Shown here: piece by piece, positions 1 to 64,000 of the stretch
How the letters are laid out: every line of letters starts with the position of its first letter
Position numbering within the stretch: the first letter of the stretch is position 1
Assembly: GCF_006717095.1 (NCBI RefSeq)
Contig: NZ_VFQE01000001.1
Location: forward strand, 1,550,001-1,614,000
Direction of reading: 5' to 3'
Length of the DNA stretch: 64,000 nucleotides
Source: Blastococcus colisei
Lineage (GTDB): Bacteria > Actinomycetota > Actinomycetes > Mycobacteriales > Geodermatophilaceae
Position numbers and translations under genes: made by a program
Notes under the pieces: generated by a model
What the model saw: the letters and a program-made list of their open reading frames with translations, nothing else
Database searches by the model: none
Told to the model about the DNA's origin: nothing

Positions 1-2343
1 TCCACCGGGCTGCGCCGCGGCCCGGCCGGCCAGGGCGTCCAGGTGCTCGTCAGGCACGCTCCCGGCGGCGTCCAGCCGGGTCGCGACGCCGGTGGCGCGC
101 TGCTCGGCGTCGGCTAGTTCGCTGCCGTGCCTGCCCCGCCGCTGCTGGCAGGCCGACAATGCGTCGTCCGCTTCGGAGATGGCGGAGCGGACTCCGTCGA
201 GCTCCCGGTCGATGCGCTGCAGCTCGCCGGAAGCGGTCAGCAGCCGCTCGCGTTCGGCGGTCAGGTCGGCGATCCGCCGGACGACGGCCTGCCAGTCCAG
301 CTCGGTCCAGTCGTCGAAGACGTCCAGTTTGCTCAGCGTGCGGCCCCGCTCGGCCGCGGCCTTGTAGGCGGCTTCCACTCGGGCGCGGTCGGCGGCCAGC
401 CGGTTGAGCCGATCCTGCAGCCGCTGAGCCTCGACCAGGAGCGCGTCGATCTTGTCCGCGTTGCTCCAGCCGAGCACGTAGGAGCGGCGGTCGTCGATGC
501 GGGTGGCGTCGTTCTTCTCGTGCCGGCCACCTGCCTTGATCTGGCCGGCGCGGGTCAGCGCCTTCGGGGTGCGCTGGAACGCCTCGATGGAATCGACGCA
601 GGCGTGGTCGGCGCGGTGGGCCAGCTGCGTCTCCAACCACGGCCGCACCGCGGAATCCTTGATCTCCAGCTTCGCGGCGAGGGAGTCGGAGGACGGCAGT
701 GCCGGCAGCGCCGGAACGCGTGCGGGGACGCGGTAGTAGACCAGCCGGGTGCGCAGGTCGTGGGCGTCGATCCAGCGTGAGACGGCGGGGTAGTGCTCGT
801 CGGGGACGAGCAACGACAGGGCGAACCCCCGCAGCAGGCGCTCCGCGGCGCCCTCCCAGTCGCGGTGGGGCGCGCCGACCTGGATCAGCTCGCCGGCGAA
901 CGGCAGCGCGGCCCCCGGGATGTCGAGCTCGGTGACCAGCCGCTGCCGCAGTTCCAGGCTCTGGCGGGGCAGGCTGCTGGTGCGCTGGCGCAGGCTGGCC
1001 AGCTCGGCGCGCAGATCGTCGGACTCGTCCTGCAGGCCGCGCTCGTCGACGGCGAGCTCGCGGAGCCGGTTCTGCGCTTCGGCGGCGTCGGACTCGGCGG
1101 CTGCGGTCGCAGTCCGGACCTCGGCCCGCCGGGTGCTGAAGCCGTGCTCGTCGGCGACCGGGTCGAGGCCGGCGGCGCCGAGCAGGCCGGCGAAGGTGGC
1201 AGCCTTCTGCCGGCGGGTGCCGAGGGCTCGCTGCTCGGCGTCGACCAGCTCGTCGATGCGGGCCAGCCGGTCGCCGCCGTGCCCGGCACGCTCGACGATG
1301 AGCGCCCTCTCGCGCGCCCGGTCGCGGCCCAGATCGTCGGCGAGCCGGGCGAGCTCGCGATCGTCGTCGGCCACCGACTCGCGCAGGCGCGCGATCCGCC
1401 GGGCGAGCAGGTCCGCCCGCAGCCGCCCGGTGACCACCGGCAGGGCCTCGCGCTGGGCGTCGAGCGCGGCGATCTCGGCGCCGAGCCGGTCGTGCGCATC
1501 GGCGTCGGTGAGCACCGGGCGCAGCTGGTCGAGCTGCGTCCGGGCGCGGACCACCGACTCGTGGGCGCGGGTGAGGTCGTCGAAGTGGGCGACCAGCTGG
1601 TCGATCCAGCCGGCAGCGTCGAAGGGCTCGAGCATGTGGCTGCGGACGAAACCGTTGAGGTCGCTGACCGCCTTCATGGACACCGTCTGGTGGAACAGCT
1701 CCAGGGCCTGCTCGGAGTCGATGCCGAGCCGGCGGCGGTACTCGCGGCCGTAATCGGGAAAGACGTTCTGCACCGAGACCCCTGCCTGGGCACGCAGGCG
1801 GCGCTTGAGGGCGGTGACGTCGGTGCCGAAGTCGGCGAAGTCGGCCGCGATGGTGAGGTCGCGGTCGGCGGTCACGTAGAAGCGGTCGGGCTGGCCGCCG
1901 TCGCCGTCCTTGAGCCAGAACACCTGCGCGAGGGTGACGGTGGCGTCGTAGCCGGGGTTGGTGAAGACGGCGAGCAGCACCGAGTAGGTGCTCCCCGCGC
2001 GCAGGCCGACCTGCCGGGTGGTGCCGGTCGCCTCGTTGCGCTCGGAGCGCCAGTGGCCCTGCACGTAGGAGCGGAGGCTGCGCTCGCGGGTATCGGCGCC
2101 GGCGGCCTTGTTGTAGGAGATCCGCTGCGCCGGGAGAAGCAGGGTGGTGACGGCGTCGACGACGGTGGACTTGCCCGACCCGATGTCGCCGGTGAGCAGC
2201 GTGTTGGCGCCGCTGGCGCGCAGGGTCCACACCTTCCGGTCGAACGTGCCCCAGTTGAGCAGTTCGAGGCGGTCGAGCCGAAAGCCGGACCCGGCCTCGG
2301 GCGTCGGCGGCTCGTCGGTGGCGAGGTGGACGGGCGAGGTCAC
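1..2343 (-). CDS. jetC: Wadjet SMC-like ATPase JetC (5' part; gene runs off the window edge)
   Basis: The frame is open from a GTG at 2343 to base 1, giving about 781 N-terminal residues of a protein that is usually near 1,100. An ATP-binding P-loop, GDIGSGKS, lies near residues 52-59 after the motif LLNWGTFD, followed by long Arg/Glu/Leu-rich coiled-coil segments. This is the layout of the SbcC/MukB-like ATPase of Wadjet (JetABCD), an SMC complex known to sense and cleave small circular plasmids. The GTG overlaps the jetB stop in a GTGA, so the two are translationally coupled. The ABC signature and Walker B would lie in the missing C-terminal part. The nuclease gene jetD should follow to the left of base 1 but cannot be seen. 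The 775-residue open frame in the same place is a shadow. Confidence 0.9.
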   Translation of the reverse strand, partial: MTSPVHLATDEPPTPEAGSGFRLDRLELLNWGTFDRKVWTLRASGANTLLTGDIGSGKSTVVDAVTTLLLPAQRISYNKAAGADTRERSLRSYVQGHWRSERNEATGTTRQVGLRAGSTYSVLLAVFTNPGYDATVTLAQVFWLKDGDGGQPDRFYVTADRDLTIAADFADFGTDVTALKRRLRAQAGVSVQNVFPDYGREYRRRLGIDSEQALELFHQTVSMKAVSDLNGFVRSHMLEPFDAAGWIDQLVAHFDDLTRAHESVVRARTQLDQLRPVLTDADAHDRLGAEIAALDAQREALPVVTGRLRADLLARRIARLRESVADDDRELARLADDLGRDRARERALIVERAGHGGDRLARIDELVDAEQRALGTRRQKAATFAGLLGAAGLDPVADEHGFSTRRAEVRTATAAAESDAAEAQNRLRELAVDERGLQDESDDLRAELASLRQRTSSLPRQSLELRQRLVTELDIPGAALPFAGELIQVGAPHRDWEGAAERLLRGFALSLLVPDEHYPAVSRWIDAHDLRTRLVYYRVPARVPALPALPSSDSLAAKLEIKDSAVRPWLETQLAHRADHACVDSIEAFQRTPKALTRAGQIKAGGRHEKNDATRIDDRRSYVLGWSNADKIDALLVEAQRLQDRLNRLAADRARVEAAYKAAAERGRTLSKLDVFDDWTELDWQAVVRRIADLTAERERLLTASGELQRIDRELDGVRSAISEADDALSACQQRRGRHGSELADAEQRATGVATRLDAAGSVPDEHLDALAGRAAAQPGG

Positions 2344-2978
2344 GGCTGTGCACCTTCTTCGGGCTCGGCGGCGGCATCGGGCGCGCCGCGCAGCTGGGCG
2401 GCGTAGGCGGCGAGCCGGGTGTCGAAGTCGGCCAGCCACTGGGCGTCGACGAAGGCCTTGAGGATGCGGCGCACCTCGACCGCGCCGTCCGAACCCGGCA
2501 CCCGACGGAGAAAGCCGAGCTCGACGACCTTGGTGATGGACTGGTCGACCTGGTCGACGAGGCGGGCCTCGTTGCTGGTGGCGGGCAGGAAGACCCGGAG
2601 CATCGCGACGATCTGCTCGCGGGTGAGGATCAGCCGGCTGCCGGCGTCCGTGGCGTCGAACTCGGCCAGCCGGCGGCGCAGCAGTGCGAGCAGCAGGCTG
2701 ACGTGGAAGGACAGCGAGCGGCGGGCGACCAGGCGCGGCACGGAGGTGGCGCCGTCATCGGCAGCGTCGTCCTCCCGCTGCCGGAGGAATGCGTAGCCCT
2801 CGGCCTCGTCGATCACCGGGACCAGGCCGATGGTGGACATGTACTCGCGCAGCCGGCTCTGCAGTGGCAGCAGGTGGCGCCAGACCTGCTCGTGCGTGTC
2901 GCGGTACACCACGCCCTTCATGAGCGAGGTGGCAACCAGCGGCAGGTCGAGTTCGGAGTGGGCGGGCGGTGCGGTCAC
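2340..2978 (-). CDS. jetB: Wadjet subunit JetB (DUF4194, MukE-like)
   Basis: This 212-residue protein matches the DUF4194 family, the MukE-like winged-helix partner that binds JetC and the JetA kleisin. A small helical protein encoded directly before an SMC-like ATPase and downstream of a DUF3375 gene is the canonical Wadjet order. The GTG at 2978 has a good GGAGGT ribosome-binding site about 6 bases upstream. The stop overlaps the jetC start by four bases. Upstream, 127 bp separate it from mazF; in typical Wadjet loci jetA precedes it directly. The family call rests on residue pattern and neighbours, since DUF4194 has no catalytic motif. Confidence 0.88.
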   Translation of the reverse strand: MTAPPAHSELDLPLVATSLMKGVVYRDTHEQVWRHLLPLQSRLREYMSTIGLVPVIDEAEGYAFLRQREDDAADDGATSVPRLVARRSLSFHVSLLLALLRRRLAEFDATDAGSRLILTREQIVAMLRVFLPATSNEARLVDQVDQSITKVVELGFLRRVPGSDGAVEVRRILKAFVDAQWLADFDTRLAAYAAQLRGAPDAAAEPEEGAQP

Positions 2979-3105
2979 GTGCCACCTCCGGGCTGCGGTT
3001 GAGGGCCGCTGCCGATGCTAGGAAGGGGGTACGACGAAAGAACGTGCGGCTTCGCGTGTCGGCGCGGCGACAGACGCGTGCGTGGTGGGGACTGCGCGGA
3101 TCGAG

Positions 3106-3405
3106 TCAGTAGAGATCGAAGGCAGCGTGGATGGCCTCGGTCAGGGCTTCTTCCTGATCGGGCAGCAGGAAGCCGATCTGCCGGCCGAGCGCGGTGCTTG
3201 GCACCGTCGTCACGTTGTCGCAGCTCACGACGCTGGGCTGGTCCAGTCCGTTGGCCGCCCCGACTGGCACTTCCGTCGACAGCCCGCGGATCGTGCCCGT
3301 GATCGGTGCCACGGTCACGCGGGTCAGTCGCGGCCTGACCAGCTCGCGGGTGAGCACCAACACCGGACGACTCTTGTCCAGCCGGGCGACGTGGATAGGT
3401 CGCAT
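3106..3405 (-). CDS. MazF/PemK-family endoribonuclease toxin inside the Wadjet operon
   Basis: A 99-residue MazF-fold protein beginning MRPIHVARLDKSRPVLVLTR and carrying the family pattern VAPITGTIRGLSTEVPVG followed by VVSCDNVTTVP. MazF toxins cleave single-stranded RNA at short motifs and are neutralised by their antitoxin. Its ATG shares one base with the antitoxin stop (TGATG), so the pair is coupled. It lies on the same strand as, and between, jetA and jetB. This is an unusual position: it may be an insertion, or a module that stabilises or guards the defence operon. No truncation is apparent. Confidence 0.87.
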   Translation of the reverse strand: MRPIHVARLDKSRPVLVLTRELVRPRLTRVTVAPITGTIRGLSTEVPVGAANGLDQPSVVSCDNVTTVPSTALGRQIGFLLPDQEEALTEAIHAAFDLY

Positions 3406-3641
3406 CAGTCCAGGTCGTCCATGCGGACCGTTGCGGCGAAGTCGGCGAGGGCGTCGAGGTCGGGATCATGGGGATTGGCGGCGAGAATCTCTGCATCCCG
3501 CGCCGCGACTTCCCTGCGCCGCTCACGCTCCAGCGCACGAGTCACTACCGCAGCGCGACTGGTCGCCCGTCCGTGCGCGACGAGAGTGTCGACGAAGTCA
3601 ACGAGGTCGTCCGGCAGGCGGACGGCGATCTGCTTGCTCAT
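3405..3641 (-). CDS. Ribbon-helix-helix antitoxin paired with the MazF toxin
   Basis: A 78-residue protein beginning MSKQIAVRLPDDLVDFVDTL, a typical RHH beta-strand and first helix, with an acidic C-terminal tail (DPDLDALADF) that would bind MazF. It starts at the ATG at 3641. Longer open frames reading through this point are out-of-frame material from jetA. RHH antitoxins usually bind DNA as dimers and repress their own operon. The 53 bp between the jetA stop and this ATG contain GGTACC and a TATCAG-like element on the minus strand, so a private promoter is possible in addition to read-through from jetA. Confidence 0.85.
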   Translation of the reverse strand: MSKQIAVRLPDDLVDFVDTLVAHGRATSRAAVVTRALERERRREVAARDAEILAANPHDPDLDALADFAATVRMDDLD

Positions 3642-3694
3642 CCCCGGACGGTACCGAATTGGGATGCCTTCTGATACCACATGCGGGCAGATCC

Positions 3695-5152
3695 TCACCT
3701 CCGCGCCGACTGCGGTAGCTCGGCGCGGCGGGCGTAGGTGACCCGGGGAACGGTGGCCCGGCGGGTGTGGCCGTCGCCGTCGGTCCAGGCAACCTGTTCG
3801 GGGGTGTCGTCGAAGACGACGTCGAAGGCGCCGTCGGTGAGGGAGAAGTAGGTCACGAGCTCCGCGAGGCCCTGCTCGAGCGGGTGGTCGTGCAGGAGTG
3901 CGGCCAGCCCCACCTGCGACCGCTGCAGCAGGGCGCGCCGCACGTGCGCGGTGAGCGGAGCTGGGTCGACGTGCACCTGACCGAACAGGGCGGTGGCGTC
4001 GAAGTCGTCGTCGCCGCTCTGCAGACTGCTGCTGTCGACGGCGGCCCGTGTCTGGGGCGTGTACAGGGGGCGTTCCATCGGCAGGACGACAGTGGATGCC
4101 AGCGCGTCGATCTCGACGCTGAGCTCGACGCGACGTTCCCCGCGGAGTTGGAGGGCGGACGTCTCGATGCTGCGCAAGATGTCCATCACCCGCCGGTTCT
4201 CCAGCCAGACCCGGTCGTCGAGGTAGCGGCGCAGCTGTTCGGAGAGGGTGCGCACGGTGGTCTGGGTGCGCTCGCCGGCGGCCAGCCACTCGTGGTGGAC
4301 GGCGCGCAGGCGATCGTCGCCGTCGGCGAGGGCGGGCAGCTCGTGCACCCGGCGCAGCAGGTCGGTGAGCTCCTCCTGGCGGGTGGGGGAGAGCAGGAAG
4401 TCGTAGAAGGCGTGGAAGCTCTTGCCCTGGTCGGAGTCGGCGATGCTGGCCCGGCCGTCGACCACCTGCTCGAGCAGGCCGCCCTTGGCGCCGTCCCAGG
4501 TGGTGATCTGCTCGCGCAGGTCGCGGTCGAGCGCCCGGAAATTGCCTTCCACCTCGCGGAAGTCGGCCAGCAACTCGCGCGCGGTGCCGGCGAACTGCTG
4601 GTACCGGTCCCGCTGGGCGGACGGGTCCATGACGTCGACCTCGCCACGGCGGACGCGCTCGATCTCGTCGTCGATCTCCTGTCGCCGCCGTTCGAGCTCG
4701 GCGAGGCGGGTGTCGGGGTCGGCCTCGGCGCCGTAGACCATCTGGCGCAGCAGGTCGACGACGGTGTTGAGCCGGGACTCGGTGCCGACGAAGGCGCGGG
4801 CGCGCAGGGACGCGCACCAAGCCACCGCTTTCTCGGCCGCGGGGGTGGCGTCGAAGTGCGGCTCGTCGGAGCCGGCCAGGTAGTACTTGCGCAGCCAGCC
4901 GGCGTCGGGGGCGGCCCAGGCGTCGAGGTAGGCGCGCGCCGGCTTGGGAAACTGCGGCGGTTCCTGCCCCTCGTTAAGGGCATGGAGGACGTCGTCGAGC
5001 CGGTCGGCCAGCTCGCCGGCCGCGATGCCCCGGACGTTGCCTTCGACGAACACCTGGTCGAGAAAGCTGATGATCAGCGGAGCGTGGTCGGCGCGGACCA
5101 GCCGCCACGCGGAGCTGTGGCGTTGCAGTGCGGCGACGTCGTCGTAGTGCAC
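3695..5152 (-). CDS. jetA: Wadjet kleisin-like subunit JetA (DUF3375)
   Basis: This 485-residue protein matches DUF3375, the MukF/kleisin-like subunit that bridges the JetC heads. It begins MHYDDVAALQRHSSAWRLVR, has a central charged helical region (LAELERRRQEIDDEIERVRRG) and a C-terminal segment with LTDGAFDVVFDD. Length is normal for the family. The GTG at 5152 has GGAGGT about 5 bases upstream. It is the promoter-proximal gene of the operon jetA, antitoxin, mazF, jetB, jetC. The large open frames on the opposite strand here are shadows. Confidence 0.9.
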   Translation of the reverse strand: MHYDDVAALQRHSSAWRLVRADHAPLIISFLDQVFVEGNVRGIAAGELADRLDDVLHALNEGQEPPQFPKPARAYLDAWAAPDAGWLRKYYLAGSDEPHFDATPAAEKAVAWCASLRARAFVGTESRLNTVVDLLRQMVYGAEADPDTRLAELERRRQEIDDEIERVRRGEVDVMDPSAQRDRYQQFAGTARELLADFREVEGNFRALDRDLREQITTWDGAKGGLLEQVVDGRASIADSDQGKSFHAFYDFLLSPTRQEELTDLLRRVHELPALADGDDRLRAVHHEWLAAGERTQTTVRTLSEQLRRYLDDRVWLENRRVMDILRSIETSALQLRGERRVELSVEIDALASTVVLPMERPLYTPQTRAAVDSSSLQSGDDDFDATALFGQVHVDPAPLTAHVRRALLQRSQVGLAALLHDHPLEQGLAELVTYFSLTDGAFDVVFDDTPEQVAWTDGDGHTRRATVPRVTYARRAELPQSARR

Positions 5153-5230
5153 GGCACCTCCGGTCCGGGTTCGCGGTCGTCGCTGATGCTAAGGAGGACC
5201 ACCGACAGGATCGGGCACCGGCGCCTGCGC

Positions 5231-7597
5231 TCACCGGCGCGTGCGGTCACCTGCCTCCGGGTGCCGGCGGTCGAGGGCGCCGAGCCGTTCGTCTACGGCC
5301 TCCCGGTCGAAGTGCGCCGGGTCGAACGGGTGGCCCAGCCACTCAAGTCGGTCGGCGGCGGCCGGGTCGTCCGGGTTGCAGGCGGCCGCACAGAGGTCGG
5401 CGTAGCCCCACACCCCGCCGCAGTCCTCGGGGGGGCCGGCTCGCCGCCCGGCCAGGCATCGGAGAGCCACCGGTCCCACGGCCGGCTCGACGGACTCGAC
5501 GAGCACCTCGTGTTCCCAGTCGTCTCCGAAGTCGTAGGTGTAGCGCAGCCGGTCTCCCACGCGGGGCAGCACCTGATCCACCCGGACCGCGGCCTCGTCC
5601 CGCGAGTCGTCGAGCCAGCCGCCGGAGAGCTGTCCGGGATCGCCGTACCGGGCGTCGCCGACGCGGAAGTCGTGCAGGTGCGTGTCCGTCCACCCCATCG
5701 CCACCTGGATGACGTCGTGCAGTCCCGCCAGGGTGAGATCGTCGGGCACCAGCACCCGCCGCCACACCGGTGGCTTCGTGCCCAGCAGCCGGATCTTGAG
5801 TTGGTAGGCGGTGGCGCGTCGGCTCCCGGCGTCCGGGCCCCGGCGAGTGCCCTGGCCGCCGCCCCGGACGACGGTCGGCCGCGGCGGGACGGCGGCGGGC
5901 GCGTCGAACAGCGGTTGCTGGCCCTCGGGCACTCGCCCGACCGACCTCTTCGACCGCGGAGCGGGCAGCGCGTCGAGACCATCGAGGGCGGCACGGTAGG
6001 CAGCCAGGTCGAGCGGCCCCCGGTCGGTCAGTGCGTGCCACAGCAGCTCGGTCGCCACGCCGGCGAGCTCGTGCAGGACGTCGTGCCGCTCCATGCCCGC
6101 GGCGAGCAGCCGCTGGGCCGCTTGCCAGGCCTCGGGCGGGTCGTCGTCCCAGAGCTGGTTGGCCACCATCTCGTGGACGGCCAGGTGCAGCCGCGGGTTC
6201 ACGCCGTCGATCTCGCCGTCGGCGAAGGGGTCGTCCAGCACGGCGTGGTACTCCGGATGCTCCCCGGCGATCAGCAGCCCCCGGTCATCGGGGTCGGCCG
6301 GGTCGAGGGACGGGTAGTCCTCCCCACCGATCGTCGTGCCGACATAGGGCATGGCGAAAGTGCGCCGCGCGATCGCGTCCTCCAGGGCGGCCGGGTCCAG
6401 TTCATCGTCGAGCAGGTCGCCGGCGTAGGACATCGCCAGCTCTGGGCCGCGCTCGGCGAACTCGGGGTAGCTCCGCGCCACCAGGTACGTGTCGGCGAGC
6501 TCCTCGGCGGCGGAGACCAGATGGTCGCGGGCCACCGACGGCAGCGTCGTGCGGCCGGCGGTGAAGCGGGTCCAGGCGAGGACCACGCCGGGCATCGCCT
6601 GGGCCTCGTCGTCGCTCAGGTCCGCGCCGAGCAGCCGGTCGAGCAGCAGGTCGGCCAGCGTGCCCGGACTGATCCGCAGCGGGTTCGCCGGCTCGGCCTC
6701 CACCCGGTGGGCCACGATCAGCGCGGCGCACCGCTCGACCGTCGCGTTCGTGGTCAGGTGCGCGGCCTCGGGAGAGGCGAGGAATTCGCCGACGAGCGCC
6801 GCTTCGTCGAGAGGTCGCGGTGCCGGCGGCGCGGGGTCGGCGGCCGGCAGCGCGCGCAGCCGCGCCAGGACGAGGGCGCGGGTCGCGACGAGGTCGTCGT
6901 CGACGTCCGCGGGGTCCGCCGTGTCGACGGCCCGGAAGGCGGCCTCGATCTGCGCCCGCGCGGTGCCGAGATCCAGCTCCTCGACGACCACCAGCGGGTC
7001 CTGGCCCTGCCGGTCCCGTTCGGTCCGCACGTCGTCCGGGTCGTCCTCGAGGAACGCGCCGGCCGCGATGCCGCCCTCCGTGTGGTCCACCAGCACGACC
7101 AGGGCGTGTGGCCGGCAGGGGCGGGCGAACTCGACCGCGATGGTCGCCGCATCGCCGTAGACGTCGTGCACCGTCCAGGCCCCGGTGGGTGCCACGTCAT
7201 CCAGCTGGGTGGTCCAGTCCGGCTCGGGGACACCGGCTGCGGCCAGCCGCCGGATGCCAGGGACGGCGAGATCGCGCTCGCCCGGACCGCCGAGGACGGC
7301 GAGGCAGCGCAGGAGACCCAGCGACGTCGGGCGGCGCACCTTGCCGGCCTGCCGCACCACGTCGGCGACCAGGTCGGTCGGTCCCCGTTCACCGGCCGGA
7401 TCGTCGGGACGGGCGCGGCGGGCGGCGCCGAGCAGGGTGGACACCGTGATCTCGGCGGACAGCGCGTCGGCGTCCTGCAGCTCGCGCTCCAGTTCCCGGA
7501 GAAGCTGCACGCCAGGGGACTGGTGCGAGGAGCTCCCCGACCGGTGCTCTCTGCGGCTCCGGTTCCGCGGTGTCCGGCCTCTGCTCTTCGGACTCAC
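5231..7597 (-). CDS. Large protein with C-terminal plasmid pRiA4b ORF-3-type domain
   Basis: From the GTG at 7597 this gene encodes about 788 residues. The C-terminal 190 or so residues match the pRiA4b ORF-3 fold: YQLKIRLLGTKPPVWRRVLV, then a GLHDVIQVAMGW-type helix, HLHDFRVGD, and YTYDFGDDWEHEVLVE. The roughly 580-residue N-terminal part is acidic, Ala/Asp-rich and unknown to me. The start is uncertain because the frame stays open further upstream into the intergenic region. It lies 78 bp upstream of jetA on the same strand, so co-transcription with Wadjet is possible. The domain family is common near mobile elements, but its biochemical function is unknown. Confidence 0.72.
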   Translation of the reverse strand: MSPKSRGRTPRNRSRREHRSGSSSHQSPGVQLLRELERELQDADALSAEITVSTLLGAARRARPDDPAGERGPTDLVADVVRQAGKVRRPTSLGLLRCLAVLGGPGERDLAVPGIRRLAAAGVPEPDWTTQLDDVAPTGAWTVHDVYGDAATIAVEFARPCRPHALVVLVDHTEGGIAAGAFLEDDPDDVRTERDRQGQDPLVVVEELDLGTARAQIEAAFRAVDTADPADVDDDLVATRALVLARLRALPAADPAPPAPRPLDEAALVGEFLASPEAAHLTTNATVERCAALIVAHRVEAEPANPLRISPGTLADLLLDRLLGADLSDDEAQAMPGVVLAWTRFTAGRTTLPSVARDHLVSAAEELADTYLVARSYPEFAERGPELAMSYAGDLLDDELDPAALEDAIARRTFAMPYVGTTIGGEDYPSLDPADPDDRGLLIAGEHPEYHAVLDDPFADGEIDGVNPRLHLAVHEMVANQLWDDDPPEAWQAAQRLLAAGMERHDVLHELAGVATELLWHALTDRGPLDLAAYRAALDGLDALPAPRSKRSVGRVPEGQQPLFDAPAAVPPRPTVVRGGGQGTRRGPDAGSRRATAYQLKIRLLGTKPPVWRRVLVPDDLTLAGLHDVIQVAMGWTDTHLHDFRVGDARYGDPGQLSGGWLDDSRDEAAVRVDQVLPRVGDRLRYTYDFGDDWEHEVLVESVEPAVGPVALRCLAGRRAGPPEDCGGVWGYADLCAAACNPDDPAAADRLEWLGHPFDPAHFDREAVDERLGALDRRHPEAGDRTRR

Positions 7598-7934
7598 ACC
7601 GCCAGCTTCGCAGTGATCCCGCGAGCGGAACAGGGCGAGGCGGTGGGTGACGGTAGCCGTTTCACCGTCGCCGAAACGGGCCGAGCGTGCTGCCGCAGGC
7701 GCTGGCGCACCTCGATGTCTGACGGCGCCCGGCACCCCGGCGTGGCGGCGAGGACACGCGGCGGACTGGCGCCCGGAGGGCCCAACGACCCTTCGGCGGG
7801 CGACCTGGCCTTCGCCGTCCCGCCCGGCACGTGCGCCGACGTCTTCGCCGGCGGCAGCTCTCGCAGGAGACGTCCGGTGCGGAAAGTCCCTGGTCCCGAC
7901 GCCGCACAGGCGCTTCCTCGGCTAGCGTTGCACC
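7598..7934. promoter_or_regulatory. Divergent intergenic region upstream of IclR gene
   Basis: 337 bp separate the leftward pRiA4b-domain gene from the rightward IclR gene. No convincing gene was seen. A TAGCGT element at 7923-7928 lies six bases before the IclR ATG at 7935 and would fit a -10 box for a leaderless transcript. No Shine-Dalgarno sequence precedes that ATG. The leftward promoter could not be placed. Confidence 0.4.
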
Positions 7935-8708
7935 ATGCGCAACAGAATGGATGGCGACGGGCAGCCGCCGCTGGTCCAATCCGTCGATCGTGCGCTGGCG
8001 ATGCTCTCCGTGCTGGCCGACCGCGGCAGCGCCGGCGTCACCGAGCTCGGGGTCGAGCTCGGCGTGCACAAGTCCACGGCGTCCCGGCTGCTGGCCACGC
8101 TGGAGGCCCACGGCCTGGTCGAGCAGTTGGGGGAGCGAGGCACCTACCGGCTGGGGTTCGGGCTGGTGCGCCTGGCCGGGGCAAGCGCGGCACAACTGGA
8201 CCTGACCCGGCTGGGGCGCGAGGTGTGCGAGCGGCTGGCCGCCGAGCTCGACGAGACGGTCAACCTCGCGGTCCTCGACGGCGACAGTGCGGTCAACATC
8301 AGCCAGGTGCACGGGAGCGCCTCGGTCGGCGTGCTCAACTGGGTCGGTCGGCGCACGCCGCTGCACGCCACCTCCAGCGGCAAGGTGCTGCTCGCGTTCG
8401 GGCCGGCGGCCGCCCGCCGAGCTCTGCCGCCCGCCCCGCTCGAGCGGTACACCCCGGCGACGATCACCGACGCCGCCGTCCTCGACGAGGTCCTCACCGA
8501 GGTCTGCACGCGGGGCTGGGCGGCGACCGAGGGCGAGCTCGAGCTGGGCCTCAACGCCGTGGCCGCGCCGGTCTGCGCTCCGGACGGCCGGCTGGTCGCC
8601 GCGCTCAGCGTCTCCGCCCCGTCCTACCGCCTGCCCGTCGAGCGGTTCGCCGCGGTGGCCGAGCGGCTGTGCGTCGTCGCCACGGAGACCGGCAGGCAGC
8701 TCGGCTGA
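7935..8708 (+). CDS. IclR-family transcriptional regulator
   Basis: A 257-residue protein with an N-terminal winged helix (LVQSVDRALAMLSVLAD, then VTELGVELGVHKSTASRLLATLE, residues about 14-65) and a C-terminal IclR effector domain (TPLHATSSGKVLLAF; YTPATITD; GWAATEGELELGLNAVAAPV). IclR proteins bind palindromes as dimers or tetramers and sense small carboxylates or amines. It lies immediately upstream of, and co-oriented with, the demethylation cluster. Two inverted-repeat sites occupy the 165-bp gap before the next gene, so it most likely controls that cluster. Whether it activates or represses cannot be read from the sequence. Confidence 0.92.
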   Translation: MRNRMDGDGQPPLVQSVDRALAMLSVLADRGSAGVTELGVELGVHKSTASRLLATLEAHGLVEQLGERGTYRLGFGLVRLAGASAAQLDLTRLGREVCERLAAELDETVNLAVLDGDSAVNISQVHGSASVGVLNWVGRRTPLHATSSGKVLLAFGPAAARRALPPAPLERYTPATITDAAVLDEVLTEVCTRGWAATEGELELGLNAVAAPVCAPDGRLVAALSVSAPSYRLPVERFAAVAERLCVVATETGRQLG

Positions 8709-8821
8709 GGGTCGGGAGCGGCGCCGATGCGGCGTTCTGTGTCGGCCCTGTCGACACAGTGTCAGGACGTGCGGCGACGCGCCGTCGCCTCTTGACGGAG
8801 GCGTAGCCCATTCGGAGGCTG

Positions 8822-8855
8822 TTGCGCATTCCGCGAGCCGTTGCGGAAACCGCAA
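8822..8855. promoter_or_regulatory. Tandem inverted-repeat operators, probably bound by the IclR regulator
   Basis: TTGCGGAAACCGCAA at 8841-8855 is a perfect 6-bp inverted repeat around a 3-bp centre. Nineteen bases upstream, TTGCGCATTCCGCGA at 8822-8836 repeats the pattern imperfectly, with TTGCG and CGCGA as outer half-sites. The pair lies about 19-50 bp upstream of the flavoprotein ATG at 8874. Two in-phase sites about two helical turns apart suit a tetrameric IclR protein. Assignment to the adjacent regulator is inference. Confidence 0.6.
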
Positions 8856-8873
8856 CAACCGAAGGGCGTGGCC

Positions 8874-11306
8874 ATGGGCATGGCTCCCCGCAGGTCGTCG
8901 CCCCGTGTCGTCGTCATCGGCGCCGGGATCGTCGGTTGCTCGCTGGCCGACGAGCTCACCGGACGCGGCTGGACCGACGTCACCGTGCTCGACCGGGGCC
9001 CGCTGTTCGCGGCCGGCGGATCGAGCTCGCACGCGCCGGGCCTGGTCTTCCAGACCAACCCGTCGAAGACGCTGGCGGAGTTCGCGCGGTACACGGTCGG
9101 CAAGCTGGGCGGCCTCGAGCTGGACGGCGCACCGGTCTTCCGGCCCGTCGGCGGCCTGGAGGTGGCGACGACACCTGAGCGCTGGGCCGACCTGGCCCGC
9201 CGGCACGGGCTGGCCACCTCCTGGGGGATCGAGGCCCGGCTGGTCGATCCCGGCGAGTGCGCCCGGCTGCACCCGCTGCTCGACCCGGGTGCCGTGCTGG
9301 GCGGGCTGCATATCCCGAGCGACGGGCTCGCGCACGCGGTACCGGCCGGCGAGGCGCAGGCGCGGCGGGCGATCGACCGGGGGGCCCGCTTCCTCGCCCG
9401 GCACCGGGTCACCGGCGTCGCCGAGGAGCACGGCCGGGTCAGCGGCGTGCACACCGATCAGGGCTTCGTGCCGGCCGACGTCGTCGTCTGCGCCGCCGGC
9501 TTCTGGGGTCCGGACGTCGGCGCGCTGGCCGGGCTGACCGTGCCGCTGCAGCCGCTGGCGCACCAGTACGCCACCACCGCGCCGGTGCCGGCGCTGGCCG
9601 GCGCCCTGCGGGAGATCAGCGCGCCGATCCTGCGGCACCAGGACGCCGACCTGTACTACCGCGAGCACGGCGACCGGATCGGCATCGGCTCCTACGGCCA
9701 CCGCCCGATGCCGGTCAACGCGGCCGACACCGAGGCGCACGCGAACAGCTGCCTGCCCTTCACCCCCGACGACTTCGCCGACGCCTGGAAGCAGAGCCTC
9801 GCGCTGCTGCCCGGGCTGGCCGAGACCGAGGTCGCCGCCGGCTTCAACGGCGTCTTCTCCTTCACCCCCGACGGCATGCCGCTGATCGGCGAGCACCGCG
9901 ACCTGCCCGGCTTCTGGGTCGCCGAGGCGGTGTGGGTGACCCACTCGGCCGGCGTGGCCAAGGCCCTGGCCGAGTGGCTGGTCGACGGGCAGCCGCGCAC
10001 CGACGTGCACGAGTGCGACCTGCACCGGTTCGCCGACGTCCAGCTCTCACCGGAGTACGTGGCCGAGCGGGGAGCGCAGCAGTTCGTCGAGGTCTACGAC
10101 GTCGTCCACCCGCTGGCCCCGGCCGCGGTGCTGCGCCCGCTGCGCACGAGCCCGTTCTTCCCCCGACAGCAGGAGCTCGGCGCCGTCTTCGGCGAGGCCG
10201 GCGGCTGGGAGCGGCCGCTGTGGTTCGAGGCCAACGCCCCGCTGGCCGAGGGTCTCGACCTGCCGGCGCGGGACCCGTGGGCGGCGCGGTGGTGGTCGCC
10301 GACCGTGGCGGCCGAGGCGCTGGCCACCCGCGGGCAGGTGGCGCTCTACGACATGACCCCCCTGACCCGCATCGAGGTGACCGGTCCGGGGGCGGAGGAC
10401 TTCCTCCAGCGGCTGACCACGAACGACGTCGGGAAGCCCGCCGGCCGGGTCACCTACACGCTGCTGCTGGACGCCGCAGGCGGGATCCGCAGCGATCTGA
10501 CCGTCGCCCGGCTGGGCGAGCACCGCTTCCAGGTGGGGGCCAACGGCCCGCTCGACCTCGACTGGTTCCGGCAGCACGCCCCGGACGACGGATCGGTGCA
10601 GCTGCGCGACACCACCGCGGGCACCTGCGGCATCGGGCTGTGGGGGCCGCGGGCGCGCGAGGTGCTCCAGTCGCTGACCCGCACCGACGTCACCCACGCG
10701 GCGTTCGGCTACTTCCGGGCGCGGGAGCTGTTCGTCGGCGGCGTGCCGGTGACCGCGCTGCGGGTCTCCTACGTCGGCGAGCTCGGGTGGGAGCTGTACA
10801 CCGACGCGGCCACCGGGCTGCGGCTGTGGGACGTGCTCTGGGATGCGGGCCGGCGGCGCGGGATGGTCGCCGCCGGCCGCCGGGCCTTCGACAGCCTGCG
10901 GCTGGAGAAGGGCTACCGCGCCTGGGGGGTGGACATGACGACCGAGCACGACCCGGTCGAGGCGGGGCTGGAGTTCGCCGTCCGTCAGGACAAGGGCGAC
11001 TTCGTCGGGCGGGAGGCGCTCGACCGCCGTCGGCACGACCGGCGGCTGTCCTGCCTCACCCTCGACGACCCGGCAACGACGGTGCTGGGCCGCGAGCCGG
11101 TGCGGGTGGGCGGGACACCGGTCGGCTACGTCACCAGCGCGGCCTTCGGCTACACGATCGGCCGCTCGATCGCCTACGCCTGGCTGCCGGCGTCGCTCGC
11201 GGAACCCGGCACCGCCGTGAGCATCGACTGGTTCGGCGAACCGCTCGCGGCGACCGTCGCCGCCGAGCCGCTGGTCGACCCCTCCGGCACGCGGGTCCGG
11301 TGCTGA
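8874..11306 (+). CDS. Dimethylglycine/sarcosine dehydrogenase-like flavoprotein with GcvT domain
   Basis: An 810-residue protein with an N-terminal DAO fold (GAGIVG at residues 16-21) and a C-terminal aminomethyltransferase (GcvT) domain from about residue 420 ([38 protein letters not shown]). The segment GSSSHAPG contains His53, which matches the histidine that covalently holds FAD in dimethylglycine and sarcosine dehydrogenases. These enzymes oxidise an N-methyl group and pass the C1 unit to folate bound in the GcvT domain. The ATG at 8874 is chosen over one 33 bp upstream because a GAAGGG site precedes it and the upstream one falls in the operator. It ends 2 bp before the next gene. With its neighbours it fits dimethylglycine-to-sarcosine conversion; dimethylamine-type substrates are also possible. 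Confidence 0.88.
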
Positions 11307-11308
11307 CG

Positions 11309-12460
11309 ATGGCCTACGACGTCATCGTCCTGGGGCTGGGCGGCATGGGCAGCGCGGCGGCCGCGCACCTGGCCGCCCGTGGCCAGCGGGTGCTGGGGCT
11401 GGAGCGGTTCGGCCCGGCGCACGACCAGGGGTCCAGCCACGGCGGTTCGCGGATCGTGCGGCAGGCCTACTTCGAGGACCCCGCCTACGTGCCGCTGCTG
11501 CTGCGCGCCTACGAGCTGTGGGACCAGCTGTGCGCCGACTCCGGCACCGACGTGCTGGTGCGCACCGGCGGGGTGTTCCTCGGCCGGCCCGACAGCCGCA
11601 CCGTCGGCGGCAGCCTGCGGGCGGCTCGCGAGTGGGGGCTGGCCCACGAGCTGCTCGACGCGACCGAAGTCCGCCGCCGGTTCCCGACGCTGACCCCGGC
11701 CGACGACGAGGTGGGGCTGGTCGAGACCGCCGCCGGGTTCGCCCGACCGGAGGCGACCGTGGCCGCGCACCTCGACCTGGCCTTCGCGCGCGGCGCGGAG
11801 CTGCGCTTCCGCGAGCCGGCGCTCTCCTGGGCGGCGACCCCGGGCGGCGGGGTGCGGGTGCGGACGGCGGCGGGGGAGTACGAGGCGGGTGCGCTGGTGG
11901 TCAGCCCCGGTTCGTGGGCGCCGGAGGTGCTGGCCGGGCTCGGGCTGCCGCTGACCGTGGAGCGGCAGGTCATGTACTGGTTCCAGCCCAGGGGTGGCAC
12001 CGCCGCCTGGACGCCGGACCGGCACCCGATCTACATCCACGAGGCGGCCGACGGCACCCAGGTCTACGGCTTCCCGGCGATCGACGGCCCGGACGGCGGG
12101 GCGAAGGTCGCCTTCTTCCGGCGGGGCACCCCGTGCACCCCGGAGACCATCGACCGGCAGGTGCACCCCGAGGAGGTCGCGGCGATGGCCGGGCACCTGG
12201 CCGGGGTGCTGCCGACCCTCCCGGGGGAGCTGCTGAAGGCCGCCACCTGCATGTACACCACGACGCCCGACGAGCACTTCGTCATCGCGCCACACCCCGA
12301 GCACCCGCAGGTGACCGTGGCCTGCGGCTTCTCCGGGCACGGCTTCAAGTTCGTGCCGGTGGTCGGCGAGATCCTCGCCGACCTCGCCACCACGGGTTCG
12401 ACGACGCACCCGATCGCCCTGTTCGACCCCCGCCGGCCCGCTCTGGAGGCCACCCCGTGA
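11309..12460 (+). CDS. Monomeric sarcosine oxidase / N-methyltryptophan oxidase-like flavoenzyme
   Basis: A 383-residue single-domain DAO enzyme. The dinucleotide-binding motif GLGGMGSA is at the N-terminus, followed by [13 protein letters not shown], typical of the monomeric sarcosine oxidase family. [15 protein letters not shown] near residues 313-327 carries the cysteine that attaches FAD covalently in that family. These enzymes convert sarcosine and oxygen to glycine, formaldehyde and hydrogen peroxide. The ATG at 11309 lies two bases after the preceding stop, and its own stop overlaps the Rieske gene start. In this cluster the likely substrate is sarcosine from the preceding enzyme. Confidence 0.88.
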
Positions 12461-13587
12461 CCGCGACCCTCTCCGCTCCCTCCTCCAGCCTGGTTCCGAC
12501 CCTCGCCGGGCGGTACTACACCGACCCGGCGCTGTTCACCCGCGAGCAGGAGCGGGTGTTCGAGGCGATGTGGTGCTGCGTCGCCCGCACCGACGAGGTT
12601 GCCTCGCCTGGCAGCTTCCGGCGGGTGCAGGTCGGCCGGGAGAGCGTGCTGGTGGTGCGCGGCCGGGACGACGCGCTGCGCGCGTTCCTGAACGTGTGCC
12701 GGCACCGCGGCGCGCAGCTGTGCACCGAGGAGTCGGGCCAGGTGAACCGCACGCTGCGCTGCCCGTACCACGCGTGGTCGTACGGGCTCGACGGAGCGCT
12801 GGTCGCCGCACCGAACCTGGCGCGGATGCCCGACGTCGACCGGGTGGCCAACGGTCTGGTGCCGGTGCCTCTGCGCGAGTGGCTCGGCTACGCGTGGGTG
12901 TGCCTGGCGGACGCCCCGCCGTCCTTCGAGGACGACGTCGTCGGCGCGGTGACCGAGCGGCTCGGCGACCCGGCGGCGATCGAGGGGTACGACGTCGGGC
13001 GGCTGGCCCTGGGCCGGCGGATCCGCTACGACGTCGCGGCCAACTGGAAGCTCGTCGTCGAGAACTTCATGGAGTGCTACCACTGCGCCACGATCCACCC
13101 CGAGCTGACCGACGTCCTGCCGGAGTTCAGCCGCGGGTACGCCGCCCAGTCCTTCGTCGGGCACGGGGCTGAGTTCGCGGCTTCCGCCGAGGGCTTCACG
13201 GTCGACGGCGGCGCCGGCTTCCCGGCGCTGCCGGGGATCGACCCGGACCGCGACCGGCGCTACTACGCGGCCACGATCAAGCCGGCGGTCTTCCTCAACC
13301 TGGTGCCCGACCACGTGATCCTGCTGCGGATGACCCCGCTGGCGGTCGACCGCACGGTGGTCGAGTGCGACTGGCTGTACGCGCCGGAGGTGGTCGCCGC
13401 CGGGCTCGACGTCTCCCGGTCGGTGGAGCTGTTCCACCGGGTCAACCAGCAGGACTTCGCCGCCTGCGAGCGCACCCAGCCGGGGATGGCCTCGCGTGCC
13501 TACGCGGCCGGAGGGGTGCTGGTCCCCGTCGAGCACCACCTCGGGCTGTTCCACGACTGGCTGCGCGGTCGGCTCGGTGAGGGGTGA
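12457..13587 (+). CDS. Rieske non-heme iron oxygenase alpha subunit, glycine-betaine demethylase (GbcA) type
   Basis: A 376-residue protein with a Rieske cluster, C81-x-H83 and C102-x2-H105 (CRHRG and CPYHAW), and a mononuclear iron site [15 protein letters not shown] supplying H209 and H214. GbcA-type enzymes remove a methyl group from glycine betaine to give dimethylglycine and formaldehyde. The neighbouring dimethylglycine and sarcosine enzymes support that substrate; stachydrine or carnitine demethylation are alternatives. The GTG overlaps the upstream stop in GTGA. The flavin/ferredoxin reductase partner (GbcB) normally needed for electrons is not in the window. The three genes run opposite to pathway order. 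Confidence 0.87.
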
Positions 13588-13678
13588 CGGTGCGCCACGG
13601 ACCGGTGCGCACGTGATCGTCTCGCGCCTGATCGCCGCCCGGGGCAGGAACGGGAGCCGGCCGCAGCATTCCTACCGT

Positions 13679-13698
13679 GATGCTACTTCGGTAGCATC
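13679..13698 (+). promoter_or_regulatory. Perfect inverted repeat just upstream of the second antitoxin gene
   Basis: GATGCTACTTCGGTAGCATC has 8-bp perfect arms around TTCG and ends six bases before the antitoxin GTG at 13705. As DNA it is a plausible operator for the RHH antitoxin. As RNA it would fold into a stable hairpin capped by a UUCG tetraloop that could limit access to the start. Autoregulation through such palindromes is usual for toxin-antitoxin operons; which mechanism acts here is inference. Confidence 0.6.
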
Positions 13699-13704
13699 GC
13701 CGAG

Positions 13705-13935
13705 GTGAAGCTGAGCATCAGCCTGAGCGACGAGGACGTCGCATTCGTCGACGAGTACGTCGCGGCGTCCGGCCTGGAAAGCAGATCAGCCGCGATCCGT
13801 CGCGCCCTGCACCTGCTGCGCCAGCCCCAGCTGGAGCAGGACTACGAGCGGGCGTGGGAGGAGTGGGCAGCGTCGGGTGAGCAGGCCGCCTGGGACACCA
13901 CCGCCGGCGATGGCGTGGCCGATGCGCCGAGGTGA
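13705..13935 (+). CDS. Ribbon-helix-helix (CopG-like) antitoxin of second mazEF pair
   Basis: A 76-residue protein beginning MKLSISLSDEDVAFVDEYVA, an RHH fold with conserved SRSAAIRRALHLL in the second helix and an acidic, Trp-containing C-terminal tail suited to toxin binding. It starts at the GTG at 13705, directly after a perfect palindrome. The toxin gene begins within its last 14 bases. It resembles mycobacterial MazE-type antitoxins. The pair follows the Rieske gene by about 120 bp but is probably an independent unit. Confidence 0.85.
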   Translation: MKLSISLSDEDVAFVDEYVAASGLESRSAAIRRALHLLRQPQLEQDYERAWEEWAASGEQAAWDTTAGDGVADAPR

Positions 13936-14269
13936 GGTGCGCCTGGTCGACCTCGAGCCCGTGCGGGGCAACGAGGCGAACAAGCGGCGGCCGGCCGTCG
14001 TGGTCAGCAACGACCAGGCCAACGCGACGGCGGACCGGCTGGGACGAGGGGTGGTCACCGTGGTTCCGCTGACGAGCGACGTCGGCCGGGTGTTCCCGTT
14101 CCAGGCCTTGCTCCCCGCTGCGCTCAGCGGTCTGCGGATCGACTCCAAGGCTCAGGCCGAGCAGGTCCGCTCGGTGGCGGTCGAGAGGATCGGCCCCGTG
14201 CTGGGACGAGTCCCGCCACGGCTCATGCACGACGTCGACGAGGCGCTCCGGCTGCACCTCCAGTTGTGA
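13922..14269 (+). CDS. MazF-family endoribonuclease toxin of second pair
   Basis: A 115-residue MazF-fold protein with MRRGEVRLVDLEPVRGNEANKRRPAVVVSND, the usual first strand, S1-S2 loop and RPAVVVS strand, then VVPLTSD and a C-terminal QVRSVAVERIG. The ATG at 13922 lies inside the antitoxin gene; an upstream in-frame ATG at 13907 is possible but would add non-conserved residues. It has the full loop that is short in the Wadjet-embedded MazF, so the two pairs are not recent duplicates. Confidence 0.87.
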   Translation: MRRGEVRLVDLEPVRGNEANKRRPAVVVSNDQANATADRLGRGVVTVVPLTSDVGRVFPFQALLPAALSGLRIDSKAQAEQVRSVAVERIGPVLGRVPPRLMHDVDEALRLHLQL

Positions 14270-14532
14270 GCCAGGGCCGTTGCTGTCTGCGCGCGCCCAG
14301 CCGGAGGGGCAGGTGCCTTCCTCGTGCGGCCGCCAGCCGTCGTCCTCGGCCCAGGACGTGACGAACTCCCTGAGGTAGCCGGGTTCGGTGCCGCGGTCCA
14401 GCCGGGGACGCCGGTCAATCGGACCGGTCGCCAGGCACGGCGCCGGGCCCACTGATTTCTTTCTCGACCTGCCGCCGAGTGGTGCCGCGGTGGGGCCGGC
14501 GCGCGCTCCGGGCCCGCGCCGGCCGCCGTCGA

Positions 14533-15153
14533 TCAGGCCATCTCGGGGACGCGCAGGTGGTGGATCGCCAGCTCGAACTCGGCCATGTCGGTGACCTCCA
14601 GCCCCATCTGCTGGGTGAACTGCTCGCGCATCCCCCGCACCGCCTCGGCGGAACCCTCCAGAGAGGCACGGTCGTCGTACGTGGCGGTCAGGACGCTCAT
14701 GCCGGTCTGCCGGTCTCCCATCACGCTGACGCTGCAGAAGCCCGGGATCTCGTCCAGACGCGGTAGTACGCCCGTACGGAGGGTCTCGGTCATCTCGTCC
14801 ATGCGGGCGGGGTCGCCGCGGGTCCACGTGACGCGGCAGCAGGCGCCCTCAGGCGCCTGGTGCGCGCGGTGCAGGAGAGCGATCTCCCACTCCTGGACGT
14901 CGAAGCGGCCACCCATCACCTCGGTGGCGCGCTCGCGCATGGCCATGACCGCTTCCCTGCTGGCGCTCATCGACTCCTCGGAGTCCCAGCTCGTCGTGAC
15001 GATGCATCGGCCGGAGTCGCGGTCGCAGAGCATGGACAGGCCCATGCAGCCGGGCATGCTCTGCACCGCGGGCATGACCTCGTCGCGCACGTTGGCGATG
15101 CCCTCGTCGATGCGCTGCGGGTCGGCCTGAACGGTGGTGGAACGGGTGTACAT
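14533..15153 (-). CDS. Tandem ABM-like ferredoxin-fold protein, function unknown
   Basis: A 206-residue protein made of two similar halves of about 100 residues. Each has a strand-helix pattern (ADPQRIDEGIANVRDEVMPAV; DPARMDEMTETLRTGVLPRLDEIPGF) followed by a C-x-S-V/M strand and a TTSWDSEESM or TATYDDRASL segment. This is the pattern of antibiotic-biosynthesis-monooxygenase-type dimeric alpha/beta barrels duplicated in one chain. The ATG at 15153 is preceded by GGAGGG. No catalytic residues can be assigned. It stands alone between mazEF and an unrelated hydrolase. Confidence 0.7.
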   Translation of the reverse strand: MYTRSTTVQADPQRIDEGIANVRDEVMPAVQSMPGCMGLSMLCDRDSGRCIVTTSWDSEESMSASREAVMAMRERATEVMGGRFDVQEWEIALLHRAHQAPEGACCRVTWTRGDPARMDEMTETLRTGVLPRLDEIPGFCSVSVMGDRQTGMSVLTATYDDRASLEGSAEAVRGMREQFTQQMGLEVTDMAEFELAIHHLRVPEMA

Positions 15154-15551
15154 GCCGCCCTCCTCTCGGGATGGCGGGCGGCGCCCGGGCGGCGTCGCCG
15201 CGGGGGACATGCTGCTCGCCTCGGCGGCTGACCGACAGACCGCTGCGCGTGCTGGGCGCGATGACCCGCGCGGCGCATACGCGCCGCCTCGACCGGACGA
15301 CGGGACCGTGCGGGAGCAAGGGGCGGTCGGTCATCGCGAGCAGTCCGTCGACGGTCCGGTTCGTGCTGCCGGAGCGGGGCGAGCCGTTGAGGGACCTCGT
15401 CGGTCAGTGAGAGCCAGGCCGACGAGCGATGATCGTCGCCGGCCGGGCCCGGGACCGACGGCGTCGAGCTCGTCACCGTGCAGGTGGCCGCCGACGACGG
15501 CGTCGTGTGGCCCAGCGCGGGACGCCGTGGCACTGCGGCGTCCCGCGGACT
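15154..15551. other. Intergenic region without a supported gene
   Basis: 398 bp between two leftward genes. The open frames here show no recognisable protein pattern. No strong terminator or operator was found apart from short GC-rich stems. It should contain the promoter of the ABM-like gene next to 15154. Confidence 0.4.
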
Positions 15552-16394
15552 TCAGCCCGGGGACGCCGGATCGAACGAGAGCGGAGCAGTCAACAGAGCC
15601 CGCACCGCGGCCGCCACCTCATCGGGGCGCTCCTCGGGCAGGAAGTGCCCTGCTCGGGCGAGCAGGGTCAGGGTCGTGCCGGCAGTCGTAGCGGTGCGGT
15701 GCCCCTGTTCCGTGGCGAAGAAGGGGTCGCGGTCGCCCCACATCACGAGGGCCGGCCCGGTCCACTGGTCCAGTCGTCGCTGGACGGGCGCGTACAACGC
15801 GTCGAGTTCGCGCAGGCTGCCCTCGAAAATCGTGCGGACGACCCGTACCTGGGCACGGTCGCCGAGGTGGGAGCCGAGGTCGAGCCGCGGCCGCGGGCGC
15901 CCCACACCAGCGATCAGCATGGCCGCCAGGGAGGCGCGAGAGAAGAGTGCGGGTGCCAGCAGCCGGCCGACGACCGGCTGCCTGACCAGCGAGAGCGGGA
16001 ACGGCACGGGCGTGTCCGGGAAGGCGTTGGTCGCGAGCAGGCCGAGGCGGACCACCCGGCGCGGAACCCGGCCGGTGAGCATCAGCCCTACCGGGCCACC
16101 GAAGTCGTGTCCCACCACGGTGACCGACTCGACCGCCAAGGCGTCGAGGACGTCGGCCAGCGCCTCGGCCTGCCCGCGTGCGTGCAGGGTGGCGAGGTCG
16201 CGGGGGCGGCCGCTGGCCCCGAAGCCGAGGAGGTCGGGCACGAGCACGGTCGCGTCCGGGCACAGCAGTGGGACGACGTCCCGCCAGCTGTCACGGCTCC
16301 CGGGGATGCCGTGGAGCAGCAGCACCGGTTCGCCGGCACCCGATCGGGTCAGCGCCATCCGCCCGTGTCGCGTCGGGATCGTGAGCTGCTCCAT
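15552..16394 (-). CDS. Alpha/beta hydrolase, epoxide hydrolase / haloalkane dehalogenase-like
   Basis: A 280-residue alpha/beta hydrolase. It has HGIPGS (residues about 28-33) for the oxyanion hole, PDLLGFGASGRP, and a nucleophile elbow VVGHDFGG with Asp97 rather than Ser. The charge-relay acid is in WGDRDPFF and the catalytic His is in RAGHFLPEERP. An Asp nucleophile is typical of epoxide hydrolases and dehalogenases. The ATG at 16394 has an AGGGAG site. It diverges from an HxlR regulator across a 44-bp AT-rich gap, so that regulator probably controls it. The substrate is unknown. Confidence 0.85.
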   Translation of the reverse strand: MEQLTIPTRHGRMALTRSGAGEPVLLLHGIPGSRDSWRDVVPLLCPDATVLVPDLLGFGASGRPRDLATLHARGQAEALADVLDALAVESVTVVGHDFGGPVGLMLTGRVPRRVVRLGLLATNAFPDTPVPFPLSLVRQPVVGRLLAPALFSRASLAAMLIAGVGRPRPRLDLGSHLGDRAQVRVVRTIFEGSLRELDALYAPVQRRLDQWTGPALVMWGDRDPFFATEQGHRTATTAGTTLTLLARAGHFLPEERPDEVAAAVRALLTAPLSFDPASPG

Positions 16395-16438
16395 GGCAAT
16401 CTCCCTGCCACTTGAGAAAGTAAAGTAGACTCCTGTCG
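16395..16438. promoter_or_regulatory. Short divergent promoter between hydrolase and HxlR genes
   Basis: A 44-bp gap that is distinctly AT-rich for this genome. On the plus strand TAGACT at 16426-16431 lies seven bases before the HxlR GTG, consistent with a -10 box and a leaderless message. On the minus strand the same stretch reads TACTTTACTTTCTCAAG, a direct repeat of ACTTT that could hold the hydrolase promoter and the HxlR operator. Confidence 0.45.
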
Positions 16439-17071
16439 GTGGCGGGCCGCAAGACCTACGGGCAGTTCTGTGCGCTGGCACGTGCGATGGACCACGTGGG
16501 CGACCGGTGGACGCTGCTCGTCGTGCGGGAGCTGTTGATCGCACCGGCGAGGTACGGCGACCTGGCGGCCGCGCTTCCCGGTGCTGCGACCAATCTGATC
16601 GCCCAGCGGCTCCGGCAGCTGACCGACGACGGGATCGTCGAGCGGATCGGGCCGGCTGGTGCGCACTACGCCCTCACGAGTCACGGACGTGGGCTCGAGC
16701 CGGTGATCATGGAGCTGATCCGGTGGGGTGCGGCGTACATGGCCACAGGGCCCGGGAACGACGTCGTCGACGAGCGGTGGGCCTGGCTCGCGGTGCGTGC
16801 GCTGCTGGAGGGGCTTGCGCCGGGACTGCCGCCGGGGGCGGTGGCGGTGCGATGCGGGGAGTTCGAGTTCTCCGTGGTGGTGGAGGGCTCCGGCCGGCAC
16901 GTCGTCCGCGAGGCTGCCGGTGAACGCCGGGCAGTCGTGTCGGCTCCTCTGCCGGCTCTTCTCGGCGCGGTCGCATCCGGGGAGTGGGACGACGTGCGGC
17001 TCGAAGGTGACGGCGCCTTCGCCCGAGCAGTACTGGATCCTGGCTCCAGCGGCCGGCCGCCCTGGCCATGA
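16439..17071 (+). CDS. HxlR-family transcriptional regulator
   Basis: A 210-residue protein whose first 100 residues are an HxlR winged helix: YGQFCALARAMDHVGDRWTLLVVRELL, then YGDLAAALPGAATNLIAQRLRQL and GIVERI. The cysteine in QFCALARA is at the position used for redox or electrophile sensing in some HxlR proteins. A C-terminal extension of about 100 residues (LALLEGLAPGLPPGAVAVRCGEFEFSV) resembles a sterol-carrier-like fold. GTG at 16439 has no Shine-Dalgarno sequence. It most likely regulates the divergent hydrolase. Confidence 0.88.
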   Translation: MAGRKTYGQFCALARAMDHVGDRWTLLVVRELLIAPARYGDLAAALPGAATNLIAQRLRQLTDDGIVERIGPAGAHYALTSHGRGLEPVIMELIRWGAAYMATGPGNDVVDERWAWLAVRALLEGLAPGLPPGAVAVRCGEFEFSVVVEGSGRHVVREAAGERRAVVSAPLPALLGAVASGEWDDVRLEGDGAFARAVLDPGSSGRPPWP

Positions 17072-17245
17072 TCGGCGGCCGGTCAGACCGTGCCCGGCCG
17101 GTCGGTGGCGGGCCCTCGGTGCGCCCGGTCACCGCGAGGGCGCAGAACGTCCGCCGGTCAGGTCCGGCGTGTCGTGACGTCTGCATGCGTTGACCGAGCC
17201 GCGTCGCCGTCGCGACGCCGGTCCGCCCCGCTGCAAGGAGGAGCC

Positions 17246-17572
17246 AAGAGCCGCAGCGACATCGACGCCCTGAACGCCACGTTCATCAACGGGATGGAGA
17301 CCGGCGACGCCGCTCTGATCGCCTCGGTTTACGCGCCGGACGCCGAGGTCATGCCGCCGGGTTCGCCGGTGGTCACCGGCGCCGTGCTCAAGACGGTCTC
17401 GCTGGAGGAGCGCGAGGACCTCGCGGTCGAGGAGGGGCAGTACGAGATGCGCGTGGGCGCCGACGTCGTCGACGCCGGCAAGTACGTCGTCGTCCATCGC
17501 AAGCTGCCCGACGGCGGGTGGAGCATGGGCCTCGACATCTGGAACTCCGACTCGCCACCGCAGCAGTCGTAG
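17246..17572 (+). pseudogene. Decayed SnoaL/DUF4440-like gene with lost start codon
   Basis: The frame reads SDIDALNATFINGMETGDAA and then YAPDAEVMPPGSPVVTG, the typical start of NTF2-fold SnoaL-like proteins. A strong AAGGAGG lies just upstream, but at normal spacing the codon is AAG (17246) followed by AGC CGC; an ATG-to-AAG change would remove the original start. The segment after PPGSPVVTG passes straight to AVLKTVSLEEREDLAVEEG, missing roughly 20 residues (the usual RDAIRAFW helix) present in relatives. An upstream in-frame GTG at 17174 exists but lacks a ribosome site. I infer a pseudogene; a rare alternative start is the other option. Confidence 0.6.
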
Positions 17573-17755
17573 CACTCGAGCCGCGCACCGCTCAGGACTT
17601 GCCGGGCTTCGGGCGGTGCGTCGAGCCGCGGCCGCGGGCGCCCGCTCGGGCTGGCGGGCGGCGCGCCTGCGGCGTCGCCGCGAAGGCCGTGCATCTCGGC
17701 GCCGGGGTGCTGTCAATGGATGCCGACGCGTCCGGTGTCGGTGATTCTCACCGGC

Positions 17756-19000
17756 TCACGCGGGGACGAGTTCCCTTTCCTCGACACGCGATGCCGGCGC
17801 GGTGTGCGCGACGCCGGCGGCGACCACCAGGGCCGCCGCGAGAGCCGGTGCGGCCAGCGCGGCGGTCGCGCCCAGGGAGTCGACGACGACACCGGTTCCC
17901 GCGGAGGCGAGCGCCTGGCCTACGATCACCGCGGAGCCGAGCATCGTCATGGTGGTCGCCGAGCGGCCCGCCGGGCTCAGCCGCGCGGCCAGGCTGTAGA
18001 GGGTGACGAGCGTCGGGCCGATGCCGAGGCCGAGGACGGCGAGGGCGACGACGAGGCCCCCGACCGACCGCGCGCAGGCATAGCCGATCGCCGCGGCGAG
18101 CAGCAGGGAGCCGAAGGTCCGCCAGCGCGCCCGCAGCGTGAACCGTGCCGGGAGCGCGGCCGCGCCCAGGGCGAGGACGGCCGACCCGATGCCCATGACG
18201 CCGTAGAGCAGTCCGGCGCGGTCGCCGCTGCCGTCCTGGGCGAGGAAGCCGGTGAGGGAGGTCAGCGTCGCGCCGAAGAAGATGCCGACGCCGAGCGTGC
18301 CCACCACGACCGTGAGCAGGGGGAACCGGACGAGCTCCCGGGCGGGCGCCGGGACCTCCGGGACCTTGTCGGGGTCGGGGTCGACCCGGCCGGTGTGGTG
18401 CAGGGCGAAGGCGGTGACGAACACGAATGTCAGCACCGAGGCGCCGGCGATGGCCACCCACGGGGCGATGGCGCTGGCGAGCAGCCCGACGAGGAACGGG
18501 CCGACGATGAAGACGGTCTCGTCGGCTGCGGACTCGTAGGCCATGGTGCCGCTGAGGACCTTCTCTCGGCGGCCGGGAGCGATGGTGCGCCCGATGATGG
18601 CGACCAGCCGGGTTCGTGACAGCGGGCCGACCTGCGGCGCGCTCGCACCGATGAGCACTGACAGCGCGAGGACGGCGACGTCCGGAGCGGTGCCCGCGAC
18701 CACGAACGGGAAGGCGCCCAGCAGGGTGGCGTTGACCAGTCCCACCGGGACGAGGACCCGCCGCTGCCCGAACCGGTCGACGGCGGCGCCGAGGAGCGGG
18801 CCGGCGAGCGCGGTGCCCAGGCCGGCGGCGGCGGAGTTGAGTCCGCCCAGGGTGACCGATCCGCGTTCGGCGACGACGAGGGTCAGCACGCCGACCACCA
18901 TCATCGCGAAGGGCAGCCGCGCGACGAAGGCGAGCGGGAAGTACGTGGGACCGGCGTGCCGGAGGAGCGGGGACTCGAACAGTCGGGCGTGCGTCATCAC
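17756..19000 (-). CDS. MFS transporter, probable drug or metabolite exporter
   Basis: A 414-residue protein with about 12 hydrophobic helices. The cytoplasmic loop motif DRFGQRRVLVP (after transmembrane 2) and a second-half ARFTLRARWR loop identify the major facilitator superfamily. MMTHARLFESPLLRHAGPTYFPLAFVARLP resembles the N-terminus of actinobacterial DHA-like exporters. The start is at 19000 or the next codon. It is monocistronic; no adjacent regulator was seen. The substrate cannot be deduced. Confidence 0.88.
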   Translation of the reverse strand: MMTHARLFESPLLRHAGPTYFPLAFVARLPFAMMVVGVLTLVVAERGSVTLGGLNSAAAGLGTALAGPLLGAAVDRFGQRRVLVPVGLVNATLLGAFPFVVAGTAPDVAVLALSVLIGASAPQVGPLSRTRLVAIIGRTIAPGRREKVLSGTMAYESAADETVFIVGPFLVGLLASAIAPWVAIAGASVLTFVFVTAFALHHTGRVDPDPDKVPEVPAPARELVRFPLLTVVVGTLGVGIFFGATLTSLTGFLAQDGSGDRAGLLYGVMGIGSAVLALGAAALPARFTLRARWRTFGSLLLAAAIGYACARSVGGLVVALAVLGLGIGPTLVTLYSLAARLSPAGRSATTMTMLGSAVIVGQALASAGTGVVVDSLGATAALAAPALAAALVVAAGVAHTAPASRVEERELVPA

Positions 19001-19169
19001 CTCTGTGCATCTGCGGATCGGGCGTGCCGCCTTGATCCGTCAGCGAGGCCGACAGCAGGTAGTTACACGTTCTGAACGCCGTCGACCATAACGCGCGGCT
19101 GTGGCCGGTGGCGGACCGACGTGGGTCCGCCACTGCCCGGCCGGGTGACGCCTCGTAAGACGCGCCAGG

Positions 19170-21044
19170 TCAGGCCGTCGCCGGCACCAGCCGGTGGAGG
19201 AATGCCTGGGTCTCGGGGTCGGTGGAGAAGAGCAGCGTGCCGCGCATCCCGCGGCTCAACAAGACCTTGTAGACGTTGCGGATCAGGGCATCGAACTCCT
19301 GGTCGCTCACTTTGGCCCGGTTCCGGAAGTCCGGGTCCTTGTTGTGGGAGCGATCGGTCACCCAGCGGTCGGTTCGCCAGATGAGATCCGGTCCCATGAG
19401 CACGCCGTTCCAGTCGTACTCGAAACCCTGGGCGGTGTAGACGCAGCCGACCTGAGCGAAGCCGGCCGGATCGCTGGCCCACAGGGCTGATGGCGGCGCC
19501 CCTCCGACGGACCGCTCGCCCTTGAGGTTCCAGGGGCGCTCCCAGTTTCCGATCCGCACGTCCGCGACAAGGGACCCGTCCTTGCGCGGGTCACTCCACG
19601 GCCAGCAGTAGCCCGCGGCCATGCGGGCGCCGTACTTGTCGCCGAGATACCGCTGGAGCTCGGACTCCATGGCCGACGGCGAATCGGCTACCCGGACCTC
19701 GAAGTTCTCATCGCCGGTCTAGGGGATCGGCCCGCCCGGCTTGAGGCCGAGGAGCCGTTCCACCCAGTCGATGTAGGCCTCGGAGCCACCGCAGCGGTAC
19801 TGGGCGCTGAGGTCCACGTGATGCACGTCGAGTCCGCGCTCACGGGCCGCCTTCTCGATGTCCTGAACGGTGCCGAGTTCGCCGGGTCGCACGACCTGGT
19901 TCTGGTCGAGGAGGAAGACGGGCACGCGTGCTGCATCGATGAGCTCGTCGACCTGGCGCTTGTCCGTGCGGAGTTCCGCCTTCGTCCACCGGTTGGCGGA
20001 GGTCTCGCGGAGACGGTGGGCCTCGTCAGCGATGAGAACGTCGAAACCGTTCTTGTCGGCGTCCGTGAAGCTGTTGAAGTACTTGAACAGCGACTGGACC
20101 TGACGAGAGCCCTTACCGGCCACCTTGCGGAGGGTCTGGGTGAACGACCGCGATCCCGTCGCATGGATCGCCGTCCGGCCACGGCGGTTCAGTTCACCCA
20201 GCAGCGAGAGCGCGATGACGCTCTTCCCGCTGCCCGGCCCGCCGGACACGACGACGACGCTCTTGTGGTCGCCCGACCGCGCCTTCTCGACCTCGTGGAG
20301 GACGAGGTCGAAGGCCACTCGTTGTTCGTCGAGCAGCACGAACTGCTCGCGGCGCTGGATCTCGTCGGCGGCGACCTGCATGAGCTGTTTGCTCGGCGCG
20401 ATCGTCGAGTGGAGCAGGCGGTCGGCGTAGTGGCTGCCGTCGCTCGGTGCCAGCCGGCTCCGGAGGAAGTCGAGGAATTCTCCCCGGCTCTCCTTGGTGA
20501 ACAGCCGGCCGAGCTCGTCCTGCGGGTAGTTGTAGAGCTGCCCGACCTGATTCCGGGCGGCGTTGTGCAGGTAGGCGGCACCGGCGACGACGTCGGTCGT
20601 TGCGTGCAGAAAGGCGACGAAGTCCAGCAGGTACTCGCCGTAGGCCCGCACCTGGGCGACCGGGTGGAGGATCGGGCGTCGCCCATAGGTCGGCTGGACG
20701 ACCAACTCGGCGTCGTCCTCGAACAGCTCGGCGTCCGTCCACTGCTTCAGCTCGAGGACGACGTACGACGGGCTGTCCCGCCGAGGATGGCGCCCGGCCA
20801 GGACGGCGTCGATGCGCTTGCTGCTGAGCGGGAGCTGGTACTCCAGCAGCACCTCGACGTCCTCCAGGCCGGCCTGGAGCAGGTCGGTGGCCAGTACCCG
20901 CAGGCTGGCGTCCCAGGACCGCAGCTCGGAGGCGGAGGCGCGACGCTTCATCTGGAACGACATCTGCTCGGCGAGGACGGTGCTCAGGCGGCCGGCCGAC
21001 GACAGGCCGGCCAGACCTCGCGCGGAGGTGCGCAGCAGTGGCAA
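19170..21044 (-). pseudogene. DUF2075 Schlafen-like DNA/RNA helicase-type ATPase, interrupted by an in-frame amber codon
   Basis: The 5' part (19719-21044, 441 codons, TTG start) has an N-terminal nuclease-like segment (VLLEYQLPLSSKRIDAVL, then YVVLELKQW), a Walker A SGGPGSGKSVIAL, and a helicase Walker B VLIADEAHRLRE. It stops at TAG (19721-19719) after GLKPGGPIP. The same frame continues without shift as TGDENFEVRVADSP and then 166 more residues ending near 19170, with YTAQGFEYDW and LLSRGMRGTLLF, the conserved DUF2075 C-terminus. Relatives have Trp at the stop position, so one TGG-to-TAG change explains the break. The intact product would be about 625 residues. It may be a recent null allele, a read-through gene or a base-call error. 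Confidence 0.8.
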
Positions 21045-21060
21045 GGACAGTCCCCAGGCA

Positions 21061-21078
21061 GCACGAATCGATTCGTGC
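21061..21078. promoter_or_regulatory. Perfect 18-bp palindrome upstream of the DUF2075 gene
   Basis: GCACGAATCGATTCGTGC is fully self-complementary and ends 16 bp upstream of the TTG start of the DUF2075 gene. A palindrome of this length without a spacer is a typical dimeric repressor site. No regulator gene lies directly beside it, so the protein that binds it is unknown. Confidence 0.55.
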
Positions 21079-21238
21079 GGGTGGAGGCATGTCCTGGGTG
21101 CGGAAGCCTGTCGAGCCGCTCCCGAGACAGTAACGGGCCGGAACCGGGACGGCGGGCATCGATACTGGCGCCGTGTCGGACATCCGCGACCTCACCCAGG
21201 CGATGCGCCAGTGCCCGAGGCGGCGACGGCGCGGGCGC

Positions 21239-22531
21239 TCAGTTTTGGGGTCGGGCCGGAACGGGACGGGTGGGCGGCGAGACCCGGGTGTCCCACCGGG
21301 TGCTGGCCAGCTGCCGCTCGGCGTGTGTGACGAGGGAGAACACGTCCGTCGCGGTGTATCCGGTCGTGCCCCGCTCGACGGATCGACGGGCGAGGATCCC
21401 GGCGTCCGCGAGCTCTTCCAGCGCGGCTCGCGCCGCCGGGAACGAGACGGCCAGGCGCCGCTGCGCCGTCCGGGACGTCAGGATCGGCACCTCGGGCAGG
21501 GTGCGCAGGATCCGCGAGGTCGCGGAGTCGGCACGCGGAACCTCGCGCCGCCCCTGGGCGGCCCGGTGCTCGGCGAGCTTCGTCTCCCACTCGTTCTGCA
21601 GTCCGGCGATCTGGCGGGCGAAGAGCTGCGCCTGCTCCGCGGCGACCGTGGTGGCGGAGAGGAAGAGGTCCAGCCATGTGGCGACCGCGGCTGCCGCTTC
21701 GCCGCCCGCGGGGGGCCCTGCGTATCGGTACGAGGTCAGGCCCTCGACGTAGCGGTCGCGAAGGGTGGAGAGCACCAGGCTCACCGGGAGGACCGCCGAC
21801 GGCGTGAGGCGGCGCCGGGTGAGCACGGTGTGGATGAGGGCGCGCCCCACGCGACCGTTGCCGTCGGTGAAGGGATGGATCGTCTCGAACTGGGCGTGCA
21901 CGATGCCTGCCTGCACGAGCGGCGCATGGACGGAGCCGTTCATGTAGTCGACGAGGTCCGACATGAGGGCAGGAACCAGCTCCGGCGGGGGCGGGACGAA
22001 CTCGGCCGACAGTGGGTGCCAGGCGGAGCCGCCGAGCCAGTTCTGCACCCGGCGCAACCCGTGGTGGGCCTCGTCGGGCAACAGCGCCCGATGGAGGGCC
22101 TCGATGTCCTCGACCGTGATGGCATCTGCCGTGGCCAGCTCGTTCCCCGCCCGGCGGAGGACGGTGATGTTGTTGGCGACGAGGCGCGCCTGGTCGCTGA
22201 ACCCTCGGACGTCCTCGTCCTGGGCGAGTTCCGCGAGAGCGACCTGTTGGGGCGAGGGCGCGATGCCCTCGATGAGCGAGCTGGCGATCGCCTCCGAGCG
22301 CAGCAGGAAGCGGGCGAGGCCCTCCAGTGCCTGCGCTCCCGGGCCGTTCGTCAGCTCACGGACCGCGCGTTCCGCCACCGTGGCGGCCTGATTGGCGTCC
22401 CGGGACAGGCTCAGGGGCCGCGAGGTCACCAGGTCGGGCTCGTAGCGGCGGTACGGGCCGAAGAGTCGATCGGCGCGCGGGACCATGGTCAGATCGGAGT
22501 GCTCCCAGACCGCATCCAGCCACCGCGCCAT
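21239..22531 (-). CDS. Fic-domain protein (class II, N-terminal inhibitory helix) with C-terminal winged helix
   Basis: A 430-residue Fic protein with the catalytic loop HPFTDGNGRVGR at residues 219-230, all key residues present. Fic enzymes transfer AMP or related groups from nucleotides to target hydroxyls. The inhibitory motif S-x3-E-G lies in SSLIEG at residues 84-89, before the Fic core, which places it in class II. The C-terminal 90 residues (LTSRTAQRRLAVSFPAARAALEELADAGIL) form a winged helix, so it may bind its own promoter. Three related half-sites upstream support this. The target protein is unknown. It lies between two nucleic-acid ATPase genes. Confidence 0.92.
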   Translation of the reverse strand: MARWLDAVWEHSDLTMVPRADRLFGPYRRYEPDLVTSRPLSLSRDANQAATVAERAVRELTNGPGAQALEGLARFLLRSEAIASSLIEGIAPSPQQVALAELAQDEDVRGFSDQARLVANNITVLRRAGNELATADAITVEDIEALHRALLPDEAHHGLRRVQNWLGGSAWHPLSAEFVPPPPELVPALMSDLVDYMNGSVHAPLVQAGIVHAQFETIHPFTDGNGRVGRALIHTVLTRRRLTPSAVLPVSLVLSTLRDRYVEGLTSYRYAGPPAGGEAAAAVATWLDLFLSATTVAAEQAQLFARQIAGLQNEWETKLAEHRAAQGRREVPRADSATSRILRTLPEVPILTSRTAQRRLAVSFPAARAALEELADAGILARRSVERGTTGYTATDVFSLVTHAERQLASTRWDTRVSPPTRPVPARPQN

Positions 22532-22540
22532 GGTCGTAAC

Positions 22541-22590
22541 CTTTCACGGACAGTCATTCCGTTAAAGTGTGATATGCGATCCTTTAATGG
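22541..22590. promoter_or_regulatory. Array of three inverted CTTTAACGG-like half-sites upstream of the Fic gene
   Basis: CTTTCACGG (22541-22549), CCGTTAAAG (22559-22567) and CTTTAATGG (22582-22590) are alternating orientations of one 9-bp motif, each within one mismatch of CTTTAACGG or its complement. Spacers are 9 and 14 bp. The first overlaps the Fic ribosome-binding site (GAAAGG on the minus strand), 10 bp from its ATG. The stretch is AT-rich against its surroundings. Binding by the Fic winged helix is inference. Confidence 0.55.
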
Positions 22591-22779
22591 ATCCGCCGTT
22601 CACGCAAGCTTGTGGTCCTGGTCTGCGTCCGGCGATCGCTCGGACGGGTGAGTCCGCCGCCTCCCCTGACCTACAGCCCCGCGGTCGTGTCGGTGGCGTC
22701 CGCTACCCACTGAGCGAGGCAGGGTGGTCGGGACCCGTCCGGCAGGCTGCCGGCGACGGCGATCGGGGAGGTACGGGCG

Positions 22780-25700
22780 ATGCAGCGACTCGACGGGCGG
22801 CTGGTGCTGAGCCCGACCGACCTGACCGCCCACCAGGAGTGCCGGCACCTGACCCGGCTCGACCTGGGCGTGGCCGCGGGGGAGTGGGCGGCGCCGGACG
22901 TCGAGACGACGGAGGAGCTGCAGTTCGTCTTCGACCGAGGCATGGCGCACGAGGAGAGGTACCTGGCGTCGCTCGAGGCGGCTGGAAAGACGATCGCGCG
23001 GATCGAGACGGTGTTCGACGCAGACGGACGGCGCCGGGCCGAGGTGCAGACGGTCGAGGCGATGCGCCGCGGGTTCGACGTCGTCTACCAGGGGACCTTC
23101 TTCGACGGCGCCTGGGGCGGGCAGGCCGACTTCCTGCTTCGCGTGGATCGGCCGTCTCCGGTTCTCGGCGACTGGTCCTACGAGATCGCCGACACCAAGC
23201 TGGCGCGGAAGCTGAAGATCGCCGCCCTCCTGCAGATGGCCACTTACGCCGAGCGGCTCACCGTGCTGCAGGGGGTGGCGCCGGAGTGGATCCACGTCGT
23301 CACCGGGGACGGCGAGTCGCGGCCGTGGCGGCTCATCGACGTCGCCGCCTACGCCCGCCGCGCGCGGGCCCGGCTGGAGACGTTCGTCGAGGCGCCGCCG
23401 GCGACCGGTCCCTCGCCGATCGGCTACTGCGAGCAGTGCCGCTGGGCGGTGCGGTGCAATGCCGAGCTGCGGGACGCCGACGACCTCGGCCTGGTCGCCG
23501 GCATGCGCGGCGACCACCGCGACCTGCTGAGGGCGGCGGGCATCCCGACGCTGGAGGCGCTGGCGACGGCGTCGCCGGAACGGCTGAAGGCCTCGGGCAT
23601 CGGCGCGGACGCGCGCACCCGGCTGCAGCAGCAGGCGGCCGAGCAGCTCAAGGAGCGGACGACGGGGGAGTCGTCGCGGACGCTGCTGCCGCCGGTGTCC
23701 GGCCTGGGTCTGCTCCGGCTGCCGCCGCCAAGCCCGGGCGACCTCTACCTCGACTTCGAGGGCGATCCCTGGTTCGAGGACGGCGCGGGCATCGAGTACC
23801 TCGCCGGGCTGGGCGACCGGTCGCGCGGGTTCACGCCGCTGTGGGCGCACGACCGGCCGGCGGAGAAGCAGATGGTCGCTGATCTGATCGACCGGATCGT
23901 CTCTGCCACAGAGGCCGACCCCGCGATGCACGTCTACCACTACGCGGCCTACGAGGTGACCGCGCTCAAAAAGCTGACCGGCGGCTACGGCGTCCGCGAG
24001 GCGGAGCTCGACCAGCTGCTGCGCGAGGAGCGGTTCGTCGACCTCTATCCCGTCGTCCGGCAGTCGATGCGGATCAGCAAGGAGTCGTACTCGATCAAGA
24101 AGGTCGAGGCGTTCTACGGCCGGTCGCACGAGGGCGAGGTGGCCAGCGGGCTCGGCAGCGTGCTCGTCTACGAGCAGTGGCTGGCCGACGGCGACGCCGC
24201 GAAGCTGGCCGCGATCGAGTCGTACAACACCGACGACGTCGACTCGACCCGCGAGCTGCACGACTGGCTGGAGCAGCAGCGCGCCGAGCTGGAGGCGCTG
24301 CACGGATCGCTGCCACGGCCGACGCTGACCGCGTCGGCGCCCGACCCGAGGGTCACCGACGCGCAGGCCGCCGAGCAGGAGCTGACTGACCGGCTGCACG
24401 CGGCGGGGCACGAGCTGCTCGGCGACCTCGTCGGCTGGCACCGTCGCGAGGACCGCCCGGCCTGGTGGGAGGTCTACCGCCTCCAGGATCTGGACGCCGA
24501 GGAGCTCGAGCGGGACGGCACAGCGCTGGGCGGGCTGACCTTCGTCCGGTGCCTGGGGCCGAAGAAGAAGAGCGACCTGTACGAGTACTCGTTCCCGGTG
24601 CAGGACACGAAGGTCTCCACCGGTGAGGCACTCGACGTGGACACCGCGAAGAAGGTCGGCGAGGTCTTCGAGTTCGAGGCCACGGCCGGGCGGCTCGTGC
24701 TGAAGACGACGGCGACCGAGCCGCCTCGCCCGCGCGGACTCGGGCCGGGCGGGCCGCTGAACACCAAGAGCCTGCGCGAGGCGATCCAGGCGAGCGGGGA
24801 GGACGTGCTGGCCGGGCACGACTGTCTCGGCCAGGCGCTGGTCGAGCGGCGCGTTCCCGCGGGAACGCAGCTGCGCGAGGGTGAGTCGACCACCCAGGCG
24901 ATCGTGCGGCTGGGCCTGGCTCTGGACGGCGAGGTGCTGGCCATCCAGGGCCCGCCGGGGAGCGGCAAGACGACGGCCGCGGCTGAGCTGATCCGGGAGC
25001 TGCTGGACGCGGGGAAGAAGGTCGGCGTCACGGCGACCTCGCACGCGGTGATCGGCAACCTGCTGAAGGCGGTGGGGCGGCCGGCGCTGCAGAAGTGCGA
25101 CGAGAGCCAGCACTGCGGCTCGGACGACGTGGCGTGGTCGTCGGACAACGGCTTCGTGGCGCAGGCGCTGCTGAGCGGCGACGTGAACCTGGTCGGCGGG
25201 ACGGCGTGGTTCTGGACGCGTGCGGACGTGGCCCAGGCCGTCGACGTGCTGGTGGTCGACGAGGCCGGGCAGTTCTCGCTGGCCAACGCGGTCGCGGTGG
25301 CGCGGGGTGCGCGGTCGATGGTGCTGCTGGGCGATCCGCAGCAGCTGGCCCAGCCCAGCCAGGCGGTGCACCCGGGGGAGTCCGGAGCCTCGGCGCTGGA
25401 GCACCTGCTCGACGGCCACGCGACCATCCCCGAGGACCGCGGCGTCTTCCTCGACCGCTCGTACCGGATGCACCCGGACCTGACTGCATTCGTGTCCGAC
25501 CTGGCGTACGAGGGCCGGCTGGAGGCCGCGGACGGCCGCGAACGGGTTGCGGTGCTGGGGGAGGGGCGGCTGTCGGGGAGTGGCCTGCGGGTGGTGCCGG
25601 TGCGGCACGAGCTGACTGGGGCGGACAAGAGCCAGCAGGAGGCCGACGTCGTCGCGCGGCTGTGGCAGTCGGTGCAGGGCTCGACGTGGCGCAGCCATCT

Positions 25701-26064
25701 CGGTAAGGAGGCGCGGATCGGGCCGGAGCAGGTGCTGGTCGTCGCGCCGTACAACGCCCAGGTCGCACTGATCAAGGCGGCGCTGCCGGACGGTGCACGG
25801 GTGGGGACCGTGGACAAGTTCCAGGGCCAGGAGGCGCCGGTGGTCATCTACTCGATGACCAGCACCAGCGCAGTCGACGCACCGCGGGGCGTCGGGTTCC
25901 TGTTCGACCTCAACCGGCTGAACGTGGCGGTGTCGCGGGCGCAGGCGCTGGCCGTCGTGGTGCTGAGCCAGCTGCTGTTGGACGCGCCCGTGCGGACGCC
26001 CGAGCAGCTACGGCGGGTGAACGCGCTCTGCCGGCTGGTGGAGTCGGCGACCGTCGTCGTGTAG
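22780..26064 (+). CDS. TM0106-type RecB-like nuclease fused to superfamily 1 helicase
   Basis: A 1,094-residue protein. The N-terminal third is a RecB/Cas4-like nuclease: DWSYEIADTKLAR gives the D-x(n)-D-x-K core, and cysteines in QECRHL and YCEQCRWAVRC suit an iron-sulfur cluster. A middle RNase H-like exonuclease region starts LYLDFEGDPWFEDG. The C-terminal DNA2/UPF1-like helicase has Walker A QGPPGSGKTT near residue 725, VVDEAGQFSLANAVA near 826, LLGDPQQLAQP, and a final VDKFQGQE and LNRLNVAVSRA. The ATG at 22780 follows GGGGAGG. It probably processes DNA or RNA ends in repair or defence; no partner is fixed. Confidence 0.88.
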   Translation: MQRLDGRLVLSPTDLTAHQECRHLTRLDLGVAAGEWAAPDVETTEELQFVFDRGMAHEERYLASLEAAGKTIARIETVFDADGRRRAEVQTVEAMRRGFDVVYQGTFFDGAWGGQADFLLRVDRPSPVLGDWSYEIADTKLARKLKIAALLQMATYAERLTVLQGVAPEWIHVVTGDGESRPWRLIDVAAYARRARARLETFVEAPPATGPSPIGYCEQCRWAVRCNAELRDADDLGLVAGMRGDHRDLLRAAGIPTLEALATASPERLKASGIGADARTRLQQQAAEQLKERTTGESSRTLLPPVSGLGLLRLPPPSPGDLYLDFEGDPWFEDGAGIEYLAGLGDRSRGFTPLWAHDRPAEKQMVADLIDRIVSATEADPAMHVYHYAAYEVTALKKLTGGYGVREAELDQLLREERFVDLYPVVRQSMRISKESYSIKKVEAFYGRSHEGEVASGLGSVLVYEQWLADGDAAKLAAIESYNTDDVDSTRELHDWLEQQRAELEALHGSLPRPTLTASAPDPRVTDAQAAEQELTDRLHAAGHELLGDLVGWHRREDRPAWWEVYRLQDLDAEELERDGTALGGLTFVRCLGPKKKSDLYEYSFPVQDTKVSTGEALDVDTAKKVGEVFEFEATAGRLVLKTTATEPPRPRGLGPGGPLNTKSLREAIQASGEDVLAGHDCLGQALVERRVPAGTQLREGESTTQAIVRLGLALDGEVLAIQGPPGSGKTTAAAELIRELLDAGKKVGVTATSHAVIGNLLKAVGRPALQKCDESQHCGSDDVAWSSDNGFVAQALLSGDVNLVGGTAWFWTRADVAQAVDVLVVDEAGQFSLANAVAVARGARSMVLLGDPQQLAQPSQAVHPGESGASALEHLLDGHATIPEDRGVFLDRSYRMHPDLTAFVSDLAYEGRLEAADGRERVAVLGEGRLSGSGLRVVPVRHELTGADKSQQEADVVARLWQSVQGSTWRSHLGKEARIGPEQVLVVAPYNAQVALIKAALPDGARVGTVDKFQGQEAPVVIYSMTSTSAVDAPRGVGFLFDLNRLNVAVSRAQALAVVVLSQLLLDAPVRTPEQLRRVNALCRLVESATVVV

Positions 26065-26068
26065 CCCC

Positions 26069-26084
26069 GCCCGCGTGCGCGGGC
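26069..26084 (+). terminator. Possible short stem-loop terminator after the nuclease-helicase gene
   Basis: GCCCGCGTGCGCGGGC, six-base perfect arms around GTGC, begins five bases after the stop of the preceding gene. There is no U-tract, as is common in GC-rich actinobacteria, so function is uncertain. Confidence 0.35.
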
Positions 26085-26165
26085 CGGATAGGACGCGTGG
26101 TCTGATGCCAGTCAGAGGTTGGTGGCCGGCGTCGGGGCCGGTCCGCTCGGCAGGAAGGTGGGCTT

Positions 26166-26912
26166 GTGGCCGGATCCGGTGAAGTGCAGCTCGAGGTGGA
26201 CGGCGGCGTCGCGATCGTGACGCTGAACGCCCCGGACCGGCGCAATGCGCTGACGCCGGCGATGGCCGACGAGCTGATCGCGACGTTCGACGAGGTGGAC
26301 GTCAAGCCGGAGGTCGGCGCGCTGGTGATCCGGGCGGTGGGCAAATCCTTCTGCGCGGGCGGCGACATCGCCACGCTGACCTCCGCCGGCAAGGACCCGG
26401 CGGGACCCGAGGCTTACGAGGGCATGGGCAAGATCTACGACTCCTTCTACCGACTGGGCCAGGTGAAGGTCCCGACCGTGGCCGCGGTGCGGGGCTCCGC
26501 GGTGGGCGCCGGCATGAACATGCTGCTGGCGGCGGACCTGCGGATCGTGGCGAAGGACGCTCGGCTGTTGTGCGGGTTCCTGAAGCGCGGCATGCACCCC
26601 GGCGGCGGGCATTTCGTCATCCTGTCGCGCTTGATCGGACGCGAGGCCGCGGCCGCGATGGCGCTATTCGGCGAGGAAATCAACGGCGACAAGGCCGTTG
26701 AGCTCGGCCTGGCCTGGGAGTCCCTTGACGACGCCGCGGTCGAGGAGCGCGCGATCGAGCTGGCCGCCCGCGTGGCAGCCGACCCCGAGCTGGCACGCGT
26801 GGCGGTGGGCAACTTCCGCAAGGAGGTTGTCAACGGCGCCGTCGGCTGGGACGTCGCGATGCACTCTGAGCGCCCGGCGCAGATGTGGTCCATGCGCCGC
26901 TCGGCCGGCTGA
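26166..26912 (+). CDS. Enoyl-CoA hydratase/isomerase family protein
   Basis: A 248-residue crotonase-fold protein. VAIVTLNAPDRRNALT is at the N-terminus; VIRAVGKSFCAGGDI supplies the first oxyanion-hole strand and VAAVRGSAVGAGMNMLLAADLRI the second. Where classical hydratases have two catalytic glutamates, this protein reads LLCGFLKRGMHPGGG, so the exact reaction (hydration, isomerisation or hydrolysis) is uncertain. GTG start at 26166. It is a lone metabolic gene inside a run of nucleic-acid genes. Confidence 0.85.
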   Translation: MAGSGEVQLEVDGGVAIVTLNAPDRRNALTPAMADELIATFDEVDVKPEVGALVIRAVGKSFCAGGDIATLTSAGKDPAGPEAYEGMGKIYDSFYRLGQVKVPTVAAVRGSAVGAGMNMLLAADLRIVAKDARLLCGFLKRGMHPGGGHFVILSRLIGREAAAAMALFGEEINGDKAVELGLAWESLDDAAVEERAIELAARVAADPELARVAVGNFRKEVVNGAVGWDVAMHSERPAQMWSMRRSAG

Positions 26913-26960
26913 GAGCGCGAGTTCGTGAGCGAATGGTGGAGCGCGGGCGCGGGCGCGGTC

Positions 26961-26999
26961 GACGGGCCCCCGCTCCGCGGCGCGCGGCCCGTCTTCGTT
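26961..26999 (+). terminator. Stem-loop terminator after the enoyl-CoA hydratase gene
   Basis: GACGGGCC (26961-26968) and GGCCCGTC (26986-26993) form a perfect 8-bp stem with a 17-base GC-rich loop, followed by TTCGTT. It lies about 50 bp past the hydratase stop and before the convergent helicase gene end at 27096, so it could serve both. Confidence 0.55.
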
Positions 27000-27095
27000 G
27001 CCCAAGGTCGCCGTCGGCGCCGGGGTCCACGTTCCCCGGCATGACGCCATAGCGTCGCCTTCGTGTCAGTGCGCCGATCTAACTGCCGCGACGAG

Positions 27096-30000
27096 TCAAG
27101 CCACTTTGGCGGCATGGAAGACGTCCGCCGGTAGCGCGTGTTCGAGGTTCCACAAGATGCGCATGGGCCGCTCGCCGGTGTGTGACAAGTAGGTCATTGG
27201 GCCGGCGTACAGGTAAGGCGGAGCGCCGAGGTTGCCGTCTGATGTCTTGGTCTCACGCAAGAACAGGTGTACCGAGGTTCCGAGCTCACGATGGTGGATG
27301 TAGCGGTTGCCGACGCCCGTGCCGGGGCGAGTCGTGTTCTGTGATTCCCACTGGAAGATGCTCGGTGAGATGGCGTGGTCGGCATACATCGTCGTTGGGG
27401 AGTAGTGCAGCTCGGTCTTCTGCAGGGTTACGAAAAAGAGGTCTGCGCTCTCATCGGGGATCCACCAGACGCCTGCCCCGAACGCGTTGGCAAGGGACTC
27501 CCTGCCGAATGCCGCCAGCGCCTCCACCTGCGTGTACCGCGCGTGTAGATGCAGTGGTCGGGCGCTGGCCGCCGTTAGTTTGGGGGTGACCCGATGCAGC
27601 CGGTCGACTAGCACGTCGGTGAGCTGGGTCAGTTCCTCGGCCCGACTCGGATGGCGGAGGAGCCGGTCAAGGCTTGCCTCGATCGAGCTGAACTGCTCCT
27701 GCTGTCCGAACAGGGAGAAGTGCAGCATTGCTGCAAGGCGACGACTTCGCGCATCTCTCGTTACGTCTGTTGTGCCGGCCGCGGTAATGATTTCCCGGAT
27801 GAACTGGAGGCGTTCGAGGTCGTCGATGTGCAACATGCGCGCAAAGGCATTGGCCAGGCGGCGGTCATCCGGGCCGGGGGTGTCCTGGACGCGCTCAGCG
27901 GCCCTCTGCAGGTCAAGCCAGCTCCGGCGATTGCCGCGGTAGAGGTCCTCGAGCTCGATGCCGGCTTCGTCGAGGAACTCGGCCATCGTCGGCCGCTCCA
28001 AGCTACGCGCCTCGGCGACGAGTCCCTTCCAAGACACGTTCAGGGATTGCTTGATGTTCTCCAGCACGATTCGCTGAGCGACTCTGTCGAGCTCGATGTG
28101 ACAGCCGGCCGGCAGCGTGGGGAACCCCTGCTCGACGTCCCTCTGTAGACCACGACGCGAGCTGCCCGTGAGAGCTCGGAACCGTAAGTCGAAGCGAAAT
28201 TCCTGATGCTGCGCCCCGATGAAGTCGAGGACCGTCAGGCATGCCTTGTCCTCGCTCAGCCGCAAGCCTCGACCGAGCTGCTGCAGGAACACCGTGGCGC
28301 TCTCCGTGGGCCGGAGGAACAGCACCGTGTCGACTGTCGGGATGTCGAGCCCCTCGTTGAACAGGTCGACCGTGAACAGCACGTTGGCCTGGCGCTCGCG
28401 TAAAGCGACGAGGGCAGCGGCTCGCTCCTCGCGCGACGTCTGGGAGGTGATGGCACGGCTGGGGATGCCTGCGGCGCTGAAGCGCTCCGCCATAAACTCG
28501 GCGTGCTGGATGCTCACGCAGAACCCCAGGGCGCGCATCCTCCCGGGGTTCTCCACCTTGTCGTGCACCGCCTGCAGGATGAGACGCACGCGGTGGTCAT
28601 CACCGGTGTAAACGTTGGTGAGCTCGGTGAGGTCGTAGCCGCGACCGCGCTTCCAGCGCACCTGCTCCAGCGCCACGTCATCGTGTAGGCCGAAGTATTG
28701 AAACGGCGCCAGCAGTCCCTGCTCCAGTGCTTCCCACAGCCGCAGCTCCACGGCGGTTCGACCGTCAAACCACTCCCGGACATCGGCGCCGTCGGTGCGT
28801 TCTGGTGTCGCAGTGAGGCCGACAAGGACCTTCGGCGCGACGTGCTCAAGTAGGCGGCGATATGTGGACGCCATTGCGTGGTGGAACTCGTCCACGACGA
28901 TCATGTCGAAGTGCGCGGGATCAAGGTCGGCCCGGTCGAGCTGAGTCAGGGACTGTACGGACCCGAAGACGTGACGCCACTCTCGCGGTCGCTGGCCGGC
29001 GACATAGAGCTCGCCAAAGTCGCCCTGCCTGAGCACGTGTCGGAATGTCGACAGGCTCTGAACCAGCAGCTCTTCGCGGTGAGCGATGAACAGAATGCGG
29101 TCGACCGTTCCTGCGTCGCGCAGCCGCTTGTAGTCCAGCGCAGAGACCACCGTCTTGCCGGTTCCCGTGGCCATCACCACGAGGTTGCGCCACCGGTTGT
29201 GGATGGTGCGCTGCGCCTCGAGCTCGTCGAGGATCTCCCGCTGGTAGCCGAATGGGCGGACGTCGAGTGAGGTGATCTGGATGGGCAGGTCCGAAGGACC
29301 GCCGCGCTCCGCGTTGAGCGCCTCCCGCAACCGGTCGCCGTCCCGTGCCGGGTCGTACGTCTCGAACGATGGGTCAGCCCAGTAGCTGTCGAATGTCTCG
29401 GCGAAGGTCTCGAGAAGATGGGCCTGCTCGACGTTCGAGAGGCGGACGTTCCATTCCAGCCCGTCCGTCAGCGCCGTACGGGACATGTTTGAGGAGCCCA
29501 CGTATGCCGTCGATAGCCCGGTCGCGCGGCGGAATAGCCACGCTTTGGCGTGTAGTCGCGTCGTTCGGGTCTCGTACGAGATCTTGACGTCTGCGCCCAA
29601 CTCCACGAGGCGATCGAGCGCCCGCTGATCGGTCGCGCCCATGTACGTCGTGGTGATGACACGAAGCCGACCGCCCCGCTCCCTCAAGTCGATCAGCGCT
29701 TTCGCTAGCACGCGAAGCCCCTGCCACTTGATGAAGGCGCAGAGCAAGTCCACACCGTCGGCGGACGCGAGCTCCCGAGTGACCTCGTAACCGATGCGGG
29801 GTTGTCCGCGGCCGTTCACCAACAGCGCACTCGTGGACAGCGGGACGGCGGGTCGTTCCGGGAACGACACGGGGCCTGGGACGCTGTTCGGCGCAGCGAC
29901 CGCCAGGAGCTGGCGTACGGGATCAGTGACAGCGTCGTTCGAGTCGGCTGCTTCCGGCGCGAGATCGCCGATCGCGGCAACAATCCGGTTGGCCAATTCG

Positions 30001-30209
30001 ACTTGCCGACTGACGGCCGCGGAATCGCCTCCGCCGGCTGCTCGCAGCGCGCGGCTAGTGAGGCCGGCGATGTGGCGGGCTAGGGCCTCGTGGGCGTCCG
30101 CCGGATCGAGCGCGCCGATCTGAATCAAGTCGTGAGCCGTCGACGTCAAGTCTCTGCTGAAGCGGTCGGTGATCAGGTGCTCGTACAGCCCGGCAGGCAC
30201 GTCCCCCAT
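27096..30209 (-). CDS. PLD-nuclease / superfamily 2 helicase / DUF3427 protein
   Basis: A 1,037-residue protein with three parts. A phospholipase-D-like nuclease module has H220-x-K222 in RLHAKAWLF followed by YVGSSNMSRTAL. A superfamily 2 helicase has Walker A MATGTGKT (residues 347-354), DEFH at 440-443, GLTATPERTDG and QQLGRGLRL. The C-terminal 300 residues match DUF3427 (YTQVEALAAFGRE; DLFFVTLQKTELHYSPTTMY). This architecture is known from restriction-like and repair proteins. The gene is visibly less GC-rich than its neighbours, with many A/T third positions, suggesting acquisition by transfer. Start ATG at 30209. Full length appears intact. Confidence 0.9.
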   Translation of the reverse strand: MGDVPAGLYEHLITDRFSRDLTSTAHDLIQIGALDPADAHEALARHIAGLTSRALRAAGGGDSAAVSRQVELANRIVAAIGDLAPEAADSNDAVTDPVRQLLAVAAPNSVPGPVSFPERPAVPLSTSALLVNGRGQPRIGYEVTRELASADGVDLLCAFIKWQGLRVLAKALIDLRERGGRLRVITTTYMGATDQRALDRLVELGADVKISYETRTTRLHAKAWLFRRATGLSTAYVGSSNMSRTALTDGLEWNVRLSNVEQAHLLETFAETFDSYWADPSFETYDPARDGDRLREALNAERGGPSDLPIQITSLDVRPFGYQREILDELEAQRTIHNRWRNLVVMATGTGKTVVSALDYKRLRDAGTVDRILFIAHREELLVQSLSTFRHVLRQGDFGELYVAGQRPREWRHVFGSVQSLTQLDRADLDPAHFDMIVVDEFHHAMASTYRRLLEHVAPKVLVGLTATPERTDGADVREWFDGRTAVELRLWEALEQGLLAPFQYFGLHDDVALEQVRWKRGRGYDLTELTNVYTGDDHRVRLILQAVHDKVENPGRMRALGFCVSIQHAEFMAERFSAAGIPSRAITSQTSREERAAALVALRERQANVLFTVDLFNEGLDIPTVDTVLFLRPTESATVFLQQLGRGLRLSEDKACLTVLDFIGAQHQEFRFDLRFRALTGSSRRGLQRDVEQGFPTLPAGCHIELDRVAQRIVLENIKQSLNVSWKGLVAEARSLERPTMAEFLDEAGIELEDLYRGNRRSWLDLQRAAERVQDTPGPDDRRLANAFARMLHIDDLERLQFIREIITAAGTTDVTRDARSRRLAAMLHFSLFGQQEQFSSIEASLDRLLRHPSRAEELTQLTDVLVDRLHRVTPKLTAASARPLHLHARYTQVEALAAFGRESLANAFGAGVWWIPDESADLFFVTLQKTELHYSPTTMYADHAISPSIFQWESQNTTRPGTGVGNRYIHHRELGTSVHLFLRETKTSDGNLGAPPYLYAGPMTYLSHTGERPMRILWNLEHALPADVFHAAKVA

Positions 30210-30354
30210 GCGCTGAACGTAACCGGAGGCTGACGCAGCCCGCCTTTACGACGCGACCCCATGGGGTGGGCGCATCGGCCGCTAGCAGCTGCCGTCAGGG
30301 GCCTCCGACGCGAACGCCGCGCAAAGTCAGACGCGTCTTTGCCCACTCCCTTAG

Positions 30355-31758
30355 CTAGATCGCGTACTCACTCAGACGATCCAGCGCGGCGGTGAAGCTG
30401 TCGTTCCAGAGCCCGAGGTGCGGCCACCGTTCGGCGACGTGCGCCGTCGCCTCCTCGACCGACATCCCCTTCTCGCGCACCAGCCAGCCGCGCAGCACTA
30501 GCCCGGTGCGCGAAGCGCCGCCGTGGCAGTGCACCAGGAGCCGGTGTCCCTCCTCCTGCAGCGCCGCCATGTCGTCGAGGACGTCGGCGAGCATTACGCC
30601 GAGGTCGGCGTTGTGCTCGTTGTCGGCGATGTAGGCCATCCGGTGCACGGGGTGCCGGAACGGCTCGCCGAGCCGGCACAGCGAGATGACGGCGAAGTCT
30701 TCCTCGCTGTAGCGCGCGCCATCGAGGTTGCCGGCCCAGATGCCCGGCAGCACCTCCGTCGGCCCGATCCGCGGGATCACACCCGGGTCGTAGTTCTGCT
30801 GCACCGCGCCGTCCAGCGCAGCGGCGAGCTGCTGCAGGTCGGGCAGCCGCCACACGCGATCACCGAAGCCGGGAACCCGCCCGTGCACCACCGACGCCCA
30901 CCGGCTGGGGATCGCCCCCATGCCGAAGACCGCGCCGGCCAGCCCACCGGCGACGGCGGCCACCGTGTCGGTGTCCCCGCCGAGGTCTATCACCAGCCGC
31001 AGCACCTCGGCGAAATCGCGGCCGTTGCGCAGCGCCCACACCGCCTGGCCGAGCGTCGGCCACACCGCACCGTTCGCCTCGGTCGCGTCGGCCGGCGTCC
31101 ACTCCGGCGCCAGCACGGTCGCCCACCGGCCCCGGTGCACGGTCGCCACTGCGTCGAGCACGGACGGGATCGCGGCCAGCGGGTTCCCGCCGTCCAGCGC
31201 CACGCGCACCAGCTCGTGGAAGATCGCGCAGCCCTCGCCGGCCGAGGGGTCGCCGTGGGTCAGTGCCGAGAGGCGCCGGGCGGCGTCCATGGTGGCTTCG
31301 CGACCGTCGCGCGAGAAACGGATGGCGGCCGGCGTGGTCCTCATCAGCGAGCCGTTGCCCGCCGCGTGCCCGGAGCGGGCGAAGTGCTCGGCCGCGGCGA
31401 CGTCCCATGGTCGGCCCGAGCCCATGACGGCGCGCGTCTGGTTGCCGATATCCGGCGGTCCGGCCGCCGCCCAGGTGCGGAACCGGTCGAAGACGTCGGC
31501 CCCGTCCAGACCACCGTGCTCCACCAGCGACGTCGCCACCAGCAGCGCCATCTGCGTGTCGTCCGTGAACTCGCCGGGCTCCCAGTCCAGCGATCCGCCG
31601 CCGCACATCTCCGTCTTCGAGCCGCGGGCCGGCACCGGGAAGCGGGCCGAGAACCGCCCCGGCGGCCCGAACTCGAACGGGGCACCGAGCGCGTCGCCGA
31701 CGGCGGAGCCGACGAGCGCGCCGGCGACGCGGTGGGAGCGGTGCATGCGCTGGGTCAC
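30355..31758 (-). CDS. ADP-ribosylglycohydrolase fused to dual-specificity phosphatase-like domain
   Basis: A 467-residue two-domain protein. Residues 1-300 are an ADP-ribosylglycohydrolase with the magnesium ligands FTDDTQM (65-68) and LGGDTDTVAAVAGG (261-265). Residues 325-467 form a tyrosine/dual-specificity phosphatase with the P-loop HCHGGASRTG (Cys411, Arg417). The first domain would remove ADP-ribose from proteins or nucleic acids; the second would hydrolyse phosphoesters, possibly a phospho-ADP-ribose type product. Both active sites appear complete. It is followed downstream by the leftward helicase gene after 145 bp. The combined substrate is unknown. Confidence 0.88.
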   Translation of the reverse strand: MTQRMHRSHRVAGALVGSAVGDALGAPFEFGPPGRFSARFPVPARGSKTEMCGGGSLDWEPGEFTDDTQMALLVATSLVEHGGLDGADVFDRFRTWAAAGPPDIGNQTRAVMGSGRPWDVAAAEHFARSGHAAGNGSLMRTTPAAIRFSRDGREATMDAARRLSALTHGDPSAGEGCAIFHELVRVALDGGNPLAAIPSVLDAVATVHRGRWATVLAPEWTPADATEANGAVWPTLGQAVWALRNGRDFAEVLRLVIDLGGDTDTVAAVAGGLAGAVFGMGAIPSRWASVVHGRVPGFGDRVWRLPDLQQLAAALDGAVQQNYDPGVIPRIGPTEVLPGIWAGNLDGARYSEEDFAVISLCRLGEPFRHPVHRMAYIADNEHNADLGVMLADVLDDMAALQEEGHRLLVHCHGGASRTGLVLRGWLVREKGMSVEEATAHVAERWPHLGLWNDSFTAALDRLSEYAI

Positions 31759-32229
31759 TCAGGACTCCTGGAAGCGGCGGACAGGTAGACGGGGCGGTCG
31801 TCGAAGCGGCGGCGTCGACGCAGACCCGGTGACTACCGGGGAACCGGCAGCCGAGCCCGGCCGGGCTACACGACGTGAGCCGGACGGCCCTCGACATCGA
31901 GCGTGCCAGACCGGCGGGCTGCGGACGGGAGCGCCAGGGATGCCGAGCGTGGCGCGTGCAACTCCTCGACGCAGTGTGCGGCCAGGCGGTACGACGCAGG
32001 CCGGACCGCTCAGGAACGACCGCTCAGGAACGGACCGGTCCGTCGGCTGCCCTCGAACAGCGGACGGCAGCTCGCGCGGGCACCTGAACGCCGTGTCGAG
32101 GAGCTGTCGTCGGGTCGCCCGATCGGGTGGTTGTCACGGGTCCGTGGCTGCGCGCCCCGGATCGTTGTCAGTAGCTCGTGCCACGGTGCGCCTCCCGCCG
32201 TCGCCGGATGGTCTGGAACAGGGAGTGGC
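31759..32229. other. 471-bp intergenic region with short repeats
   Basis: Divergent region between the leftward glycohydrolase gene and the rightward zinc-ribbon gene. No credible gene was found. It contains a 14-bp tandem duplication and an adjacent GGACCGGTCC palindrome at 32004-32041. Both flanking promoters should lie here. Confidence 0.45.
32004..32041. repeat. 14-bp tandem repeat followed by a 10-bp palindrome
   Basis: GACCGCTCAGGAAC occurs twice without a gap (32004-32017 and 32018-32031), and GGACCGGTCC (32032-32041) follows at once. The arrangement resembles an operator but may be a simple slippage duplication. Confidence 0.5.
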
Positions 32230-32871
32230 ATGAGGGAAACCGTCGGAGCGCAGGTGAGACGCGTGTGTCCCCGGTGCGGGCGCGAGGACTCGATCCCGCT
32301 GGTCTACGGGCTGCCAGGCTCCGACCTCTTCCAACAGGCAGAGCGCGGGCGGGTCGGTCTGGGCGGTTGTCTGGTGATGGACGAGCAGGCGGCGTTCGTC
32401 TGCCGCTCCTGCGAGCTGGAGTGGGGGAGCGAGTCGGACCCGACCGCAGACGAGGCGGAGCTGACCGAGCTGCTGGGCGTGGCCTACCCCGACGTCGTCC
32501 GCGCGCTGGGCACCGGCTGGCGGCGAGAGGCGCCAGCCATCGGAGACGACGTGCAGTGGTTCGTCAGCGGCGAGCCGGCGCAGGTGGCCGTCGGGGTGCA
32601 GGGCCCCTACTTCGTCCTGGCCCGGCCCCTTACCTCTGGGGGCGAGGGTCGCCCCGGACCGCTCTCGACGGACGGTCCGCGGTTCACCCGGGACGACGTC
32701 CTCCTTGACCCGCACCCGGTGGCCGATGCCGCCGAGGCCATCGCTTCCAGCCGGCGTCGGTCGTTCCGCTGGTGCCGCACCTGCCGCCGGGCCACTGCGC
32801 CGGAGTCGTTCGACGCCTCCGAGGGCTCGTGCGAGCACTGTCTGTCGATCCTTCCCGATTCGCACGAGTGA
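32230..32871 (+). CDS. Double zinc-ribbon protein of unknown function
   Basis: A 213-residue protein with Cys pairs at both ends. N-terminal VCPRCGRED and FVCRSCELEW form one ribbon; C-terminal WCRTCRRA and GSCEHCLSIL form another. Between them is a WFVSGEPAQVAVGVQGPYFVLARPL segment with no recognised family. ATG at 32230 has a weak GGGAG site. It lies 168 bp upstream of the exonuclease operon on the same strand; a regulatory or nucleic-acid-binding role is possible but only inferred. Confidence 0.7.
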   Translation: MRETVGAQVRRVCPRCGREDSIPLVYGLPGSDLFQQAERGRVGLGGCLVMDEQAAFVCRSCELEWGSESDPTADEAELTELLGVAYPDVVRALGTGWRREAPAIGDDVQWFVSGEPAQVAVGVQGPYFVLARPLTSGGEGRPGPLSTDGPRFTRDDVLLDPHPVADAAEAIASSRRRSFRWCRTCRRATAPESFDASEGSCEHCLSILPDSHE

Positions 32872-33039
32872 CCGCCGGTTCGGGCGTTTGGCCGAGGCGC
32901 GCACGGGTGCGATGGGGCTGGTGGGGCAGGAGCGGACCGGATCGGCCCGAAACCCCCGGTTCCGTCGCCCCGCCGTGTCATGGTCCGCCGGGCACGTACC
33001 CCTCGGTCGACGTACGGCCGCGAGCGCAGAGGAGCCGTC

Positions 33040-34341
33040 GTGACCGTTGCCGTCGTCGACGTGGAGACCACCGGGTTGTCCCCGAAGATGGACCGCGTCG
33101 TGGAGGTGGGCGTCGTCCTGCTCGACTCCCGCGGTGAGGTCGAGGGCGAGTTCGAGACCCTGGTCAATCCCGGACGGGACGTCGGGCCGACCGGGCTGCA
33201 CGGCATCAGCGCGTCCGACGTCGTGGACGCGCCCGCCTTCTCCGACGTCGCGCCGCACCTGCGGTCGCTGCTCTCCGGCCGCGTCGTCGTCGCCCACAAC
33301 GCGTTGTTCGATCTGCGCTTCCTGGCCCGGGAGTTCGGCCGTGCCGGCTGGCCGATCCCGCTGTCGCCGTCCCTGTGCACCATGCGCTTGGCGCCGCTGT
33401 TCTTCGGCTCGGGCACCCGATCCCTCCAGGCGCTCTGCGGCTTCCTCGACATCCCGCTCGTGCACGGCCACGCCGCGCTGCACGACGCCCGCGCCACCGC
33501 GGAACTGATGCTGTCCATGCTGGCTTCCGACCTGGGCACCGGATCGCTCGCCGGGGCCGGTGTCCGCGTCGACTTCGCGGACGATGGCAGCTACCGCGGC
33601 TTCGAGGCCCTCGACGGTGGCTGGGCCGACCTCGTCGCCGCGGCGTCCGCGCACGCCGCCGACGGCCCGTGTCCTCCGTGCCGCACCCTGCCCCGCGACG
33701 CGGCGACCGCCGCCGTCCGCGAGCGGGACGGCTACCTCGGCGGGCTGGTCGCCGCCCTACCGGCACTGGACGACGCGCCGCCGAGCATGGCGCCGTACCT
33801 GACCGTGCTCGACCAGGTTCTCGAGGACCGGCTCGTCAGCGTCACCGAGGCAGCCCAGCTCGTCGCCCTGGCCGGTGAGCTGGGCTGCGGCTCCGACCAC
33901 GTCTCCGCCGCCCACCGGATCTACCTGGAGGCCTTGGCCACTGCCGCCTACGCCGACGGCGTGGTCACCGACGCGGAGCGCTCCGACCTCGACCGCGTCG
34001 CGTCGCTGCTCGGAATGGGGAGCCGGGACGTCGAGCTGGCACTCGCCGTGGTGCGCAGCGGCGCGCAGGTGTCGCTGCCCCGGCGGGCGGAGGTCTTCGC
34101 GCCCGGCGACCGGATCGTCTTCACCGGAGCCATGAGCCGGACCCGCGACGAGCTCGAGCAGGCTGCGCGCAACGCCGGCCTGACCCCGATGTCCTCGGTC
34201 TCCAAGCAGACCGCCGTCCTCGTCTGCGCCGATCCGCACTCCCAGTCGGGCAAGGCGGCCAAGGCGCGAGCGCTCGGCGTGCGGGTGATCGGCGAGGCGG
34301 TGTTCTGGGAGGCCCTCTCGGTCGCGGGGATGCGCACGTGA
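33040..34341 (+). CDS. DEDDh 3'-5' exonuclease with TerB-like middle and C-terminal BRCT domain
   Basis: A 433-residue protein. The N-terminal DnaQ-like exonuclease has VAVVDVETTGLSP (metal ligands D7 and E9), VVVAHNALFDLRFL and HGHAALHDARATAELM, giving the DEDDh set. A central helical region (LEALATAAYADGVVTDAERSDLDRV) resembles TerB. The C-terminal 75 residues are a BRCT domain (GDRIVFTGAMSRTRDELEQAA; AVLVCADPHSQSGKAAKARALGVRVIGE). It would trim 3' DNA ends, with BRCT mediating protein or DNA contacts. The GTG at 33040 is chosen for its AGAGGAG site over the ATG 60 bp upstream. It overlaps the next gene by GTGA. Confidence 0.88.
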   Translation: MTVAVVDVETTGLSPKMDRVVEVGVVLLDSRGEVEGEFETLVNPGRDVGPTGLHGISASDVVDAPAFSDVAPHLRSLLSGRVVVAHNALFDLRFLAREFGRAGWPIPLSPSLCTMRLAPLFFGSGTRSLQALCGFLDIPLVHGHAALHDARATAELMLSMLASDLGTGSLAGAGVRVDFADDGSYRGFEALDGGWADLVAAASAHAADGPCPPCRTLPRDAATAAVRERDGYLGGLVAALPALDDAPPSMAPYLTVLDQVLEDRLVSVTEAAQLVALAGELGCGSDHVSAAHRIYLEALATAAYADGVVTDAERSDLDRVASLLGMGSRDVELALAVVRSGAQVSLPRRAEVFAPGDRIVFTGAMSRTRDELEQAARNAGLTPMSSVSKQTAVLVCADPHSQSGKAAKARALGVRVIGEAVFWEALSVAGMRT

Positions 34342-35972
34342 CGGCGCGGCTCTTCCCCGAGGAGCCGGAGTTCGCGTCTGCCTCCGAGCAGCTGCTGGTG
34401 CAGACGCTGCGAGACCAGCTGCCCGACGACGCCGCCCTGTTCTGCAACATCCGCTTCAGCGACCGGTCGCAGGACCGGGAAGCCGACGTCATCGTCGCCT
34501 GGCCGGGCGTGGGCGTCGCCGTCGTGGAGGTCAAGGGCGGCAGTGTCTCGCTGGAGCGCGGGGAATGGCGCCAGATCGGTGACGGCGTGGACCGCATGGT
34601 CCGCCCGGTCGACCAGGCGGTCGCCTGCAAGTACCTGCTCTGCGAGTACCTGGCCGACCACCCGCGCTGGACGGCGAGCCGCCCGCGGACCGCCCACCTG
34701 GTCGCGCTGCCGGCGACCACGCTCCCGGCCGACTTCAGGGCGCCGGGGCTGGCGCGCTGGATGACCGTCGACAAGACCGATGTGCCGCACGTCGCGGCCC
34801 GGATCCGGGCGGCGCTGGAGAAGGTGCGGGACGAGCCCGACCCGCCGACGGCGGGCGACGTCGACGCGCTCGTCGACTGCCTCGCCGGGACCGCGATCCC
34901 GCAGCAGGACCTGCTGGCCCAGGTCGCCGAGCGGGAGGCAGCCTGCGACCTGCTCACCCGGCGGCAGGCGAAGGTGCTCACGATGCTCGAGTCGTTCCAC
35001 CGGGTCGAGATCCGTGGCGGTGCCGGCTCCGGCAAGACCTGGCTGGCCGTCGAGAAGGCCCGCCGGCTCGCCGCGCAGGGCCAGCGAGTCGCGCTCATGT
35101 GCTACTCGCGCGGGCTGGCCGAGTTCCTTAAGCGGCGGGTCGACACCCTGCGGAAGAAGGAGCGCCCCGGGTACGTCGGTACCTTTCACTACCTCGGCAT
35201 CGGGTGGGGCGTGGAGCCCGGGTCCGACGACGACAGCCAGTACTGGGAGGAGTTCCTGCCCGCCGAGATGGTCTCGCTGGCGGCGCGGCTGCCGGAGTCC
35301 GAGCGGTTCGATGCGATCGTCATCGACGAGGGGCAGGACTTCGCCGAGAGCTGGTGGGACGTGGTCCGTGCCGCGCTGCGCGACCCGGACGAGGGATCGA
35401 TCTACGTCTTCTCCGACGAGGGGCAGCGGATCTTCGCCCGGCAGGGGCGGCCCACGGTCGACCTGACGCCGATCCCGCTGAACGAGAACCTGCGCAACAC
35501 CAAGCAGATCGCCGGCACCTTCTCCAGCCTCGCCCCCGAGCAGATGGAGATCCGCGGCCTGGCGGGGGTGCCCGTGCGCTTCGTCCAGTGCTCGTCCGAG
35601 GATGCGGTCGACGCTGCCGACGACGTCGCCGAGGCACTGCTCGACGGTGGGTGGCCGCCGGAGCACGTTGCGCTGCTGACCACACACCGCCGGCATCCCG
35701 TCCAGGTGGAGCGGCAGGCCGAGGGGCAGGACGCCTACTGGGACACGTACTGGCAGAACGACGACCTCTTCTACGGCCACGTGCTCGGTTTCAAAGGCCT
35801 CGAGCGCCCCGCCGTCGTCCTGGCCGTCAACGGCTTCCGGAACGAGGCCCGCGCCCGGGAGATGCTCTACGTCGGGCTGTCCCGCGCTCGCGACCTGCTG
35901 GTCGTCTGCGGCGACCTAGAACTCATCCGCCGGGTGGGCGGCAAGGCAGTCGCCCGCCGGCTCACCGCCTGA
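34338..35972 (+). CDS. NERD-domain nuclease fused to UvrD-like helicase
   Basis: A 544-residue protein. The N-terminal NERD domain, related to PD-(D/E)XK nucleases, has ADVIVAWPGVGVAVVEVKGG (D50, E64, K66). The helicase part has Walker A GGAGSGKT (227-234), Walker B IVIDEGQDF (DEGQD at 330-334), NLRNTKQI and YVGLSRARDLLVVCG. It would unwind and possibly nick DNA. Its GTG overlaps the exonuclease stop, so the two are made together; the OGG-fold gene follows after 23 bp. NERD-helicases are frequent in bacterial defence and repair regions. Confidence 0.88.
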   Translation: MTARLFPEEPEFASASEQLLVQTLRDQLPDDAALFCNIRFSDRSQDREADVIVAWPGVGVAVVEVKGGSVSLERGEWRQIGDGVDRMVRPVDQAVACKYLLCEYLADHPRWTASRPRTAHLVALPATTLPADFRAPGLARWMTVDKTDVPHVAARIRAALEKVRDEPDPPTAGDVDALVDCLAGTAIPQQDLLAQVAEREAACDLLTRRQAKVLTMLESFHRVEIRGGAGSGKTWLAVEKARRLAAQGQRVALMCYSRGLAEFLKRRVDTLRKKERPGYVGTFHYLGIGWGVEPGSDDDSQYWEEFLPAEMVSLAARLPESERFDAIVIDEGQDFAESWWDVVRAALRDPDEGSIYVFSDEGQRIFARQGRPTVDLTPIPLNENLRNTKQIAGTFSSLAPEQMEIRGLAGVPVRFVQCSSEDAVDAADDVAEALLDGGWPPEHVALLTTHRRHPVQVERQAEGQDAYWDTYWQNDDLFYGHVLGFKGLERPAVVLAVNGFRNEARAREMLYVGLSRARDLLVVCGDLELIRRVGGKAVARRLTA

Positions 35973-35995
35973 CCGCGATCTACGGAGACAACAGC

Positions 35996-36697
35996 ATGAG
36001 CGAGCCCAGTCAGCTGCAGCTGCCCGAATGGTTGTCCACGAATCTCCGTGCCACGCCTGCCGCGGAGGTGGCCGGTCAGCCGGTCACGGTGAACCGGAGC
36101 TGGTGGGAAGAACGCCTCGACGGCACTCCTTTCGCCGACGAGCTCTTCGACTCCCCGGAGGAGCGGCTAACTCGCACACTGCTCTTCGAACTCGGGGAGC
36201 GAGCCGGCAAGTCACCGGAGGACGCCCGCCGGTTGCTCTGGGCCACGCTGGCCTGGGGAACGGGTCGGCGGCACCGCAACAACCGAGCTCGCGTCACCGC
36301 TGTCGTGAAGGGCGGCGACGAGCTCAGCGAGGTGCTGAGACGGGCGGCCGAGGTCGGCCGCGCCGACCCCTCGGCTGCCTACCGGCTGCTCCGGCCCTAC
36401 CGGAACGCCGTCTCCCACCTGGGCCCGCCCTTCTTCACGAAGTTCCTCTACTTCGCCGGCGGCGGCAGCGCCGCCCACCCCTGTCTCATCCTCGACTCCC
36501 TGGTCGCGAAAACCCTTCGGCGGCAGTGCGGCTGGACGGAACTCACCGGTTGGTACAGCTGGCCGGCCAACCAGTACGTCGACTACTGCGAGCTCCTCGC
36601 CCGTTGGGCCAAGGAGCTGAGCGACGACGTAACCGGCGACGCGGTGCGCCCCGACCAGCTGGAGTACGCCCTCTTTAACCGAGGGAGGCACTCATGA
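35996..36697 (+). CDS. OGG-fold (8-oxoguanine DNA glycosylase-like) protein
   Basis: A 233-residue helical protein with a helix-hairpin-helix glycosylase signature: HLGPPFFTKFLYFAG followed by CLILDSLVAKTL. Lys149 and Asp167 occupy the positions of the catalytic Lys and Asp of OGG1-type HhH glycosylases, so base excision and strand cleavage look possible. An upstream segment SWWEERLDGTPFADELF and ending in ALFNRGRHS are unlike housekeeping OGG1, and the N-terminal antiparallel domain is missing or reduced. ATG at 35996 has a GGAG site. The stop overlaps the next gene (ATGA). The base recognised is unknown. Confidence 0.78.
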   Translation: MSEPSQLQLPEWLSTNLRATPAAEVAGQPVTVNRSWWEERLDGTPFADELFDSPEERLTRTLLFELGERAGKSPEDARRLLWATLAWGTGRRHRNNRARVTAVVKGGDELSEVLRRAAEVGRADPSAAYRLLRPYRNAVSHLGPPFFTKFLYFAGGGSAAHPCLILDSLVAKTLRRQCGWTELTGWYSWPANQYVDYCELLARWAKELSDDVTGDAVRPDQLEYALFNRGRHS

Positions 36698-37632
36698 CGA
36701 CTGCTGACATCACCGTCGTCGCCTCGGACAACGCTGTCACCCGGCGCGAACGGCGACGCCAGTCGGCCTACCGCGACGAGGTTCTCGGGTTGCCTGCCGG
36801 ACCGGCCCGGGACGGCCGCATTCTGGGCAACTACCTGCCCGCTGACGACCGGCGCAGCAACTTCCTCAGTTCCGAGGCCGCCGACTATGCCGCCTCGCGT
36901 GTGGACGTCGTCCGGAGCGAGGGCGGGCAGCTCGAGCAGACCCGGCTGTTCACCAACATGCTCAGCTCGATGCCGATGTGCTTCAGCGTCTTCGGCCACC
37001 TCCGCGCGCGGCCGGAGGCCGCGGCCGCGCTCCTGTCGTCGCTGACCGGTCGAAGCATCGCGGGTTTCGACCGGGTGACCGTCGGCCGCCGGACCATCGA
37101 CGGGATCGAGTGCGAGTGGGCGCCCGAGCGGCGCGAGCACCTGGACGACGGCACCGCCTTCGACGCCGTGGTCGCCGCCCGGCTGGCGGACGGACGACGA
37201 CTCCTGATCGCCGTCGAGACCAAGTACGTCGACACCTTCAGCCGGGACAAGGACGACCCCGAGAGGGACCGCGAGTACCGCCGCTTCTGCGAGCAGTTCG
37301 GCATGGCGCCCACCGCCTTCGACGCGCTGAAGGGCCCAGCCACCCGGCAGCTGCTGCGCAACGTCCTGCTCACCGAGAGCGTGCGCCGGGGCGGTGCGAG
37401 CGGGCCCGAGGCACTGTTCGACGACGCACTCACGCTCGTGCTCGCGCGGGAGGACGACGCCGCTGCACGGTCGACGGTGGCCGCCATCGACCGAGAGCGC
37501 GGCGGCCTGCCGACGGCGGTGGCGTTCGTCGGCCACGGTCCGCTGGCCAACGTTGCGTCCGGGATCGATGGGCTGGGGGAGTGGGCCACCCGCTTCCGTC
37601 GCCGCTACGTCGCCTCCGAAGAACTCTCGTGA
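36694..37632 (+). CDS. PGN_0703-type PD-(D/E)XK nuclease
   Basis: A 312-residue protein. The signature LFTNMLSSMPMCFSVFG (residues about 85-101) is typical of PGN_0703-like proteins, and FDAVVAARLADGRRLLIAVETKY gives D157, E175 and K177, a complete PD-(D/E)XK site. These are predicted restriction-like endonucleases without an assigned system. Start and stop of the previous gene overlap as ATGA with a GGGAGG site, so it is tightly coupled to the OGG-fold gene. A decayed copy of its C-terminus lies 2.9 kb downstream. Confidence 0.8.
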   Translation: MTTADITVVASDNAVTRRERRRQSAYRDEVLGLPAGPARDGRILGNYLPADDRRSNFLSSEAADYAASRVDVVRSEGGQLEQTRLFTNMLSSMPMCFSVFGHLRARPEAAAALLSSLTGRSIAGFDRVTVGRRTIDGIECEWAPERREHLDDGTAFDAVVAARLADGRRLLIAVETKYVDTFSRDKDDPERDREYRRFCEQFGMAPTAFDALKGPATRQLLRNVLLTESVRRGGASGPEALFDDALTLVLAREDDAAARSTVAAIDRERGGLPTAVAFVGHGPLANVASGIDGLGEWATRFRRRYVASEELS

Positions 37633-37795
37633 CCTCCTCTTCGTCCCTCACGGAAGCCGCGGCTGGAGCACGCCGACCAGCGGACCTTCCCGCGGGAACG
37701 CCGAGGGGTCGGCAGGGCATCCGGGAGGTCGCCGAGCCCGAGCCGCGTCGCGGCCGCCGGCAATCGGCTCTCACCGAATCATCGAAAGGAACCAC

Positions 37796-38506
37796 ATGAC
37801 CCCGCCGCACCTCCCAGCCCAGGCGACACCGAGCACGGCTACGTCCGGCCAGCGGTTTCGGGCGGGTGCCTGGTACTTCGTGCTCACCATCGCCTCGGCC
37901 GGCTTCCTCGCCGCCGTGCCGTTCTGGCACGCCGCAGACCGGCTTGGCCGGCGGAAGGTGCGCCCGCTCGCGATGGCCTACACGGCGGCCGGCATCTACC
38001 TCGTCATCCTCATGGCGCTCACGCCGCCGCAGCAGCCCGACGGAACGTCGGGCAACGAGACGCTCAGCACCATCGGCGGGTTGAGCGCCGTGTTCGTCGT
38101 GGTCGTCGCGTGCATCCAGCTGCGCTCGCTCCGCCGCGAGGTGTACGGCGCACCTGGCGTCGTCCCCGGGCACGACGACCCGGCGGTCGCCCGTGCACTC
38201 GGCGCCCGGGCTCGCCGCGAGGAGACCCGGCAGCTCGTCACGCGGGAACCCGGTCTGCGGCGGGAACTCGGCATCGGTCGTCCCGACCTGGGCCGCGGCT
38301 ACGACGACGGCGGGCTGATCGACGTGAACACCGCGCCGACCGAGGTGATCGCCCGCGTCGCCGACATCGACCGCGGTGACGCCGAGGCCATCGTGGCGGG
38401 GCGCACCGCCCGCGGCGGCTCGTGGTTCGACATGGCGGAGTTGGTCGACAGCGTGCCGCTTTCGCCCTCTGCGCGAGAGCACCTCCGGGAACGGGCGGTC
38501 TTTTGA
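37796..38506 (+). CDS. Membrane protein with C-terminal helix-hairpin-helix domain
   Basis: A 236-residue protein with three hydrophobic segments (about 25-45, 60-76 and 92-108), a charged linker rich in Arg, and a ComEA-like helix-hairpin-helix: GLIDVNTAPTEVIARVADIDRGDAEAIVAGR. The ATG at 37796 follows GAAAGGA. HhH domains bind DNA or act as protein contacts; here the domain would face the cytoplasm near the membrane. It is separated from the nuclease gene by 163 bp and may form its own unit. Confidence 0.75.
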   Translation: MTPPHLPAQATPSTATSGQRFRAGAWYFVLTIASAGFLAAVPFWHAADRLGRRKVRPLAMAYTAAGIYLVILMALTPPQQPDGTSGNETLSTIGGLSAVFVVVVACIQLRSLRREVYGAPGVVPGHDDPAVARALGARARREETRQLVTREPGLRRELGIGRPDLGRGYDDGGLIDVNTAPTEVIARVADIDRGDAEAIVAGRTARGGSWFDMAELVDSVPLSPSAREHLRERAVF

Positions 38507-38727
38507 TATGGCAGCTGACCGGGGGGCGGGGTCTGGACCTGACGACCGCGCTTCGCGCCGTGGTGGCTCTCCGTCGGCGGTCGGACCGTCATCGGGCTCG
38601 GTGGTGCCTGAGTCCTGCCCCTGAATGGTCTCGGCCGGCTTCGGCCCTCACCAGTGCGGGTGGCACGGGCTGCCGGGAGCCGATTCGGACGCATCCGTCT
38701 CGTATCCTCGCGCGGCTTGATGACTGC

Positions 38728-39816
38728 ATGGGACTTGGGGTCGACGTGAATGAACTGCTCGCTCTCGCGGGTGCGCACAAGGCTCTGACGGCCGTGGCCG
38801 TCGCTGCGGTGGTCGTGGGCGGCGGAATCGTTGCGGCGACCGCGGTCGGATCCACCATCGCGACGGTCACCAAGGTGGTCGACGGCGACACCATCGACGT
38901 CCGCTACGGCGGCCGAGAACACAGGGTTCGCCTTCTCAACATCGACACCCCTGAGGCCGTGGACCCGAATTCTCCGGTCGAGTGCTTGGGCCCTGAGGCG
39001 TCCGACTGGCTGAAGCAGCGGTTGCCGGTCGGCACCGAAGTGCGCCTCGAGCGGGACGAGGAGACGCGCGACCGCTACGACCGAGAACTGGCTGCCGTCT
39101 TTCTCGGGGACGAGTTCGTCAATGCCGAGATCGCCAGAGCCGGCATGGGCGTCGCGATGTCCGTCGGCCCCAACGTCAAGTTCTTGCCGCAGGTAGAGGC
39201 CGCCCAGGCGGAGGCCGTGAGCGGTGGTCGCGGTCTGTATGCCACCTCGATCGAGTGCACGGTGCCCGCACGCGTTGAGGAACTCAGCTCCGCCGCTACC
39301 GAGACCGTCGGGCAGGAACCCGCAGGCGCGGCAGCGCTCGCCGACTTCGACTCGCACCGTGCTGAGCTCGTCGCCCTTCTGGTGACCGCCAAGGACCTGC
39401 TGGCTCTTCTTGACGGCGACGCGGATGTCCTACCGATGGCGGCCTACCGCAACCAGACGAGCACTCTTCGCTGGCAGGTGGCGAGAGTCCAGGACCGGTT
39501 GGAGTCCGCCGAGACCAGGAACGGGATCGCCCGGGACGCGCGAAAGAGCCAGCTCGCGGAGGAGGCGCGCCGCGCGGCTGAGGAAGCCGCCCGCCAGGCG
39601 GCCGCGGAAGCCGCGCGCCAGGCTGCGGCCGAGCGCGCCGCTGCTGCGGCACGGGCAGCGCAGCAGTCGGCGCCGTCGTATCGCCCCCCGTCCCCATCAA
39701 CCGCCACGCGCACCGCGGCTCCGCCGCCGTCCAACAGCGGATCCGGGTCGAGCACCTACACCGGCTGCCGGAGTTACGCGCCTGGCGGGAAGACGTGGAC
39801 GCCGATTCCGTGCTGA
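38728..39816 (+). CDS. Membrane-anchored or secreted thermonuclease (SNase-like) with Ala-rich coiled tail
   Basis: A 362-residue protein. A hydrophobic helix (about 18-42) precedes an SNase fold: VTKVVDGDTIDVRYGGREHRVRLLNIDTPE and RYDRELAAVFLGDEFVNAEIARAG, which carry the catalytic Asp, Arg and Glu positions. The second half is an Ala/Arg/Glu-rich coiled coil (EEARRAAEEAARQAAAEAA) ending in CRSYAPGGKTWTPIPC. Such nucleases cut DNA or RNA outside the cell or in the periplasm-like space. The ATG at 38728 has no clear ribosome site. It lies between the HhH membrane protein and a NERD protein. Confidence 0.85.
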   Translation: MGLGVDVNELLALAGAHKALTAVAVAAVVVGGGIVAATAVGSTIATVTKVVDGDTIDVRYGGREHRVRLLNIDTPEAVDPNSPVECLGPEASDWLKQRLPVGTEVRLERDEETRDRYDRELAAVFLGDEFVNAEIARAGMGVAMSVGPNVKFLPQVEAAQAEAVSGGRGLYATSIECTVPARVEELSSAATETVGQEPAGAAALADFDSHRAELVALLVTAKDLLALLDGDADVLPMAAYRNQTSTLRWQVARVQDRLESAETRNGIARDARKSQLAEEARRAAEEAARQAAAEAARQAAAERAAAAARAAQQSAPSYRPPSPSTATRTAAPPPSNSGSGSSTYTGCRSYAPGGKTWTPIPC

Positions 39817-39837
39817 GGCCCGCGGATCGACGAGGAG

Positions 39838-40488
39838 ATGGACATGACCGAGCAGCACACGGGCTGGGATGACCTGGCCATCCGTTGCCCGGGCAGTGCT
39901 GCCAGCGCCCAGGCAGCGCAGGCCCGTGCGGCCGCACCCGTCCGGTCAGTGCTCGCCCGACTGATGGGCGTGCACAGCGACGAACGCGCATGGCGACTCG
40001 GCGCTGCCGGCGAGAAGCGTGTTGGTCGTCAGCTCGAGCGTTTGATGAAGGACGACCCCCGGTGGCGCTGTCTGCACGCCATCCCGGTCGGTAGGCGAGG
40101 TGCGGACATCCACCATTTCGTGATCGGCCCGGGCGGCGTGTTCACGCTCAACGCCAAGCACCACCCAGGCGCTCGGCTCTGGGTCGGTGGCGACACCTTC
40201 ATGGTCAACGGCGTCCGGCAGCCTTACGTGCGGAACAGCAGGCACGAAGCCGACCGCGTGAGCAGCCTGCTGTCTTCTGCGGTCGGTCATCCGATTGCGG
40301 TCACCGGCCTCGTCGTCCCCGTCGGTGCTCAGGACGTCCGGATCAAGAAGCCGCCGAAGGACGATGCGGTCGTGCCACGGCGGCAGCTGTGGCGCTGGTT
40401 ATCGCATCAGCCACAGGCACTGCCCGTCGCGATCATCGACACGCTCTTTGAGCAAGCCCGCCGGTCTGCAACGTGGACCGGTACGTGA
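39838..40488 (+). CDS. Stand-alone NERD-domain protein
   Basis: A 216-residue protein with a NERD core: GAAGEKRVGRQLERL, then GRRGADIHHFVIGPGGVFTLNAKHHPG. The acidic residue in ADI and the Lys in NAKHH match the nuclease-like core of actinobacterial NERD proteins. Start at 39838 or an ATG six bases later; GACGAGGAG precedes both. It follows the thermonuclease after 21 bp, suggesting co-transcription. NERD proteins are presumed DNA-processing enzymes; direct activity here is not shown. Confidence 0.8.
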   Translation: MDMTEQHTGWDDLAIRCPGSAASAQAAQARAAAPVRSVLARLMGVHSDERAWRLGAAGEKRVGRQLERLMKDDPRWRCLHAIPVGRRGADIHHFVIGPGGVFTLNAKHHPGARLWVGGDTFMVNGVRQPYVRNSRHEADRVSSLLSSAVGHPIAVTGLVVPVGAQDVRIKKPPKDDAVVPRRQLWRWLSHQPQALPVAIIDTLFEQARRSATWTGT

Positions 40489-40515
40489 AGCCGTGGTGAC
40501 CTGGGGTCCAGCGGC

Positions 40516-40652
40516 TTCGAGGCCGCACGATCGGCGGTCCAGGCGGTCGACCGGCAACGCGGGGGACTGGCACGACCGTGCGGTTCGTCGGACACGGCGA
40601 GCTCGCCGATGCTGCCGCGCGAGGGCGCGACCTGGTCAATTGGGCTGGGTAG
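40516..40652 (+). pseudogene. Decayed C-terminal fragment of a PGN_0703-type nuclease gene
   Basis: Two frames joined by a shift read FEAARSAVQAVDRQRGG and then TVRFVGHGELADAAARGRDL before a stop at 40652. The intact gene at 36694 ends with a similar VAAIDRERGGLPTAVAFVGHGPLA segment. No start or catalytic core is present. I infer the remnant of a second nuclease gene deleted from this site. Confidence 0.6.
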
Positions 40653-41017
40653 CTCCGGCGCCGCTGCGTAGGCGGGCCGGCGGAAGCCTGACCTCCCGTG
40701 CGAGCTGACGATCTGGCCTCTGGTCATCGGCTCACCCGCGACGCCGACGGGGGTGGCTCCTGTCCGGCGTCCGGGCGGACGACTGGCTGCTGATCTCACC
40801 CCTCGGAGGGGAAAACCGCCACGATCCGTGCACGGAGCCGATCACAGACGGTGAATCGCTCTAGCCTTTCGTTGCTCACCGTGATCGGCGACTGCCCGTG
40901 GCAGAGGTCGATCAGTCGCACGGGGGTGACGATCCACGGGGCATCTGCGACGCGGCACGATCCGCTGGCCAGGACCCCACGGAAGACCGGCGGGGCGCGC
41001 CCGCCTCGGGGGAGACT
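40653..41017. other. Intergenic region before the envelope module
   Basis: 365 bp without a supported gene. A frame starting at a GTG at 40898 runs into the next gene but has no ribosome site and no conserved sequence. The promoter of the downstream five-gene module probably lies here; no clear box was identified. Confidence 0.4.
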
Positions 41018-41737
41018 GTGGCCACAACCAGATCGAAGGCGGAGCGCTTCGACGCGTCGTACCGCTCGTTGCCCGTCTACTGGCCGGTCCGCTGGCGCCT
41101 GCTCTGGATTGCGCGGAGCGACCGGCGTGCCGGGTTGCCCATCGGGCTCAGTGCCGAAACGACTCCGGCTCTTCGGGACCTCGTGGCCCGCCGCGACGAC
41201 GCCTGCGAGCACGAGCGCACCCGCTACTACGCCCATGTGCGCCCCATCGACGTCCGCTTGGCCGAGATCGACACCGAACTTGTGGCCCTGAAGCGGACCC
41301 TCGCGGAGAAGGCGGAGGCTGCGGTGCGCGCGGCGGTCCCGCCGTCGGAGGAGGAGCTGGTCCGGCGCAAGGCGGGGGAGCGCGACCTCCCCCCGGAGCT
41401 GGTCCGGCAGCGGCGGGTGCTCGAGCACCAACGGATCGCCGACGCGGCCCGCGAGGCCGAACTCGACGCGCAGCGCCGGCTGGACGCGACTCTTGCCGAG
41501 GAGGCCGAGCTTGCGGCACGCAGGCAGAACCGGGCCGATGTCACCCGGTCTCGTGCCCTCCGCCTCGTCGAGTACGCCGATCGGCTGGCGGCCCTGTACC
41601 GGCGCGCCCTGATCCGCCGTCACCCGCAGCGGGACGCCCTGGTCAGCAGCTGGCGAAGCGACCTCGCCGGCCCGCCGGCATGGGTGCTGGCCGACGACAT
41701 CATCCCGTCCCACCGAGCTCCGGGAGCCGCCGCGTGA
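41018..41737 (+). CDS. Coiled-coil protein of unknown function, first gene of envelope module
   Basis: A 239-residue soluble protein. RFDASYRSLPVYWPVRWRLLWIARSDRRAG opens it, then two long charged helices (LAEIDTELVALKRTLAEKAEA; AAREAELDAQRRLDATLAEEAELAARR) give a coiled coil. The GTG at 41018, next to a GGGGGAGA stretch, fits best; a GTG at 40898 is the alternative. The stop overlaps the next gene in GTGA. I do not recognise the family. Position suggests a cytoplasmic partner of the membrane protein encoded next. Confidence 0.7.
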   Translation: MATTRSKAERFDASYRSLPVYWPVRWRLLWIARSDRRAGLPIGLSAETTPALRDLVARRDDACEHERTRYYAHVRPIDVRLAEIDTELVALKRTLAEKAEAAVRAAVPPSEEELVRRKAGERDLPPELVRQRRVLEHQRIADAAREAELDAQRRLDATLAEEAELAARRQNRADVTRSRALRLVEYADRLAALYRRALIRRHPQRDALVSSWRSDLAGPPAWVLADDIIPSHRAPGAAA

Positions 41738-43041
41738 GCAGGAAGCCTCAGCAGGAGAACTCGTCGGCGAGCGCTGTCGACGGCGGGAACGGGTGGTCTT
41801 TCCGGCACCCCGCCGACCCGCCGCTCTCGCCGCGCATGCCGGCACACGAGGCACGCGACGCGGTGCACAAGGTTGTCACCGAGATGCACGCCACCGGCTC
41901 GCTCGACGCGGGCAACGGTGATGCGCTCGACGCCTGGCTCGAGTCGCTGCGACCGCAGTGGGTCGCCCACCACGAGTTGGCCGGCGCCGAGGCTCAGTCC
42001 GTGGCCCAGCTGGCGGCCGGCCATTACGAGGCGGCCGCCCTGGCGGCCCGCCGGACGGCCGAGGTGACGAAGGCCGAAAGGGACCACACCGAGCGGCTGG
42101 TCTCGATCTTCGAGCAGCGGCTCCTGGCGCCGAACGAGGGGTCGGCTCGCGAGACGCCGGACCGGCGACGACGCCCTCGCCCCTCGATCGACGCGCTGGA
42201 GGGGCTCACCCCCCAGCGTGGCTGGCAGTGCGTCAGCATTCTGCTCCTCCTCCTGGCGACCGCCGGTGACCTCGCCGCCTTCTACGTCACGCTCGCCGGG
42301 ATGACCGGGCAGCAGGCCTACATGGTCTGGACGCTGACGATCGCTTTGGCCGCGGCAGCAGTCGGCGTCATGCACGTCGTGGGCCGGACGGCGCGGAACC
42401 TGCGCGAGGGACAGGGCGGCCTCGGCCGGGTGTCCCTGGCGTTCATGACCACGGGGTGGCTGGCACTCGGCGCGGCGACCTTCTACGTGCGGACCCAGGT
42501 CGAGGCGCCGACGGCCTCGACCGGCCAGGTGGCCTTCGGCGGCGTCGCCGCGGAGACGTCGGGGGAGGACCCGCTGCTCGCGGCCCTGCTGCTGGCCGCG
42601 CTCTACATCGGCTCCGGGATCCTGGCCTTCTGGATCGGGTTCTCCGACCACCACCCGCGGATGAAGTCCTACCTGAAGCTCCGCCGGGACCTCGCGGCGC
42701 AGCGGCGCGCGGCGGCTGACGCCGAGAGTGCGGCGATCGAGGCCGAGCGGCTGGCCGACAACGCTCGCGCCGAGATCGAGCGGACGGCGGCCCGCACGGC
42801 CGCCGCCGCGGCCAGCGTCGACGCCGAGATCACCGAGCTCAAGGAGCTGGCGCGCATCCACGTCGCCGGCGTGCTCGGTGACCCGGCCGCCACCAACAAC
42901 CTCGTCTCCGGACGGGCGCCGGGCGAGGCCCGGCCGAGTCACCTCAGGCCGCTCGTCCCGTGGCCGGCCGCTCCGGCCGACCCGCTCCCGCCCACGAACG
43001 GCAAGGGCAACGGCAACGGCCATCACGCCGGCGCCCGCTGA
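41734..43041 (+). CDS. Four-helix membrane protein with cytoplasmic coiled coil
   Basis: A 435-residue protein. After a charged N-terminal half there are four transmembrane segments (around VSILLLLLATAGDLAAFYVT, WTLTIALAAAAVGVMHVV, LAFMTTGWLALGAATFYV and LLAALLLAALYIGSGILAFW). A cytoplasmic coiled coil (RRDLAAQRRAAADAESAAIEAERLAD) and a Pro/Gly-rich tail follow. The layout recalls DUF4407-like or MotA/ZorA-like proteins, but I see no diagnostic motif. GTG start coupled to the upstream gene by GTGA overlap; the lipoprotein gene follows after 13 bp. Confidence 0.72.
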   Translation: MSRKPQQENSSASAVDGGNGWSFRHPADPPLSPRMPAHEARDAVHKVVTEMHATGSLDAGNGDALDAWLESLRPQWVAHHELAGAEAQSVAQLAAGHYEAAALAARRTAEVTKAERDHTERLVSIFEQRLLAPNEGSARETPDRRRRPRPSIDALEGLTPQRGWQCVSILLLLLATAGDLAAFYVTLAGMTGQQAYMVWTLTIALAAAAVGVMHVVGRTARNLREGQGGLGRVSLAFMTTGWLALGAATFYVRTQVEAPTASTGQVAFGGVAAETSGEDPLLAALLLAALYIGSGILAFWIGFSDHHPRMKSYLKLRRDLAAQRRAAADAESAAIEAERLADNARAEIERTAARTAAAAASVDAEITELKELARIHVAGVLGDPAATNNLVSGRAPGEARPSHLRPLVPWPAAPADPLPPTNGKGNGNGHHAGAR

Positions 43042-43054
43042 TCCAAGGACACTC

Positions 43055-44194
43055 GTGAACGCACCGTCGGCACTGCGCCGCATCGCAGCAGGCGTGGTCT
43101 CCATCGCACTCCTGGTCGGCACCGCCGCGTGCTCGGACGGCGCTGAGCCCACCGGTGGGCTGTCGATCGTCGTCGGCGCTCGGAACAACATGCCGGCACC
43201 GGCGCTCTCCGGGGCAGCCTCCGAAGCCATCGAGTCAGCCCTGGTCTCCCAGAGCCACCTGTCGGTCGTGGTCGCCGACGGTGCGCCGTTCCAGCTCGAC
43301 GGCGCGGGTGCGCTGGTGGCGCGGGACGAGAACTCGATCGTCCAGAAGCAGGACCGTGACCAGAACCGCGAGCTGATCGAGCGGGCGCTCGGTGAGGCGC
43401 AGGCGAAGACGGAAGAGACCGACCTCCTCGCGGCACTGCTGCTTGCTGCCCGATCGCTGAGCAGCGTCGACGGGGAGGTCACGATCGTCATCGTCGACTC
43501 CGGCCTCTCCACCACGGGAGCCCTGAACTTCGCGGCGCAGCCCGAGCTGCTCGACGCCGATCCGGAGACGCTCGCTGCCGCACTGGCGGAGGCCGGGGAG
43601 CTGCCGGATCTCAGCGGCGTCGACGTGGTCTTCTCCGGGCTCGGTGATGTCGTGGCTCCGCAGGAGCCGCTGCCTGCTGCGCAGCGCGCCAACCTGATCG
43701 CCATCTGGACCGCGATCGTCAAGACGGCCGCCGCACCAAACGTCCGCGTCGAGGAGGCGCCGCTCAGCGAGACGCCCGCCCGCGGCCTACCCCGGGTGAC
43801 TCCGGTCGTCCCGGGCGAGGGGTCGCGATGCGTGGTGGAGACCGTCGTCCTGGACGAGGGGGACATCGCCTTCGTGGCCGACACCGCCGAGTTCCAGGAC
43901 GGCGACGCCGCCCTGGCGACGCTGCAGCCCATCGCGCAGCGCATGACGTCGCAGGTTCTCTCGGCCACGCTGACCGGAACGACCGCCGACAAGGGCGACG
44001 ACGAGGGGCAGAGGGCGCTCAGCAGGCAGCGCGCGCAGGGCGTGGCCGACGTCCTGGTCGAGCTGGGAGTCCCCGTCGGCCGGATGACGGTGACCGGTGT
44101 CGGTAGCGACTTCCCCGATTACGACCCCACCGATCTCCCGGCGAACCGGGCCGTGCGGATCCAGCTGGCCGGCGTAGCCGAGATGGAGTGCTGA
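43055..44194 (+). CDS. Lipoprotein with vWA-like region and OmpA peptidoglycan-binding domain
   Basis: A 379-residue protein. Signal peptide AAGVVSIALLVGTAACSD contains a lipobox cleaved before Cys. Residues about 40-230 look like a vWA/Rossmann-type domain (LSIVVGARNNMPAP; VTIVIVDSGLSTTG; VDVVFSGLGDV). The C-terminal 110 residues are OmpA-like: LTGTTADKGDDEGQRALSRQRAQGVADVLVELG and NRAVRIQLA. It would sit on the outer face of the membrane, holding peptidoglycan. GTG at 43055 follows AAGGA. It lies between two membrane-protein genes of the same module. Confidence 0.82.
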   Translation: MNAPSALRRIAAGVVSIALLVGTAACSDGAEPTGGLSIVVGARNNMPAPALSGAASEAIESALVSQSHLSVVVADGAPFQLDGAGALVARDENSIVQKQDRDQNRELIERALGEAQAKTEETDLLAALLLAARSLSSVDGEVTIVIVDSGLSTTGALNFAAQPELLDADPETLAAALAEAGELPDLSGVDVVFSGLGDVVAPQEPLPAAQRANLIAIWTAIVKTAAAPNVRVEEAPLSETPARGLPRVTPVVPGEGSRCVVETVVLDEGDIAFVADTAEFQDGDAALATLQPIAQRMTSQVLSATLTGTTADKGDDEGQRALSRQRAQGVADVLVELGVPVGRMTVTGVGSDFPDYDPTDLPANRAVRIQLAGVAEMEC

Positions 44195-44299
44195 GCTCAA
44201 GTCGTGGAGGTCGGGTGTCGATACCCGTTTCGCCAGCAATTGTCCGAGGCCTCTTTCCAGGACGACAGCTGCGGGGTAGCTCAGGAGGGATCATTCGAG

Positions 44300-45631
44300 G
44301 TGTCGTCCGTCGACCGTCTCTGGGAATCTGCCCGGACGCTGCCCTGGAACCACCGGCCCGACAGGCAGGACATAGCCACGATCATCTCGGCCATACGCCC
44401 GTCGGATCGGATCATCGGCGTGCACCGCGTGGCGTGGTCGCTGACCTCGGCGGGCGTCCTAGTCGTGACGAATCGGGCGCTGCTCGTCGGTGACGACCAT
44501 TCGGGTCACCAGTGGAATTGGGCGCTGGCTGCAGCACCGCCCGCTTTCCGGGTCGGTTCCAAGGCACTCGCTATCCCGCGCACGAGCATCCGCCGGATCG
44601 AGCTGACCGCGTCCGGCATCGCCATCTTCACGGATTCGGGGCCGGTTGACCTGCCGGCGCGGGCAGGGCCGAATCGGCACGAGAAGCTCGAGTGGATGCT
44701 GCGCTTGATCGACCCTGGGAACGCGGCACCACTCGGGGGATTGCCGCCCGAGGCGGAGACGGTCGTGGAAGAGGACACGCCGTACCCAGGACTGTGGAGC
44801 GGGCGCGAGCGCATCGACGGCCTGATCGTCGTCACCCGCGCGCGCCCCGACGACGACGCCGGGTCCGACTTGGTCTCGTCCGCGGGCAGGGCTTGGCGGC
44901 GCCTGCCCCGCTGGACGCAGTGGGTCGTGTCGATCGCGATCTTCCTCGGGCTGCAGACCTTCGCTGCGCCGGGCGGTGTGGCGTATGTGGTCCTCATGGT
45001 GCTGTTCCTCGGCTGGACCGACCCGGAGAAGAGTGCCGAGCGCCGCGCCGCCGCCAGGCGGCGCCCCCGGGCGGGATCGCCGGAGGCGGTGCTGGCCGCT
45101 TCGGGGTCGATCGAGGCGCGGGTGGCTGGGGCGGCGTACCGCGCCTGGGAGGAGACGGTGCGCGAGCCCTCCTGGTCCTCGCCAGCGATGGCCGGGACGC
45201 GCGAGTCCTTCGACGGGCAGCGGGAGGTAGACACCATCGTCGACCTGGCGATCCGGATCCACGCCGCCCGAGACGAGCTCGGCATCCAGCCGGACGGGTC
45301 GCTGGCCGACTACTGGCGGCAGCAGATGGACGCGCTGGACCGGGCTGCCCTGCGGCTCGGGGATCGGGCCGACGCCTTGATCCGCCACCGGGATCAGGCT
45401 GCCGAGCTCTCCGCCGAACTGGGGCAGCTAGCCGAGCTCGAGCGGCTGGAGCGATCTGCGCTCGTGGTCGACGACCTGACCCTCGCGACCGCGGCGGCGC
45501 CTGGGCGCGACGGTCAGACGCCGGTGTCGGAGCAGATCACGGCCGCTCGCCAGACGGTGGGCGAGCTCATCGACCTGATGACCCGCACGCGGGCGCCACT
45601 GGCCGAACCGGCTCAGCCACCGACCCCCTAG
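44300..45631 (+). CDS. Membrane protein with PH-like N-terminus and coiled-coil C-terminus
   Basis: About 443 residues from the GTG at 44300 (GGAGGG upstream), or 475 if the GTG at 44204 is used. The N-terminal 130 residues have alternating strands (IIGVHRVAWSLTSAGVLVVTNRALLVG; IPRTSIRRIELTASGIAIFT) like bacterial PH-type domains. Two transmembrane helices follow (WVVSIAIFLGLQTFA; VAYVVLMVLFLGW), then a helical cytoplasmic part. No known family was recognised. It belongs to the envelope operon by spacing and orientation. Confidence 0.68.
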   Translation: MSSVDRLWESARTLPWNHRPDRQDIATIISAIRPSDRIIGVHRVAWSLTSAGVLVVTNRALLVGDDHSGHQWNWALAAAPPAFRVGSKALAIPRTSIRRIELTASGIAIFTDSGPVDLPARAGPNRHEKLEWMLRLIDPGNAAPLGGLPPEAETVVEEDTPYPGLWSGRERIDGLIVVTRARPDDDAGSDLVSSAGRAWRRLPRWTQWVVSIAIFLGLQTFAAPGGVAYVVLMVLFLGWTDPEKSAERRAAARRRPRAGSPEAVLAASGSIEARVAGAAYRAWEETVREPSWSSPAMAGTRESFDGQREVDTIVDLAIRIHAARDELGIQPDGSLADYWRQQMDALDRAALRLGDRADALIRHRDQAAELSAELGQLAELERLERSALVVDDLTLATAAAPGRDGQTPVSEQITAARQTVGELIDLMTRTRAPLAEPAQPPTP

Positions 45632-45683
45632 CCAGTTCCGCCGCACCGCCCGACGCACCTGCGAAACTCTTGGAGACCGGTAC

Positions 45684-46145
45684 ATGTACCCCGACCCGCC
45701 CGATCGGTCGTCCGCGCGCACCGACGCCGTCCGCGGGATCGTCGTGCTGCTCGTCGTCGTCGTCGGACTCGCCGTCTTCTTCTGGGACGGCGCGGCGGGC
45801 GATGCCACCGAGGCCGACCCGGCGACCGCTCTGCCATCGGCGACCGCCTCATCGGGGCCCACACGGTCGGTCGCCCCGACCACCACGGCGCCGCCCACCC
45901 GCAACCAGGCCCGCATGCCCGACCTGGCCGGCGTCCGGCTTGACGCCGCCACGGAACAGCTCTCGGACTTGGGACGCGCCACCGGCGTCGACATCGGCCA
46001 TCCCAGCTCGCACGACCTCTCCCCGCGTGACCGGTCGCAGTGGGCGGACGGGAACTGGACTGTCGTCACCACCCGGCCCGCGGCAGGGCGACCGGTGATG
46101 GACGGGACCGACCTAGTCGGCGTGCGAGCATCGCCGGGTGGCTGA
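45684..46145 (+). CDS. Single-pass membrane protein with PASTA-like extracellular domain
   Basis: A 153-residue protein. One transmembrane helix (GIVVLLVVVVGLAVFFW), a Thr/Pro/Ala-rich stalk, and a C-terminal MPDLAGVRLDAATEQLSDLG segment with a later RPAAGRPVMDGTDLVGVRAS, the pattern of a PASTA domain. PASTA domains recognise muropeptides or peptidoglycan. It ends the module; its last eight bases overlap the start of the carboxylase gene. Together with the OmpA lipoprotein it gives the module two wall-contacting parts. Confidence 0.75.
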   Translation: MYPDPPDRSSARTDAVRGIVVLLVVVVGLAVFFWDGAAGDATEADPATALPSATASSGPTRSVAPTTTAPPTRNQARMPDLAGVRLDAATEQLSDLGRATGVDIGHPSSHDLSPRDRSQWADGNWTVVTTRPAAGRPVMDGTDLVGVRASPGG

Positions 46146-49100
46146 CTCTCACCGCCTGCTGATCGCCAATCGCGGGGAGATCGCCGTCCGCATCGCTCGC
46201 GCCGCGGCGGCCGAGGGGATGACCAGCGTCGCCGTCACCGCTGCTGACGAGCCTGACGCAGCTCACCTCGCCGCCGCTCACGAGGCCTACGTCCTCCCCG
46301 GCAGCGGCCCGGCCGCCTACCTCGACGCCGACGCGATCGTGCAGGCCGCTATCGCTACCGGCTGCGACCTCCTCCATCCCGGCTACGGGTTCCTCTCTGA
46401 GAGCCCCGACCTGCCCGACGCCTGCGAGGACGCCAGCAGCCGGCGCGGCTCCCCGCTCGTCTTCGTCGGCCCCAGTCCCAAGGCGCTCGTGGTCCTCGGC
46501 GACAAGGTGCTCGCCCGCGGGCTCGCGGAGAAGGCCGGCATCCCCGTGCTCCCAGGCCTCGGCGTCCAGGTGGACGTCGCCGTCGTCACGAGCCTCATGG
46601 AGGAACGGGGCGCCGTCATGCTGAAGCCCCGCTTCGGCGGGGGCGGCCGAGGCACCCGCGTCGTCCGCCGGGGCGACGACGTGCAGGCGGCGATCCGCAG
46701 CGCCACGGCCGACGCGCGTGCAGCCTTCGGGAACGCCGCGCTCCTCGCCGAGACGTTCCTCCACCCCGCCCGGCACATCGAGGTCCAGGTCCTCGGCGAC
46801 AGCAAGGGAGCCGTCGTCGTCCTCGGCGACCGGGACTGCTCGCTGCAGCGCTCGCGGCAGAAGATCTTCGAGATCGCCCCTGCGCCTAACCTGCCCGACT
46901 CCGTCCGCACCCAGCTGCACGACGCCGCCAGGAAGCTGGCGACGGAGGTATCGCTACGCGGCCTCGCCACCGTCGAGTTCCTCGTCTCCGCCGGCGACCC
47001 CGAGCGCTTCGTCTTCCTCGAGTGCAACCCGCGTTTGCAGGTAGAGCACACCGTCACCGAGGAGACGACCGGCCTCGACCTCGTGCGCCTGCAGCTACGG
47101 GTCGCCACGGGCGCCACCCTCGCCGACCTCGGCCTCGCCGACGGCGCACCCCTCCCGCTCGGGTGGGCCGTCCAGGCCCGCGTCAACGCCGAGACCATCA
47201 CCGCCGACGGCGTCGTCGTCCCCTCCGCCGGCACCATCACCTCGCTCGCCCTCCCCGGCGGGCCCGGCGTCCGCGTCGACACCGCCGCCCGACCCGGCGT
47301 CGAGCAGAGCCCGCGCTACGACTCGCTGCTGGCGAAGGTCGTCGTCCACGAGAGGCAGGGCGAGCTTGGCGACGCACTCCGCCACCTGGACCGGGCGCTG
47401 GCCGAGGTCGACGTCCGCGGCATCGCCACCAACACCGCCTTCCTCCGCGCCGTCCTCACCGACCCCGACGTCCTCGCCGGGCGGGCCACCACCACGCTCG
47501 TCGACGACAAGGTCGCCGAGCTGGTCGCGAAGGCACCGCAGCACGCCGAGCCGGAGGAGCGCTCCGAGCAGCTCACCCCCGACGAGGACGCCTTGCGGGC
47601 CTCCGTCCCCGGCACCGTCGTCGCCGTCGAGGCCACCGCGGGCACGACAGTGAAGCCCGGGGGAGCGGTCGTCGTCCTGGAGGCGATGAAGATGGAGCAC
47701 GTCGTTGCGCTCCCGGCCGGCGGCACCGTCCTCCGCATCGCCGTCCAGCTGGGCGACACCGTCCAGCAGGGCCAGCTGCTCGCCACCGTCGAGCACTACG
47801 ACGGCGACGCCGAGCAGGACCAGGACCAGCACGACCTCGACGCAGACCGCGCCGACCTCGCCGAGGTCAGACGCCGCCACGAGCAGGGCCTCGACGAGCA
47901 CCGCACCGAGGCGGTGGCCAGACGGCACGCCCAGGGCCGCCGCACCGCCCGCGAGAACCTCGCCGACCTCGTCGACGAGGGCAGCTTCCTCGAGTACGGG
48001 CCGCTGGTCTTCGCCGCCCAGGAGCGCCGCCGCAGCCGGGAGGAGCTGCAGGAGCGCACCCCGGCGGACGGCGTCGTCGGCGGGCTGGCCGACATCAACG
48101 GCGACCCGGCCGTCGTCGTCTCCTACGACTACACCGTCCTCGCCGGCACCCAGGGCATGCGCGGCCACCTCAAGAAGGACCGATTGTTCGAGCTGGCCGA
48201 GAAACGCCGGCTGCCCGTCATCCTCTTCGCCGAGGGCGGCGGCGGCCGGCCCGGCGACGTCGACCACCCGGTCGTCTCCGCGCTCGACACCGCGGCGTTC
48301 ACCCTGTTCGGCCGGCTCTCCGGGCTCGTCCCGACCGTCGGCATCGCCAGCGGCCGCTGCTTCGCCGGCAACGCCGCGCTGCTCGGCACCTGCGACGTCG
48401 TCATCGCCACCGAGGACGCGAACATCGGCATGGGCGGCCCCGCGATGATCGAGGGCGGCGGACTGGGCGTGGTGGCGCCCGAGGAGATCGGCCCGATCGA
48501 CGTCCAGCACGCCAACGGCGTCGTCGACATCCGGGTCGCCGACGACGCGGCCGCCGTCGCGGCGGCCAGAAAATACCTCTCCTACTTCCAGGGCCCGGTA
48601 GCCGACTGGACGGCGCCCGACCAGCGTGCGCTCCGCCATTTGGTCCCGGAGAACCGCAAGCGGGTCTACGACATGCGCGCCGTCCTGCACGCGTTCGCGG
48701 ACGAGGACAGCGTGCTCGAGCTCCGCGACGGCTGGGGCGCCGGCATGGTCACCGCGCTGGCCCGGGTCGAGGGCGCGCCGATCGGCGTCATCGCCAACGT
48801 GCCCACCCACCTCGGCGGCGCCATCGACGCCGACGCCGCCGACAAGGCCGCCCGCTTCCTGCAGCTCTGCGACGCGCACGGGCTGCCGGTCGTCTCGCTC
48901 TGCGACACCCCGGGCTTCATGGTCGGCCCCGAGTCGGAGAAGACGGCGACCGTCCGCCACTTCTCCCGGCTGTTCGTCATCGGCGCCAACCTGTCGGTCC
49001 CGATCGGCACCGTCGTCGTCCGCAAGGCCTACGGCCTCGGCGCGCAGGCCATGGCCGGCGGCAGCACGAAGGTCCCGCGGTTCACCGTCGGCTGGCCGTC

Positions 49101-49380
49101 GAGCGAGTTCGGCCCGATGGGCCTGGAGGGCGCGGTGCGCCTCGGCATGCGCCGGGAGCTGGCGGCCATCGAGGACGACGCCGAGCGCGCCGCCGCCTAC
49201 GACGCGGCGGTGGCCGCGGCGTACGAGAAGGGCAAGGGCCTCAACGTGGCCGCCCACTGGGAGATCGACGACGTCATCGACCCCGCCGACACCCGCCGGT
49301 GGATCACCACCCTGACCCGCGAGGTCGCTGACACACCCAGCCGGGAAGGTCGGGTGCGGCCCAACGTGGACACCTGGTGA
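46138..49380 (+). CDS. Single-chain biotin-dependent acyl-CoA carboxylase (BC-BCCP-CT fusion)
   Basis: A 1,080-residue protein uniting all carboxylase activities. Biotin carboxylase: LLIANRGEIAVRIARAA, the ATP-grasp loop KPRFGGGGRGTRVV, and FLECNPRLQVEHTVTEETTGLD. Biotin carrier: VVLEAMKMEHVV near residue 522. Carboxyltransferase: from about residue 590, with GGLADINGDPAVVVSYDYTVLAG, GIASGRCFAGNAALLG and a C-terminal KAYGLGAQAMAGGS. It would carboxylate acetyl-, propionyl- or longer acyl-CoA. An insertion near residue 97 (DASSRRGSPLVFVGP) lengthens a loop. The GTG overlaps the preceding gene. The 3' end contains a 40-bp sequence repeated at 53031. Confidence 0.9.
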   Translation: MADSHRLLIANRGEIAVRIARAAAAEGMTSVAVTAADEPDAAHLAAAHEAYVLPGSGPAAYLDADAIVQAAIATGCDLLHPGYGFLSESPDLPDACEDASSRRGSPLVFVGPSPKALVVLGDKVLARGLAEKAGIPVLPGLGVQVDVAVVTSLMEERGAVMLKPRFGGGGRGTRVVRRGDDVQAAIRSATADARAAFGNAALLAETFLHPARHIEVQVLGDSKGAVVVLGDRDCSLQRSRQKIFEIAPAPNLPDSVRTQLHDAARKLATEVSLRGLATVEFLVSAGDPERFVFLECNPRLQVEHTVTEETTGLDLVRLQLRVATGATLADLGLADGAPLPLGWAVQARVNAETITADGVVVPSAGTITSLALPGGPGVRVDTAARPGVEQSPRYDSLLAKVVVHERQGELGDALRHLDRALAEVDVRGIATNTAFLRAVLTDPDVLAGRATTTLVDDKVAELVAKAPQHAEPEERSEQLTPDEDALRASVPGTVVAVEATAGTTVKPGGAVVVLEAMKMEHVVALPAGGTVLRIAVQLGDTVQQGQLLATVEHYDGDAEQDQDQHDLDADRADLAEVRRRHEQGLDEHRTEAVARRHAQGRRTARENLADLVDEGSFLEYGPLVFAAQERRRSREELQERTPADGVVGGLADINGDPAVVVSYDYTVLAGTQGMRGHLKKDRLFELAEKRRLPVILFAEGGGGRPGDVDHPVVSALDTAAFTLFGRLSGLVPTVGIASGRCFAGNAALLGTCDVVIATEDANIGMGGPAMIEGGGLGVVAPEEIGPIDVQHANGVVDIRVADDAAAVAAARKYLSYFQGPVADWTAPDQRALRHLVPENRKRVYDMRAVLHAFADEDSVLELRDGWGAGMVTALARVEGAPIGVIANVPTHLGGAIDADAADKAARFLQLCDAHGLPVVSLCDTPGFMVGPESEKTATVRHFSRLFVIGANLSVPIGTVVVRKAYGLGAQAMAGGSTKVPRFTVGWPSSEFGPMGLEGAVRLGMRRELAAIEDDAERAAAYDAAVAAAYEKGKGLNVAAHWEIDDVIDPADTRRWITTLTREVADTPSREGRVRPNVDTW
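49181..49220 (+). repeat. 40-bp segment of the carboxylase gene repeated at 53031-53070
   Basis: Within the carboxyltransferase region coding for ERAAAYDAAVAAAY. It matches 53031-53070 at 39 of 40 bases on the same strand. The second copy is outside any carboxylase gene. Confidence 0.75.
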
Positions 49381-49501
49381 CGGCCTGCCGGGGCCGTCGC
49401 CAGCGCGGGGTGGCCCGCGGGTGCCTTGTGGATCCGGCGGACGGGTCCACAGATCTGACCGAGGCGCCTCGCAGCGCTAGCGACCGCGGCAGGGTCAGGG
49501 C

Positions 49502-50443
49502 ATGTCCTCCTCCCGGCGTCGCTTCCATCCCTCGTTGCTCGACATGCCGATGTCCGACGAGCGCATCCCGGTACCGCTGCTCTCGGACGTCGACCTTCCC
49601 TCGTCAGTGCGCGTCGACCTCCCCGCTGCCGGCCGGCTCCGGCTGGGCGACGTCGACCTCGGTGTCGGCCGCCCCGCCGTGGCGCGCGGCCTCATCCCCG
49701 AGGCGGCGACCCCGCCGGCGTCGGCGCTGTGGCTGGCCGACCGCGGAAGCCACGACGCTGCGGCCGGCTGGCGGCGGCTGGTCGACCTCTTCCCCGGGAC
49801 GGGTCTGTGGCCGCTGGTGCTGACACCGCTCTCCGCAGACCACCTGCACCGCCCCTGGGACTCCGGAGAACTGGAGCCGATTCCCCTCGCGGACGTCGAC
49901 GCACTCCGCCCGGAAACCGTGCTGGCCGAGGGGTGGGCGGACAGCCTCGTCCCGATCGGGACCGATCCCTACGTCGAGCACCTTCGGCCGTTCGGCGCGG
50001 AGTTCCCCGGGTTGTCGGCGCCGCTGCAGCGTGCGGCTCCTCCCGCCTCGGTGCCCGCGGACGCCGTCGCGCTGGGGGGATGGACGCGGATCGGCCTGGT
50101 GCCGTGCCGGCGCCCCGCCGATGCGGTCGCCTCGATCGGGTGGCACGGTGCGATCAACAGCAGGAGCGCCGCCCAGGTCTCCGCCGTCCTCCGGAGCTGG
50201 GAGGAGCGGTTCGGCGTCGTTCTCGCGGGGCTCGGGTTCGCCACGCTCACCCTCCTGGTGCCTCGCCCGCCGAGGAACGAGTCGGAGGCGCTCCCCATCG
50301 CGGCCGAACTGGCGGCACTGTGCCCCGACGTGCTGGCGGAGGACGGCCCGGTGGACGGCTTCGGCTACGCGGCGGGCGGCACGGTCGCCGGTCTGGCGGA
50401 GCTCCTCGTCGACCGGCCGGTCTGGAAGCTGTGGTGGGACTGA
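49502..50443 (+). CDS. DUF4253 domain protein
   Basis: A 313-residue protein whose C-terminal half matches DUF4253: WTRIGLVPCRRPADAVASIGWHGAINSRSAAQVSAVLRSWEERFG, VVLAGLGFATLTLLVPRPP, and a final GTVAGLAELLVDRPVWKLWWD. The N-terminal half includes GLWPLVLTPLSADHLHRPWDSGE. ATG at 49502 with a weak site. DUF4253 proteins are common in actinobacteria and have no established biochemical role. It is separated from the carboxylase by 121 bp. Confidence 0.82.
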   Translation: MSSSRRRFHPSLLDMPMSDERIPVPLLSDVDLPSSVRVDLPAAGRLRLGDVDLGVGRPAVARGLIPEAATPPASALWLADRGSHDAAAGWRRLVDLFPGTGLWPLVLTPLSADHLHRPWDSGELEPIPLADVDALRPETVLAEGWADSLVPIGTDPYVEHLRPFGAEFPGLSAPLQRAAPPASVPADAVALGGWTRIGLVPCRRPADAVASIGWHGAINSRSAAQVSAVLRSWEERFGVVLAGLGFATLTLLVPRPPRNESEALPIAAELAALCPDVLAEDGPVDGFGYAAGGTVAGLAELLVDRPVWKLWWD

Positions 50444-50564
50444 ATGGGGCGTCAGCGGCCGCGGGTCGCCATCCCGCGGGACTCCCATCACCGGTCCTCG
50501 ATGGCAGCGATCGGCTGGAGGCGAAGGGGCCAGAAGGTCCGGACGGTGGACACTTCAGCAACGG

Positions 50565-50589
50565 AACGGTATCTACGATCCGTTATATT
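50565..50589 (+). promoter_or_regulatory. Operator and -10 box of the XRE-nucleotidyltransferase gene
   Basis: AACGG (50565) and CCGTT (50580-50584) with inner ATC/GAT form an inverted repeat, imperfect by one base. TATATT at 50584-50589 is a strong -10 box and lies seven bases before the GTG at 50596, which fits a leaderless transcript. Autorepression by the XRE domain is the likely control, by inference. Confidence 0.5.
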
Positions 50590-50595
50590 GCGCGG

Positions 50596-51120
50596 GTGCC
50601 GGTGATCGAGTCCGCGGGCAGCTTGCTGCAGGAGGCGCGTCGACGTGCGGGCATGACGCAGGCCCAGCTCGCGCAGCGCGCCGGCACCACTCAGAGCGCG
50701 ATCAGCGCCTACGAGTCGGGCCGGCGCCAGCCTTCCCTACCGGTTCTTCTCGGCATGCTCGCCGCCACCGGCCACGTCCTCGAGGGTTCTCTGGTGGCGG
50801 CCGAGCCCGCGCGTCCGGCGCCGCTCGCAGGCGTGCTCGGCCGGCGCGTACACCGACACCGGCGGGAAATCACGAGCATCGCTGCGCGATACGGAGCTCG
50901 AGACGTCCGCGTCTTCGGCAGCGTTGCGCGCGGCACCGAGAGGACCGACAGCGACATCGATCTCCTGATCGACCTGCCCGCCGGCACGGGTCTGTTCGCG
51001 CTCGGGAGTCTGCGTCACGACCTCGAGGAACTCTTGGCCACCCGAGTCGACGTCGTCCCCGCCGACAGGCTCAAGCCCGAAGTCCGGGCCCGCATCGACG
51101 CCGACCTCGTCTCATTGTGA
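50596..51120 (+). CDS. XRE DNA-binding domain fused to MNT-type nucleotidyltransferase
   Basis: A 174-residue protein. The N-terminal XRE helix-turn-helix is LLQEARRRAGMTQAQLAQRA then TTQSAISAYESGRRQP. The C-terminal minimal nucleotidyltransferase has VFGSVARGTERTDSDIDLLID with the GS motif at 108-109 and Asp120/Asp122. MNT proteins act as antitoxins that modify HEPN toxins (type VII, MntA-HepT), and XRE-MNT fusions are a known variant. The stop overlaps a GTG that begins a HepT-like frame, but that frame is cut after about 26 codons. The antitoxin is therefore probably an orphan. Confidence 0.85.
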   Translation: MPVIESAGSLLQEARRRAGMTQAQLAQRAGTTQSAISAYESGRRQPSLPVLLGMLAATGHVLEGSLVAAEPARPAPLAGVLGRRVHRHRREITSIAARYGARDVRVFGSVARGTERTDSDIDLLIDLPAGTGLFALGSLRHDLEELLATRVDVVPADRLKPEVRARIDADLVSL

Positions 51121-51194
51121 GTCGCTACCGGCGCCAGCGGTTGCTGGGCGTCCAGGCTGCCCTCGATGCGATCGACTCCCATGTCAGTCGCGGA
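51117..51194 (+). pseudogene. Truncated HepT/HEPN toxin start
   Basis: The GTG at 51117 overlaps the preceding stop in GTGA, and the frame reads SRYRRQRLLGVQAALDAIDS and then HVSRG, matching the first helix of MNT-associated HEPN proteins. After that the reading loses all similarity and enters the 3' end of the convergent gene. The R-x4-6-H catalytic motif is absent. I infer deletion of the rest of the toxin. Confidence 0.6.
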
Positions 51195-51221
51195 CGCCCC
51201 CGCCAGCGGCCCCCCCGACTG

Positions 51222-53006
51222 TCACCGCAGCCTGTCGCGGGCCGCGATGATCTCGGCCCGCCTGCCGCTGGTCAGATAGTCGGGCGCACCGAGCGGCGAT
51301 TCGTTGTAGACCCACTCGTCGGCGTCGATGCCGAGCGCGCGCAGGAGCGGCTTGGCGCGCTGGGAGGGGCTGCTCGACCGGACGCCCAGGCAGCCCATCA
51401 GGTCCTTGACGGACGGCGATCCGCGGTCGAGCAGACGGTTGGCCCGGGCCACCATCCAGCAGACCGTCGCGGCGGTCAGGTCGGCCCGCGACCGTCCGGC
51501 GACGAGTTGCGGAGCGGCAGTGGCCAGGCGCGCGAGGAGCCGGCGGGCCGCCGTCCTCAGCTCGACGTCGAAGAGCTCGTCGCAGCAGCGGTCGACCAGG
51601 ACGAGCACCTCGGCGACGTGCTCATGGACGTCGTCGGGCACCTGCCGCCAGTCGAACTGCTCATCGGGCAGCGGCTCGGCATCCAGCCGCTCCAGCGCCT
51701 CGGGTCCACCGACGGCCCCCTGCCAGGTCGTCAGCGCACGGGCGCGGTACTCCGCAGCCAGCTCCTCAGGTGTGCGCAGGGCCTCGTCGAGGCCGAGCGC
51801 CCCCATCCTGGCCAGCAGTGCCTCCGGGCCCTGGGGGCGAGCGGAGCGGATGGTCTGCTGGTACTCCGGCTCCCAGTCGTCGACGGCGGCCAGGGTGTCT
51901 GTCGTCAGCTCGGCGCGAAGGCCCCGCTCGGCGTGGGCGAAGCGGATGAACGCGCGCAGCAGGTCCGGCGCCTTCGCCAGGTAGCCGACGTCGGCGACGA
52001 TCTTGCGAGGGATCCAGTCGGTCAGCAGGATCTCGACGCTGGTCGGGCTCCAGCGCAGGGGGTCGCCGGGGCCGTAGTCGGCGCCGAACCACAGCAGGTC
52101 GTCGAGCAGGCCGCGGGAGTCGCCGTCGTCGAGCCCGGTCCCGAAGGGCGAGGCGAGGAAACGCTCGACCAGCGCAGTCCGGGCGTCGTCCGGCCAGTCG
52201 GGCCGCACCCAGCCGCTGCCCCCGGTCGGGAACAGACCGAGCGCCCACCGGACGAAGGGACGACTGGCCGGCCAGCTGTCGGTCTCGATCGGCGGGAACA
52301 TGATCGCACCGAAGTCGATCGCCTCGGTCAGCATCGCGCGGGCGTCGGCGGGGTCGAGGTCGGTCAGCGTGACGTCGGGATCGTCGATGGCGTCCTCGAG
52401 CGTGGGCACGAGGTCGTCGAGCCGGTCCGGAACGGGGAACGAGTCCTTGACCACCGTGCCCATGTTGTGGTCGACGAGGGTGACGACGGACAGCTCGAAC
52501 CCACCGGCCAGCCGGACGGCGAGGACGATGTTCTCCGAGTCGCCCAGGACGTGCCGCATGCGCACCACCCGCTCGACCGGCTGCGCCGCATCCAGGCTCA
52601 GCAGCCAGCGCGGCAGGACGTGGCCGCGCGCGGAAACTTCCCGGTGCGCTCGCCTGCGCAGCACGTCGTCACCCGACAACCCGGCGAGGGCGGTCAGCAG
52701 CGCGGACGTCTCACGCAGGTCGACGGTGAAGAAGCTGTCGATGAACTCGTCGCGGTCGGGCGGGGACGGCTCGGCCGGCCGGCCGAACGAGGGGCGCTGC
52801 TCGAACGTGGCCAGGATCGAGCTGGCCAGACCGAGCAGGGGCAGCGGCGATCCGGAGTCGAGCGCGGCGGCGACGTCGTCCATCAGGTCGGTCTCGCGAG
52901 GGTCACCCGTCGGTCCGCGCCGCACCGGTCGTCGCCCGGAGCGGGCGGGCCGCTCCCGGTGAGCCTGGGCCCGGCGAGCCTTCTCGCGGCGCGAGCGCTT
53001 CGACAT
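51222..53006 (-). CDS. Hypothetical 594-residue protein
   Basis: From the ATG at 53006: an Arg-rich start (MSKRSRREKARRAQAHRER), then an acidic, Trp-containing body with FTVDLRETSALLTALAGLSG, LAVRLAGGFELSVVTLVDHNMG and a C-terminal TAATVCWMVARANRLL that resembles DUF6398-like tails. The last helix, SPSVKDLMGCLGVRSSS, suggests a nucleic-acid or regulatory contact. I do not recognise a function. It overlaps the last part of the upstream TPR-like frame by about 124 bp, suggesting that gene has lost its true end. Confidence 0.65.
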   Translation of the reverse strand: MSKRSRREKARRAQAHRERPARSGRRPVRRGPTGDPRETDLMDDVAAALDSGSPLPLLGLASSILATFEQRPSFGRPAEPSPPDRDEFIDSFFTVDLRETSALLTALAGLSGDDVLRRRAHREVSARGHVLPRWLLSLDAAQPVERVVRMRHVLGDSENIVLAVRLAGGFELSVVTLVDHNMGTVVKDSFPVPDRLDDLVPTLEDAIDDPDVTLTDLDPADARAMLTEAIDFGAIMFPPIETDSWPASRPFVRWALGLFPTGGSGWVRPDWPDDARTALVERFLASPFGTGLDDGDSRGLLDDLLWFGADYGPGDPLRWSPTSVEILLTDWIPRKIVADVGYLAKAPDLLRAFIRFAHAERGLRAELTTDTLAAVDDWEPEYQQTIRSARPQGPEALLARMGALGLDEALRTPEELAAEYRARALTTWQGAVGGPEALERLDAEPLPDEQFDWRQVPDDVHEHVAEVLVLVDRCCDELFDVELRTAARRLLARLATAAPQLVAGRSRADLTAATVCWMVARANRLLDRGSPSVKDLMGCLGVRSSSPSQRAKPLLRALGIDADEWVYNESPLGAPDYLTSGRRAEIIAARDRLR

Positions 53007-53647
53007 GGTCGCCACGCTAGCGAGGGCCCTCCGAGCGCGCCGCCGCCTACGACGCGGCCGTGGCCGCGGCTACGCCTCGTCGGCAGGGTGAGCGGTGGCA
53101 CCAGCTCGTCGACGTCGTCGGGCGGAAACCCCAGGGACTCCCGCATCCGTCGGCGAGCCCGCAGCAGGACGAGCTCCGCATAGTCGTTGCTGGGATGTAC
53201 GTCCACCCGGTCGGGCAGTTCCAGCTGCCGGACGCCCATGTTCAGCCACCGGTACGCCTGCTGCAGATCGCCGGCCAGCTCGTGGTTCTCGCTCATGAAG
53301 ACGTAGACGTCGAGATCCGCGGGCGCCGTCCGTCGGACCTCGTCGCTGAGCCGTCGCGCCTCGTCCACCAGCCCTACCCGCAGGAGTGCGGCGTGGTAGC
53401 AGCGCGCGTCCGGCAGGACCGTCCCGCGAGCGGCGACCGCGCGGCGGTAGAGGGCGAGCGCGGCGTCGTGCTCCTCCACCTGGTCCAGATGCCACGCGGC
53501 CGCGTTCAGCAGGCGGGCCGGCCCGGTCTCGTCGTCCGGGTGCGCCTCGTCCGCCCAGGCGACCATTGTCGCGGCGGCGCGTCGGTGGTCCGCTGCCGTC
53601 CGGGCGGAGAACTCCAGACGCCTGGTGAGCGGGGACCGACTCGGCAC
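52883..53647 (-). CDS. Tetratricopeptide-like protein with abnormal 3' end
   Basis: A 254-residue frame from a GTG at 53647. Residues 20-180 are TPR-like: AAAWHLDQVEEHDAALALYRRAVA, CYHAALLRVGLVDEARRLSDEV, ENHELAGDLQQAYRWLNMGV. It continues to FPPDDVDELVPPLTLP and then into low-complexity Arg/Gly sequence overlapping the next gene. A 40-bp stretch copied from the carboxylase gene lies exactly in this junction (53031-53070). The real protein probably ended near residue 190 before that event. Confidence 0.55.
   Translation of the reverse strand: MPSRSPLTRRLEFSARTAADHRRAAATMVAWADEAHPDDETGPARLLNAAAWHLDQVEEHDAALALYRRAVAARGTVLPDARCYHAALLRVGLVDEARRLSDEVRRTAPADLDVYVFMSENHELAGDLQQAYRWLNMGVRQLELPDRVDVHPSNDYAELVLLRARRRMRESLGFPPDDVDELVPPLTLPTRRSRGHGRVVGGGALGGPSLAWRPCRSARAARRLAGPRLTGSGPPAPGDDRCGADRRVTLARPT
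53031..53070 (+). repeat. 40-bp scar matching the carboxylase gene
   Basis: 39 of 40 bases match 49181-49220, and the match continues for a few bases after a one-base gap. On the plus strand it would encode ERAAAYDAAVAAA, but there is no gene around it. It lies between two leftward hypothetical genes where the upstream one has an odd ending. Confidence 0.75.
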
Positions 53648-53671
53648 CTCGTCGATGGCGAACCGGCTGCC

Positions 53672-56395
53672 TCAGGAACCGCGGCGCTCCGTCGTGCCGG
53701 CCGCCTGCTCGGAACGGACGGCGCTGGCCAGGTCGATCAGCACGGCGCAGGCGCCGAGCAGGTCCAGCCCTCGGCCTTCGGCGGAGGCGGCGTCGTACTC
53801 GGCCGAAGGCAGCGCCGCACGTGTGGCGGCGGCGTACGCCTGGCCGTCGACCGGGTCCATCAGCAGCGGGTCGTAGCCGACCCGGCGGCTGAGTGTCTCG
53901 ATCGCGCCGAGGATCACCGCACCCTGGCGGGGCGACCCCGATGCCGTGGCGGCACCTGCGCCGGTGAGCAGGACGGCGAGGATGCCCGTCGCGTCGTCGT
54001 CGGCCAGCGCGCTGCTCACGGCCGCGGCCGCCGCCTGCACCGCCTCCGGAGCGCGGCCGAGGGCGAGCAGCACCTTGGCGCGCACGTACAGCGCCGAGCC
54101 CGCGCCCCAGGTGTGCCCCTGCTCGACGGCGATCGCCTCGGACTCGTCGAGGTGGCGCAGCGCGGCCTCGGCGTCCCCGGCCACCCGGGCGAACTGGCCT
54201 CGGGTCATGGCGATCTCGGCCCGCACCCAGCCGACCCCGCTGCGCTCGGCCGCCGCCACGGCGCGCGCGGCGTCGACCTCGAAGTCGGCCACGGCGTCGG
54301 TCTCACCGAGCAGCGCGCGCAGGTAGGCGCGCAGCACCAGGGCGAGCGCGAGGGCCTCGCCGGCCTCGTCGGGCGCCTGGGCCACCACCTCCTCGACCCG
54401 TGCGCGCACCGCGGCGACGTCGCCGGCGAGGTAGGCGAGCAGCGCGTCGCCGAGCAGCGCCCGCACCCGGACGGCGGCCGGAGCCTCGGGGGCGGCGGCG
54501 AGCGCGTCGGCCACCCAGCGGCGGCCCTCGCCGACCTGTCCGCGGCGGTACCACCACCAGCTGACCGCCGCGGCGATCCGCAGCGCCCCCTCGCCCTGGC
54601 CGGTGGCGAGGGCGTGCGCGAAGGCGGCGCGCACGTTGAGCCGCTCGGCGTCCAGCCGCCGCCATCCGGGCGCGGCGTGCCGGGTGCGCAGGGTCGGCTC
54701 GATCCGCTCGGTGAGGCCGACCAGGAAGGCCACCTGCCGGTCGCGCAACCGGCGTCGCCCGGCGTCGTCGAGCAGGGTGTCGGCGTACTGGCGCAGCGTC
54801 TCGAGCATGCGGTAGCGGCCGGCGCCGTGGTCGACCTGCAGCAGCGACTTGTCGGCCAGCGCCCGCAGCGGCGTCAGCGTGTCACCGCCGCTGCCCAGCT
54901 CGGGGCCGGCGACGGCGTCCACGGCGTCGACGCTGAAGCCGCCGGCGAACACCGACACCGCCGTGAAGACGGCCAGCTCGGCCGGCGGCAACCGGTCCAC
55001 GCTCCACCGGATGGTGGCGGCCAGCGTCCGCTGCCGCTCCGGCACGCCGCGCAGCCCCTGTCCGAGCACGGCGAAGCGGTCGCCGAGCCGGGTGACCAGC
55101 TCCGCCAGCGGCAGCGTCTGCAGCGTCGCCGCGGCCAGCTCCAGCGCGAGCGGCAGACCGTCGAGCTCGGCGCAGAGCCGCCGCACGAGCTCGAGGTCCT
55201 CCGGCGACGGTTCGGCCAGGCCGGGCACCGCGAGGCGCGCCCGGTCGAGGAACAGCCGCGCCGCGTCGCTGTCGGCGCCCTCCACCTCGAGCGGCTCGCA
55301 CGGCATCACCGACTCGCCGAGCACGCCGAGCGGCTGCCGGGACGTGGCGAGCACCTGCAGGTGCGGGCACTGCGCCAGCAGCGTGGCCGCCAGCAGCGCG
55401 GCGGCGTCCAGCAGGTGCTCGCAGTTGTCGAGGAGCAGGAGCAGCTGCCGGTCCCGCAGCGCGTCGCCGAGCGCGGCCAGCGGGTCGCCGACCGACAGGG
55501 CGACGCCCAGCGCCGTCGCCACCTGCGCCGGCAGCAGCGCCGGGTCGCTCGTACCGGCCAGCTCCACGAGGACGGCGGGAATGCCGCGCGACTCCTGCCG
55601 CCGGGCCGCCTCCAGCGCCAGCCGCGTCTTCCCGCTGCCGCCCGGGCCGACGACGGTGACCAGCCGCTGGCCGGCGATCCGCGCGCTCAGCACGTCCAGC
55701 TCCCGCGCCCGCCCGACGAACGAGGTGAGCGGGGTGGGCAGGACGGGGGCGATGTCGCCCAGCCCCCGGGGCGGCGGGAAGTCGGCCCGCAGGTCCGGGT
55801 GGTGCAGCTGGGCGAGCCGGACGGCGGCGGGGAAGCCGCGCAGCCGGAACGAGCCGAGGACGGCGAGCTCGGCGCCGCGCGGCAGGTGGCCTGCGGCGGC
55901 GTCGGTCGCGGCCTCGGACAGCAGCACCTGGCCGCCGTGCGCCCCCGCGCAGATGCGGGCCACCTGGTGCACCGCGAGGGCCACGTAGCCGGTGCCGACA
56001 GGAGTCGCAACGCCGGTGTGCACGCCCATCCGGGCCCGCACCCGCACGGGTCCCCGCCACCGGGGGCCGGTCAGCTCGCGCTGGGCGCCCAGGCAGGCCG
56101 CGACCGCGTCGCCGGCGTCGGCGAAGGCGGCCAGCAGCGCGTCGCCGTCGGTCTCGAAAGCGAGCCCGCGGTGGCGCCGGCAGACGCGGCGCAGCAGCGC
56201 GCGGTACCGCTCCAGCAGGGCCGGGTAGTCGTCGCCGAGCTGGTGGAACAGCCGGGTGGATCCCTCGATGTCGGCCATCACGAACGTGACGAGGCCGGCC
56301 GGCAACGCCCCGGCGTGGCGGGGTGACCGGGTGCGCGGCCGGCGTGGCTCGGGGACTGGCGAGGCGCCGTCCTCCCCGGACTTCACGGCCGACAT
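53672..56395 (-). CDS. Class III nucleotide cyclase domain fused to AfsR/LAL-type ATPase and TPR-like helices
   Basis: A 907-residue regulator. The cyclase domain (about 34-190) has FVMADIEGSTRLFHQLGDDY and FETDGDALLAAFADAGDAV, so both metal Asp sites (D42 and D85) are present, then RARMGVHTGVA. The STAND-type ATPase has Walker A VVGPGGSGKTRLALEAA and Walker B LLLLLDNCEHLLDA. The C-terminal 450 residues are helical repeats. Such proteins sense signals through the repeats and may make a cyclic nucleotide. No DNA-binding domain is visible. ATG at 56395 is preceded by a run of GC-rich sequence. Confidence 0.88.
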   Translation of the reverse strand: MSAVKSGEDGASPVPEPRRPRTRSPRHAGALPAGLVTFVMADIEGSTRLFHQLGDDYPALLERYRALLRRVCRRHRGLAFETDGDALLAAFADAGDAVAACLGAQRELTGPRWRGPVRVRARMGVHTGVATPVGTGYVALAVHQVARICAGAHGGQVLLSEAATDAAAGHLPRGAELAVLGSFRLRGFPAAVRLAQLHHPDLRADFPPPRGLGDIAPVLPTPLTSFVGRARELDVLSARIAGQRLVTVVGPGGSGKTRLALEAARRQESRGIPAVLVELAGTSDPALLPAQVATALGVALSVGDPLAALGDALRDRQLLLLLDNCEHLLDAAALLAATLLAQCPHLQVLATSRQPLGVLGESVMPCEPLEVEGADSDAARLFLDRARLAVPGLAEPSPEDLELVRRLCAELDGLPLALELAAATLQTLPLAELVTRLGDRFAVLGQGLRGVPERQRTLAATIRWSVDRLPPAELAVFTAVSVFAGGFSVDAVDAVAGPELGSGGDTLTPLRALADKSLLQVDHGAGRYRMLETLRQYADTLLDDAGRRRLRDRQVAFLVGLTERIEPTLRTRHAAPGWRRLDAERLNVRAAFAHALATGQGEGALRIAAAVSWWWYRRGQVGEGRRWVADALAAAPEAPAAVRVRALLGDALLAYLAGDVAAVRARVEEVVAQAPDEAGEALALALVLRAYLRALLGETDAVADFEVDAARAVAAAERSGVGWVRAEIAMTRGQFARVAGDAEAALRHLDESEAIAVEQGHTWGAGSALYVRAKVLLALGRAPEAVQAAAAAVSSALADDDATGILAVLLTGAGAATASGSPRQGAVILGAIETLSRRVGYDPLLMDPVDGQAYAAATRAALPSAEYDAASAEGRGLDLLGACAVLIDLASAVRSEQAAGTTERRGS

Positions 56396-56553
56396 GGGCG
56401 GCACCGTAGCCCCGCAGGGCTGCCGGCGGGGAGTCCCGAGCCCCGCCCGCAGCTCGTCCACTCTCCGTCCGGGTCCGAGAGCACCGCCGTCCGACCGGGA
56501 GTGGGAGCAGGCCGGCCGCGTGCAGCCTCGGGCGACCAGTGCGCCGACAGCCG

Positions 56554-57693
56554 TCAGGCGGTGCCCTCCGCCGCGATCAGCTCGATGACCTCCTCCGGAG
56601 GGGTCGAGCAGTCGTCGTCCGAGGGTTCCTGGTCGGAGGCGAGTCCTTCGACGCCGGAGTCCTCCACGGGCTGGAAGCCGAGCCGGTCGAGATGCGCGGG
56701 CACCCGGTTCTGCGCGTTGATCACGTGCGAGCGGGACAGCCAGCCCATGCCGTCGTCCACCTCGAAGTCCATGCCTCCGCCGGGCGCCCGCTGGACGTGC
56801 CCGGGGGAGGGGAGCAGGCCGACCAACTGCACCGCCTGCGCCTCGGACAGCTCCGCCGGCGGGGAGTCGAAGTAGTACCAGCCGGCCGCGCAGACGCCGT
56901 AGATCGTGGGGCCGAACTGCGCGTAGTTGGCGTAGAGCTCGAGCATCCGGCGGTCGTCGACGAACGCGGCCATCTCGACGGCCAACCCCGCCTCCACCAC
57001 CTTGCGCCACGCGCTCAGCTCCTGGTTGAGGAACACGTTCTTGGCCACCTGCTGCGGAATGGTGGAGCCCGCGGGGTCCTCGTCGCCGAAGATGTGGGCC
57101 TGCGCGCGGCCCCACATCACGTTCCAGTCGAAGGCGCCGGAGCGGTAGGGGAGCGCGGCGTCCTCGTGCGCGATGACCGCGGCCAGGAAGTTGCGGGAGA
57201 CGTGTTCGACCGGTACCGACTCCTGGATGGCGCCGTCGGGGTTGGCCGCCATGAACGCCGTCGTCGGCGGATCCACCCAGCGCAGCGAGAGCACGAGCAG
57301 CACCTGGACGACGGCGAGCGCGGCCAGCACGCTGACGATGCGGCGGAGCAGTCGACGGCGGGGACGCCGCCCGACCCGCTCACGTCGGCTCCGGCGACCC
57401 CGGGCCGGCGGGACCGGACGCTGAGGTGGGGCGGGCGGAAACGGACCCCGCGGCTCCGCCGGGGGCCACGGGTACCTGGGCCTGTCCTCCACCGGCGGCG
57501 GTCCGGCGTACCCCGGCGGGGCGCCGTACCAGTCGTTCCCGGCGGGCGGCGGCCGGTCGAACCGGGGACGACGGGACGGCTCCACGTACGGCTGCGGCTG
57601 CGTCGACTGCCGCGGCTGCGGTTGAGTCGGCGGGTCGTTGGGCCGGCGGCGGAGCCAACGGGTCGTTCGCGAGTCCGGCGGGACGGAGGCCAT
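56554..57693 (-). CDS. Monofunctional peptidoglycan glycosyltransferase (GT51)
   Basis: A 379-residue protein. A Pro/Arg-rich cytoplasmic N-terminus (about 1-115) precedes one transmembrane helix (IVSVLAALAVVQVLLVLSL) and a GT51 domain. The catalytic Glu177 lies in AAVIAHEDAALPYRSGAFDW, and GSTIPQQVAKNVFLN is the second conserved motif. Relatives usually read ED-x2-F-x2-H after the Glu; the changed loop here may mark a divergent subfamily. It polymerises lipid II glycan strands. ATG at 57693. No penicillin-binding transpeptidase domain follows. The HAD gene lies upstream on the same strand. Confidence 0.85.
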   Translation of the reverse strand: MASVPPDSRTTRWLRRRPNDPPTQPQPRQSTQPQPYVEPSRRPRFDRPPPAGNDWYGAPPGYAGPPPVEDRPRYPWPPAEPRGPFPPAPPQRPVPPARGRRSRRERVGRRPRRRLLRRIVSVLAALAVVQVLLVLSLRWVDPPTTAFMAANPDGAIQESVPVEHVSRNFLAAVIAHEDAALPYRSGAFDWNVMWGRAQAHIFGDEDPAGSTIPQQVAKNVFLNQELSAWRKVVEAGLAVEMAAFVDDRRMLELYANYAQFGPTIYGVCAAGWYYFDSPPAELSEAQAVQLVGLLPSPGHVQRAPGGGMDFEVDDGMGWLSRSHVINAQNRVPAHLDRLGFQPVEDSGVEGLASDQEPSDDDCSTPPEEVIELIAAEGTA

Positions 57694-57770
57694 GAGGCGG
57701 TGCTCCCCTGGTCGGCGTCGAAACGCGAGGGTACGGCGGCTTCCTGTGAGCGCCGCCCGCCTCGGCCGGG

Positions 57771-58295
57771 TCAGCCCGGGTCCGCGAGCCAGGCCTCCAC
57801 CCGGTCCAGCTCGGCGTGGGTCAGTCCGGTGGCGAAGTCCGGGGCCACGACGAGCACGTGACCGTTGGCGGCCAGCCATTCGCTGGTGTCGGCGGCCTGC
57901 TCGGCGAGATCGTCGTCGATCCACACGATGCGCCGGTCGGGCTCGGCCTCGGCGAACGCCCGGGCGGCAGCCAGCTTCCACCACCCGGAGAGGCCGCGCA
58001 GCTCGCCGCCGAAGCCGGTGGGAAGCACGCCGTCCCGGCTGTGGGTCCGCAGGCCTCGGGGGAGCCCCATGGGTTCGGCCAGCAGTTCGTCGGCCCGCTC
58101 GGTCCAGGTGGTGAGCCACTGCAGCTCCACCCGGCCGGACTCGTGCAGCTCGCGCAGCCGGGCGATCACGGTCGGGTCCCAGGAGAGGACGTAGCCGTTG
58201 TAGGTGCCGCGCCGCCAACCCTCCGGCAGGTCGGTGCGGACGGCGTTCAGCACGCCGTCGACGTCCAGCAGCAGGACCGGTGGGGGAGCAGACAC
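57771..58295 (-). CDS. HAD-like hydrolase, small
   Basis: A 174-residue protein starting LLLDVDGVLNAVRTDLPEG, the HAD motif I with two Asp residues, then LQWLTTWTERADELL, and IVWIDDDLAEQ as motif IV. It belongs to the small-cap HAD proteins annotated as hypothetical in actinobacteria; phosphatase activity is expected. GTG at 58295. Located 77 bp upstream of the glycosyltransferase gene on the same strand. The frame upstream of 58295 is non-conserved. Confidence 0.82.
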   Translation of the reverse strand: MSAPPPVLLLDVDGVLNAVRTDLPEGWRRGTYNGYVLSWDPTVIARLRELHESGRVELQWLTTWTERADELLAEPMGLPRGLRTHSRDGVLPTGFGGELRGLSGWWKLAAARAFAEAEPDRRIVWIDDDLAEQAADTSEWLAANGHVLVVAPDFATGLTHAELDRVEAWLADPG

Positions 58296-58440
58296 GACGT
58301 CGTCCCTACCCGCCCGGTCCGGTCGACAACGATCGGAGCGGCGCCGGCCGGCGACGCGCACCGGCCCCTGGCACAGCAGGCGGGCCGTTCCTAGGATCGG
58401 CGCGCACGGGGTCGTCTGCGTCCGATGCACCGGAGCTGCC

Positions 58441-60096
58441 ATGACCGTCCCCCTGATCCTCGCGGTCGACGACGATCCCGCCCTGCTGGCGTCCGTGGAG
58501 CGGGAGCTGCGCGCCAGGTACTCGCCCGACTACCAGGTCTGCTGCCTCGGCAGCACCACCGAGGCGCTGAGCACCATGGAGGAGCTGACTGCCGGCGGCG
58601 AGGAGGTCGCCCTCGTGCTCGCGGCCGAGCAGCTCGCCGGTGCACCCGGCAGCGAGTTCCTCGGCGAGGTGGCGCGCTTCTTCCCGCACGCCCAGCGTGC
58701 GCTGCTCATCGGGTGGGGCCACGTCGGCCACGCGGACACCGGCGACGCGATCTTCGAGGCCATCGCCCGCGGCCGCATCGACCACTACGTGGTGCGTCCC
58801 GCGCCGGCGCCGGACGAGCAGTTCCACCAGGCGCTGTCGACCTTCCTCCTGGCGTGGGCCGAGACGCGCCGCCGCGCCCCGCACACCATCGACGTCGTGG
58901 GCGAGACCTGGTCCGGCCGGGCGTACCAGCTGCGCGAGGTGCTCGGCCGCTGCGCCATGCCGCACCGCTTCGCCCTGGCCCAGTCGGAGGAGGGCCGTGC
59001 CATCCTCGCTGACGTCGGCACCCGGCGGTTCCCGCTGCTGGTGATGCCCACCGGCCACGTCATGGAGGACCCCAGCGACGAGGACATCGCCCGGTCCGCC
59101 GGGACGACGATCGACCCGTCCGGGGAGCGCTACGACCTCGTCATCGTCGGCTGCGGGCCCGCCGGCCTGTCCGCGGGCGTCTACGGCGCCTCCGAGGGGC
59201 TGCGCACGGTGGTCATCGACTCGGGCAGCATCGGCGGGCAGGCCACGTCGAGCTCGTCGATCCGCAACTACCTCGGCTTCCCGCGCGGCGTCACCGGCGC
59301 GGACCTGGCCCGCCGGGCCTACCAGCAGGCCTGGGTCTTCGGCGCCCGCTTCGCCTTCATGCAGCAGGTCACGAACCTGTCCCGGGAGGACGACGGCATC
59401 GTCGTCAGCCTGCACACCGGTGGACTGGTGGTGGCCCGGGCCGTCGTCCTGGCCATGGGCGCCAGCTACCGCCGTCTCGGCGTGGAGTCTCTCGAGGCGC
59501 TGCACGGCGCCGGCGTCTTCTACGGCGCCGCCGCCTCGGAGGCGCCGCTGGTGTCCGGCGAGGAGGTCTACATCGTCGGCGGCGCGAACTCCGCCGGACA
59601 GGCCGCCATCCACCTGGCCGGGTACGCCAAGCGCGTCACCCTGGTGGTGCGGGCCGCGACGCTCGAGGCAGGGATGTCGCACTACCTCGTCCACCAGGTG
59701 GAGGAGACGCCGAACATCGAGGTCCGCACGGGCACCGAGGTGGTCGGCGGTGGGGGCGACGGCTGGCTGGACCACCTGGTGCTGCGGAACCGGGCGGACG
59801 GCGACGAGGAGATGGTCGGCGCCTACGCGCTCTTCCTCATGATCGGCGCGCAGCCGCACACCGAGTGGCTGCCCGCGACGGTCGAGCGCGACCCCGCCGG
59901 CTTCGTCGTCACCGGGTCGGAGCTCGGCGACGACGCGCTCCGGGCCTTCGGCCGGCGCCCGATGACGCTGGAGACCAGCGTCCCAGGGGTGCTCGCGGCC
60001 GGGGACGTCCGGCACGGGTCGGTCAAGCGCGTGGCGTCCGCCGTCGGCGAGGGCTCGATCGCGATCCAGTTCGTCCACCGCCTGCTCGCCGTCTGA
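58441..60096 (+). CDS. Receiver-like domain fused to thioredoxin-reductase-type flavoprotein, lacking both signature residues
   Basis: A 551-residue protein. Residues 1-140 resemble a response-regulator receiver (LILAVDDDPALLASVERELRARY), but the usual phosphorylated Asp is replaced in ALVLAAEQLAG. A thioredoxin-like linker follows. From 232 a thioredoxin-reductase fold has VIVGCGPAGLSAGVYGASEG for FAD and YIVGGANSAGQAAIHLAGYA for NAD(P)H. The redox CATC motif is replaced by YGAAASEA at residues 361-368, so disulfide exchange through it is impossible. This fusion family is known; its natural electron acceptor is not. ATG at 58441. Confidence 0.87.
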   Translation: MTVPLILAVDDDPALLASVERELRARYSPDYQVCCLGSTTEALSTMEELTAGGEEVALVLAAEQLAGAPGSEFLGEVARFFPHAQRALLIGWGHVGHADTGDAIFEAIARGRIDHYVVRPAPAPDEQFHQALSTFLLAWAETRRRAPHTIDVVGETWSGRAYQLREVLGRCAMPHRFALAQSEEGRAILADVGTRRFPLLVMPTGHVMEDPSDEDIARSAGTTIDPSGERYDLVIVGCGPAGLSAGVYGASEGLRTVVIDSGSIGGQATSSSSIRNYLGFPRGVTGADLARRAYQQAWVFGARFAFMQQVTNLSREDDGIVVSLHTGGLVVARAVVLAMGASYRRLGVESLEALHGAGVFYGAAASEAPLVSGEEVYIVGGANSAGQAAIHLAGYAKRVTLVVRAATLEAGMSHYLVHQVEETPNIEVRTGTEVVGGGGDGWLDHLVLRNRADGDEEMVGAYALFLMIGAQPHTEWLPATVERDPAGFVVTGSELGDDALRAFGRRPMTLETSVPGVLAAGDVRHGSVKRVASAVGEGSIAIQFVHRLLAV

Positions 60097-60135
60097 CCAG
60101 CCGGTCTGTCGCCTTGCGCGCCGAACTTGCGCTGC

Positions 60136-60173
60136 GGTCGCCGACCTCGCGTTGCACCACGAGGTCGGCGACC
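60136..60173. terminator. Perfect 14-bp stem-loop between convergent genes
   Basis: GGTCGCCGACCTCG (60136-60149) and CGAGGTCGGCGACC (60160-60173) are exact complements around a 10-base loop. It lies between the flavoprotein and the convergent secreted-protein gene and probably serves as a bidirectional terminator. There is no U-tract. Confidence 0.65.
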
Positions 60174-60222
60174 TGAACGTGATGACGGCGAGCCTCAGCC
60201 GCGCTGCGGTCGGGAGGATCGG

Positions 60223-61146
60223 TCAGTCGTAGGGGTTGGTGAGGACCGGCCGGGCCTGGAGGACGTCGAAGGTCACGGGCGGGCCGTCGGTGGTGGTGGT
60301 GCCGGGGACATCGGCTTCGGCGCTGCTGTCGACGGTGAACGTCGCGCCCCAGGTGACGGTGAGGTAGGCGGCGTAGGTGCCCGACCGGTAGGAGTGCTCG
60401 ATCGTCTGGTCGGGGTAGGGCGCGCCCGGGTCGGTGGTGATGATCTGGCCGGTGGCGTCGCCGGTGTGCCAGGTGAAGCTCTCAGCGGTGGCTTCGATGA
60501 CGACGCTGAAGCCGCGGATGTCGACGGTGAAGGTCTGCGTCGTGGGGGAGTCGGTGTAGAAGATGACCGGCAGTCCCGTGAGGCCGTCGCCCGGGGGCTG
60601 GTGCTGGGTGGTGAGCTGCGGGAGCGGCAGCCGCTGGAAGTAGCTGAACACCTCCGCGCCCGACGGCGGCGGATTGAGGTCCGTGATGTCGATGCAGGCG
60701 CCGCCGTCGTTGATCCAGCCGCCGAAGGGTGTTCCTGAGGGAGTGCCGGGGGTGGGGGCTTGGCCCTCGACCGCGATGCCGTCCCCCTGAGCCAGTCGCA
60801 TGCGCTCCACGATCCAGAACTGGATGACCCGTCCCGCTGCCTGTGGGCAGGTCCGCATGTTGCGGGCATCGCAAGAGACCGTGGCTGCATCTTCAGGGGT
60901 GCACGCCAGCTGCAGCCTCCACGTAAAGAGGGGTGGCTCCGGTGGGACTGCGTTCGTCGCTCGCCGGACGCCCGCGTCATCGGGCTCCGAGACGTGCGCA
61001 GCAGAAAGGTCGACGCCACCGTTCGCAGCCTCCGTGTGGACGCACCCAAATCCGCTGCAGTGGTCCGCCGCAACCGGTGAGGACATTCCGAGAATGACGG
61101 TGAGGAGCACCAACGCCAGAACCAGCAGCCGAAATCGCGAGCTCAC
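60223..61146 (-). CDS. Secreted protein of unknown function
   Basis: About 307 residues from the GTG at 61146, whose GTGA overlaps the stop of the DUF6318 gene; an ATG at 61158 is the alternative. A signal peptide (FRLLVLALVLLTVILG, then SSPVAADHC) is followed by a Cys-containing mature part: LACTPEDAATVSCDARNMRTC and WINDGGACIDITDL. The second half has Ig/PKD-like strands (SFTWHTGDATGQIITTD; TIEHSYRSGTYAAYLTVTWGATF). No enzymatic motif was seen. Its expression probably depends on the upstream lipoprotein gene, now split by an insertion sequence. Confidence 0.75.
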   Translation of the reverse strand: MSSRFRLLVLALVLLTVILGMSSPVAADHCSGFGCVHTEAANGGVDLSAAHVSEPDDAGVRRATNAVPPEPPLFTWRLQLACTPEDAATVSCDARNMRTCPQAAGRVIQFWIVERMRLAQGDGIAVEGQAPTPGTPSGTPFGGWINDGGACIDITDLNPPPSGAEVFSYFQRLPLPQLTTQHQPPGDGLTGLPVIFYTDSPTTQTFTVDIRGFSVVIEATAESFTWHTGDATGQIITTDPGAPYPDQTIEHSYRSGTYAAYLTVTWGATFTVDSSAEADVPGTTTTDGPPVTFDVLQARPVLTNPYD

Positions 61147-61442
61147 GGAGTGTTCCATTGGGTGATGACCCACGTACTCCGGTCGTCACTCCAACGCAGG
61201 AGGCCTCCACCGCCCGTCGAGGAGTACTCAGGCATCGTCTGCCCCTCTACGGGCACGCCGTCCAGCGTGACGGAGAGGGGGGACTGGGCGACGTCGAACA
61301 CTAATTGCGCTTCGTCACCCGTGAGATAGGGAGGCGTGCTATCTACGATGCGGGCCTCCCCGCCTTCATACTTCTGCCCGGCGGTCGCCACGCGATCCAC
61401 TTGGTCGGCCAACTGTTCGCATGTTTCGCAGCCGTTGCTGAG

Positions 61443-63051
61443 CTTGTCGTTTAACCCCTGATGCCGGTGAGTTACACGGATGTGGTTCAGGGTCTGGTCG
61501 TGAGGGCGGCCACCGCGTGATCCTTTGAAGTTGCGACGCTTCGAAGGAAACGGCGGTGGCCGCGATGGACAGTCTGGACCCAGCCGGTGCGGTTGACCAG
61601 AGCTCAGCCGCGGCAGGGTTGACGCGGCTGCGGGAGTTCCGCGGCGAGGTGTACCAGTGCCTGGGCCGGCGTGGCGATGAGCTGTTCGAGCTCACCGACG
61701 CACTGCTGTGCGCCGAGGGACCGGTGAAATCCCTGGTGGGGCTGTGCCTTGCTCCGGAGCATCGCCGTGGTCACGGCGCGCTGTACGACGCGCTCAACAG
61801 CGGACGAGTCGACGCCGACCGGCTGCGCGTCGCGCTGGCCGCGTTGCCGCTGCCGCGGATGTTCGGTGGGCGGATCGTGCTGGCCGTCGACGTCTCCCCG
61901 TGGCTGCGCCCGGACGCCGCGACCTGTCCCGACCGGCTGTTCTGCCATGTCTACGGGCGCGGGCGGAACGCCGATCAGCGGATTCCGGGCTGGCCCTATC
62001 AGGTCGTGGCCGCCCTGGAGAGCGGGCCCACCAGCTGGACGGCGATCTTGGATGCGGTGCGGCTGGGCCCGGCAGATGACGCGACCGCGGTCACCGCCGC
62101 CCAGCTGCGCGCGGTCGTGGGTCGGCTGACCGGCGCCGGGCACTGGCGCCCCGGTGACCCGGCGATCATGGTGGTGATGGACTCCGGGTACGACGTGGCC
62201 CGGCTGGCGTTCGTGCTCGCCGACCTGCCCGTGCACCTGGTCGGGCGGATCCGCGCCGACCGGGTGATGCTGGCCGCCACGCCGCCGCGGGGCCATGACT
62301 CCCGCGGCGGACGCCCCCGCAAGCACGGCGCCGTGATGGCCCTGGCCGATGAGGCCACCTGGCCGGTACCGACCACGCAGGCCAGCTCACCCACCGCGCG
62401 CTACGGAACGGCGCAGGTGTGCTCCTGGGATCGCATGCATCCGCGGCTGGCTCACCGCGGCCCCTGGGCCGACCACGACGGCCCGCTGCCGATCGTGGAA
62501 GGCACCGTGATTCGGCTGCAGGTCGAGCACCTGCCCGGACAGCGCGAGGCCAAGCCGGTCTGGCTGTGGTCATCGGTGACCGGCCCCGACGATGTCGACA
62601 TCGACGACCTGGTCGAGGAGGTGGCCCGCTGCTGGCAGGCCTACCTGCGCCGCTTCGACCTGGAGCACACCTTCCGCCTGTTCAAGCAGACCCTGGGCTG
62701 GACCGCCCCGAAGATCCGCTCACCGGAGGCCGGCGACCGCTGGACCTGGCTGGTCATCGCCGCCCACACCCAGCTGCGCCTGGCCCGCCACCTCGCCGTC
62801 GATCTCCGGCGGCCCTGGGAGAAGCCGCTACCTCCCGAGCGGCTGACCCCGGCGCGGGTGCGCCGGGGGTTTCGCCACCTGCGCGCGAAGACCGGCCACC
62901 CGGCCAGCGCGCCGAAACCCTCCCGCCCGGGACCGGGACGCCCTCCCGGAGTGAAAAACCGGCGCCAAGCCACCCGTCATGACGTCGGCAAGACCGTCAG
63001 ACGGGACACCACCAGCCCGGGCGACCACCAGATCAGGGGTTAAACGACAAG
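61443..63051 (+). mobile_element. Intact 1,609-bp insertion sequence, NF041680-type transposase
   Basis: The ends are perfect 20-bp inverted repeats, CTTGTCGTTTAACCCCTGAT at 61443-61462 and its complement at 63032-63051. Each is flanked by a direct CTGAG (61438-61442 and 63052-63056), a 5-bp target duplication. One transposase gene fills the element. All parts are intact, so insertion was recent. Confidence 0.9.
61565..63043 (+). CDS. Transposase of the insertion sequence
   Basis: About 492 residues from the ATG at 61565 (a GTG nine bases earlier is also possible). MDSLDPAGAVDQ and then LLCAEGPVKSLVGLCLAPEHRRGHGALYDALN are hallmarks of the NF041680 transposase family. LAVDVSPWLRPDA, VVMDSGYDVARLAFVLADL and LEHTFRLFKQTLGW provide the acidic DDE-type residues. 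I believe it is related to IS701-like DDE enzymes, but the IS family is not certain. The stop codon TAA lies inside the right inverted repeat, so the gene fills the element to its edge. Confidence 0.9.
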   Translation: MDSLDPAGAVDQSSAAAGLTRLREFRGEVYQCLGRRGDELFELTDALLCAEGPVKSLVGLCLAPEHRRGHGALYDALNSGRVDADRLRVALAALPLPRMFGGRIVLAVDVSPWLRPDAATCPDRLFCHVYGRGRNADQRIPGWPYQVVAALESGPTSWTAILDAVRLGPADDATAVTAAQLRAVVGRLTGAGHWRPGDPAIMVVMDSGYDVARLAFVLADLPVHLVGRIRADRVMLAATPPRGHDSRGGRPRKHGAVMALADEATWPVPTTQASSPTARYGTAQVCSWDRMHPRLAHRGPWADHDGPLPIVEGTVIRLQVEHLPGQREAKPVWLWSSVTGPDDVDIDDLVEEVARCWQAYLRRFDLEHTFRLFKQTLGWTAPKIRSPEAGDRWTWLVIAAHTQLRLARHLAVDLRRPWEKPLPPERLTPARVRRGFRHLRAKTGHPASAPKPSRPGPGRPPGVKNRRQATRHDVGKTVRRDTTSPGDHQIRG

Positions 63052-63465
63052 CTGAGGTCGCGCATCCATGTGGTGTCGAGCGTCCGGAGCGCGTGGTTGT
63101 AGATCTCGACGTAGTAGCGGGTGAATGCCTCTGCGCCATCGGCGGTCTTCTCTCGCGCCTCAGCAGGCATCGGGAGTTCTGGGGGACCGATCTCGGGCAG
63201 CGCCTCGGATGTCTCAGCTGCGCTCGACGAGGGCAGGGTGTGGTTGGCTTCCTGCTTCTCGGAGCAGCCGGTCAGGAGCGCCGTCCCGACCAGGACGCCG
63301 GCCATGGTGCGACGCAGTCCCCGAAGATCACGCACAGCGGGAGACTACGCAGGGTTCAGCGCGCACAGATCCGCATCTGTGGAGAGCGCACACCATGCCG
63401 CCGTATCGGGTGAACGGCGTCCCCAGGGACGCGGTCTCGCACGCAGCGACGGGGCGGCAAGGTCA

Positions 63466-63992
63466 TCAGGTCACGTCCGGCGCAAGCCGAGCGCCGCGGA
63501 GCCGGACCCCCGCGCCCCAGCGGCAGGCGGTCGGCGCCGTCGCGTCCGGGCTCCGCTCGCCGGTGTCGATCGCGACGACCTGATCCCACGCGGGGCCGAC
63601 GCCGAAGCGGACGACGTCATCGAGGTCACCGGTGAGCACGAACTCGCCCGTCCCGGTGAGTCGTCCAGCACCGGGACGCAGTCCGCCGATCCGCAGGCGC
63701 AGCCACCGTCGCTCTCGTAGCGCGCCGCCACCGTGACGGTGACCCGGTCCCCAGGAGCCGTGCCGTGCAGGCGGTGCTCCTTGCCGAACTTGCCGGCCCA
63801 CGACTCGTCGACGGACGAGTCGTCCGCAGCGAGAACGTCCACCCGGCAGACCACACCGTCGGTGGCGCCCGTGCCCCGGCGGGGGCCATGCAGCACCCGC
63901 AGCGTGCCGCCGAGGCCGCTGTCGGCGAACCGGCGGTCGTCTCCGTCGGTGTAGTCGTACGGGTACTTCCTCGGCGTGCGCCGCCGACCCAT
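63466..63992 (-). pseudogene. Frameshifted gene, probable metal-binding/Cys-containing protein of unknown family
   Basis: The 5' frame from 63992 reads RRTPRKYPYDYTDGDDRRFADSG and continues to GDRVTVTVAARYESDGGCAC, then GSADCVP, before it becomes Arg/Ser junk. The other frame takes over near 63670 with GAGRLTGTGEFVLTGDLDDVV and RFGVGPAWDQVVAIDTGERS to a stop at 63466. Joining them with a one-base shift gives a coherent protein of about 174 residues. Either a real frameshift or a sequencing error in a GC run explains it. I do not recognise the family. Confidence 0.6.
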
Positions 63993-64000
63993 GCCCGCCT

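Follow-up and report, generated by a model that had tools for sequence, protein, structure and literature searches.

A four-gene operon of Blastococcus colisei as a candidate modular apparatus for degrading invader DNA

We analyzed a 64,000-nucleotide stretch of the Blastococcus colisei genome (the window) and found within it four closely packed genes, encoding an exonuclease, a helicase, an OGG-like DNA glycosylase and a nuclease, all with intact active sites and all recurring as a set in one other genus. We read this operon as a modular means of degrading invader DNA in which a helix-hairpin-helix (HhH) glycosylase would act as a swap-in initiating enzyme, and we give this reading roughly even odds (about 50%). 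The features are as follows.

32230-32871, + strand: c2, small cysteine-rich protein gene, 168 bp upstream of the operon; possible further member
33040-34341, + strand: exonuclease gene, 433 aa; DEDDh 3'-5' exonuclease with TerB-like segment and C-terminal BRCT domain; PADLOC PDC-S48
34338-35972, + strand: helicase gene, 544 aa; NERD nuclease domain fused to a UvrD-type SF1 helicase
35973-35995, + strand: helicase-glycosylase spacer, 23 bp, intergenic
35996-36697, + strand: OGG-like gene, 233 aa; HhH DNA glycosylase family PF21790; K149/D167
36694-37632, + strand: PD-(D/E)XK nuclease gene, 312 aa; PF20796 PDDEXK_13; D157/E175/K177

The tight packing described by the sequence-only reading was confirmed. 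All four genes are intact and lie on one strand, with 4-bp overlaps between the exonuclease and helicase genes (GTGA at 34338) and between the OGG-like and nuclease genes (ATGA at 36694). The 23 bp between helicase and OGG-like genes, which had been taken for a third overlap, proved to be a spacer. This spacing suggests co-transcription; a consensus scan, weakly informative at 72% GC, found no promoter and no terminator. Upstream, c2 had no Pfam family above cut-off. It lies within 6 kb of the helicase gene in 19 of 46 helicase loci, and in one genome (G049) directly upstream of the nuclease gene, with a gap of 12 bp.

The domain assignments made from the letters also stood. Matches to RNase_T (87 bits) and BRCT (28 bits) identified the first product as a DEDDh exonuclease with a BRCT domain, the TerB-like segment scoring slightly below cut-off at 23 bits, and catalytic residues D7, E9, D91, H144 and D149 were kept in all 13 aligned sequences. 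The protein matched PDC-S48 over its full length (452.6 bits, residues 3-427), so by sequence it belongs to a PADLOC candidate family that is unvalidated; the accessible part of the source on PDCs presents them as guilt-by-embedding candidates, mostly without validation, and does not discuss PDC-S48 (PMC12988326).

The second product scored 40 bits to NERD and 29 and 30 bits to the N and C domains of UvrD. Its Walker boxes, A and B (D330/E331), were intact as proposed, in 43/43 aligned sequences, and NERD residues D50/E64/K66 were present in 42/43; a sequence search of solved structures with the helicase gave no match. Found in 49 of 112 family genomes and 10 of 12 genera, the helicase is the stable core element of the locus, accompanied in the family by the exonuclease, the PD-(D/E)XK nuclease, a DUF6884/GIY-YIG nuclease and the OGG-like protein in varying combinations. 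It is 85% identical to the helicase in the genus of the second full copy (G016), where the neighboring ADP-ribosylglycohydrolase is 91% identical, and even in other orders it lies near an ADP-ribosylglycohydrolase and an NrtR-like regulator. The helicase thus looks vertically inherited, unlike a typical mobile defence gene.

For the OGG-like protein, membership of PF21790 was clear (201.5 bits against a curated cut-off of 27). Among 16 sequences aligned without a motif filter, the window's included, D167 was kept in all 16; K149 was kept in 15, a relative in G409 having Trp in place of the lysine. The retention of both residues in the window had been correctly noted. Both were also invariant in a 49-row alignment, which is uninformative on K149 because its rows were gathered by a pattern that itself contains Lys. 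The window protein has the catalytic Lys and Asp of HhH-GPD enzymes, 18 residues apart. Its AlphaFold2 model (pLDDT 96.1) best matched the 8-oxoguanine glycosylases Tm1821, MjOgg and SsOgg (Z 9.4-10.6, rmsd 3.5-3.8, 171-172 residues aligned); the four best VIA rows were 8-oxoguanine glycosylases and the next mostly DNA glycosylases. The model supports an HhH-GPD fold, though with a helical protein a Z of about 10 does not settle the matter by itself. Foldseek alone returned no match to the model at E 0.001, and a sequence-profile search of solved structures returned none either. Tm1821, MjOgg and SsOgg, of the Ogg2 type, share fold and Lys/Asp pair with the OGG-like protein but give no sequence match; identity is 15-21%, and the OGG-like family is patchily distributed and partly plasmid-borne.

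The fourth product matched PF20796 (246.7 bits) and REase-ARP (75 bits), and its D157, E175 and K177, recognized earlier, were kept in 9/9 aligned sequences. Structural matches to its model (pLDDT 85.7) were weak, with Z at most 7.2 and a faint resemblance to McrC, AspBHI and MspJI (Z 5.0-5.7), too weak to name a subfamily; by sequence it gave one non-significant match to solved structures (E 0.28). No PADLOC model matched this nuclease or the OGG-like protein. The nuclease occurs in 23 of 396 phylum genomes (19 above cut-off) and in 0 of 14 controls, and it often accompanies the helicase without the OGG-like gene.

The complete four-gene order was found in 2 of 112 family genomes, the window's own and that of Blastococcus sp. 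CCUG 61487 (G016/L172), and a third carries a partial copy split over contigs. Because the same genes, order and tight spacing occur in CCUG 61487, which represents another genus, the arrangement is more than chance. The expectation that the gene set would be conserved elsewhere nearly failed for the quartet, since the full set is so rare and the OGG-like and nuclease genes occur together in just one of the 396 phylum genomes sampled, that of the window; it held for pairs of genes. That single co-occurrence compares with 0.93 expected by chance from 16 OGG and 23 nuclease genomes, both samples apparently being the same 396 genomes, and the two are not obligate partners. As had been supposed, no named system with this set was found in PADLOC, NCBIfam, PHROGs or Pfam, and with its two occurrences the quartet is no fixed named system. 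A literature search, with most subscription papers outside its reach, found no paper on the gene set, and the literature searched held no mention of PF21790, PGN_0703, PF20796, PDDEXK_13, OGG-like or PDC-S48.

The position 3' of the helicase is where the loci differ. Stretches were available for all of the 49 helicase-bearing family genomes but G071 and G072, and 46 loci entered the count. Genes were called with a home-made codon-usage caller, which overlooked the OGG-like gene at 19 of the 80 OGG loci and, in G052, the helicase gene. Nineteen loci had no same-strand gene within 100 bp; the slot held c12 in 6, the OGG-like gene, c25, c16 or a contig end in 2 each, the nuclease in 1 and a differing single gene in 12. 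In a 296-genome sample, 16 genomes had the helicase, 3 of these with the OGG-like gene (G000, G185, G389) and 2 with the nuclease (G000, G378); in G185 helicase and OGG-like genes are 8.3 kb apart. Linkage of the two also occurs in Propionibacteriaceae UBA4569 (L210), 134 bp apart and divergent, a recurrence in an unrelated lineage; the L210 protein groups elsewhere in the OGG tree. Toxin-antitoxin-like genes, judged by eye, lie near many helicase loci.

The OGG family is accessory and partly mobile. Counting distant paralogues it occurs in 11 of 112 family genomes, and further in 16 of 396 phylum genomes and none of 14 controls. It was present on 25 of 72,556 plasmid records, 11 of them conjugative and 3 mobilizable, and absent from 50,697 phage records; viral contigs yielded one OGG relative and two relatives of the nuclease. 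Neighborhoods were taken from the best 80 of 109 loci, which are biased to lysine-bearing members because the search pattern includes FFTK. Full-length GmrSD lay within 10 kb in 7 of 50 loci (49 genomes) against 0.10 expected at random, a contrast that is overstated because accessory genes cluster while the chance figure assumes uniform placement, with no matched accessory-gene control. Full-length here means 26 of 134 matches, counted by eye, in a frame of at least 450 aa with E at most 1e-10, and the loci are the first 50 of 57 at least 18 kb long. The gap to the OGG-like gene was 13 bp in both L212 and L213 and 32 bp from the match end in L210. Placed on the OGG tree, the GmrSD label needs 3 changes (L231 lying outside the tree), of which well-supported branches force only 1, and the link may have a single origin.

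Genes at L212 and L210 matched GmrSD_N/C and HEC-06. L212 also carries a DrmD-like helicase (323 bits) and an IIG/DrmMI-like methylase (1378 / 193 bits), L213 has homologues of L212 genes, and L210 a DrmD-like gene (197 bits). In G051, G021, G082 and Cellulomonas sp. JH27-2 the OGG-like gene neighbors restriction genes of type I or IIG; the loci of G051, G082 and JH27-2 also carry phage-type integrases. Plasmid pMYC1 bears a parallel row of exonuclease, GmrSD_C/HNH nuclease, OGG and UDG. A minority of the family's loci thus have restriction, type IV or DISARM-like genes as neighbors; at many, no defence gene is evident. A general enrichment by PADLOC was unsupported: the 90 nearest proteins of 45 loci, one on each side of the OGG-like gene, hit 155 families versus 127 for distal genes at those loci, no clear excess, with the GmrSD group standing out (3/90). 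This comparison dropped 35 of the 80 loci as short, with few called genes, or kin of the window (L172, L198), among them L210 and L212, two of the seven GmrSD-linked loci.

Our preferred reading, invader-DNA degradation, would assemble these parts as follows. The chromosomal helicase, often with the exonuclease translated just before it, would form a strand-opening and degrading core, to which interchangeable initiating enzymes are added downstream: in the window the OGG-like protein and the PD-(D/E)XK endonuclease, in sister genomes the latter alone or the DUF6884/GIY-YIG nuclease. The OGG-like enzyme would flip out and excise a non-host, probably modified, base; the strand would be broken at or near the abasic site by its lysine (AP-lyase), by the NERD domain or by the nuclease; the helicase would unwind from the break, and the 3'-5' exonuclease would remove the strand. 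These steps, the substrate and the antiviral role are what we infer. The defence role proposed from the letters is thereby supported in part. The OGG-like protein may be a virus-defence enzyme because its family is rare, partly plasmid-borne and at times beside anti-phage genes, and the full-length PDC-S48 match of the exonuclease and the recurring helicase-OGG linkage also favor the reading. Against it stand the rarity of the quartet and of the OGG-nuclease pair, the lack of general PADLOC enrichment among the nearest neighbors, the many OGG loci with no evident defence gene, the vertical look of the helicase, the absence of PADLOC matches for OGG-like protein and nuclease, and the relative lacking the lysine.

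Known systems resemble the operon in part. Brig1 and Brig3 are, in the accessible parts of their reports, phage-defence DNA glycosylases (PMC11078745, PMC13160076), the Brig3 operon sitting in a defence island (PMC13160076). As described there, the likeness is that a small operon encodes a DNA glycosylase, with abasic sites in phage DNA as the proposed outcome, whereas the window's operon couples an HhH, 8-oxoguanine-glycosylase fold with a Lys/Asp pair to helicase, exonuclease and nuclease. R.PabI, in the part of its source available a mobile restriction glycosylase with lysine AP-lyase chemistry (PMC10273834), would be like the OGG-like protein in all three respects but has a HALFPIPE fold and a paired methyltransferase, which is missing among the four genes. 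The type IV endonucleases GmrSD and HEC-06 are direct or close neighbors of the family at the seven loci above, but the window's operon has a PD-(D/E)XK nuclease and no GmrSD. The helicase shares the UvrD type with Gabija GajB (38.2 bits) and the NERD fusion with the DRT-associated PADLOC RTasNERD-Hel (110.7 bits). Among the four genes there was no match to GajA or to a reverse transcriptase, which rejects membership of Gabija and of DRT with NERD helicase, and the partner genes of DISARM are missing.

The main rival, which we consider rather unlikely, is that the operon serves DNA repair as an accessory trait of a stress-tolerant soil actinobacterium: the OGG-like protein would remove oxidized guanine, the site would be opened by nuclease and helicase, and the exonuclease would trim the end. 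The bacterial family tolerates radiation and desiccation. The closest folds are 8-oxoguanine glycosylases, the helicase is widespread and looks vertical, and YfjM, a member of DUF6884 (a domain of c12, the alternative slot gene), is reported among interactors of abasic lesions in the accessible part of one study (PMC11701544). A housekeeping repair enzyme would be broadly and stably distributed, but the OGG-like and nuclease genes are rare in the phylum and missing from the controls, and the former is found on plasmids and at some loci beside restriction genes. The OGG-like protein is also not the sole base-excision enzyme of its genome, because that genome carries 4 Fpg-type and 2 HhH-GPD matches besides, and no AP endonuclease family in Pfam matched any of the four genes.

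It is improbable that the locus is a gene-flux hotspot, where unrelated DNA-processing genes beside the helicase are co-transcribed by position and share no pathway. The great variation of the 3' slot, the nearby toxin-antitoxin-like genes and the failure of OGG-like and nuclease genes to co-occur at large fit such a hotspot, but the 4-bp overlaps, the identical order in two genera and the recurrence of helicase-OGG and OGG-nuclease linkages in other lineages do not. That the OGG-like protein is no glycosylase but an HhH-fold enzyme that modifies DNA or nucleotides, as phage hypermodification enzymes do, is very improbable: its arrangement is weakly shared by 8z2n, a phage enzyme of base hypermodification (Z 5.9), and by DUF2419, which acts in queuosine salvage (Z 7.3), but the four best structural rows are glycosylases and the Lys/Asp pair is kept in 15/16 sequences.

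More speculatively, and as a proposal we hold to be doubtful, PF21790 could be an unrecognized family of mobile HhH restriction glycosylases, acting on actinophage DNA by excising a modified purine and paired with whatever nuclease is available. One such purine might be a base of the 7-deazaguanine type, which an 8-oxoguanine pocket could be adapted to hold. Partners would be the PD-(D/E)XK nuclease, NERD helicase and exonuclease in the window, GmrSD in DISARM-like islands, and, on a mycobacterial plasmid, an HNH nuclease and a further glycosylase of the UDG type. The alternative slot gene c12 hints faintly at 7-deazaguanine: it carries DUF6884 (25-bit match), which is the domain of DpdC of 7-deazaguanine islands in the part of the source available (PMC11888242).

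Base excision is already known as a means of defence from Brig1/Brig3 and R.PabI. The HhH glycosylase superfamily is large and in bacteria known for repair. If PF21790 is a defence family, this superfamily would be brought into immunity, and the partner rule, a glycosylase beside a swappable nuclease, would predict roles for hypothetical proteins of actinobacterial plasmids.

The operon at 33040-37632 contained four DNA-processing genes, all present, intact and on one strand, as the sequence-only reading had proposed. The genome that carries it comprises 5.16 Mb in four contigs, of which the window is C1:1550001-1614000.

Genes of the operon and its flanks, in window coordinates
27096-30209, minus strand: large helicase, PADLOC mREase_IV (943 bits)
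30355-31758, minus strand: ADP-ribosylglycohydrolase fused to a dual-specificity-phosphatase domain
Operon at 33040-37632, plus strand, first gene: EXO, DEDDh exonuclease with BRCT at the C-terminus
Same operon, plus strand, second gene: HEL, NERD-UvrD helicase
Same operon, plus strand, third gene: OGG, OGG-like protein
Same operon, plus strand, fourth gene: NUC, PD-(D/E)XK nuclease
38728-39816, plus strand, downstream of the operon: protein with a staphylococcal-nuclease domain and, as judged by eye, a hydrophobic segment at the N-terminus
39838-40488, plus strand, 21 bp past the preceding gene: second, stand-alone NERD-domain protein

The EXO/HEL and OGG/NUC junctions are 4-bp overlaps, in keeping with the tight spacing originally described, but the supposed 23-bp overlap between HEL and OGG is a spacer. 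Alignments showed that the catalytic residues picked out beforehand are kept in relatives, save for the lysine, which is absent from one aligned OGG relative. The stretch at 27096-30209 has a GC content of 65-68% versus about 72%, and the mREase_IV-type helicase there, 2.8 kb upstream of the operon, is likely an acquired restriction gene.

The AlphaFold2 model of OGG was confident (pLDDT 96.1), and its best structural matches were the 8-oxoguanine glycosylases Tm1821, MjOgg (two entries) and SsOgg, with Z of 9.4-10.6. Foldseek alone gave no significant structural match, and a sequence-profile search of solved structures matched none. The Lys-Asp pair of OGG is spaced by 18 residues; K249 and D268 of human OGG1 (PMC13160076) lie 19 apart. 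Of the 396 phylum genomes searched, 16 carried the family; the 14 controls all lacked it. Among 72,556 plasmid records 25 had it, 12 of them from Rhodococcus and 9 from Arthrobacter, and among 50,697 phage records none did.

When the proteins were compared with PADLOC families, the full length of EXO matched PDC-S48 at 452.6 bits; HEL scored 110.7 bits against a DRT-associated NERD helicase and 38.2 bits against GajB. OGG and NUC matched no PADLOC family. PDCs are described as guilt-by-embedding candidates, the majority still unvalidated (PMC12988326).

At an E of 1e-60, HEL turned up in 49 of 112 family genomes; at 1e-40, and with distant copies counted, EXO was in 24; and at 0.001, NUC was in 14 and OGG in 11. 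The expectation of a conserved four-gene set was not borne out, the complete order EXO-HEL-OGG-NUC being confined to the window and Blastococcus sp. CCUG 61487 (G016, locus L172). In Geodermatophilus chilensis B12, HEL-OGG ends one contig and OGG-NUC another, with no EXO match in the two fetched contig-end stretches. Elsewhere the orders were HEL-NUC-c12 (G014), HEL-c12-NUC (G052), NUC-c2-HEL-c12 (G109) and HEL-NUC with a distantly related nuclease (G077), c2 being a small cysteine-rich protein gene and c12 an alternative gene in the slot downstream of the helicase. EXO lies directly upstream of HEL in 11 of 46 helicase loci; directly downstream are c12 in 6, OGG in 2 and NUC in 1, and c12 would reach 7 with G052, whose helicase escaped the gene caller. 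The c12 product carries DUF6884 and GIY-YIG domains and matched PDC-M57A (88 bits) and, weakly, DpdC; in G016 a c12-type sequence, split into 154- and 281-aa pieces, follows the quartet on its 3' side. A DUF6884 member has been reported among abasic-lesion interactors (PMC11701544), which fits a glycosylase neighbour but fits repair too.

A pattern scan of one genome per species (84,980 species) yielded 109 OGG relatives. In the best 80 of these 109, OGG had NUC nearby in 3 loci and HEL in 2; an EXO-like gene was near it in 4 and a GmrSD gene in 7. In the phylum sample of 396 genomes, OGG and NUC were not associated. A genome-wide count covering 50 of the 80 loci, in 49 genomes, gave 134 GmrSD_C copies, 26 of them in frames of at least 450 aa; 7 of these 26 lay within 10 kb of OGG, versus 0.10 expected. 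The GmrSD gene starts 13 bp after OGG in loci L212 and L213, which are homologous, and 32 bp beyond the end of the OGG match in L210 (Propionibacteriaceae UBA4569). DrmD-like genes occur in L212 and L210, and L212 has an IIG/DrmMI-like methylase. The islands of L212 and L213 run DrmD-like helicase, IIG/DrmMI-like methylase, OGG with GmrSD, then a very large helicase, DUF1998-like by eye. In L210 a NERD helicase with 45% identity lies 134 bp from OGG as well, and that OGG falls outside the window's OGG clade in the tree. Type I or IIG restriction genes lie by distant OGGs in 3 of 8 family genomes that have only distant OGGs (G051, G021, G082).

An exonuclease, an HNH (GmrSD_C-type) nuclease and OGG stand in one row on plasmid pMYC1 (L284) and in the Mycobacterium MAGs L202 and L203, joined on pMYC1 and in L202 by a UDG-superfamily gene.

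Rows with two glycosylase folds
L284, 6280-10094: pMYC1 row, its nuclease of the HNH (GmrSD_C-type) kind
L202, 7279-13141: exonuclease, HNH (GmrSD_C-type) nuclease, OGG, UDG

Each of these two rows thereby contains two glycosylase folds. In L220, L226 and L230 a UDG-like gene, kin to the Pfam-confirmed UDGs of L202 and pMYC1, lies just 5' of OGG.

A PADLOC nearest-neighbour test (90 near vs 90 far proteins, 45 OGG loci) found no clear overall excess, and by eye many OGG genes, such as those of Nocardia, Lentzea and Amycolatopsis, had no evident adjoining defence gene. A recurrent neighbour in such loci is a small zinc-ribbon-like protein, possibly a regulator or partner, whose gene overlaps OGG by 4 bp in L177 and L199 and lies a few bases past the match in L183, L185 and L193. 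The protein has about 186 aa and falls under the Pfam cut-off.

The fetched stretches of the 46 HEL loci included an ADP-ribosylglycohydrolase gene in 26 and an NrtR-like regulator in 16. Likely counterparts also occur near HEL in other orders, and this company suggests a chromosomal role. ADP-ribosylglycohydrolase-like genes were seen near the NERD helicase by eye in L300 (which also has an NrtR-like regulator) and L303, and, in the same cluster, in L210, a possible link to ADP-ribose biology.

We rank repair second among the possible uses of the operon, less likely than action against invading DNA, and chance assembly third.

Base-excision defence is already described for Brig1 (PMC11078745), Brig3 (PMC13160076) and R.PabI (PMC10273834). 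In our literature search, neither a defensive HhH glycosylase nor one coupled to partners of the HEL, EXO and NUC kinds turned up. The aGPT-Pplase is of the HhH type. DefensePredictor places a UDG and an aGPT-Pplase in predicted, unvalidated defence systems (PMC13092281). Gene content and active sites were observed; the mechanism that we favour, a DNA degradation line, is inferred at each step: OGG would excise a base, the strand would be broken by OGG's lysine, NERD or NUC, HEL would unwind and EXO would trim. With a probability of about 0.5, the most likely use of the operon is against invading DNA.
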